A stretch of 34,080 nucleotides of DNA from a virus, in the IMG/VR virus record IMGVR_UViG_3300042898_000604, positions 1 through 34,080 of that record. The stretch is one strand, 5' to 3'. The notes beneath the pieces were generated by a model. The model was not told the origin of the DNA, searched no databases, and worked only from the letters and a program-made list of their open reading frames with translations. Positions within the stretch are counted from its first letter, which is position 1; each line of letters opens with the position of its first letter. A program made the position numbers and the translations under genes. Positions 1 to 34,080 of the stretch are shown here, in pieces.

Positions 1-721
1 CGTCACCAACATAAGTAGCAGTACCTGAAACAGTTGCTTGGTTGAATGTGTATTCAGTTGAAGCAAGAGTTGCAAGTGAAAGCAAGATTTCCTGGTCGAT
101 TTCAGCAGTGATTTCTTGTGCAAGAGCAGCCATAATTTCTGCTTCTACGTCGATACCATGCTGTGACTGAGCGTCCTGAGCAGCTTCGAAAGTCCAACGA
201 GCTTGTAGCTTACGAGACTTGGCTTCAACAGCCTGACGAAGAATCTGAACAGAAATCTGCTTACCACCATTACCTTCTAGTGATGCTGTGTCAGCACCAG
301 TATAGAAGCTAGTGTCAGTTGCATCAGAAGGAACTCGTGAGTATGCCTGTGCAATCTTGAATGGTGAAAGAGCTTCTTCACCAGCAGTTACCGAAGTTGC
401 TGCTGCTGAGTTGTCAGTCAATGAGTTTGCGTAACGAACACGCAGAGTGTGAATCTGACCAACTGGGCCAGTCATTGGCTGAACACCAACGAGTTCGTTA
501 GCGATAACAGTTGGCATAACACGACGAATTACCGGAAGGATAACGCGGTTTAGTGTAGCAATGTTACCAGCAGTTGTTGTACCAGCTGAACTTTCAGCAA
601 GCAACTGCTTCTTTGTATTTTCAAGCAATACGCTCATAGTTGAACGACGATTGCCTTTTAAGCCTTCTAGCAGGGCGTCTTTTGTTTCTCCCCAACGGCT
701 TTCTAAGAGTACTTTTGACAT
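1..721 (-). CDS. 23: Major capsid protein gp23, N-terminal half (partial)
   Basis: This gene encodes the capsid shell protein that forms the hexamers of the T4-type head. It starts at an ATG (721-719) preceded by a strong AGGAGA ribosome binding site and runs off the left edge after about 240 codons, roughly the N-terminal half of a typical gp23. The start reads MSKVLLESRWGETKDALLEG. Residues around 175-220 match the family (AKSRKLQARWTFEAAQD, then QHGIDVEAEIMAALAQEI). The first ~43 residues are a likely propeptide. Several L-x-E sites, the kind cut by gp21 protease, are visible at E7, E19, E34 and E43, and the last (LLAE before SSAGT) is the most plausible maturation site by analogy with T4. 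It lies directly downstream of gp22 and gp21 on the same strand, as in T4. The family call is firm; the cleavage site is inferred. Confidence 0.95.
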   Translation of the reverse strand, partial: MSKVLLESRWGETKDALLEGLKGNRRSTMSVLLENTKKQLLAESSAGTTTAGNIATLNRVILPVIRRVMPTVIANELVGVQPMTGPVGQIHTLRVRYANSLTDNSAAATSVTAGEEALSPFKIAQAYSRVPSDATDTSFYTGADTASLEGNGGKQISVQILRQAVEAKSRKLQARWTFEAAQDAQSQHGIDVEAEIMAALAQEITAEIDQEILLSLATLASTEYTFNQATVSGTATYVGD

Positions 722-747
722 TATATTATTCTCCTAAAATATGTCTA

Positions 748-1857
748 TTAAAGCCCTGCCAAACGCTTGATATCGATTACATTGTCTACAACAGTTTCAT
801 CAATTTCTTTTGTTTCTTTGGCAGTTTTATTACCAGTTGCTTCTACGATAACAGATTCAGTAAGAGCCTTCTTGCGAGGGGAGGTGTCTACTGAACCAGT
901 ATTTAGAACTGCTGGTAAATACTTATTGAAAGCGTTCTCCAACTTAGGAGTTTGTACGCTTTCGAGTAATGCTCTCATTACTTCGGACTTTTCAGCGTTT
1001 AGTGTTGACAATAGTTGACCCATTGTCTTGTCACGCTGCGAAGATTCCTTAATAATGCGAACTTCACGATCTTTTGATTCTACGAGCTTGCTGACTTCTT
1101 CCAACTTAGCTCTAGCTTCTGCAAGCTGCGAGTCTTTTGATTTTAGTGTTTTGATTACTTTGCGAGTTTCAGCTTTCTCGTTTAAGTGAGTAACTGAGAA
1201 TTCTCCCGCAAATGCTTCAAACAATCTACGACCAAAAGTGTTTTCTCTTGCAAGCTTGATATCTTCCTTAAGTTGTGATAGTTCACCCTTAAGATGAGTT
1301 GATACAATTCCGCTAACTTTTTTGGCACTTTCACTAATGAACTTAGCTTTAAGTACTTCAAGTTGCTTGCGGCCTTCAGCTACCAACTTAACCTTAGCTT
1401 CAACTACTGCTTGTCTATCAGTTGAGAATTCTTTAATTTCTCTTGATAGGGCATGAACAACAAATTGTTCTAGTTTCTTCTGATTTTCCAATTGAACTTT
1501 GCGATCACTGCGTAGTTCACGGATTTCTTCGGCTAGTTTGGTCACCATGAAGTTATTGAACTTAGTAGCATTTTCACGCAATTTAAATTGCGATTGAATG
1601 CGTTCTTCGTTCATTGCCTGTCTTTCAGAAGCAAATTCACGAATTTCTTCTGCTAGGTGATCGGTCATCATCTTGTCAAGGGCTTCTACCATAACGCTAC
1701 GATCATGTTCGTAACGCTGTGCAAATTCCTCACGGAGTTCTGCACGGACCTGTTCACGAGCTTCATTCAACTTAACTTCCCAGGCTTCATTTAACTGCTG
1801 CCCGATATCTTCGTTGATGAGACCGCTTTCAAGTAATGGCTTGATAGCATCTAACAT
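748..1857 (-). CDS. 22: Prohead core scaffold protein gp22
   Basis: This is the major internal scaffold of the prohead, which is later destroyed by the gp21 protease. The 369-residue product is almost entirely charged helix with heptad character (for example residues 20-230, rich in E, K, Q, R), as expected for gp22. It is about 100 residues longer than T4 gp22 (269 aa). The N-terminus, MLDAIKPLLESGLINEDIGQ, is typical of the family. An AAGGAA ribosome binding site precedes the ATG. The gene sits between gp21 (15-nt gap) and gp23 (26-nt gap), the canonical T4 order 21-22-23. Family membership rests on composition, N-terminus and synteny. Confidence 0.9.
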   Translation of the reverse strand: MLDAIKPLLESGLINEDIGQQLNEAWEVKLNEAREQVRAELREEFAQRYEHDRSVMVEALDKMMTDHLAEEIREFASERQAMNEERIQSQFKLRENATKFNNFMVTKLAEEIRELRSDRKVQLENQKKLEQFVVHALSREIKEFSTDRQAVVEAKVKLVAEGRKQLEVLKAKFISESAKKVSGIVSTHLKGELSQLKEDIKLARENTFGRRLFEAFAGEFSVTHLNEKAETRKVIKTLKSKDSQLAEARAKLEEVSKLVESKDREVRIIKESSQRDKTMGQLLSTLNAEKSEVMRALLESVQTPKLENAFNKYLPAVLNTGSVDTSPRKKALTESVIVEATGNKTAKETKEIDETVVDNVIDIKRLAGL

Positions 1858-1872
1858 TTATTTGATTCCTTT

Positions 1873-2511
1873 TTATATTTTAAGTTCATTGATGAGACGC
1901 TTTACTTCCTCACCAAGGAATCGTTGTATTTTTTTGTCACCCTGTGCTTCCTTAGCAATCTCTAACACTTTATGTCCGTTTCTCATATTCATGAGACTTT
2001 CATAAATTGCTTTGGGATATGCGTTTGGTGCGCTAGGTTGGGCAACGATATCGACAGTAATGATTTCAAAATCACTGACTCTACCATCCATATCGTTTAC
2101 ATTACCTGATCCACGACTGGATACACCTAGCTTGACCCCTGACTCCAACATCGTTCTTACGAGTTGACCCATTGGAGTTGGGAGAATTTTTAGTTTGCCA
2201 AAACCGTTGGCCCCGTCCATCCACATGCTTGTAATCATGTGTGATACACGGTCTAAATTGATTTTAAGATCATCTGGGTGGTCAACCTCACCCAAAACTG
2301 AGTAGCCTTCTGAGATTTGCTTGTTTAGAGTATCCACGGCAGTTTCAATTTCATTGACGGGGTAAACACGCTCATTTGCGTTCTTTACCCCGCCCTGAAT
2401 GAAAATCCCCTTCATATAGAGGGTCTTAAAATCAGCGCCCTCTTCCTTGATAGATTCGACAACCATGCCTGCTCTATCGAAGGTAAGATTTTCTCTAAGA
2501 TACAAAGCCAT
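1873..2511 (-). CDS. 21: Prohead maturation protease gp21
   Basis: This serine protease (peptidase S78/U9 family) digests the scaffold and trims gp23 during head maturation. The 212-residue length matches T4 gp21. A histidine motif (EVDHPDD, His78) and a serine motif (GVSSRGSG, Ser131/132) are visible in the right order, followed by the conserved stretch DFEIITVDIVAQPSAP near residue 155. The His and Ser residues are the expected catalytic pair. It follows the gp67-like acidic protein by 15 nt and precedes gp22 by 15 nt, so all are likely translated from one late message. No anomalies were seen. Confidence 0.95.
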   Translation of the reverse strand: MALYLRENLTFDRAGMVVESIKEEGADFKTLYMKGIFIQGGVKNANERVYPVNEIETAVDTLNKQISEGYSVLGEVDHPDDLKINLDRVSHMITSMWMDGANGFGKLKILPTPMGQLVRTMLESGVKLGVSSRGSGNVNDMDGRVSDFEIITVDIVAQPSAPNAYPKAIYESLMNMRNGHKVLEIAKEAQGDKKIQRFLGEEVKRLINELKI

Positions 2512-2526
2512 TTGCTCTCAGATCCC

Positions 2527-3378
2527 TTAGCGAATTGGTCTACGAGCAGGTCTGCGTGACTCTGCTACTGGACTCTTAGCGTTTGAGCCGTCATCACCGT
2601 GCTTTGGCTTAGGAGCTGCTTCACCCTTGTCCTTGAAGTTATCCTTACCTGGACTGTTCTTGAAGTTTCCTGCACCCTTTACAGATGTTTCACCCTTTGA
2701 GTAGAAGTTGCTTGGGGCCTTAGGAGCAGTAGGAACTGCTTCGTCGTGACCGCTGAACTTTACTGGATGACTGTCCATACCAGCTTGTCCTGAACCCTGA
2801 AGTCCTGGGCTCTTTGTCTGTACGCCGTTGTCGCCGTGTGTTACAGAAATCTTCTTAAGTTGAACTGCTTCCATCATAGCTTCTTCGTCTTCTTCACCGC
2901 CGAAGTCCATTTCGTCTCCGTCCATGTCGCCTTCTTCGCCGCCGAAGTCCATGTCATCGCCTGCATCGTCGCCGCCGCCCATGATGTCTTCAAATTCAGC
3001 CATCAATTGGTCTAGCTTGTCTTCGATGCGAATTACAGCATCTTCAACTTCTTCGCCGCCTTCATCGTCGCCTAAATCTTCATCACCGAATTCAACTTCT
3101 TCGTCACCGAAATCGATATCTTCTTCGCTGTCATCTTCTTCAGCAAGACCAGATTCTTCAGCATTGATTTCGTCAAGTAGATCGCCTACTTGTCCGCCCA
3201 TGCCGCCGTCCATATCGTCTTCCATCATATCTTCGTCTTCGTCCATCTCTTCAGCCATAATTGACTCAAAGATTTCTCTTGACTTTTCTACAACGATTTC
3301 GTGAAATAGTTCTTGGGCTCTATCGTTATCTTCGTTGATAACGAGGTCCATTAATTGTTCGAATTTTTTAGTGTCCAT
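2527..3378 (-). CDS. Acidic prohead core protein, gp67-like
   Basis: The first ~40 residues (MDTKKFEQLMDLVINEDNDR, then AQELFHEIVVEKSREIFES) resemble the start of T4 gp67, an 80-residue internal head peptide precursor with the same layout of short helix plus acidic tail. Here the acidic part is much longer: residues ~42-165 are dominated by D, E, G and M. Residues ~175-283 are Gly/Ser/Lys/Pro-rich and end in a basic patch (ESRRPARRPIR). The position between gp20 and gp21 also fits gp67/gp68. It is preceded by a strong AGGAGAA site and by a TATAAGTA octamer 37 nt upstream. The role as a prohead core component degraded or packaged during maturation is inferred from position and composition. A fusion with gp68 function cannot be excluded. 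Confidence 0.7.
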   Translation of the reverse strand: MDTKKFEQLMDLVINEDNDRAQELFHEIVVEKSREIFESIMAEEMDEDEDMMEDDMDGGMGGQVGDLLDEINAEESGLAEEDDSEEDIDFGDEEVEFGDEDLGDDEGGEEVEDAVIRIEDKLDQLMAEFEDIMGGGDDAGDDMDFGGEEGDMDGDEMDFGGEEDEEAMMEAVQLKKISVTHGDNGVQTKSPGLQGSGQAGMDSHPVKFSGHDEAVPTAPKAPSNFYSKGETSVKGAGNFKNSPGKDNFKDKGEAAPKPKHGDDGSNAKSPVAESRRPARRPIR

Positions 3379-3414
3379 TAAATTTCTCCTGATAACAATG
3401 GCTTTGTGTAGACT

Positions 3415-3422
3415 TACTTATA
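3415..3422 (-). promoter_or_regulatory. Possible late promoter (TATAAGTA)
   Basis: Read on the minus strand this is TATAAGTA, one mismatch from the T4 late -10 element TATAAATA. It lies 36 nt upstream of the acidic core protein start, in the 100-nt gap 3379-3478. Placement is good, but the single mismatch lowers confidence. Confidence 0.4.
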
Positions 3423-3478
3423 CCATAGTCAGGAAAAGCACTCAATAAGTGCGTATTTTTTACATTTTTGAATTTTTA

Positions 3479-3703
3479 TTAAGCTGTTGCATCAGCTTCT
3501 GGTTTTGCACCGTATTGAGTGCGAACCTTATTGAGATATAATTTCTTCTCATAATTACGCACATCCATCATTTTGCGTAATTTTCTAATCTGCGCAAGTG
3601 TTAATTTTGTTTTTCTAGAGGTTTTCCACACCGGCTTGCTATTGTCATCGTTGACATCTTGTAAACCATTAATTGGTGCATCGAACATTTCAAACAGTTG
3701 CAT
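3479..3703 (-). CDS. Small basic protein of unknown function in the head module
   Basis: I do not recognise this 74-residue product with certainty. It has a mixed N-terminus (MQLFEMFDAPINGLQDVNDD) and a strongly basic helical middle (KTSRKTKLTLAQIRKLRKMM, then DVRNYEKKLYLNKVRTQYG). It lies between the small membrane protein and the gp67-like gene, where T4 carries gp67/gp68, so it may be a prohead core or DNA-contacting component; that is inference from position only. No strong ribosome binding site is visible before the ATG. A GATAAATA late-promoter octamer ends 5 nt upstream of the ATG and overlaps the stop of the preceding gene. Confidence 0.65.
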   Translation of the reverse strand: MQLFEMFDAPINGLQDVNDDNSKPVWKTSRKTKLTLAQIRKLRKMMDVRNYEKKLYLNKVRTQYGAKPEADATA

Positions 3704-3707
3704 ATTT

Positions 3708-3905
3708 TTATTTATCTTTTTGTGATTTGTAGTCTATCCAAAATCCAATGGCTACAATAATATTCATCCCAAGTGATGCTAGTATTATATGCAAGTCTTG
3801 GTAGATACTCATATTCATACTTAAATGAACATGACCCACCATCCAAAACGGAATAGCTAAATTCTGAGAAATCCAAATTAAAAGAAACTTTAGAAATTCT
3901 CTCAT
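3708..3905 (-). CDS. Small putative membrane protein
   Basis: This is a 65-residue product of unknown function. Two hydrophobic stretches are visible, around residues 3-25 (FLKFLLIWISQNLAIPFWMV) and 38-58 (LHIILASLGMNIIVAIGFWI), followed by a charged tail (DYKSQKDK). That pattern suggests a two-pass inner-membrane protein. The ATG at 3905 lies 5 nt after the gp20 stop, so it is probably translationally coupled to gp20; no clear ribosome binding site is seen. A longer frame starting at 3960 overlaps the gp20 C-terminus and is less likely. Reality of the gene is supported by position and hydrophobicity only. Confidence 0.5.
   Translation of the reverse strand: MREFLKFLLIWISQNLAIPFWMVGHVHLSMNMSIYQDLHIILASLGMNIIVAIGFWIDYKSQKDK
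3709..3716 (-). promoter_or_regulatory. Late promoter octamer GATAAATA before the 74-residue gene
   Basis: The minus strand reads GATAAATA, identical to the octamers before the gp48-like gene and gp6. It overlaps the stop codon of the upstream 65-residue gene and ends 5 nt before the ATG at 3703. The predicted start of transcription would fall at or very near the ATG. Confidence 0.45.
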
Positions 3906-3910
3906 TTAAT

Positions 3911-5692
3911 TTAGATTTGCATTGGTCCGCCTGGACCTCCGCCCGGAGCAGACGGTCCACCAGCAGCCGGAGAGTCAGCTCCTACCGGTCCAGCAACATC
4001 AGGACCTTCTTCGGGAGCTTCATTGTTTTCAATTTCGTCTGCGGTTTCGAAATCAGTCTCAAAGTCGCCAGAACTAATTCCGATGTTTCTCAAATCAGAG
4101 CCAGCAGCTTCCATTTCAACCTTCTCACTGTTTTCTTCTTCCCAAAGCTTTTCGTTCTTCTTGATTTCTTCTTCGGTTAGTCCTAAGAATCTTTCCATAG
4201 CAAATCTCTTTGACATATAGGGAAGCGATTCCATGCTAGTGAATGTACCAACTCTGCTATTGTCTAGTTCAGCTTGGCGATATGCAGCGAAGTTTTGTGG
4301 AGGATTGAAACAGATTTGGAACAATCCAGTGTCAATATTGAATCCTCTCCAGCGTAGGAACAACTTGAATTCTTCATCTAACTTGAGAGCAATATAGTTC
4401 TGCAAGCGTTCGCAGTACTGATTGAATCTGAATTCCTGAATCATCGCAGTACCAACACGACCATCACTCAATGGAGTGCTATTGTCATCTGGTCCAGTTG
4501 GTAGATATGATGACGGTACACGAAGACCTCGAGCAAGGCGATTGTTGAAGTATTTCAAGTCATCAATTTCGCCTAAGTTTTGTCCGCCCGGAAGAACTTC
4601 AACACTTGAACCACGGCCTTCTGCGGTAACTGGGAAGAAGTAGTCTTCGTTCATTGACAGTGGATTGTATGATGCGTCAACTACGCTTGCGCCGCCATAT
4701 AGTGAAGGGATTCTGCGCTGGTGAATTTCGTTCTTGACTCTTTCAACAAATGCCATAGCCATATGACTAGGCATATTACCGACATCAATCTTGAACATTC
4801 TGCGTTCAGGAGCACGTTGTACACGATAGATTAGAACAGCGTCTTCTAATAGTTCCTTCTGCTTATAGACCTTAAAGATGTTCTCTAGAATCGACTGTCC
4901 GAAAGGCCAGAATCGGTCAAGCCCTTCAGTTAGTGACAAATGAACAATATGCTTTGCGTCTATCGCAGATTCACTCTGTCCTAAAGTGAAGCGTGATCCT
5001 GTGGTATTATAAGGCATTGCCGGAGTTGTGTAAGGAGCGCTACCGCCACCTCCACTGCCCCCTAATCCAGTTGCTGGATTAGCTGCAAAGTCAGTATTCG
5101 TCTTTTGTGCAACACTAAGATTCTGTAAGTTAATATTGATATCTTTTAGGACATACTGTTCAGGCTTCTTGCCTTCACTTTCATTAACGATTACCTTAAT
5201 AACCTTAACCATGTCTACCCAGTACAACTTGAAGTTTTCTGGGTCACGCACAAATACATGATCTCCGTATTTTACAATGTTACGAAAAATCTTAAACATA
5301 CGAACATCAAATTCGTTTAGTTTGCACCACTGTTGCAATTGTTTGCCCAATAGTTCTACTTCGTGAGGAGTAGGTTCTTCTTTAAACTCAAAACTGAATG
5401 GAGTTTTGTTATGCTCATTTCGTTGTGTGGAGAATTCTGCAATAATGTCTAAGCAAGCGTTAATTTCAGCATCAACATCCATCATTTCATATTGATTATA
5501 ACGCTCGATTCTATTAGGGTGCCCTGTATAGACTTCTGGAAGTCTGGACATGTAGTTCTTGTATCCAAACTCAGTGTTACTGTAGCCGTCGGATGAACCG
5601 CCTTGACTATTCCAAGCCCCGCTATTACTGTTAATACCAGAGATAGGGCTAGAAACACCACTCTTATTTAAGAACTTCTTTTTATATGACAT
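3911..5692 (-). CDS. 20: Portal vertex protein gp20
   Basis: This gene encodes the dodecameric portal through which DNA is packaged and to which the neck attaches. The 593-residue product is somewhat longer than T4 gp20 (524 aa). Recognisable gp20 blocks include YNQYEMMDVDAEINACLDIIAE near residue 65, LEDAVLIYRVQRAPERRMF followed by IDVGNMP near 280, and the region containing EDYFFPVTAEGRGSSVEVLP followed by GGQNLGEIDDLKYFNNRL near 350. Residues ~200-225 carry a Gly/Ser/Pro-rich insertion. The last ~50 residues form an acidic then Gly/Pro/Ala-rich tail (ending GGGPGGPMQI), which accounts for much of the extra length. A late promoter octamer lies in the 34-nt gap upstream. Confidence 0.95.
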   Translation of the reverse strand: MSYKKKFLNKSGVSSPISGINSNSGAWNSQGGSSDGYSNTEFGYKNYMSRLPEVYTGHPNRIERYNQYEMMDVDAEINACLDIIAEFSTQRNEHNKTPFSFEFKEEPTPHEVELLGKQLQQWCKLNEFDVRMFKIFRNIVKYGDHVFVRDPENFKLYWVDMVKVIKVIVNESEGKKPEQYVLKDININLQNLSVAQKTNTDFAANPATGLGGSGGGGSAPYTTPAMPYNTTGSRFTLGQSESAIDAKHIVHLSLTEGLDRFWPFGQSILENIFKVYKQKELLEDAVLIYRVQRAPERRMFKIDVGNMPSHMAMAFVERVKNEIHQRRIPSLYGGASVVDASYNPLSMNEDYFFPVTAEGRGSSVEVLPGGQNLGEIDDLKYFNNRLARGLRVPSSYLPTGPDDNSTPLSDGRVGTAMIQEFRFNQYCERLQNYIALKLDEEFKLFLRWRGFNIDTGLFQICFNPPQNFAAYRQAELDNSRVGTFTSMESLPYMSKRFAMERFLGLTEEEIKKNEKLWEEENSEKVEMEAAGSDLRNIGISSGDFETDFETADEIENNEAPEEGPDVAGPVGADSPAAGGPSAPGGGPGGPMQI

Positions 5693-5717
5693 GTTTAGAC
5701 TTCTTTTAGTTACTGTC

Positions 5718-5725
5718 TATTTAGT
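5718..5725 (-). promoter_or_regulatory. Late promoter octamer ACTAAATA upstream of gp20
   Basis: The minus strand reads ACTAAATA, 25 nt upstream of the gp20 ATG and within the 34-nt gap after the tape-measure-like gene. The same octamer occurs before gp26 and gp25 and on the tape-measure side. It resembles the T4 late -10 element TATAAATA recognised by gp55. Confidence 0.6.
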
Positions 5726-5726
5726 G

Positions 5727-8700
5727 TTAGGCACTAGCTTTTTTCAAAATCTTCTTAGTAACATCGTTGCTTGTTTCTAATGCATCTACCATTTGTCCTA
5801 ATCTATAGTTTAGCTCGTTCATTGTACTAGTGTGAGCTTTCATGACAGTTTGCATTGAATTTGTTATTGATGTTGCTGCATTTTGCATAGGCTGATTGGT
5901 TTCATTAATTGCTTGTAGAGCCTTACTAGTTTCTTTACTTACCAATTGAATTAATGAATCTTGAATTTTTTTGTTCTTATCAATCATTTCGTCCTTAACA
6001 CCAGTCAAATTATTATCCATCAATCGTGACATCGAACTTATCATTTTAGCAGGATCTAGTTTATCATTACTAATAGTACCGAGCATTGATTGAACTTTTT
6101 GCTGGATGTTTTGTAGTTCAGGATTAGATTTCATAAAACTATCATAAGCTTTTTTATCGACTGGCTTACCATTAACAGTATATTGTTCAGACGATTTATT
6201 CATTGATCTAGTAAATCTATTGTCTAGAGGAACAACCATCTCGGTTCCGTGTAGCTCTACTGGATATCCGCTATCTGGACCTTTTAGAATGCCGCCGCGC
6301 TCGGCGCCAATCTTACTGTTTCTTCCCATGCTACCTGAATATTGGAAGTGAATATGATTATGGTGTTTTCCGTCAGGAGATTTCCACAATGTATGATAGC
6401 CTGCAGCAGCACCGGCACGAGCAAGTTGATCAAACATTGGACCCCATTTAGGATCATTAGCTTCAACTATTCCTCCTGGAGCGTTAACGTCAATAGCAGT
6501 ACCGTCATAGTGGCCGCCAGTTTTAGAGTGTGAGCCGGGTGCTGGATGTTTACCATCAAAATGTATGTTTTCGTCAACACGCAACTTCATACCTTGTAGG
6601 GCTCTACCAAGAGGAACAATACTACCTGAGGATGCGGCCGGAGGTAATCCAGGCATTGCACCACCAGGCATTGCACCAGTAGCATCTTTCACCGCCCTAC
6701 CAAAATCACTCACTGCACCAATTACACTGTTAGAGTTGGAGCTTATTGCTGATGCATACGATTCTACTTTACCAAGAGCTTCTGTTCCTAAGAATCCTTT
6801 CCCGCGAGTGATTTTTTGTCCTGCAATTTGACTTGTTGCAAGCAGTGCTGCATCCTGTTGATTTAAGGCTTGATCTTTGCTAAATCCAAGCTTTGATCTC
6901 ATTTGACCTTCATTTTGTTTCATAAACCAAACTACAACCTGAGAACCTACTTCAGGATCCATAACTAAATCAGGATTTTCAACTAGTCTATCATCTCCAT
7001 AAATATCACGGGATGCTTTTGAATAGTTTGCCCTACCCGTCAACCCTATTGGGCCTCTTCCTCTAAACAGCCATCCGTCACCTGGTTTGTTGTTTCCACC
7101 TCTATCCCCGTACATTTTATTTGCAAATGCTTTAGGGTCTGCTTTCAGTGCTGTGATTTCAGCATCCGACATTCCTTTAGATTTAGTCTTAAATATATTT
7201 CTAATTCTAGAATTGTCAGTGTTTGCGTAACCTGCAATGTCTTCTTCTATATTGAAGTTACCGCCTGATTCTTTCATAACATTGCCTAGTACAGCGTTAA
7301 TATAATTTTGATCAGTGAACCCTGCATTTTTTAAAGATTGTGAGATTTTGTCTAAATTTCCTCTCACATTTTCAGGTATAGCAGCATTATAAGATTGTGA
7401 AGTTCCACCAGGACCTGCAGGCGCATTCTCTGAACCAGGACGATCACGACCTGTCAAAGCCTTGAATAATTCGTCTGATGCAGACATTAAATCTATAAAT
7501 GCTTTATTCGTACTGTCTATGTTTTTCTTAAATAGACCCATTGAATTGTTTAAATCAGTAAATGACTGCGCTTGTTTTTCTCGTTCTTCTTGTGATTGCT
7601 GCAATGGTTCTCCAAACAGTTTTCTATTTTGGTCGATTTGATCAGTAATCATATCTTCATTTTGTTGCATAGCCAACTCTTGAGGAGTTAATCCTGTACC
7701 CGGCATGCCAGCCATTCCAGGAATATTAAGTTTGTATCCTTCTTTCCAGTCTTTATTCTTTAGATTTGGATTTGCCTTTAGTAAATCTTCATGACTCATT
7801 CCATACTGTTCGGCTATTTTTCTTAGGGTATCGCCCTTCTTGACTTTATATTCATTATTAAGGTTTTCTTGTCCTGGAATGTTTAATTGAGCGCCTTCGT
7901 AAATCAAATCTTTATTTGTGATTTGTTTATTTGCTTCCATCAGTGCTTCTACAGTAGTACCGTACTGTTCAGCTAGCTTAGATAAGGTGTCACCCTTTTG
8001 AATTGTATAGCCTGCTTGTGCAGCTTTTTCCTTCTCAGAGGTACCGGGTTCTTGAGCTACTACAGGTGCAACCTCAGGTGTTATTCCATATGCAGCTAAT
8101 TGTTCCGGAGTCATCTTCTCAACACCGCCAACGGAAGAAGCAGAATTCAATATAGCTAATGAATTGGCTATAGTCTCTTTATTAGATTCTTCCAAGCTTT
8201 CTGCTGCGGATGTTAGTTTTTCTGCTGCTTCCGCAGTTTCAGTTGTAGGTGAATTGGGTTTTCCAGTACCAAACAATTTGTCACTATTTTGATAAAGTCC
8301 GTATAGTCCTCCTAATACACCTCCGATAGCGGCGCCTGCTGCCGTACCGAGTCCAGGAATAACACTTCCGATCATTGCTCCGGTACCTGCGCCAGTTACC
8401 GCACTAGAACCTACTGAAAGTGCGCCTGCTGTTTTAGTATGGCCGGCTTCTTCTGCTTTTTCACTTCCGTAATCTAATGCCATGCCGCCTAATAAGCCGG
8501 CTAGCCCTCCAGCAGCACCTTTAGCAAATCTAAGAAGCTTGCCGCCCTTGCCGCCGCCACCACCAAAGCCTCCGCCGCCTGACATAGATTCTCTCATGTC
8601 TGCTCTAGCAGCGGCATCGCTTGCCTTTGCTTCTCTAAGATCGGCAGCAGCAGCTTTCATGCTTGCGGCTGCTTCTCTCATGTCTGCGGTTGCGGCTCTT

Positions 8701-10682
8701 TGGCTAGCGGCAGCTTCTCTCATGTCAGCAGAAGCGGCCCTTCTACTAGCTGCCGCTTCTGTTCTATCTGCTGAAGCTGCCGAACCACTTGCTCTAGCTT
8801 CTGCTATGTCGGCTGCTCTTGCTCTATTACTTGCTGTTGATTCTGACCTGTCTGCTGAAGCTGCCGAACCACTTGCTCTAGCTTCTGCGGTGTCTGCTCT
8901 AGCGGCATTACGGCTAGCACTAGTCTGTTGCTTCATTGCAGCGGCAGATTCTCTTAATGCTTTAGTGAAGTCTTTTTGTGCTTCTTTTGCAGCGACCGAT
9001 GCTCGCCATTCTTTCCATTTAGCAGCGGCCAATACCCCGGTTGCAACTGTAGCTACTGCTAAACCAGCTTTCAGCGCAATTAATCCATATCTCATAGCAT
9101 CTGCCGCTAACTTATTAAGGTCAGTTGCATTTAGTAGTGCTGCTGCTTTCTTGATACCATCAATTAAGAATTCTTGATATTTTTGCTGTAATGCTCTTTC
9201 TGCGGATCTCGCTTTTTCAATGGCGTCATCCATCGGAGAACCTGCTTTGCGTTCTTCCTGGTTCTTCTTAGCAGCCGCTAATCTTTCTTCGGCAGACTGA
9301 CCAAAGGTGTCATTCAGTCTACCTATTGAATCTTTTAATAACCCAGTACTAGCAAGACTTTGTTCGTCCATATGCAATGCTGCTTGGCCCAAATTAGTAG
9401 ACATTTGACTTTGCTTAGCGGTTAGGTCATCTGCTGATTGTGCAGCAACCTTCATCCCGTCTGCGCCGCGCTGGAGCTGGGTTCTTGCTGTATCTAAATC
9501 TGCTCCTAAAACTGCTAAAGGTGCGGAAATATTATTATAAACACCGGTTCTCATGTAGTTCATGTACAGTGCTGTTTGTTCAGGGCCAACAAGATTGGAC
9601 ATAGTGTCTCTATAGTCGGCCATAGACTTCATTTTAGCTTCTAATTCAGCGGCTTCAGCGAATTGTTTATTATCTCTTAACCTCTTAAGCTCAACCAAAT
9701 CCTGACGCTGAGCAATCTTTTCTTGCATCACCGCTGCTGCAATATCTTGTTCGGCTCTTAGTGCATCTGCTTGTTTACCGGTCAAGCTTGATAATGCATT
9801 TAAGTTTTCTGCATATTTTAATGATTCTTTTCTTAGTTGGTCTATAGATTTATTCTGTGATAGATACGCCAAACCTGAAGACTGTTGCTGCTTAATGTAA
9901 GTAGCCTGCATTTCAGTAAGTTGTTCTTGGGAAATACCCATTTTACCAAAAGCTTGTCTAGTTTCTTCAGATACATTAGCCAGTTCCATAAACTTGACAG
10001 CGCCATCGCCGGCAGTTTTACCTAAAGTAATAAGACCTGTCCCTAGTCCCTGCGTAATTTTGCCAAGGGTTTGAATGTTTTCGCCAAAGTATTTGGCATC
10101 ATTAGCTAATTTTAATAGACCTTCAGATGATGTGGGTAATGCACCTGCTGTTTTAACAGTTTCGTCTCGTAAGTTAACAATTGCATCAGTTAGTTTTAGC
10201 GCATCACCTACGACCTTAGATGCAATTTGACCAGCGACACCTACAATTGCACCTAAAGCTTGACCGACAATAGGTAAAGAACTTGCTAATCCTTGGGCGG
10301 CACTTGCGGCGGCGTCTACAGTACCGCCGTACTTACTAAATCCCTTTTCAGCACTCAGTAATGCTCCGCCCAAAGAACCTAATACATTAGAAGTGCTACT
10401 TACCGCTGCTGAAAAAGCAGTAAGTGTCATCTGTGATGCTCTAGCCGCTTTATCCCACTTTTCACTAGATTCCGCTGCTTTAGCTTGAGCTTCTGCATAC
10501 TTGGTATTAGCTTGTTCGTTGGCACCCATACCTTTAGCAAAGCCACCTGCTGCGGCATTAAGTTTGCCGCCAGCGGTTTTCATTGCACCCATTTGAGCAG
10601 CCATCATTGAATTTTGCTGGGCCAGCAATTCGTTCATCATACGAAGCTGTTCTTCTAGTTGTGCAATTACTTCAGGATCCAT
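5727..10682 (-). CDS. Tape-measure-like virion protein with two LysM domains, a GH19-type lysozyme and an M15-type peptidase
   Basis: This 1651-residue protein is likely a tail or injection protein. In order it shows: a helical Ala/Gln-rich N-terminal part (1-585) typical of tape-measure proteins; eight 14-residue Ala-rich repeats (~589-699); a Gly-rich hinge (SGGGGFGGGGGKGG); a glycine-zipper hydrophobic stretch (~745-795); LysM 1 (~890-935, YTIQKGDTLSKLAEQYG); LysM 2 (~942-988, YKVKKGDTLRKIAEQYG); a GH19/lysozyme-like domain (~1130-1255, with KESGG and GRGPIGLTGRANY); a zinc D,D-peptidase-like M15 domain (~1375-1446, with GGHYDGTAIDV and HNHIHF); then GGILKGPDSGYPVELHGTEM followed by VVPL, common near tape-measure C-termini; and a helical tail. 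T4's tape measure gp29 has only about 590 residues. The gene is divergent from gp26 and shares overlapping late promoters with it. The virion location and tape-measure role are inferred; the domains are visible. Confidence 0.8.
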   Translation of the reverse strand: MDPEVIAQLEEQLRMMNELLAQQNSMMAAQMGAMKTAGGKLNAAAGGFAKGMGANEQANTKYAEAQAKAAESSEKWDKAARASQMTLTAFSAAVSSTSNVLGSLGGALLSAEKGFSKYGGTVDAAASAAQGLASSLPIVGQALGAIVGVAGQIASKVVGDALKLTDAIVNLRDETVKTAGALPTSSEGLLKLANDAKYFGENIQTLGKITQGLGTGLITLGKTAGDGAVKFMELANVSEETRQAFGKMGISQEQLTEMQATYIKQQQSSGLAYLSQNKSIDQLRKESLKYAENLNALSSLTGKQADALRAEQDIAAAVMQEKIAQRQDLVELKRLRDNKQFAEAAELEAKMKSMADYRDTMSNLVGPEQTALYMNYMRTGVYNNISAPLAVLGADLDTARTQLQRGADGMKVAAQSADDLTAKQSQMSTNLGQAALHMDEQSLASTGLLKDSIGRLNDTFGQSAEERLAAAKKNQEERKAGSPMDDAIEKARSAERALQQKYQEFLIDGIKKAAALLNATDLNKLAADAMRYGLIALKAGLAVATVATGVLAAAKWKEWRASVAAKEAQKDFTKALRESAAAMKQQTSASRNAARADTAEARASGSAASADRSESTASNRARAADIAEARASGSAASADRTEAAASRRAASADMREAAASQRAATADMREAAASMKAAAADLREAKASDAAARADMRESMSGGGGFGGGGGKGGKLLRFAKGAAGGLAGLLGGMALDYGSEKAEEAGHTKTAGALSVGSSAVTGAGTGAMIGSVIPGLGTAAGAAIGGVLGGLYGLYQNSDKLFGTGKPNSPTTETAEAAEKLTSAAESLEESNKETIANSLAILNSASSVGGVEKMTPEQLAAYGITPEVAPVVAQEPGTSEKEKAAQAGYTIQKGDTLSKLAEQYGTTVEALMEANKQITNKDLIYEGAQLNIPGQENLNNEYKVKKGDTLRKIAEQYGMSHEDLLKANPNLKNKDWKEGYKLNIPGMAGMPGTGLTPQELAMQQNEDMITDQIDQNRKLFGEPLQQSQEEREKQAQSFTDLNNSMGLFKKNIDSTNKAFIDLMSASDELFKALTGRDRPGSENAPAGPGGTSQSYNAAIPENVRGNLDKISQSLKNAGFTDQNYINAVLGNVMKESGGNFNIEEDIAGYANTDNSRIRNIFKTKSKGMSDAEITALKADPKAFANKMYGDRGGNNKPGDGWLFRGRGPIGLTGRANYSKASRDIYGDDRLVENPDLVMDPEVGSQVVVWFMKQNEGQMRSKLGFSKDQALNQQDAALLATSQIAGQKITRGKGFLGTEALGKVESYASAISSNSNSVIGAVSDFGRAVKDATGAMPGGAMPGLPPAASSGSIVPLGRALQGMKLRVDENIHFDGKHPAPGSHSKTGGHYDGTAIDVNAPGGIVEANDPKWGPMFDQLARAGAAAGYHTLWKSPDGKHHNHIHFQYSGSMGRNSKIGAERGGILKGPDSGYPVELHGTEMVVPLDNRFTRSMNKSSEQYTVNGKPVDKKAYDSFMKSNPELQNIQQKVQSMLGTISNDKLDPAKMISSMSRLMDNNLTGVKDEMIDKNKKIQDSLIQLVSKETSKALQAINETNQPMQNAATSITNSMQTVMKAHTSTMNELNYRLGQMVDALETSNDVTKKILKKASA
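8585..8918 (-). repeat. Eight in-frame 14-codon (42-bp) repeats in the tape-measure-like gene
   Basis: About eight consecutive 14-residue units follow the pattern A-(S/R/T)-A-D-x-(R/A)-E-(A/S)-x-A-S-x-x-A, for example ASADMREAAASQRA, ATADMREAAASMKA and ASADRTEAAASRRA. The repeat is diverged at DNA level but strict in register and spans residues ~589-699. The 14-residue (two-heptad) period suggests a long straight helix or coiled coil. It stops abruptly at a Gly-rich hinge. Confidence 0.85.
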
Positions 10683-10714
10683 ACTTTTACCTTTTTTATG
10701 CTCGGTTTTTTACT

Positions 10715-10739
10715 TACTAAATATGTTATGTATTTAGTA
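10715..10739. promoter_or_regulatory. Overlapping opposed late promoters (9-bp inverted repeat with ACTAAATA on both strands)
   Basis: ACTAAATA occurs on the plus strand at 10716-10723 (for gp26) and on the minus strand at 10738-10731 (for the tape-measure-like gene), forming a perfect 9-bp inverted repeat with a 7-nt spacer. Each is about 50 nt from its start codon. Polymerases bound to the two sites would clash, so firing may be mutually exclusive. Confidence 0.6.
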
Positions 10740-10773
10740 TCGGAAATTTACCCGAACTTTATGAGGAGAAAAC

Positions 10774-11598
10774 ATGGAAAATAATCCACTAAGACAGTAT
10801 TTCAGAAGACCAGCAGTATACTTAAAGTTACCGAGCGGTGGTCAATCCTATGAAAAAGGAGTAGTAGACCTTACCGATACTGAGGAACTTCCAGTATACC
10901 CGATGACTGCAATCGATGAAATCACTGCTAGAACCCCTGACGCCTTGTTCAACGGAACGGCTGTTGCAGAATTAATTAAGAGTTGCATTCCTGCTATTAA
11001 AGACCCTTGGAAGATCAATAGTGTCGATTTAGATTCAATCTTAATTGCAATTAAAGCAGCGTCCGGCGGCGAAAATCTAGAACTAGATTCTATTTGCCCT
11101 GCATGTAAAGAATCTGCTACATATCAGATTAATCTTATCGGTATTTTGGCTTCATTGAAGCCAGGCGATTATGACAAGCCATTGGAAATCGGTGACCTTA
11201 AGATTAAGTTTAAGCCACTCAGTTATAGAGAAATGAATGCCGGTGCGATGGGACAATTTGAAGTTCAGCGTGCCTTCATGAGTCTTGAACTAATTGAAGA
11301 TGATGATGAGCGCAACACTGCAAGCCATCAGGCACTTGAAAAAATCACGCTACTTACTATGGATCTAATCGCAAATACGATTGAACATATCATTACACCT
11401 AATGCAACAGTGACAGAAAAAGAATTTATTCTTGACTTCTTGAAGCATTGTGATAGAAATGTGTATACCGAAGTTCGTGACTACAACACTATGTTAAAGC
11501 TTGAAACAGAAATTAAGCCATTAACTATTGAATGCACCAGTTGCGAAAACAAGTATGAACAACCATTCACGCTAAACCCAGCAGATTTTTTCGCATAA
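10774..11598 (+). CDS. 26: gp26-like tail/baseplate assembly protein (zero-frame product)
   Basis: This 274-residue product matches the gp26 family of T4-like phages, annotated as a baseplate hub subunit or assembly factor (T4 gp26 is 208 aa). The N-terminus (MENNPLRQYFRRPAVYLKLP, then SGGQSY) and two CxxC pairs, C108/C111 (CPAC) and C254/C257 (CTSC), are visible; the four cysteines probably bind zinc. An excellent GAGGAGAA ribosome binding site precedes the ATG. A late-promoter octamer lies 50 nt upstream. The 3' end carries a slippery T-TTT-TTC sequence three codons before the stop, from which a second frame opens (see next entries). An assembly-chaperone role, rather than a structural one, is inferred from that arrangement. 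Confidence 0.85.
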   Translation: MENNPLRQYFRRPAVYLKLPSGGQSYEKGVVDLTDTEELPVYPMTAIDEITARTPDALFNGTAVAELIKSCIPAIKDPWKINSVDLDSILIAIKAASGGENLELDSICPACKESATYQINLIGILASLKPGDYDKPLEIGDLKIKFKPLSYREMNAGAMGQFEVQRAFMSLELIEDDDERNTASHQALEKITLLTMDLIANTIEHIITPNATVTEKEFILDFLKHCDRNVYTEVRDYNTMLKLETEIKPLTIECTSCENKYEQPFTLNPADFFA

Positions 11599-11627
11599 GG
11601 CTTCTGGCGTCGTCTCCTGAGGCCGTT
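11586..11627 (+). promoter_or_regulatory. Candidate -1 programmed ribosomal frameshift signal
   Basis: The heptamer T TTT TTC (11586-11592) is in the correct phase of the gp26 frame (GAT TTT TTC GCA TAA). A stem-loop follows: 11597-11604 (AAGGCTTC) pairs with 11619-11627 (GAGGCCGTT, G11625 bulged, one G-U pair) around a 14-nt loop. The GC-rich core of the stem begins 6 nt after the heptamer, normal spacing for a stimulatory structure. The stop codon TAA lies inside this spacer and the base of the stem. Confidence 0.75.
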
Positions 11628-11822
11628 AAGAACCTAATTGAACAATTCGAAAAAGACGTAGAAAACATTAAGACGAATGCGTTATCCCTCTCATGGTATA
11701 TGAGAGGGGGCGTATCCTATGAGGATATCCTCAATATGTCTTCGTTCGAGAGACAAGCAATATCTGACCTCGTAGAGAATAATCTAGAAGTCACTAAGAA
11801 ATCTAACTTACCATTCTTCTAA
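11592..11822 (+). CDS. -1 frame extension of gp26 (gp26-GT-like fusion tail)
   Basis: This frame is open from the TGA at 11556 to TAA 11820-11822 and contains no ATG, GTG or TTG until ATG 11700, yet its codons look coding throughout. From the slip site it encodes 76 residues: RIRLLASSPEAVKNLIEQF, then EKDVENIKTNALSLSWYMRG, then GVSYEDILNMSSFERQAISD, ending LEVTKKSNLPFF. A -1 slip at 11586-11592 would append this to gp26 residue 273 to give a 349-residue fusion, analogous to the lambda G/GT tail assembly chaperone pair. The alternative is a 40-residue protein from ATG 11700, but no ribosome binding site supports it and the coding signal begins far upstream. Confidence is high that it is translated, moderate for the mechanism. 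Confidence 0.75.
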   Translation, partial: RIRLLASSPEAVKNLIEQFEKDVENIKTNALSLSWYMRGGVSYEDILNMSSFERQAISDLVENNLEVTKKSNLPFF

Positions 11823-11840
11823 AAGCTATTTTTCTTTCAG

Positions 11841-11859
11841 AGTTGTTCTTCGAACAACT
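11841..11859. other. 8-bp perfect hairpin after the gp26 frames
   Basis: AGTTGTTC pairs with GAACAACT around a 3-nt loop, 19 nt after the frameshift-product stop. No T-run follows on either strand, so it is not a classical intrinsic terminator. It could be a 3'-end stabiliser for the gp26 message or the distal hairpin of the minus-strand RNA region. Confidence 0.5.
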
Positions 11860-11944
11860 TATCCCTTTACTCACTTCGTTCGTTTCGGTATAGTTTTTAA
11901 CGGTAATAGTATTTCTTTCTTATGGAATATATATTGCCGGTTTA

Positions 11945-12290
11945 GAAGCCATGGTAGTGCTCCTAAGAGGCACTACCAAGATTTGGACATTGCCATGGCC
12001 TGTCATCCTGTGTTGTCTATTCCCCGACTAACTAGCTCGTATCGCTGTTAATCGCTACCGGTTGCCCTGTAAAGTTTTCTGGGACTGTAGTGAGACTTCC
12101 GTCTCTGCAACGCATGTTCTGTGACTTCAAGACAAAGTATATCACAGACTCATTTAGGGTTCGCCTACCTAACGAGAGCCCTATCGGTATTCCATGACCT
12201 CACGGTCACGCATACTCCAGATCCGGACGCATACATCAGTGGTGCGGCCTCAAGGAGGTTCTTACGAACATATCAATGTAGGGTTCTGTA
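11945..12290 (-). ncRNA. Candidate structured RNA of unknown class
   Basis: The stretch 11823-12293 between convergent genes has no credible ORF and higher GC than its surroundings, and it is packed with hairpins. Read on the minus strand, three close with GNRA tetraloops: GTTC-GTAA-GAAC (12269-12258), TGACC-GTGA-GGTCA (12208-12195) and GAGAC-GGAA-GTCTC (12105-12092). The plus-strand loops (TTAC, TCAC, TTCC) are not stable classes, so the minus strand is favoured. Further helices are TAGGG..CTCG with CGAA..CCCTA (12183-12155), TCTGTGA with TCACAGA (12148-12118), and a 9-bp TGGTAGTGC stem (11978-11952) with GCCAT/ATGGC pairing around it. It lies directly downstream of the nuclease stop and could be co-transcribed with it. 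I do not recognise the class. Large phage RNAs such as GOLLD or ROOL come to mind, but no signature was confirmed. Confidence 0.5.
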
Positions 12291-12293
12291 AAC

Positions 12294-12848
12294 TTATTCG
12301 GGAATAGTGTCTGAAGCTGAGGTTGACTTAGGGTCATTTGGGCCAGAGTACATTTTAAGAAGGTCTTTGTTGAATTTGAAAAAATGATTGAATTCTATTA
12401 TGATCCAATCACCATGCGCCTTAGAGGTATAGTATGTAAATTGATCAGTAACCCAAGTCTTCTTATCAGACTGCACTACTACAAATTTACCTTTGCGGTT
12501 GAACTTCATGAACAAGATGTTTAAGTCATCATCTTCGGCAACATCCATCATCTGCTCAATCCAACCTTCAAGAACTTTGCACTCACCGGTGTATAGCTGA
12601 TGAAATGGGAAGTCCTTGTAACTTTTACATTCCGCGTTAAACTTTGCGAAACTTTGTCCAGGGACAATATCTCCCTTGAAAGAGCGAATCTGCCCTTCGT
12701 CTAGATATTGTTTTCTAACTTGATTTTTGCCGCCCACATACGCACCGGAGCCGGGCGCACGAATAAAGCTTTCGTCATATAAGCTGCTTAGAAAATTAGC
12801 AACTTCTCTTTCGAAGCTTGAACCTTTGTTTTTACTTGGTGAGGGCAT
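12294..12848 (-). CDS. PD-(D/E)XK nuclease, possibly Holliday-junction-resolvase-like
   Basis: The 184-residue product carries a PD-(D/E)XK-type arrangement: Glu in SSFEREVANFLSSL (residues ~10-23), Asp in FKGDIV (~60), and E-x-K in FNAECKSYK (~72-80). The N-terminal KNKGSSFEREVANFLSS with a following SGA-glycine stretch resembles archaeal Hjc-type resolvases and related restriction-like nucleases. It follows gp46 by 38 nt in the operon gp55-gp47-gp46-nuclease, which suggests a role in recombination-dependent replication or end processing. T4 instead uses the unrelated endonuclease VII (gp49). The nuclease fold call is good; substrate specificity is not determinable. Confidence 0.7.
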   Translation of the reverse strand: MPSPSKNKGSSFEREVANFLSSLYDESFIRAPGSGAYVGGKNQVRKQYLDEGQIRSFKGDIVPGQSFAKFNAECKSYKDFPFHQLYTGECKVLEGWIEQMMDVAEDDDLNILFMKFNRKGKFVVVQSDKKTWVTDQFTYYTSKAHGDWIIIEFNHFFKFNKDLLKMYSGPNDPKSTSASDTIPE

Positions 12849-12886
12849 ATACTATCTTATCTTTCTGTACGGTGTCCGTAATATTT

Positions 12887-14965
12887 TTATTCAATATCTG
12901 TTGTCGTATTGTAACTTGTGAACCCATTTTCTTTCACAACCTTCAACACTTGCGGAACTCGTCCGGCTAGTTCTTCTCGGTGACTGACAAGCCAAATAGA
13001 TTTATTACGGCGACGAGACATATCCTTGAGAATAGCCATGCTGTTCTCAACTCCAACTGTATCCATACCACTATCAATCAACTCATCAATAAAGATGGTG
13101 TTGATAGGATAGTACAGGTTCTCCCAAACGTCTCTAAACGCAAATGAAAGGCCAAGTATTAGTCGGTTCCGCTCACCTCGTGACAAGTTATCAAAGTCTA
13201 ACTCACGACCAAGTTCAGTAATTTCAACCGACAAGTCATTTTTGAAAACGACTGTGTGCGGCAAACCAATCTTATCAAGATAGTTTGTCAACCTACTATT
13301 TAGATAACTTAAGTTCTGATCGATGATCTTCTTACGAACGAATGAGTCTTTACTTGTGAGCAAGTCTTGTAGGAACTTGTAATGCTCCCCTAACTTAGAG
13401 AGTTCGTTAATTTTGTCGAAGCTGATTTCTTGCAGAGCTTGCTTTTCCATATCAGCGATTTGCTCACTGTATGGATCAGATTCTTCTGCTTTAGTTGCGA
13501 TTGATTTCTCTAAGTTAGCAACGATAGTGCGATGTTCAACCGCTTCTGATTCATTATCATATATGGTAACTGGCATAACAGGAAGTACAATGTTGTTACC
13601 AATCAACTGGTCACTGTAAGGATCTTCCTCAGTATTTTTAGTTGCAATCTGTTGTTGAATGCGCTCAAGTTCTGAACTATGCTTGATTGCTTCTGTTTCA
13701 GTTGCATAATGCGTAACTGGCTTGTCGCCCAAAACATAAATTGAATTTTTATTTTTTTCTAAATCGTTTTGGGTTTGGGCAAGCTCACCTTCAGAAATAG
13801 TCAACAAGTCACGCTTGTTGTTAATTACTGAGGCATGATTTTCGTCATGGAAATCTTGACCACAAGCATAACACTTGTTTTCTTCAAGCGTCTTGATTTC
13901 TTCCTGAAGCTTAGTAACAAGTGATTGATCCTTCTTTAAAGAAGCTTCAAGTGCTTTAATTGTCTTGTCTAAGCTTTCAAGCTCAAGTTTGGCAGCATTA
14001 TATATCTTGAGGTCATAGTGCGCCCTCAACTCATCATCAATATTGATATGGCTTAATGTATCATATTGTTTTTGAAGTGTTGCAATATCACTGTCACGCT
14101 TTTGCAACCATGCAGTTTGCCTTGCAAGAATAGCTTGGTATTGTTCTAGCTGCTTTTTCTTTTCATTATAGACGGCTAAATCCTTATGTGCAAGCAGTTC
14201 TTTTTCAATATCAATCTTACTAAGTTCATCATAGTCAGCAACTAACTTAGAAAGTGCTTCGTCATGTTGCTTCTGCCAAAGATTTTGACGGCGCTTTAGT
14301 GCATCAATCTGTTCTTGAACCCGCTTGTTAGCCTCTTCAACTGCTTTGACTTTGAATTCTTCTTGCTGGATAGAGTCCTTGTTAATGCGAATCTTTTCTT
14401 TGATTAAATCAGCCTTTTCAGAAAGCAAGGTGATACCAAGAAGCTGTTCAATAATCTTTCTTTGATCGCCGGACGGCAATGACAAGAATGGAGCAGAATA
14501 AGTGTTCAACGCAACAATATGCTTGAACATATCAGCAGTCATACCCAGAGTACGCTCGATTTCCCTTTGCGTATCTTTGTTCTCTCCCTGGGCACTATCT
14601 GCGGCATCGTCCTTCTGTTCTTCTCCGTTGATATAGAATTTGAGAATATTTGGTCTGCGACCACGCTCAATCTTATACTCAACTCCGCCTGAACTATATT
14701 CAAGAGTAACCATCATACCCTTGCCGTTCGTGCGGTTAATCAAGTTGTCCTTGCGAATCTGATTGATTGGATTACCATATAGTACATAGGTAAGACCCTG
14801 AATAAGGGTTGTCTTACCAGTACCATTTCTAGCACCATCACCACCTAAGTCTAGGTTCTCACCAAGAATAAGCGTAAGTTCTTTGCTATCAAAGTTAACT
14901 GCTTGTGTTACTGCGCCGATACTAAGAAAGTTGCGAAGCGTGATATTCTTAAGTACAATACTCAT
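12887..14965 (-). CDS. 46: Recombination endonuclease subunit gp46 (Rad50/SbcC-like ATPase)
   Basis: This is the ATPase subunit of the gp46/gp47 complex, which resects DNA ends for recombination-dependent replication. The 692-residue product (T4 gp46 is 560 aa) has the expected order: Walker A (GARNGTGKTT, ~residue 45), a long coiled coil (~170-560), a zinc-hook CYACG at ~363 in its middle, an ABC signature (LSRGERNRL, ~592) and Walker B (IFIDELIDSG, ~620), then a His-switch-like SHREEL. The ATG overlaps the gp47 stop by 4 nt, implying coupled translation with its partner. Extra length is in the coiled coil. Confidence 0.95.
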   Translation of the reverse strand: MSIVLKNITLRNFLSIGAVTQAVNFDSKELTLILGENLDLGGDGARNGTGKTTLIQGLTYVLYGNPINQIRKDNLINRTNGKGMMVTLEYSSGGVEYKIERGRRPNILKFYINGEEQKDDAADSAQGENKDTQREIERTLGMTADMFKHIVALNTYSAPFLSLPSGDQRKIIEQLLGITLLSEKADLIKEKIRINKDSIQQEEFKVKAVEEANKRVQEQIDALKRRQNLWQKQHDEALSKLVADYDELSKIDIEKELLAHKDLAVYNEKKKQLEQYQAILARQTAWLQKRDSDIATLQKQYDTLSHINIDDELRAHYDLKIYNAAKLELESLDKTIKALEASLKKDQSLVTKLQEEIKTLEENKCYACGQDFHDENHASVINNKRDLLTISEGELAQTQNDLEKNKNSIYVLGDKPVTHYATETEAIKHSSELERIQQQIATKNTEEDPYSDQLIGNNIVLPVMPVTIYDNESEAVEHRTIVANLEKSIATKAEESDPYSEQIADMEKQALQEISFDKINELSKLGEHYKFLQDLLTSKDSFVRKKIIDQNLSYLNSRLTNYLDKIGLPHTVVFKNDLSVEITELGRELDFDNLSRGERNRLILGLSFAFRDVWENLYYPINTIFIDELIDSGMDTVGVENSMAILKDMSRRRNKSIWLVSHREELAGRVPQVLKVVKENGFTSYNTTTDIE

Positions 14966-15978
14966 AGGTTACGGTAAATCTCTAACAACATTTTGTTATC
15001 ATAAAAGTCACTTTCGATTGAAGTGATTTGGTCGATAACGATTTGGTCAACACTTTCAAACTTCAACTCGCCCGGGGCTAAGTCTTGTCCAACAGTATCA
15101 AGCTTCATGGGAATAAGTGTCATTTCTCTTAACTCATGTTTAGGGATAAGTGTTTCACGGATGTAATTTGCTTCTTCATACGAAATATCAATATCAAGAT
15201 GCACTCTAACATATGTCTTAGGAAGTAGCAAGCCCTCTGGGTTATCTAGGATATCACTAAGCTTGTATACCCGAAACTTAGGCTGATTAGGCCAAGCGTG
15301 AAACTCTGGTTCTTGGTCCCACTCTAGAATCATCATGCCACGAGCGTCATCACCTGCGTCTGCATAGTTGTGAGGGAAAGCGTTGCCGATATACCAAATG
15401 TTATTGCGAGCCTGACGCTTATGAAAGTGTCCACTGAACACCTTTTCGAATCCAGTAACATGTTGGTCGTTTAGTTCACCGTGATCGGGCATCTGAACCA
15501 TTGCGTTCATGTAGAAGTTAGGAAGTTCAAGATGGCTGAATAGATACTTGCCGCCCATCTTTGCTAGCTTCTTGTAGTCATCGCCGATTAACCACGGCGC
15601 AATAACTACATTGCCTTCACTGAACCAGTCATTGACAATTACTACATTAGGTAAATGGTTAGCCCACTCAACACTATGTACATCGCGGCGATCACGGTAA
15701 TAAAGATCATGATTACCTGGGATAAAATATGTTTTTTCAAATGCGTCATTGAGTTTTTCTAGCGCCCTAAGTCCATACTGTAGCGTGTGAATGTTGATAC
15801 TTGCTCTATGGTGATTCCAATCACCTAAGAACAAACAGGTTTCACATCCTTCTTCTTTTGCTTTACTAATAAACCATTCAACAAAATCCAAACAGTCTTG
15901 GTTATGTTGTAAACTATTTGATTTTAGTCCGAAGTGAATATCAGTAAAGACTGCTGCCTTCTTGAATAGATTTGTCAT
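14962..15978 (-). CDS. 47: Recombination endonuclease subunit gp47 (Mre11/SbcD-like)
   Basis: This is the metallophosphoesterase nuclease partner of gp46. The 338-residue length matches T4 gp47 (339 aa). All motifs are visible in order: FTDIHFG (~12), LGDWNHHR (~50), PGNHDLYY (~95), FSHLEL (~148) and SGHFHKRQ (~180), which provide the two-metal site. It overlaps gp46 by 4 nt. The gap upstream to gp55 contains a second sigma70-like promoter, so gp47-gp46 may be expressed independently of gp55. No anomalies were seen. Confidence 0.95.
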   Translation of the reverse strand: MTNLFKKAAVFTDIHFGLKSNSLQHNQDCLDFVEWFISKAKEEGCETCLFLGDWNHHRASINIHTLQYGLRALEKLNDAFEKTYFIPGNHDLYYRDRRDVHSVEWANHLPNVVIVNDWFSEGNVVIAPWLIGDDYKKLAKMGGKYLFSHLELPNFYMNAMVQMPDHGELNDQHVTGFEKVFSGHFHKRQARNNIWYIGNAFPHNYADAGDDARGMMILEWDQEPEFHAWPNQPKFRVYKLSDILDNPEGLLLPKTYVRVHLDIDISYEEANYIRETLIPKHELREMTLIPMKLDTVGQDLAPGELKFESVDQIVIDQITSIESDFYDNKMLLEIYRNL

Positions 15979-15984
15979 ATTTTG

Positions 15985-16013
15985 ACTATAGTACCTTTAA
16001 GAGTGAAATGCAA
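15985..16013 (-). promoter_or_regulatory. Possible sigma70-type promoter before gp47
   Basis: On the minus strand TTGCAT (16013-16008) and TATAGT (15990-15985) are separated by exactly 17 nt, in the 49-nt gap between gp55 and gp47. The expected start would fall close to the gp47 ATG at 15978, leaving little or no leader. Moderate confidence. Confidence 0.45.
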
Positions 16014-16027
16014 CAAAACTGGTTACC

Positions 16028-16921
16028 TTATTGTTTAAGTCCGTGCCCTATCTTTGACCCACTCATTTGGCGAGTCATACTTGGGTTTAGTCCGTTCATT
16101 TCTAAGATATCATCACGAATGTTCTGACTACGCTTTTCTGTGTTCAATACACGACAAAAGCTATTGGTAATAGCAGCGGTATAGTATGCGAATGGGTTAG
16201 CACTCTTTGCCTCATTGAATCGTAATCCAACATAAGTCAACTGTAGAATAGCACTAGCCTTCATTTCGTCATTGTAAGTATAGCCGCGCCAGTTAAACTT
16301 CATAGCATACTTTTCACAAAGCATCATGTACATACGAGCTAGTTTGTTAGTGATGTTTCCTTGTTCTTTTTCAAAATGACCGTTTTCCATGCCACCTACC
16401 CAGTGACTTTTGCCTACACAAATCCAATTGTTATTTTCATCTAACTTGTAATGTTGAAAAGGCGGAAAGTTCACTTTCACATGAACCATGTCTTCTACTT
16501 CTGCTTTAGTTATCTTGTCTTCTAGATCACTGAAGTCGGTACCGTCATCGTCTTCGAATACAAAAATGTCCTTAGCAGTTTTCTTCTTCACTGTCTTTCT
16601 AGGTTGTTTTTGTGCTACGGGTACATGATCCCAAGTCATAACTCTAAAGATTAAATCTGTAGTAGGTATCTTTTTTGGATCAAGCTTTTCGCCTGCATCA
16701 ATAGATAGTCGGGTAGCACGAACTTCTTTAGCTGCTTTAATCTGTGCGGGTTTTGCTGCATAAGTTAATGAAGTAATGATGTCGCTATCCGGCTTATCAA
16801 TAATCAAATCATATCGATGATACTCCGGATCTACAAATGAGCAATATGAATTTTTACTTGTGTGGATTTCTTTTAAGATATCTTTATTGTTGAGGTAATT
16901 TATTTTTTTAGGACCAGCCAC
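16028..16921 (-). CDS. 55: Late-transcription sigma factor gp55
   Basis: gp55 redirects host RNA polymerase to phage late promoters together with the sliding clamp. The 297-residue product is longer than T4 gp55 (185 aa). The N-terminal INYLNNKDILKEI matches T4's NYVNNKELL. The conserved core is at ~185-275: GNITNKLARMYMMLCEKYAM, KFNWRGYTYNDEMKASAILQ, FNEAKSANPFAYYTAAITNS and FCRVLNTEKRSQNIRDDIL. Between them lies an insertion of roughly 150 residues with a basic patch (KQPRKTVKKKTAK) and acidic patch (FEDDDGTDFSDLED). A good AAAAGGAAATA ribosome binding site and an early promoter precede it. It heads the operon gp55-gp47-gp46-nuclease. Confidence 0.9.
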   Translation of the reverse strand: MAGPKKINYLNNKDILKEIHTSKNSYCSFVDPEYHRYDLIIDKPDSDIITSLTYAAKPAQIKAAKEVRATRLSIDAGEKLDPKKIPTTDLIFRVMTWDHVPVAQKQPRKTVKKKTAKDIFVFEDDDGTDFSDLEDKITKAEVEDMVHVKVNFPPFQHYKLDENNNWICVGKSHWVGGMENGHFEKEQGNITNKLARMYMMLCEKYAMKFNWRGYTYNDEMKASAILQLTYVGLRFNEAKSANPFAYYTAAITNSFCRVLNTEKRSQNIRDDILEMNGLNPSMTRQMSGSKIGHGLKQ

Positions 16922-16944
16922 ATTATTTCCTTTTCTTAATGAAC

Positions 16945-16973
16945 AGTATACAACAACTGTTGCAATTCTGCAA
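16945..16973 (-). promoter_or_regulatory. Sigma70-type early promoter of the gp55 operon
   Basis: On the minus strand TTGCAG (16973-16968) and TATACT (16950-16945) are separated by exactly 17 nt. The expected start near 16938 gives a ~17-nt leader containing the AAAAGGA ribosome binding site and the gp55 ATG (16921). This is the best host-type promoter in the window. Confidence 0.75.
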
Positions 16974-16978
16974 CAGTT
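16955..16978. promoter_or_regulatory. Operator-like 10-bp perfect inverted repeat over the early promoter
   Basis: AACTGTTGCA (16955-16964) and TGCAACAGTT (16969-16978) form a perfect palindrome with a 4-nt centre (ATTC). It covers the -35 box and most of the spacer of the gp55 promoter and lies upstream of the expected transcription starts on both strands. It should therefore act as DNA (repressor or activator site), not as an RNA hairpin. Confidence 0.6.
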
Positions 16979-17006
16979 TTGGGTAAAAATAACGGTATTT
17001 TGAAGC

Positions 17007-17014
17007 GATAAATA
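17007..17014 (+). promoter_or_regulatory. Late promoter octamer GATAAATA for the baseplate module
   Basis: GATAAATA followed by CT lies 34 nt before the gp48-like ATG. The same ten bases (GATAAATACT) occur before gp6. It resembles T4's TATAAATA late -10 box and sits in the divergent gap opposite the early promoter. Confidence 0.65.
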
Positions 17015-17048
17015 CTATTTGAGTAATTCTATTTATTAGAGGAAAAAT

Positions 17049-18380
17049 ATGGCAAATCCAACTTCTATCGAAGAGGCATTAAAAGTAGCATCAGTCGGGG
17101 CACAGTGGTATAGACCTGGCGATGGCAAAAAGAAAGATGCCATGAACCTGCAAAAAACTAAAAACGGATTTATATTTTTTGCGTCCGGACAAGCCAGTTA
17201 CAAAGCAACCCCGGCCCAAGCTGCTGCATTCTTTAGAGCGCAAGGCCTCACCAACTGTAACATGCCGCAATTTATGCCTAAACCGAAAGCCCCGGCAGCC
17301 TCGACCCCTAAAAAGACCGTTACACCTACTAAAGGTGCACCTAAAGCAACAACTACACCCATTGATCCGGGAACAGGTACCACATATACAGTTGTAAAGG
17401 GAGATACATTATCTTCTATTGCTAAAAAATATGGTATAACTCTACAAGAACTTCTAAAAGCTAATCCGCAAATTAAGAATCAAAACTTAATTAAGGTTGG
17501 TCAAGTTATCAACATCCCTGGAAAAGAAGAAATAGATCCAGCATTTGATGATAATGATATCTTATTAGCACAGTCGGCGCAGACTGAATTTGACCAAGCA
17601 AACTTCGAAGGATTTGACGATTGGAGAGTTAGATTATCGTTAGCACCGGGTGCTAACTATCTATACGATGGTGAAAACCCAGGTATATTACAACCATTAC
17701 AGGCAACTAACGGGGTTGTATTTCCTTATACCCCTACTATACAAGTAAACTATAATGCAAATTATAATGCGATTGATTTGACTCACAGTAACTATAAAGT
17801 GCAACAATACCAAAATAGTAGTGTTGATAATGTGACTATTACCTGCGACTTTACTGCGCAAGATGTTTACGAAGCAAGATACTTGTTAGCAGTAATTCAC
17901 TTCTTTAAGACAATGACTAAGATGTTTTACGGTCAAGATCAATATCCTATTAGAGGAACTCCTCCTCCCCTTTGCTATATGTTTGGTTTAGGCGGTTACC
18001 AGTTCTCAGCACATCCATTAGGTATTACCAGTTTTAACTATAGTCTTCCTAATGATGTTGACTATATTAAAACTACAGCTCCTAATCCTAATAGAGAGAC
18101 AGAAACACTAAACAGAATCATGAGTGCTGACATTACAACACAGCTTGCTAATGATAGATTGGGTGATCAGTGTCAAGTAGGAGGGTTACCATCTCCCCCT
18201 AAATTTACTGCTGAATTTATAGATAAAATATCTACTTGGGTACCGACTAAAATATCATTAACAATTGGATGTGTACCGATTATGAGCAGAAATCAAGTTT
18301 CGAATTACTTTAGTCTTAATGAATACGGTAGTGGAAGATTAGTGAATGGGGTAACTCGACAAGGCGGAGGATTCTGGTAA
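17049..18380 (+). CDS. Baseplate tail-tube-associated protein, gp48-like, with a LysM domain
   Basis: This 443-residue baseplate protein has four parts: a small N-terminal domain (1-70), a Pro/Thr/Lys linker (75-110), a LysM domain (112-158, YTVVKGDTLSSIAKKYG to INIPG), and a C-terminal gp48/gp54-type domain (~190-443). The last contains WRVRLSLAPGANYLYDG, VVFPYTPTIQVNY, FTAQDVYEARYLLAVIHFFK and TMTKMFYGQDQYP. T4 gp48 has 364 residues and no obvious LysM. A clear AGAGGAAA site precedes the ATG. The stop overlaps the ATG of the gp53-like gene (TAATG). The choice of gp48 over its paralogue gp54 is uncertain. Confidence 0.8.
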   Translation: MANPTSIEEALKVASVGAQWYRPGDGKKKDAMNLQKTKNGFIFFASGQASYKATPAQAAAFFRAQGLTNCNMPQFMPKPKAPAASTPKKTVTPTKGAPKATTTPIDPGTGTTYTVVKGDTLSSIAKKYGITLQELLKANPQIKNQNLIKVGQVINIPGKEEIDPAFDDNDILLAQSAQTEFDQANFEGFDDWRVRLSLAPGANYLYDGENPGILQPLQATNGVVFPYTPTIQVNYNANYNAIDLTHSNYKVQQYQNSSVDNVTITCDFTAQDVYEARYLLAVIHFFKTMTKMFYGQDQYPIRGTPPPLCYMFGLGGYQFSAHPLGITSFNYSLPNDVDYIKTTAPNPNRETETLNRIMSADITTQLANDRLGDQCQVGGLPSPPKFTAEFIDKISTWVPTKISLTIGCVPIMSRNQVSNYFSLNEYGSGRLVNGVTRQGGGFW

Positions 18381-18703
18381 TGGCAGGAGTATCAAACACT
18401 TGGACTTATCCACAGAGTAGTCCTTACTACGATACCAACATTGTAGAAAATAAATTTTTAGACTTTCTTGAGTATCGAGAAATTCCACTAAATCCAAATG
18501 ATGTATACTATGAAGTACCGTTGGTGTATCAGTATAGACCGGATTTATTAGCTTATGACTTATACGGCGACGCTGCATTATGGTGGGTATTTGCAGCAAG
18601 AAACCCTAACCTATTGGGCCCTGATCCGTACTTTAATTTAGTGGGCGGAATAGGTATATATATACCTACACTAGTAACATTACAGTTGGCTCTTGGAACT
18701 TAA
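18380..18703 (+). CDS. 53: Baseplate wedge protein, gp53-like (short)
   Basis: This 107-residue product resembles the N-terminal part of T4 gp53 (196 aa): YYEVPLVYQYRPDLLAYDLY, GDAALWWVFAARNPN, then a hydrophobic end with a short Ile/Pro motif (IGIYIPTLVTLQLALG). The LysM-like C-terminal domain known in T4 gp53 is missing. The start codon overlaps the stop of the gp48-like gene, so translation is probably coupled. Two consecutive TAA stops end the gene. gp53 joins wedges to the hub in T4. Confidence 0.75.
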   Translation: MAGVSNTWTYPQSSPYYDTNIVENKFLDFLEYREIPLNPNDVYYEVPLVYQYRPDLLAYDLYGDAALWWVFAARNPNLLGPDPYFNLVGGIGIYIPTLVTLQLALGT

Positions 18704-18711
18704 TAAATTTT

Positions 18712-21600
18712 ATGGCAAATAACAATGACAAACAACAAAGATTAAACAAAGCACTTGCTGATCTAAATGCAGGTGGAAGCGTGTATTTGAGTAAGACCAG
18801 GCTTGTAAGAAAAATAGACGGCAAATTCGTTGTCTTTAACCCGCAAATTACTGGATTTGGTGAACTTCAAGCAGGTAACGCTACACTAACAAAGAAAAAA
18901 CTAGCCGCAGCCATTGCAGCTGGTAAAGCCAGTATAATCTCGCAGGCCCAACTTTCTGCTGGACTAAACCCTACTTCGTCTGTGCCAAAACCAGTTGGTA
19001 GTACTAAGCCTAAGCCAAAACTCAAAGGCAGTGCCGATGATGATAAGGGTAAGAGTAAAAAGAAGCCTGAAGCAAGCAAAATTAAAGTCAGAAAAGAAGC
19101 TGACCCTAATTTAAGTCCCGGCAAGAGACTTAAAAATCCTTTGGGAGCGTTGTCAAGCTACAACTATCAATTATCTTTGTATATGATAACTCCTGATGCA
19201 CTTGAAGTGTTTAAAGAAAATGGATTCAAAGACATTAACAAATTGGGAGTTTTATACTCTAATAAGATAGGACCTAATGTAGCGAATGATGCAGTGTCGG
19301 CAGGCGCATATATCGTAGCACAGTCCGGTGGCGTAAATGCACAAGAAACGCGGGCACCGAGTTTTGGATTTGATTATGGCATTGATAATCTATCATACGA
19401 AATTGTTGGTCAAAAAGAGTCAGGCACTGCTGCGGCAAACTACTCATTTAAATTTACTATAATTGAACCATATGGATTTAGTTTTATCAGTAATTTGAAA
19501 AGAGCATCCGATGCTATACAAGATTATAATAAGCGGTTAGTTAAGAAACGAGCAGATAAAGCAAAAAAGAAAGCTGCCGCCCAAAATCAACGAACTGCTC
19601 AGAAGCAAGGGCCAAATGCCGGTGCCCGTCAGAATCAAAATACGCAAACTCCTGCTGATACTAACGGTGGTAAGGGGTCATCTACCGAAACTCCGCAAAA
19701 TGCATCTAAGCAATTATTTGTTTTAGGTATTAGATTTTATGGGTACAATGCTTCAGGTAAACCAGTAAGAGGCACGGACACTACGGCTGCTGTTAACCTA
19801 ATGAGCAATGTTATGTACAGAAATGGTAAGATAGTCGAACAACAAATTGATCCGGGGAATAATTCATATGCATTATTTGAAAGATATTTTCCAATAATGA
19901 TAACCGAAATGAAAACTTCAGTTGACGGTAGAGAAACAAGATATGATATTACAGCAGCGCCTCATTCTCAAGCTGCTATGGGATCAAAAAGAGGTATGGT
20001 TAATGTCGGGTTCGAAATCACAGCATCGACTGTAGGGGAAGCATTAGATAAGCTAGTGACTAATCTAAACAAAGAACAAAAAGCTATGAATGATAAAACT
20101 GGTTCAGGATATGCGTATGACATAAAATATGCAAGTAATTTTGATGCTAATAGAATTAGAAATTCTACAATTGTTAGTAAAGCCGATTTAGACAAATATA
20201 AGTGGCCAGGCTCTGGCGCTAAAAATACAAAAGAAACTAACGCAAACACTGAAACTAAAAAAGGACAGAAGCCTAAGAATAATGGTAGAACAATTTCGAT
20301 TGATAAAGGTCCTATCATTCAAGCAATTAACAAAATTATTGCACAAAGTTCTTTCTTAGAAGGTGCTATGAAAACAGTGTTTACTACCGCGATTGAACCT
20401 GACCAAGATAAGACGGGTCTTCCTGAGCTAGATAAGTCTGGTAAAAAAACTATCGAATGGTTTCATGTCACTCCGGACATTGGAAATATGTCATGGGATG
20501 AAAATAAAGCCGACTGGGTGTATGATATCAATTATATTTTGAATGTCTACGATACACCAGTAATAGACACGGCTTATGCAAATCCAGGTAAAAAATACTA
20601 TGGCCCAATGAAAAGATATGAATATTGGTATTCAGGAACAAATACTGAGGTACTTAATTATAAACAAACACTTGATAATAACTATTATACTACTTTCTTA
20701 GATGGCAGTCTTGGAAAGGGAAAAGACGATAAAGACGCAAACAAGAATGGCGGACAAAACGCACCAAACGCTAGTGGAGGAACAGGCAATAACGCTGGAA
20801 CAAATACCCCGTTAGTACAAAATCAAAAGACAGGGCAGCCTACGCAAGGAAAAGCCGGTCTTGCAATGGAAGCACAGAACAGTTACCTAACATCATTATT
20901 TGACCCAACTGCTCAAGCGACAGCAGAAATACAAATTTTAGGAGATCCCGATTGGCTAATGTCTACTACTAATTCAGTAACTAACGATAAAGGAGAAACT
21001 GTTGCTAGTTTGGCACAAAACGAAAGCCTCGTGTATAATAAATTTTACGGTAGTGACGGGGTTAGTATTAATCCCGGCGGAGGACAAGTATTCTTTGAGA
21101 TAGACTTTAAAGAAGCAATTGACTACAAATCGGGAGGACAAAATATTGCAATTGGTGAGACCGGTGGCGTAACTGGTGCACCAGGCACAATGTCAATCAA
21201 CAGTAGTATTTTATTTTGGAAAGATCCAAAAAGTATTAGTAAATTAGTAAAAGGAATAAGTTACTCGCTAACTAGGTGTAAAAATACTTTTTCCGGTGGG
21301 GTATTTAAACAAACATTATACGCTACTATGAATACATTCGGTGATAGTGCAAGTAATGATGACGGCAAAGCAAGAGAAAAACCTGCACAACGAACCGGCT
21401 CTGGACCAAATAAAGGTAATAGCAATGCTACTACAAATAATACAGGATTAAAGGCGGCACAGGCACCTGCTGCTAAACCGCAGAGCAGATCACCCTCAGA
21501 ATCAGTGCCGTTTGATGGTACTCGTGTGGGTGGCCGCACCCCCGCTAATGCAGTGCCGTTTGACGGCGTACCCAAAAAAGCACAACCCAGAGAAACTTAA
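18712..21600 (+). CDS. Large baseplate-module structural protein of unknown assignment
   Basis: I do not recognise this 962-residue protein as a specific T4 product. By position, between gp53-like and gp5-like, it could be a hub component (T4 gp27 place) or a tail-tip protein. It has a small basic N-terminal domain (1-90), a Lys/Pro/Ser-rich linker (95-135), a globular domain (~140-275) starting NPLGALSSYNYQLSLYM, an Ala/Lys/Gln-rich linker (~278-325), a globular domain (~330-460), a Lys-rich linker (~500-525), a domain (~530-670) with the segment WFHVTPDIGNMSWDENKADW, a Gly/Asn/Thr-rich linker (~680-715), another domain (~720-880), and a low-complexity tail. The tail ends with two copies of VPFDG. 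The ribosome binding site is weak, consistent with coupling to the gene 8 nt upstream. Confidence 0.65.
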   Translation: MANNNDKQQRLNKALADLNAGGSVYLSKTRLVRKIDGKFVVFNPQITGFGELQAGNATLTKKKLAAAIAAGKASIISQAQLSAGLNPTSSVPKPVGSTKPKPKLKGSADDDKGKSKKKPEASKIKVRKEADPNLSPGKRLKNPLGALSSYNYQLSLYMITPDALEVFKENGFKDINKLGVLYSNKIGPNVANDAVSAGAYIVAQSGGVNAQETRAPSFGFDYGIDNLSYEIVGQKESGTAAANYSFKFTIIEPYGFSFISNLKRASDAIQDYNKRLVKKRADKAKKKAAAQNQRTAQKQGPNAGARQNQNTQTPADTNGGKGSSTETPQNASKQLFVLGIRFYGYNASGKPVRGTDTTAAVNLMSNVMYRNGKIVEQQIDPGNNSYALFERYFPIMITEMKTSVDGRETRYDITAAPHSQAAMGSKRGMVNVGFEITASTVGEALDKLVTNLNKEQKAMNDKTGSGYAYDIKYASNFDANRIRNSTIVSKADLDKYKWPGSGAKNTKETNANTETKKGQKPKNNGRTISIDKGPIIQAINKIIAQSSFLEGAMKTVFTTAIEPDQDKTGLPELDKSGKKTIEWFHVTPDIGNMSWDENKADWVYDINYILNVYDTPVIDTAYANPGKKYYGPMKRYEYWYSGTNTEVLNYKQTLDNNYYTTFLDGSLGKGKDDKDANKNGGQNAPNASGGTGNNAGTNTPLVQNQKTGQPTQGKAGLAMEAQNSYLTSLFDPTAQATAEIQILGDPDWLMSTTNSVTNDKGETVASLAQNESLVYNKFYGSDGVSINPGGGQVFFEIDFKEAIDYKSGGQNIAIGETGGVTGAPGTMSINSSILFWKDPKSISKLVKGISYSLTRCKNTFSGGVFKQTLYATMNTFGDSASNDDGKAREKPAQRTGSGPNKGNSNATTNNTGLKAAQAPAAKPQSRSPSESVPFDGTRVGGRTPANAVPFDGVPKKAQPRET

Positions 21601-21612
21601 TAGGAAAATAAA

Positions 21613-24600
21613 ATGGCAGAAGACGTTTTTAAAGCTACAGGACCGCTAAAGTCAAGTAAGCCCAGCGCAGGTGGCGGAAGTACTTTAGAGTATCCAGTAA
21701 TAGGGGTTGTCAAGGACAACATTGACCCTACACGCTCGGGCAAAATCAGAGTACAACTTGAAGGTGCAACCAACAGTCAATCAGATAATGCTGATGGTTG
21801 GAAAACTGTACAATATCTCAGTACTTACTTTGGTATGGTTAAACCAACTGCCGGTCAGTCAGGCAATGGCGATTATGTAAGCAACCCAAGTGCATATGGT
21901 CAATGGCAAAGCCCTCCTGATATCGGTACTAAAGTACTGTGCATCTTCGCTGAAGCAGATCCTAGTAGAGGATTTTATATAGGTGCTATTCCTGAACCAG
22001 AAGCACTACAGATGATTCCTGCTATTGGATGCAGTGACAATGTAGTACCGAATGAAGGAGAAGCACAAGGATTAGCGGGCGCAACTAGGCTGCCGGTAAC
22101 TAGCATTAACACAAACAACAAGGCACAAGCAGACAGTACCAATTACTTAGATGCTCCTAAACCAGTGCATAGCTACACGGCTAGTATCATGAGTCAACAA
22201 GGAATCATTCGTGATCCTATTCGCGGTCCTATATCATCAAGTGCTTCACGAGAAGCAGTAAGTCGTGTCGGATGGGGAGTAGCGACTCCGGGCCGCCCCA
22301 TTATGGAAGGCGGGTACAACGACGAAAACTTACCTGAAAACTTAGACAGTAAAAATCAAGAACAATTAAAGGTCACTGCCCGCAGAGGTGGACATAGTAT
22401 CGTTATGGATGATGGCGATATTATTGGTCGTGACCAGCTCATCAGAATTAGAACAGCACTAGGTCATCAGATTATGATGAGCGATGACGGTCAAACACTA
22501 ATGATCTTACACAGTAATGGTCAAAGCTTTATTGAATTGGGCAAGGAAGGCACCGTCGATATATTTTCTACCAACTCATTCAATGTGAGAACACAGGGCG
22601 ACATCAACTTCCACGCTGACCAGCACATCAATTTTCATGCCAGTGAGAATATGAATATCCAAGCAAAAAATCTTCACATTAATACCGAAGAAGATTTTAA
22701 AATGCGTTCTGGACAAAACTTGCAGCTATATTCAGTAGAAAACTTTACTGTAAAAAGTTTAGGTGCGGCGGCTATTAAAGCAGGCGGGCAAGCAAGTTTT
22801 GCAAGCTCAGGAATGACATTTATTAATGGATTAAAGGTAAACTTAAACACAGGTAAATCTAGTGTTAACCCAAAGAAAGTTCCCATCATTACTCTTATCA
22901 CTCAAACTGATACATTACATGATGAGCAAAAAGGGTTCATCGCTGCACCGGGTAAGCTACTTACGGTTACTACAAGAACACCGGCCCACTATCCTTGGAC
23001 TAATGCAGGTCAAGGGGTTGATGTCAAGAGTACACTAGATGCTACAAAAAGTCTTCCGGTAACACCGTCGAGTAGTGTTCAAAAAGCCAATCAAGAAGGT
23101 CTAGCATCAGGCGCTATTGCACCTGCTATTGCAACTGTTGCATCTGCGCCGGATACTAAAACAATATCTAAGTCTATGGACAAGACTGTTACTAATGCAG
23201 TTATGGGTAGCGTTGCTACTAGTGCTGCAACTGGTATTGCTAAGAAAGCTGTAACGTCAGGCGCTGCTATTGTTAAATCAACCGGTGGTGTAATTTCAGG
23301 CGAAGGCAATATCGTCGCTGTAGGTACATATGCTCAAACTCCTACTCAGCTTGTTAACGCAAATATATTAAAGCCGGGTGCAGACACACTTATTAATGGA
23401 TTGGCACAACGAGCAGGAGCTACCATTGAAAGTATTATGCCTACGCAACTCTTCACCGGTAAGTCTGGCGCAGTAGATCTAAAGTCTTTCATATCAGATA
23501 CCGCATCACAGACTACAGCCGTTATTACAACAATGCAGAAAGCTCAAAATACTCTGGGCAAGATCGGCGCACTGACCGGCAAAGAAGCATCGACTCAAAC
23601 AGCAGGAATAGTTGCAGCCGCAGCCACAGTAGGTCTTACATCCACTATAAATGCAGTTAAGAGTATTTCAGGTGTAGCAACATCAGCGGTCAACAATATT
23701 CCTGGTTCATTATCAGCTACGGTGTCCGGCGCCTTAGGCTCAGCTACTTCAGGCATAACTTCAGAGGTTAACAAAGTTACTGGACAAATTACAAACGTTG
23801 CCGGACAATTAACTGGCACGCTGGGTCAAGCAACTAACGCAATTGCTGCAATCGGTGCAGGAGCAGCCGCAGCTGGACTAGCAAATAAACTAGGCGGTCT
23901 CGGTGGCATAAGCAATTCTATTAAGGGCCTTAGTAAGGGTCTCGGTGGGCTTAAGGGTCTTGGTGGCAAACTTGGTGGATTGTTCGGCGGCGGCGGAGGC
24001 GACGGTCCTTCGTTCACTGATCTAGTAGAATCAGTTAAGGGACCTGCTGGCGCTGCATTCACATCTATCAGAGACTCACTGAAGCCATTACAAGCCGGAG
24101 TACCTCAGAATCTTACTGCAATAGCTAAAGCTTCGGCGGCAACTATTGCAGGTATATCAAGTAGCGCAAGCGGAATAGCCGGCGTCGGTGATCAACTATT
24201 AAAGAGTTTTGTCGACCAAAACAGTATCACTTCTATTACTGACCTTAATGAACTAATCGATAATAATACTGTTGCCGGAATTACTGGATCATTTAGACAA
24301 ATAAAAGCTCAATTAGGATCAGTAGGGGATAGCTTATCAAGTCAGTCTGCTGATTTAATAAATCAATTTGGTGCCCTATCAACTAACACAGGGGGCATTA
24401 ATATTGATTTATTGTCTCAGTTTGGAGGAAATGCAGTTTCTACTGTGACCAGTTTAAGCAAAGCGTTAACTAATACTCCAAACTTAATTAATGGAATACC
24501 TGATAATTTAGGATCGATAGTGAATCCTATGAACACTCTGAATAATATTTTTAATGATATCAATACTGATGTCACTGGAATAAGAAGTACATCACCCTTA

Positions 24601-25725
24601 GTTCCATCTAATATTGAAAATACAATTACCGATATCAATAATGCAGTAAAAGACATAAGTGGTATTGCAGGTGCTGCATCTGCTATTGCTAAGGGGGATA
24701 TGACAGAATTAAGCAATGCTGCTAACGCTATCCAATCGGGTGCAAGCGCAGCTATGTCATCTGCATTGGCTAGTGGTATTAACAATTTACCAGGTGGAGC
24801 AAGAGCTATTTCTGCCGTCATGAATAATGCTGAAGGCGCCATTAACAGCTTACCGGGGACGGAGATGTTAGGAGACCTGGTTAAAAACTTACAGACCTCT
24901 GCTATTAACGAAGTGAGTAAGACTGTTGATGGAATAACAAATTCAATTAATAGCAAATTAGGCGGAGTATTAGGTAAAGAAGGCGGACTTACTAATCTGA
25001 TATCATCGGCATTACCTTTAGGTAAAGCAGCAGGATTATTGTCAGGGCTGTCAGCATTGGGTGCAGGCGGACCAGCTAAGGTCAAACTACCTACAATAAG
25101 TTTCAATACGTTTGATAGATTGGGAGTAGATTCTCAAGTTAAGACACTCTTGAGCAATCCTAAAATTCCAATACCTAACCTTGTCGGAGAAATCAAAGCG
25201 GGAGTGGTTAATCAGGTAGAACAGTTAATTAAGAAGAATAAAGACGCATTTAAGATTTTTGATGAGCTAGAAAACTGGGATCAAAAAATCAAAGAAGCAA
25301 CTGACAAATTATTTGAAGCAGAATCTAATTTCCCTGCCGGAGATAGAGGAATAGCATCAGCACAGGGTATATTAGATTCCATATTGAATGATTCGGAATT
25401 AGTATCATTACGCAAGAAAGCAGAATCGTTTGGTGAAAACGCAGTAGATGATGTTAGATCATTGATGTCATCTGCAAGTCAAACGGCAACAAATATGCTT
25501 AACAGTGCTAATTTAGGAAGTGCGGTTAGTACAATAAAAGCCAGTGCAATGGAAGTCATGCAGCAAACCAATAATAACCCAACGAAGAACACCGTGAAGT
25601 CAATCGCTGGTCAGGGTTCAACTGCAATTACACAGTTACAGGCTAGATCATCTTCTTCGCAGACAGATATCAATAATTCTATTGCAGGAATTATAGGACC
25701 ATCTGACAACACTACTTTCATATAA
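21613..25725 (+). CDS. 5: Baseplate hub spike protein, gp5/VgrG-like, without a lysozyme domain
   Basis: The 1370-residue product begins with a gp5/VgrG-type OB-fold domain (~28-135: YPVIGVVKDNIDPTRSGKIR, WQSPPDIGTKVLCIFAEAD and FYIGAIPEPEA). It continues with GHSIVMDDGDIIG near 258 and a stretch of short beta-helix repeats (~325-385, INFHADQHINFHASENMNIQ) that should form the membrane-piercing needle. T4 gp5 (575 aa) carries a T4-lysozyme domain between the OB fold and the needle; none is visible. The C-terminal ~900 residues are Ala/Gly/Ser-rich and mostly helical, with a Gly-rich segment (~756-797) holding a run of five Gly. TAGGAAAA precedes the ATG. The gp5 identity is good; the tail's function is unknown. 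Confidence 0.85.
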   Translation: MAEDVFKATGPLKSSKPSAGGGSTLEYPVIGVVKDNIDPTRSGKIRVQLEGATNSQSDNADGWKTVQYLSTYFGMVKPTAGQSGNGDYVSNPSAYGQWQSPPDIGTKVLCIFAEADPSRGFYIGAIPEPEALQMIPAIGCSDNVVPNEGEAQGLAGATRLPVTSINTNNKAQADSTNYLDAPKPVHSYTASIMSQQGIIRDPIRGPISSSASREAVSRVGWGVATPGRPIMEGGYNDENLPENLDSKNQEQLKVTARRGGHSIVMDDGDIIGRDQLIRIRTALGHQIMMSDDGQTLMILHSNGQSFIELGKEGTVDIFSTNSFNVRTQGDINFHADQHINFHASENMNIQAKNLHINTEEDFKMRSGQNLQLYSVENFTVKSLGAAAIKAGGQASFASSGMTFINGLKVNLNTGKSSVNPKKVPIITLITQTDTLHDEQKGFIAAPGKLLTVTTRTPAHYPWTNAGQGVDVKSTLDATKSLPVTPSSSVQKANQEGLASGAIAPAIATVASAPDTKTISKSMDKTVTNAVMGSVATSAATGIAKKAVTSGAAIVKSTGGVISGEGNIVAVGTYAQTPTQLVNANILKPGADTLINGLAQRAGATIESIMPTQLFTGKSGAVDLKSFISDTASQTTAVITTMQKAQNTLGKIGALTGKEASTQTAGIVAAAATVGLTSTINAVKSISGVATSAVNNIPGSLSATVSGALGSATSGITSEVNKVTGQITNVAGQLTGTLGQATNAIAAIGAGAAAAGLANKLGGLGGISNSIKGLSKGLGGLKGLGGKLGGLFGGGGGDGPSFTDLVESVKGPAGAAFTSIRDSLKPLQAGVPQNLTAIAKASAATIAGISSSASGIAGVGDQLLKSFVDQNSITSITDLNELIDNNTVAGITGSFRQIKAQLGSVGDSLSSQSADLINQFGALSTNTGGINIDLLSQFGGNAVSTVTSLSKALTNTPNLINGIPDNLGSIVNPMNTLNNIFNDINTDVTGIRSTSPLVPSNIENTITDINNAVKDISGIAGAASAIAKGDMTELSNAANAIQSGASAAMSSALASGINNLPGGARAISAVMNNAEGAINSLPGTEMLGDLVKNLQTSAINEVSKTVDGITNSINSKLGGVLGKEGGLTNLISSALPLGKAAGLLSGLSALGAGGPAKVKLPTISFNTFDRLGVDSQVKTLLSNPKIPIPNLVGEIKAGVVNQVEQLIKKNKDAFKIFDELENWDQKIKEATDKLFEAESNFPAGDRGIASAQGILDSILNDSELVSLRKKAESFGENAVDDVRSLMSSASQTATNMLNSANLGSAVSTIKASAMEVMQQTNNNPTKNTVKSIAGQGSTAITQLQARSSSSQTDINNSIAGIIGPSDNTTFI

Positions 25726-25732
25726 ATTAGGG

Positions 25733-25740
25733 ACTAAATA
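25733..25740 (+). promoter_or_regulatory. Late promoter octamer ACTAAATA immediately before gp25
   Basis: ACTAAATA ends 5 nt before the gp25 ATG (25746), so its expected start would coincide with the start codon. The same 5-nt spacing is seen at the 74-residue gene on the other strand. Confidence 0.5.
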
Positions 25741-25745
25741 ATACT

Positions 25746-26195
25746 ATGCCTCAGTACTATGGATATTCAAGCATCAATGCTAACAAACCCAAAACAACCA
25801 ATGCCATATCAGGAGTAGACGGGGGTCCAGGCGGCATAAGACAACCAATTTACTGGGGAAAGAAATTCACCTTAGTAGATGAGCAGCTAGTGATTCAAGA
25901 TTTTATTAATGCGTTCAATATTAGACAGGGTACTAAGGTAGGTAAACCAGGATATGGAACCACAATGTGGGACTTTGTGTTTGAACCAAATACGGCTGAC
26001 ATAGTACAGGCCATTCAAGCTGAAGTTCGTAGAGTTGCTTCCGCAGATCCAAGAATTCAAATTGCTAATATCAGCGTCTATCCAAAAGAGAATGGCATAC
26101 TAATTGAATTAGAAATGGCAGTTACTCCTTTTAATCAAGCACAATTAATATCAGTGTTCTTGAATCAGCAAACAGGCACTGCCGGACCGCAATAA
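25746..26195 (+). CDS. 25: Baseplate wedge subunit gp25
   Basis: gp25 is a baseplate wedge protein of the gp25/GPW family found in all contractile injection systems. The 149-residue length is close to T4 gp25 (132 aa). The domain (~38-140) contains LVIQDFINAFNIRQGTKVGK followed by PGYGTTMWDFVFEPNTADI, equivalent to the family's signature of an arginine/glycine turn followed by a W-x-F segment. The N-terminal ~35 residues are a Gly/Pro-rich extension. The ribosome binding site is weak (AGGGA about 12 nt from the ATG). It precedes gp6, its direct partner in the wedge. Confidence 0.9.
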   Translation: MPQYYGYSSINANKPKTTNAISGVDGGPGGIRQPIYWGKKFTLVDEQLVIQDFINAFNIRQGTKVGKPGYGTTMWDFVFEPNTADIVQAIQAEVRRVASADPRIQIANISVYPKENGILIELEMAVTPFNQAQLISVFLNQQTGTAGPQ

Positions 26196-26220
26196 GCTAA
26201 AAATCACGCTTTTTTAGAAT

Positions 26221-26228
26221 GATAAATA
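26221..26228 (+). promoter_or_regulatory. Late promoter octamer GATAAATA before gp6
   Basis: GATAAATA (then CT) lies 22 nt before the gp6 ATG in a 55-nt gap. Just upstream, CTAAAAA and TTTTTAG can pair to a weak AT-only hairpin that may mark the end of the gp25 message. Confidence 0.65.
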
Positions 26229-26250
26229 CTTTTAAAGAGTATGAATCATT

Positions 26251-29200
26251 ATGGCAACAAGTTCTAGACAATCTGCTTTGTTCGGTTTGAATGACTGGAA
26301 GACTATCTACCAAACCTTCAGTGAAGCTGACTTTAGAAGTTATGACTATGAAACTTTAAGAAAAAGTTTCATTGACTACCTGCAACTGTATTATCCCGAA
26401 ACATTTAACGACTACACTGAATCAAGTGAGTTCATCGCACTGCTTGATGTCATCGCATTTATGGGACAGGGTCTTGCTTTCCGTAATGACTTGAATGCTC
26501 GTGAAAATTTTATCGATACTGCTGAACGCCGTGACAGTGTTATCAAGCTTGCCAATCTTGTCAGCTACACACCAAAAAGAAATATCGCAGCACAGGGTTA
26601 CTTAAAGGTAACAAGCGTGTCTACTACTCAAAACATTTCTGACATTAACGGCCTAAATCTCAGTAACCAAACTATTCTTTGGAACGACCCTGCTAACCCT
26701 AATTGGTTAGAACAGTTTAACACCATCATCAATGCGACCCTAATCGATACTCAAAAAATAGGAAAGCCAGGCAATGTGCAAGATTTGCTAGGAGTAACTA
26801 CTGCTGAATACACGATGTCTATCCCTAATACTGTTTTGCCTATCGTGCCATTTGAAAGCACAGTTGATGGAGTCAACATGGGCTTTGAACTAGTAAGCGC
26901 AAGTTCGGTAGACACTGATTATGTGTACGAAATTCCACCTGCCCCATCTGGTCTATTCAACATTCTTTATAGAAATGATAAGTTAGGGTTTGGCAGCCCT
27001 CAAACTGGATTCTTCTTTTACTTCAAGCAAGGGTCGCTTACCACATATGATTTTTCTTTCCAGCAGCAAATTAGTAACCAAACGGCTGATATTGATGTGC
27101 AAGGAATCAACAACAGCGATACATGGCTGTATCAGGTATTGGAAAACGGTAGTCTATCGCAATGGACTCAGGTTGAAAATGTATATGCAGATGCATATTT
27201 GCAGACCGAATCATCAAGTAGAGCAATCTTTTCGGTTGACTCTAGATTTAATGATCAGGTTACCTATGTATTCGGTGATGGCGTATTCAGTGCTATCCCT
27301 GTAGGAAACTTTACTGCATATGTACGAGCAGGAAATGCGTTAAGCTACACGATTGATCCGCTAGAAATGGCCGGCGTTAGCGTAACATTTACATATTTGA
27401 GCAGAGTAAACAAGTTCGAAACTATTACTTTTAATCTAGAATTGCCTTTGCCGGTAAATACTGCACAGCAGCGTGAAGCACTAGATGAAATTAAACTTCG
27501 TGCTCCTACTCGCTACTACACACAGAACAGAATGGTCAATGGCGAAGACTATAATAACTTCCCATACACATTATACAGTTCAATTATTAAAAGTAAAGCA
27601 ATCAATAGATCAAGCATCGGTGTAAGCAAAAACTTAGACTTACTAGATCCTACTGGCAAGTATTCAAGTACTAACAGCTTTGGTAACGACGGAGCATTAT
27701 ATCAGGATGATAGTGATGGGTTCTTAACACTTACTATTAATACAACCAGTGACATCATTGCATTCTTTACTGATACACTATCAAGTGTGTTATCACTGAA
27801 TCGGGCAACACAATACTATATTCAAAATTACACAAGATATAATCTGCCGTCTAGTCCATCTAATCAAGTGGTGTATTGGAAAACTAGTAGCGTAGATACT
27901 GGTGCTGAGTCAGGATATGTGTTTACTGTTTCTGGTTCACTAGAACAACCACAGAGTGTAGGCACATTCAATACTACTAATTTAAAATACTTAACACCGG
28001 GCGCTATTCTGAAGTTCAATGCACCTGATGGTTATTATTTTGATCTTACTACAAATAGATTAGTCCCAGGTATTGCGCCTAGTAATGAGAACACATACAT
28101 TTGGTCTACTGTACTAAGTGTTGTCGGTGACGGTAGTAACAATGGAAGCGGTAGCTTTGCTAATGGAGCAGGTCCAATTAAAGTTAACGGATATGTTCCT
28201 TCAGGGGTAATCCTCACACAAATCATACCGGTCTTTGATAATTCGCTGTCTACTAATTTGATTCAAGAATGCTTGATTAAAATGGAATTGCAACAAGACT
28301 TTTCTTTAGTATTCAATAATAGTTTATTAGTAAATGAAGAACGCTGGTCAATCAGTTCATTCAATGATGCAAATTACTTTGTAAAGTTTGACTCTACCGG
28401 TGCAAATACTTACACTATTACCTATAAAGCATTGACATATTACTTTGGTAGTGTGGCTGACACAAGATTTACCTACAGTCCCAACGAGTTAGTGTACGAT
28501 CCTTTCTCTGGCAAAATCATACAAGACTTCATCAATGTGTTGGCAATTAATAGTCAGTTTGGTTCAAACTCATCTTTGGGTCTTGACATTAAAATGAATA
28601 TTTTAGGTCAGACAGTAGAAAGCGATGGGTATGTTAACGACTTTCAAGTTGAGGTTGCAACTACTGATGTCAATAATCGCCAATTAATATTGAATCCAGA
28701 TTATTTTAATGAGATTACCGGATATCAAAATAACAACATTAATGTAGGTGTTTATGTATTTTTCGAAACAGTACAGGATCCTATTAACTTAACTCGCCAG
28801 TATGTCATTCCATCTAGTGATGTCGTATATACCTATCCAAATAAAAGCCAAATAGAAGTCAACAAATATGACTATCCATTGGGCACTTTGTTCTATGCTT
28901 ATACAGAAAATAAGTTCTATAAGACAATACAAGATCAGACCAAAACAACTCCTGTCTATATTTTAACTGAACAGCTTCAATATTCAATGAAGCCAGGTCG
29001 TCAGGGACTTAGCTATCAGTACCGACACAATAGTAATAACACTACAAGAATTGACCCAGTGACAACTAATATTATTGACTTGTATGTGGTTACTCAGTCT
29101 TACTATACCGCATATCAGAATTGGATTGTGGACACCACAAATACTATTCCAGAACCTACTAGACCTACTATCGGCGAACTACAACAAGAATACGGGCAGA

Positions 29201-29622
29201 TTCAAAACTACAAAATGCTTAGTGACGCAGTTATAGTAAACAGTGTAGTATTCAAGCCTCTGTTCGGTGCTAAAGCAGATTCCGCGCTGCGTTCTACTGT
29301 TAAGGTTGTTAAAGCACCTAATGTAAACGCAAGTGATAGTGAAATTCGCAGCGCAGTACTTTCAGCCATGAATAACTATTTTAATATTAACTTTTGGAAT
29401 TTTGGAGACACTTTCTATTTCTCAGAACTCACTGCATATTTGCACGCAACTGTAGGAGAACTTATTAGTTCAGTCGTACTTGTTCCAAATGACCCATCTA
29501 TGAGCTTCGGAGATTTATATGAAATAAAATGTATGCCCTACGAAATTTTTGTTAATGCAGCAACAGCAAATAATGTGGTTGTGATCCCAGCTCTCACACC
29601 CGCCGAATTACAGGTAAGATAA
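26251..29622 (+). CDS. 6: Baseplate wedge subunit gp6
   Basis: gp6 forms the inner ring of the baseplate (related to gpJ of phage P2). The N-terminus is diagnostic: LRKSFIDYLQLYYPETFNDY followed by TESSEFIALLDVIAFMGQGL, then AFRNDLNARENFIDTAERRD and SVIKLANLVSYTPKRN (residues ~38-115). The LRAPTRYYTQNRMVNGEDY segment (~413) is the conserved gpJ-like region. At 1123 residues it is much longer than T4 gp6 (660 aa), with extra beta-rich material in the middle. An AAAGAG site precedes the ATG; an upstream ATG at 26241 is out of frame. Confidence 0.9.
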   Translation: MATSSRQSALFGLNDWKTIYQTFSEADFRSYDYETLRKSFIDYLQLYYPETFNDYTESSEFIALLDVIAFMGQGLAFRNDLNARENFIDTAERRDSVIKLANLVSYTPKRNIAAQGYLKVTSVSTTQNISDINGLNLSNQTILWNDPANPNWLEQFNTIINATLIDTQKIGKPGNVQDLLGVTTAEYTMSIPNTVLPIVPFESTVDGVNMGFELVSASSVDTDYVYEIPPAPSGLFNILYRNDKLGFGSPQTGFFFYFKQGSLTTYDFSFQQQISNQTADIDVQGINNSDTWLYQVLENGSLSQWTQVENVYADAYLQTESSSRAIFSVDSRFNDQVTYVFGDGVFSAIPVGNFTAYVRAGNALSYTIDPLEMAGVSVTFTYLSRVNKFETITFNLELPLPVNTAQQREALDEIKLRAPTRYYTQNRMVNGEDYNNFPYTLYSSIIKSKAINRSSIGVSKNLDLLDPTGKYSSTNSFGNDGALYQDDSDGFLTLTINTTSDIIAFFTDTLSSVLSLNRATQYYIQNYTRYNLPSSPSNQVVYWKTSSVDTGAESGYVFTVSGSLEQPQSVGTFNTTNLKYLTPGAILKFNAPDGYYFDLTTNRLVPGIAPSNENTYIWSTVLSVVGDGSNNGSGSFANGAGPIKVNGYVPSGVILTQIIPVFDNSLSTNLIQECLIKMELQQDFSLVFNNSLLVNEERWSISSFNDANYFVKFDSTGANTYTITYKALTYYFGSVADTRFTYSPNELVYDPFSGKIIQDFINVLAINSQFGSNSSLGLDIKMNILGQTVESDGYVNDFQVEVATTDVNNRQLILNPDYFNEITGYQNNNINVGVYVFFETVQDPINLTRQYVIPSSDVVYTYPNKSQIEVNKYDYPLGTLFYAYTENKFYKTIQDQTKTTPVYILTEQLQYSMKPGRQGLSYQYRHNSNNTTRIDPVTTNIIDLYVVTQSYYTAYQNWIVDTTNTIPEPTRPTIGELQQEYGQIQNYKMLSDAVIVNSVVFKPLFGAKADSALRSTVKVVKAPNVNASDSEIRSAVLSAMNNYFNINFWNFGDTFYFSELTAYLHATVGELISSVVLVPNDPSMSFGDLYEIKCMPYEIFVNAATANNVVVIPALTPAELQVR

Positions 29623-29630
29623 GTATATAC

Positions 29631-32600
29631 ATGGCTAGAATCAGAACATTAGACTTCCTCCCGGAAATTTTTCAAACACCAAACAACAGTGAGTTTTTGG
29701 CGGCTACGCTTGACCAAATTGTCAACCCTCCGAGTATTGAGCGTATTCAAGGTTATGTGGGTAGCAAGCTAGGTTATGGAATCAATGCAACCAATAACTA
29801 TGTTACTGAGCCAACAAAAATTCGTACCGATTATCAGCTAGATCCAGCAGTTGTCTTTACTAAAACAGATGAATCCGTAGCTCAAGATTTTATCAGCTAC
29901 CCCGGTATGATCGATGCTTTGAATCTTCAAGGAGCAGTGTCGGACAACAATAGTAGATTGTTTGAAAGTCAATTCTATTCTTGGGATAGTTTTACTAACC
30001 TTGACAAGTTAATCAACTACAACCAATATTATTGGCTACCTTTTGGTCCGCCCGCTGTAGCCGTCGGTTCGGCAACAGTATTCTCAGCACAAGATTATAT
30101 TGTAACAGATTTATCAAATGGTTATAATATTAGTGAATTAGGATCAGGTGCCGGTGCAGTAAATCCTACTCTTACTTTACTAAGAGGCGGTGTATATAAT
30201 TTCTCAGTAAATCAAAATAGTCAGTTTTGGATTCAGGGCGAGCCCGGCGTAACTGGATACAGTCCTGCTCAACCTAATCTTTATACTCGTGATGTGTTGG
30301 GTGTATCTAATAACGGTGCTAGTCAAGGCATAGTTACATTTGCTGTGCCCAATAAAGACGCACAAGACCAATTTAATTTCCCATTTAATACTACAGTAGA
30401 TGTCATTTCAGATGTGCCGTTCGATCAAATTAACGGTGCTAGATTAGCCGATCTTCCATCAGGGATAGACGGTGTAACCGGATTGAACGGTCTAACTGTT
30501 ATGTTTTATAACACCGGTGTAGTGAATGAAACTGGTTATGTGAGTGCATATTTTGGTGAAACTGAATACGATACTAATCTTGGTTTAGTTCCCGATACTG
30601 TAGCAACTATAGGCAGTTGCAATACTACATCATTCTCTATATCTGCTGGTACAACAGATTTGTTTTATGCAATCGATCCTAATACCGGAGTATTGATTTT
30701 TGCTCAACCAACTATTACTTTTGATAGCCCGGCATTTGGTGGAGTTATTCCTGGACAGGTGTACTATGTAAGTAGTGTTCTGAACTCTACTGACTTTACG
30801 ATTAGCCTAACCTTAGGTGGGCCTAATATCACATTGACTCCTGGTTCAGGAAGCATGCCAGCAAACATTAATCAAGGGTTGTATGAAGAAGGCTTCTATA
30901 CTTCGGTAAGTCAGAATTTTTATCAAGTAGAGTATGTCGGTAATCCTAGCGATCCAGTATTGCGTCTTAACCCAGCAGGGCTTGTACCAATCAATACTAG
31001 AATTACACCGCTATATGGTAGAGAATATATTGGATTATCCTTCTATAAGTCAGTGGGTGGCGGAATCTCGCAAATACCATATCTCAGTGCAGTCAAGGAT
31101 ATTTTGTATTATCAAGATAGCACAACTCCTAACAAGGTTGGCGTAATCCGCTTGATCGAAAGTAATGTTAAAAACACACTAGATGTTGAAACAGACATAC
31201 TTGGACAAAAAAACTTTACTTCAACTAACGGAGTAGTGTTCACTAATGGTCTTAAGGTATCGTTTGACGGAGATGTAGTCCCTGCTAGCTATCTTACTGG
31301 AGAATACTATGTTGAAGGAGTAGGAACAGCAATGCAGCTTGTTCCTGTTGAATCGCTAATATGTCCTGAAGATTTTACTACTGGGGTGTTTAACCCATAC
31401 GATGTTGCTCCATTTGATATTGGAAATTACGACAACAATTTGTTTGTTCCGGTCGACAAAGACTACATTACTATTGCTCGTAATAGTATAAGCAAGAATG
31501 CCTGGTCAAGAAGCAATCGCTGGTTCCACATTGATGTTATCAATGCTACTGCCTCATATAATAACAATCCTGCGTTGATTACTGAATTAGGAAATTACAA
31601 TAACAAAGCACTTCGTCCTATTATTGAATTTTATCCTAATCTTAGATTATTCAATTCAGGATCAGCTGGTAAAAATCTTATCGATTTTTATGACACTAGA
31701 CAAACTGATGCGTTAAGTGTAATTCCTGGAACAAAAGCGTACTATCCAGATGTAGAGACATATACTGCCTACACAGCAACTATTGCGCCAGCAATTGCAA
31801 CGACCTCAACCACAATTACTGTTGATGCAGATGATGTAACCGGGGCATTTCAAGTAGGAATGTATGTTGGTGATACTGATGCTATATTACCTACTAATAG
31901 CCAAATCACAAGCATTACTGGTACAACTACCTTAACAATCACAGTTGAATGGGAAAATGCAAAGACTTTTGCAGGAACAACCAATGCAAGTATTGTTGGT
32001 ACTGATACTACTGTAAATAATTATGAGGTGTTTTCCGGCTCAAGAATCATATTCAGCGAAGACACTACTACTGGTACAAAAAATAAAATCTTTGTAGTTG
32101 AATTGGCAGAAGTTATTGCTGGTCAAGGTCCAGTTATCACTCTCTCGCTTGCTGAAGATGCTGAAGTATTACCTGACGAACAAGTAGCTGTTCTTAGAGG
32201 CTATAATTATCAAGGTGATACTTTCTATTATAATGGTATTGACTGGAATCAAGCACAGCTAAAAATAACAGTAAATCAAGCACCTTTCTTTGATGTATTT
32301 GACGAAAACAACATCAGTTTCGGTGACACCGCAGTTTACAATAGCTCATCTTTCCAAGGCAACAAACTATTTTCTTACGGCTTCAGTGACACTACAATTG
32401 ATGATCCTATCTTAGGATTCCCGATTAGATTTTCTTCAATCGACAATGTAGGAGATATTAGTTTTGATGTTTCGTTGAACTTAGATACTTTTGATTATGT
32501 TGCTTTGGGTAATCCTATTACGCAAAAAGTCAACACCGGCTATGTGTATAACTATGATACTAGAACCGATTACAATAGACTATTAGGATGGGAAACTACG

Positions 32601-34080
32601 GTAGCTCCTTCGACACAATATCAAGTGTTCAGCTTCCCTTATAATCAGTTTTCACAGCCATCGCAGTTCACTTGCGATATTGCAATGCTTCCCGTATTAG
32701 GTTCGGATGAATTGGGCTGGCCTAGAATACAGGTATATTTCAATAACATATATCAAGCTCCTGAAAATTACTCAGTAAGCGTAGGTACAGATTCAACAGT
32801 CGTTACTATTTTGACAACACCGTCTGATCCAAACAATACAGTAATTCAAGTTTTATTATTAAGTGATCAGGTAAGTGAATCAGCATATTACACTATTCCG
32901 ATTAACTTGTCAAACAACCCATTCAATGGAGATGTAACTACTGTCAATGTAGGGGATGTTCGTCAACAATATCGTGATATCTTCATCAATGCGCCTAACA
33001 CTTCAGGTGAAATCTTCGGACCAAATAACTACCGCGATTTAGGTAATCTTAACATCTATGGTACAAAGATTATTCAAAATAGTGCAAGTCTTGTTCTGCC
33101 TGGTACATTCTTACGCAAGAAAGAACACGATCTATTCAACGCCCTACTATTCAATAGTCGTGAATATATCAAGTACAAGCAGTTAATTGTTGATACCGTA
33201 CAGAACACAGATTATGTGCAAAGATACACTCCTAGTGAAATCTTAGATGATGCACTTGATCAAATTACTGCGGCAAAAAGTCAACTCAACGCTTTCTTCT
33301 GGTCTGATATGTTGCCAAGCAAGAGTCCCTATAGATCAAACACCTATACATTTAATAACAGCTTAGATACATCAATCTATCCGTTAACACAAATCTATAA
33401 CTTTGAAACTGCAAACTACAATGGTGTATTAGTATATCTTACTAGAACAGTTTCAGGCTTAACCTTCCAGCAACAACTATTAAGCGATGTGGATTACATC
33501 GTCAGTTCAGACAGTCCTTCATTGACAATTACTTTAGATTTGCTGCCGGGTGATAAGATTGTAATCAAAGAATACAACCAAACATATGGTTCATATGTTC
33601 CTAATACTCCTACTAAGTTAGGATTATATCAGGCATTTGAACCGGAAGTTGTTTTAGACATCAACTATAACACTCCTACTTATTTCATCAAAGGACATGA
33701 CGGATCATATACTAAACTATATGGGCAGTATCTACCTGAAGTGAATGTGCTAGTTGATTTCAGAGATCAAGCATTGCTTGAGTTTGAAAAGAGAATCTAC
33801 AACAACTTAAAGTTAAGCACCGAAGTGCCTATTTACGATTACGAAGTTGTTCCGGGGTACTTCAGAGATTCAACCTACAGTTGGGATGAATTCTTAGAAA
33901 TGTATTCACCCGGATTCTTGAATTGGATTGGACAAAATAGATTAGATTATAAGACACAATTCTTTAATAAACTTAACGAATGGACTTATAACTATACTAA
34001 TTCACAGAACAAGCTAGACCGCGCACCTATACTTCAGGGCTATTGGAGAGGGTTGTATGAATATCTCTATGACACTACTA
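29631..34080 (+). CDS. Baseplate wedge/virion structural protein in gp7 position (partial)
   Basis: The frame is open from ATG 29631 to the right edge (1483 codons seen). It begins MARIRTLDFLPEIFQTPNNS followed by EFLAATLDQIVNPPSIERIQ, a start typical of the large structural protein that follows gp6 in aquatic T4-like phages and occupies the place of T4 gp7 (1032 aa). The body is beta-rich with many Tyr/Asn/Asp. Residues ~710-805 look like an inserted Thr-rich beta-sandwich (TTSTTITVDADDVTGAFQVG) within the main chain. Near the window end, KLGLYQAFEPEVVLDINYN and YIKYKQLIVDT-type segments remain in frame. The ATG lies 8 nt after the gp6 stop. Function as a wedge component is inferred from position. 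Confidence 0.8.
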   Translation, partial: MARIRTLDFLPEIFQTPNNSEFLAATLDQIVNPPSIERIQGYVGSKLGYGINATNNYVTEPTKIRTDYQLDPAVVFTKTDESVAQDFISYPGMIDALNLQGAVSDNNSRLFESQFYSWDSFTNLDKLINYNQYYWLPFGPPAVAVGSATVFSAQDYIVTDLSNGYNISELGSGAGAVNPTLTLLRGGVYNFSVNQNSQFWIQGEPGVTGYSPAQPNLYTRDVLGVSNNGASQGIVTFAVPNKDAQDQFNFPFNTTVDVISDVPFDQINGARLADLPSGIDGVTGLNGLTVMFYNTGVVNETGYVSAYFGETEYDTNLGLVPDTVATIGSCNTTSFSISAGTTDLFYAIDPNTGVLIFAQPTITFDSPAFGGVIPGQVYYVSSVLNSTDFTISLTLGGPNITLTPGSGSMPANINQGLYEEGFYTSVSQNFYQVEYVGNPSDPVLRLNPAGLVPINTRITPLYGREYIGLSFYKSVGGGISQIPYLSAVKDILYYQDSTTPNKVGVIRLIESNVKNTLDVETDILGQKNFTSTNGVVFTNGLKVSFDGDVVPASYLTGEYYVEGVGTAMQLVPVESLICPEDFTTGVFNPYDVAPFDIGNYDNNLFVPVDKDYITIARNSISKNAWSRSNRWFHIDVINATASYNNNPALITELGNYNNKALRPIIEFYPNLRLFNSGSAGKNLIDFYDTRQTDALSVIPGTKAYYPDVETYTAYTATIAPAIATTSTTITVDADDVTGAFQVGMYVGDTDAILPTNSQITSITGTTTLTITVEWENAKTFAGTTNASIVGTDTTVNNYEVFSGSRIIFSEDTTTGTKNKIFVVELAEVIAGQGPVITLSLAEDAEVLPDEQVAVLRGYNYQGDTFYYNGIDWNQAQLKITVNQAPFFDVFDENNISFGDTAVYNSSSFQGNKLFSYGFSDTTIDDPILGFPIRFSSIDNVGDISFDVSLNLDTFDYVALGNPITQKVNTGYVYNYDTRTDYNRLLGWETTVAPSTQYQVFSFPYNQFSQPSQFTCDIAMLPVLGSDELGWPRIQVYFNNIYQAPENYSVSVGTDSTVVTILTTPSDPNNTVIQVLLLSDQVSESAYYTIPINLSNNPFNGDVTTVNVGDVRQQYRDIFINAPNTSGEIFGPNNYRDLGNLNIYGTKIIQNSASLVLPGTFLRKKEHDLFNALLFNSREYIKYKQLIVDTVQNTDYVQRYTPSEILDDALDQITAAKSQLNAFFWSDMLPSKSPYRSNTYTFNNSLDTSIYPLTQIYNFETANYNGVLVYLTRTVSGLTFQQQLLSDVDYIVSSDSPSLTITLDLLPGDKIVIKEYNQTYGSYVPNTPTKLGLYQAFEPEVVLDINYNTPTYFIKGHDGSYTKLYGQYLPEVNVLVDFRDQALLEFEKRIYNNLKLSTEVPIYDYEVVPGYFRDSTYSWDEFLEMYSPGFLNWIGQNRLDYKTQFFNKLNEWTYNYTNSQNKLDRAPILQGYWRGLYEYLYDTT

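Follow-up and report, generated by a model that had tools for sequence, protein, structure and literature searches.

A probable -1 ribosomal frameshift at the end of gene 26 and a putative short/long tail assembly chaperone pair in T4-related phages

The gp26-family gene of an uncultivated T4-related virus and the open frame that overlaps its end most probably encode a pair of tail assembly chaperones, a short one (gp26 itself) and a long one (a 349-residue fusion), the latter being made by -1 ribosomal frameshifting in the manner of gpG and gpGT of phage lambda. This reading, to which we assign a probability of about 0.93, is drawn from sequence comparison. The DNA concerned, referred to here as the window, is the whole stretch of 34,080 nucleotides of the IMG/VR record IMGVR_UViG_3300042898_000604. 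A preliminary description of the window had proposed a G/GT-like pair, and the proposal fits the conservation of the locus, the homology of the added domain with the C-terminus of T4 gp51 and, as far as citing papers convey its content, a 2022 paper on the tail assembly chaperones of T4-like phages (Vladimirov, Gautam and Davidson, Virology 566:9-15).

The device is a known one. In lambda, a minor long form (gpGT) arises from a -1 frameshift near the end of the short tail gene (gpG); the window would use the same device with a different slippery site, and no sequence similarity is claimed. For T4-like phages, a short chaperone with a longer form carrying a C-terminal extension had already been proposed in 2022, as far as the citing literature conveys it, and the locus in the window is a further example. 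One citing paper (PMC10885494) attributes to some T4-like phages a short gene accompanied by a longer, fused one, while another (PMC12846349) refers to poly-T slippery sequences as known in their genes for the short chaperone (TAC-N). The latter also describes, for phage Adele and the Vandenendeviridae/Andersonviridae, a conserved poly-T at the end of TAC-N and a -1 frame open in all genomes; these are other phage families, with the motif GTTTTT as against TTTTTTC in the window. The stimulatory hairpin and the comparison of gene copy numbers presented below may be new, or may already be part of the 2022 proposal.

The gp26 locus and the proposed slippage

The features of the locus and of its upstream neighbours are as follows:

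3911-5692, minus strand: T4-type portal gp20 (PF07230, E 7e-102)
5727-10682, minus strand: 1651-aa virion-type protein, candidate tape measure/client (Pfam/PHROGs: two LysM, GH19-like, glycine zipper)
10774-11598, plus strand: gp26-family gene, putative short tail assembly chaperone (TAC-N), 274 aa (PF12322 T4_baseplate; phrog_150 baseplate hub)
11586-11592, plus strand: slippery heptamer T TTT TTC, phased for tandem -1 slippage
11592-11822, plus strand: -1 frame domain (TAC-C), 76 codons and stop TAA, homologue of the gp51 C-terminus
11596-11598, plus strand: 0-frame stop TAA, end of gp26, by direct reading
11599-11635, plus strand: candidate stimulatory hairpin, conserved outer helix GGCTTCT / AGAAGCT, about 6 nt past the heptamer

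Direct reading of the 3' end of gp26 gives ...GCA GAT TTT TTC GCA TAA, with the heptamer in phase at 11586-11592, exactly where the preliminary description had placed it; the heptamer and the stop are separated by one sense codon (GCA), and not by the three codons stated there. In the -1 frame, codons run uninterrupted from 11592 to 11819, the stop codon lies at 11820-11822, and the earliest start codon of any kind past the heptamer is the ATG at 11700, in agreement with the earlier account of a 76-codon open frame with no start before that position. The predicted fusion comprises 273 + 76 = 349 residues, with the junction Asp-Phe-Phe-Arg-Ile-Arg.

According to the proposed mechanism, a fraction of the ribosomes on gp26 would slip back one base at T TTT TTC, aided by the hairpin located about 6 nt downstream, and would bypass the gp26 stop in the -1 frame, adding 76 residues. 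Two products with 273 residues in common would result, mostly gp26 (274 aa) together with the 349-aa fusion; we infer from the sequences both the occurrence of slippage and its efficiency. The common part would probably coat the tape measure, and the extra domain would probably recruit a tail-tube or baseplate protein.

The assignment of gp26 is based on matches to PF12322 (64.8 bits, E 1.2e-17; Pfam cut-off 24.5 bits) and to phrog_150 (E 2.1e-19, PHROGs). Homologues were detected by tblastn in 61 GenBank phage records, every one below 60% identity and mostly from jumbo phages (e.g. RaK2, GAP32, 121Q, PA5oct and Atu_ph07), and the same type of search located the -1 domain adjoining gp26 in jumbo phages. 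T4-like genes surround gp26 in the window, including those for the portal gp20, a late sigma factor, an SbcCD-like pair (gp46/47) and the baseplate wedge, and the block portal - structural protein - gp26 has the same order in RaK2, GAP32, 121Q, MIJ3 and Phosso. Pfam and PHROGs searches with the 76-residue domain alone returned nothing convincing. AlphaFold modelled gp26 and the helical C-domain with fair confidence; Foldseek comparison of both models with the PDB produced no significant match and no solved chaperone fold, and the best hit of a PDB sequence search was an unrelated chain at E 0.035.

Conservation of the site and the weighing of rival explanations

The alignment of related gp26 loci, which had been suggested as a check of the frameshift, finds the heptamer, the hairpin and the -1 frame conserved and the start codons not conserved. 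Two samples were used. The first comprised 22 IMG/VR relatives retrieved by means of the gp26 protein sequence, together with other phages taken from annotated entries, making 35 distinct loci. The second, an independent sample, comprised 120 IMG/VR contigs pulled by a DNA pattern in the non-coding region about 0.5 kb downstream; it was chosen without using the heptamer site, and a few of its contigs overlap the first set. Both gp26 and the second domain lie within the stretch in 108 of these 120 contigs, which represent 85 distinct sequences.

Among the 35 distinct loci, the site reads TTTTTTC in 31, TTTTTTT in two (XacN1 and CM1), TTTTTTG in one (RL38J1) and is absent from one (Cygsa01). The heptamer is present in phages such as RaK2, GAP32, 121Q, Munch, MIJ3, Atu_ph07, Phosso, a cyanophage, phiAS5 and IC12. 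In all 108 contigs of the independent sample the -1 frame encodes the second domain and TTTTTTC is in phase, and all seven bases are invariant over the 85 distinct sequences. The recurrence of the heptamer goes beyond chance: of the 38 Phe-Phe codon pairs at other places in these loci, only about 2 are spelled T|TTT TTC, as against 31/35 and 108/108 at the gp26 site. The position of the gp26 stop shifts from 1 to 11 codons past the heptamer, while the heptamer itself stays. In XacN1 and CM1 (loci L034 and L035), the run is longer (T TTT TTT), the gp26 stop comes 10-11 codons later and the hairpin signal is weak.

The -1 frame had been said to look coding, and the relatives bear this out. It is stop-free in 14 of 14 near relatives, with several stops in each of the other two frames; differences by codon position amount to 0.38/0.24/0.61 in these relatives, and the median dN/dS is about 0.2 (27 of 91 pairs, those with unsaturated dS), as expected under purifying selection. 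The domain of the near relatives has a conserved motif around WYMRGG.SYED.LNMS..ER.

The hairpin was examined by means of codon shuffles preserving the -1 frame protein. Just 3' of the heptamer, the mean z is -3.9 over the 85 distinct sequences, with 98% of them below -1.5 (-0.9 to 0 elsewhere), and -3.6 to -4.0 in the 14 near relatives (-0.1 to -1.6 elsewhere). The outer helix is paired in 92.9% of cells, counted on the first alignment, and its pairs have undergone compensatory changes, GC to AU, UA to CG and CG to UA among them; with 14 sequences alone, covariation against shuffle controls is only suggestive. RNAalifold found no consensus structure for the hairpin on the first alignment, and folding of the window sequence alone gave no significant hairpin, the signal appearing only in the comparative, protein-preserving test. 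The window itself has the weakest signal of the 14 near relatives (z -1.9, with 9 of 200 shuffles equally stable). Its conserved helix pairs GGCTTCT (11599-11605) with 11629-11635, with one mismatch, while an alternative 3' arm, GAGGCC at 11619-11624, pairs with GGCTTC at 11599-11604. The latter stem, which had been singled out in the preliminary description, is indeed the minimum-energy fold of the window, but the relatives conserve the same 5' arm with the later 3' arm. Beyond the near relatives the hairpin signal varies, being strong in Atu_ph07, MIJ3 and the cyanophage and absent in others; not every member of the family has the downstream RNA structure, and it is weaker in the window.

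The second frame is improbable as a small gene in its own right, one whose translation would be coupled to that of gp26, or re-initiated at its stop or just past it, through an ATGA or TAATG overlap. An ATGA does stand at the gp26 stop in 10 of the 85 near-relative sequences, and a separate small ORF is annotated at this place in 121Q, Phosso, Atu_ph07, Kaldavass and XbC2; nevertheless, a start close to the gp26 stop is lacking in the window and in most relatives, and in MIJ3 the whole -1 frame past the heptamer is devoid of ATG, GTG and TTG. The sole possible overlapping start position reads ATA in 26 of the 85 sequences, CTA in 22, TTA in 14, ATG in 10, GTA in 8, CTG in 2, GTG in 2 and CGA in 1. 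A start codon which drifts so freely beside a heptamer which never changes is what is expected of a frame entered by slippage, and not of a gene needing its own start, and the ATGA of some relatives is regarded as incidental. A separate gene would also leave the hairpin unexplained, and T4 has the homologous domain joined to a gp26-like one, as gp51. The pattern that had been named as refuting the frameshift, a second frame with its own start after loss of the heptamer, was found among the 35 distinct loci in one distant lineage only, Cygsa01. In that Pseudomonas phage (locus L045, 1807-1982) the heptamer is absent and the second frame begins with the ATG of a TAATG overlap, an arrangement which supports a separate gene there; the Cygsa01 lineage may have switched to a separate, coupled gene.

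Still less probable is the production of the fused frame by slippage of RNA polymerase, instead of the ribosome, on the T6 run. All but one of the distinct loci have a homopolymer of at least six T, with longer runs in XacN1 and CM1; but six T is short for transcriptional slippage, which counts against it, the run ends as T6C in 108 of 108 near relatives with no drift in length, and the conserved RNA structure some 6 nt downstream is the mark of ribosomal -1 frameshifting. Finally, the idea that the -1 frame is a decayed gp26 C-terminus, detached from the gene by a mutation or a sequencing error that shifted the frame, could draw on the slight departure of the window from the conserved hairpin. 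It has a negligible probability and is refuted by the recurrence of the arrangement, with a -1 frame under purifying selection, in 108/108 contigs of near relatives and also in distant jumbo phages.

T4 genes 26 and 51 and the candidate client protein

The frameshift-made pair has a counterpart in T4, whose genes 26 and 51 encode homologous proteins, likewise one short and one with an extra C-terminal domain. In hhalign comparisons, the profile of the fusion aligned with that of gp51 across both domains (E 1.9e-12), and the C-domain profiles matched the gp51 C-terminus with E 5.8e-6 (near-relative and jumbo type) and 5.1e-12 (cyanophage type), whereas the same profiles against the N-terminal part of gp51, used as negative controls, gave E 0.12-0.13. 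Moreover, T4 has two separate PF12322 genes, in line with the statement of the preliminary description that genes 26 and 51 are separate there, gp51 consisting of a gp26-like part and an added C-terminus. The frameshift phages have one: jumbo, cyano and Rhizobium phage genomes carry one PF12322 gene each, the copy of SCTP-2 being below threshold, and a 267-kb near-relative contig also has a single copy; the window is a fragment, for which a single copy is assumed by analogy. At the end of T4 gene 26 there is no slippery heptamer of the TTTTTTC kind. The gp51 homology and the copy numbers thus indicate that T4 encodes the long form separately, while the other phages would make it by frameshifting. 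The abstract of the 2022 study by Vladimirov and colleagues is said to name genes 26 and 51 and to describe frameshifting as conserved in several T4-like groups.

Read in this way, the lambda-style device of two chaperones would be widespread in the T4 supergroup, and T4, often quoted as an exception, would employ a second gene for the same end. For annotation, the small 'hypothetical protein' past gp26 in many jumbo phages would form the C-terminal part of a fusion, and the 'baseplate hub' gp26 would be better read as a chaperone.

The genes G and GT of lambda lie directly upstream of the tape measure gene, on the same strand. In the window, in contrast, the candidate client is encoded by the adjoining, divergent gene. 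In its N-terminal part, the 1651-residue product matches proteins of 720-734 aa encoded beside gp26 in 121Q, RaK2 and GAP32, and it resembles a structural protein into which cell-wall domains have been inserted. It is far longer than its counterparts of 720-832 residues in RaK2, GAP32, 121Q, MIJ3 and Phosso. The preliminary description had taken it for the tape-measure-like client of the pair; the pair is supported, but the choice of tape measure fares less well, as the 1651-residue protein has no detectable similarity to T4 gp29 and another protein in the window also has a weak match of this kind. The 1651-residue protein is kept as a candidate for tape measure and client. The other protein, of 1370 residues (21613-25725), matches a baseplate hub/tail lysozyme family (phrog_13211) in its N-terminal part and, weakly, a tape-measure family further on (phrog_305, E 7.6e-5).

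A structured RNA downstream of the chaperone locus

The 471 nt past the frameshift frame contain one additional feature, about 340 nt in size:

about 11935-12275 (core 12055-12220), best modelled on the minus strand: conserved, strongly covarying structured non-coding RNA, between convergent genes

Its consensus energies are -83.4 on the minus strand and -61.6 on the plus strand, as against about -13 for column shuffles, and compensatory changes occur in 14 of 29 pairs, some with four pair types (25 sequences). No credible match was found in Rfam for the region 11935-12275, no DNA match in 50,697 phage records, and no match of a covariance model in T4 or in the jumbo phages tried; the RNA is apparently undescribed so far. 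It is present in at least 120 IMG/VR contigs, and in 105 of 108 contigs it lies at most 600 nt from the chaperone domain. It is likely to represent a new class of RNA belonging to this uncultivated lineage of T4-related phages; nearly all contigs have it next to the chaperone gene, and one contains a second copy. In that contig, of 102,786 bases (the one behind locus L017), the two copies (L173 and L174) lie at 21529-21679 and 59345-59521, so that the RNA is not tied solely to the chaperone locus.
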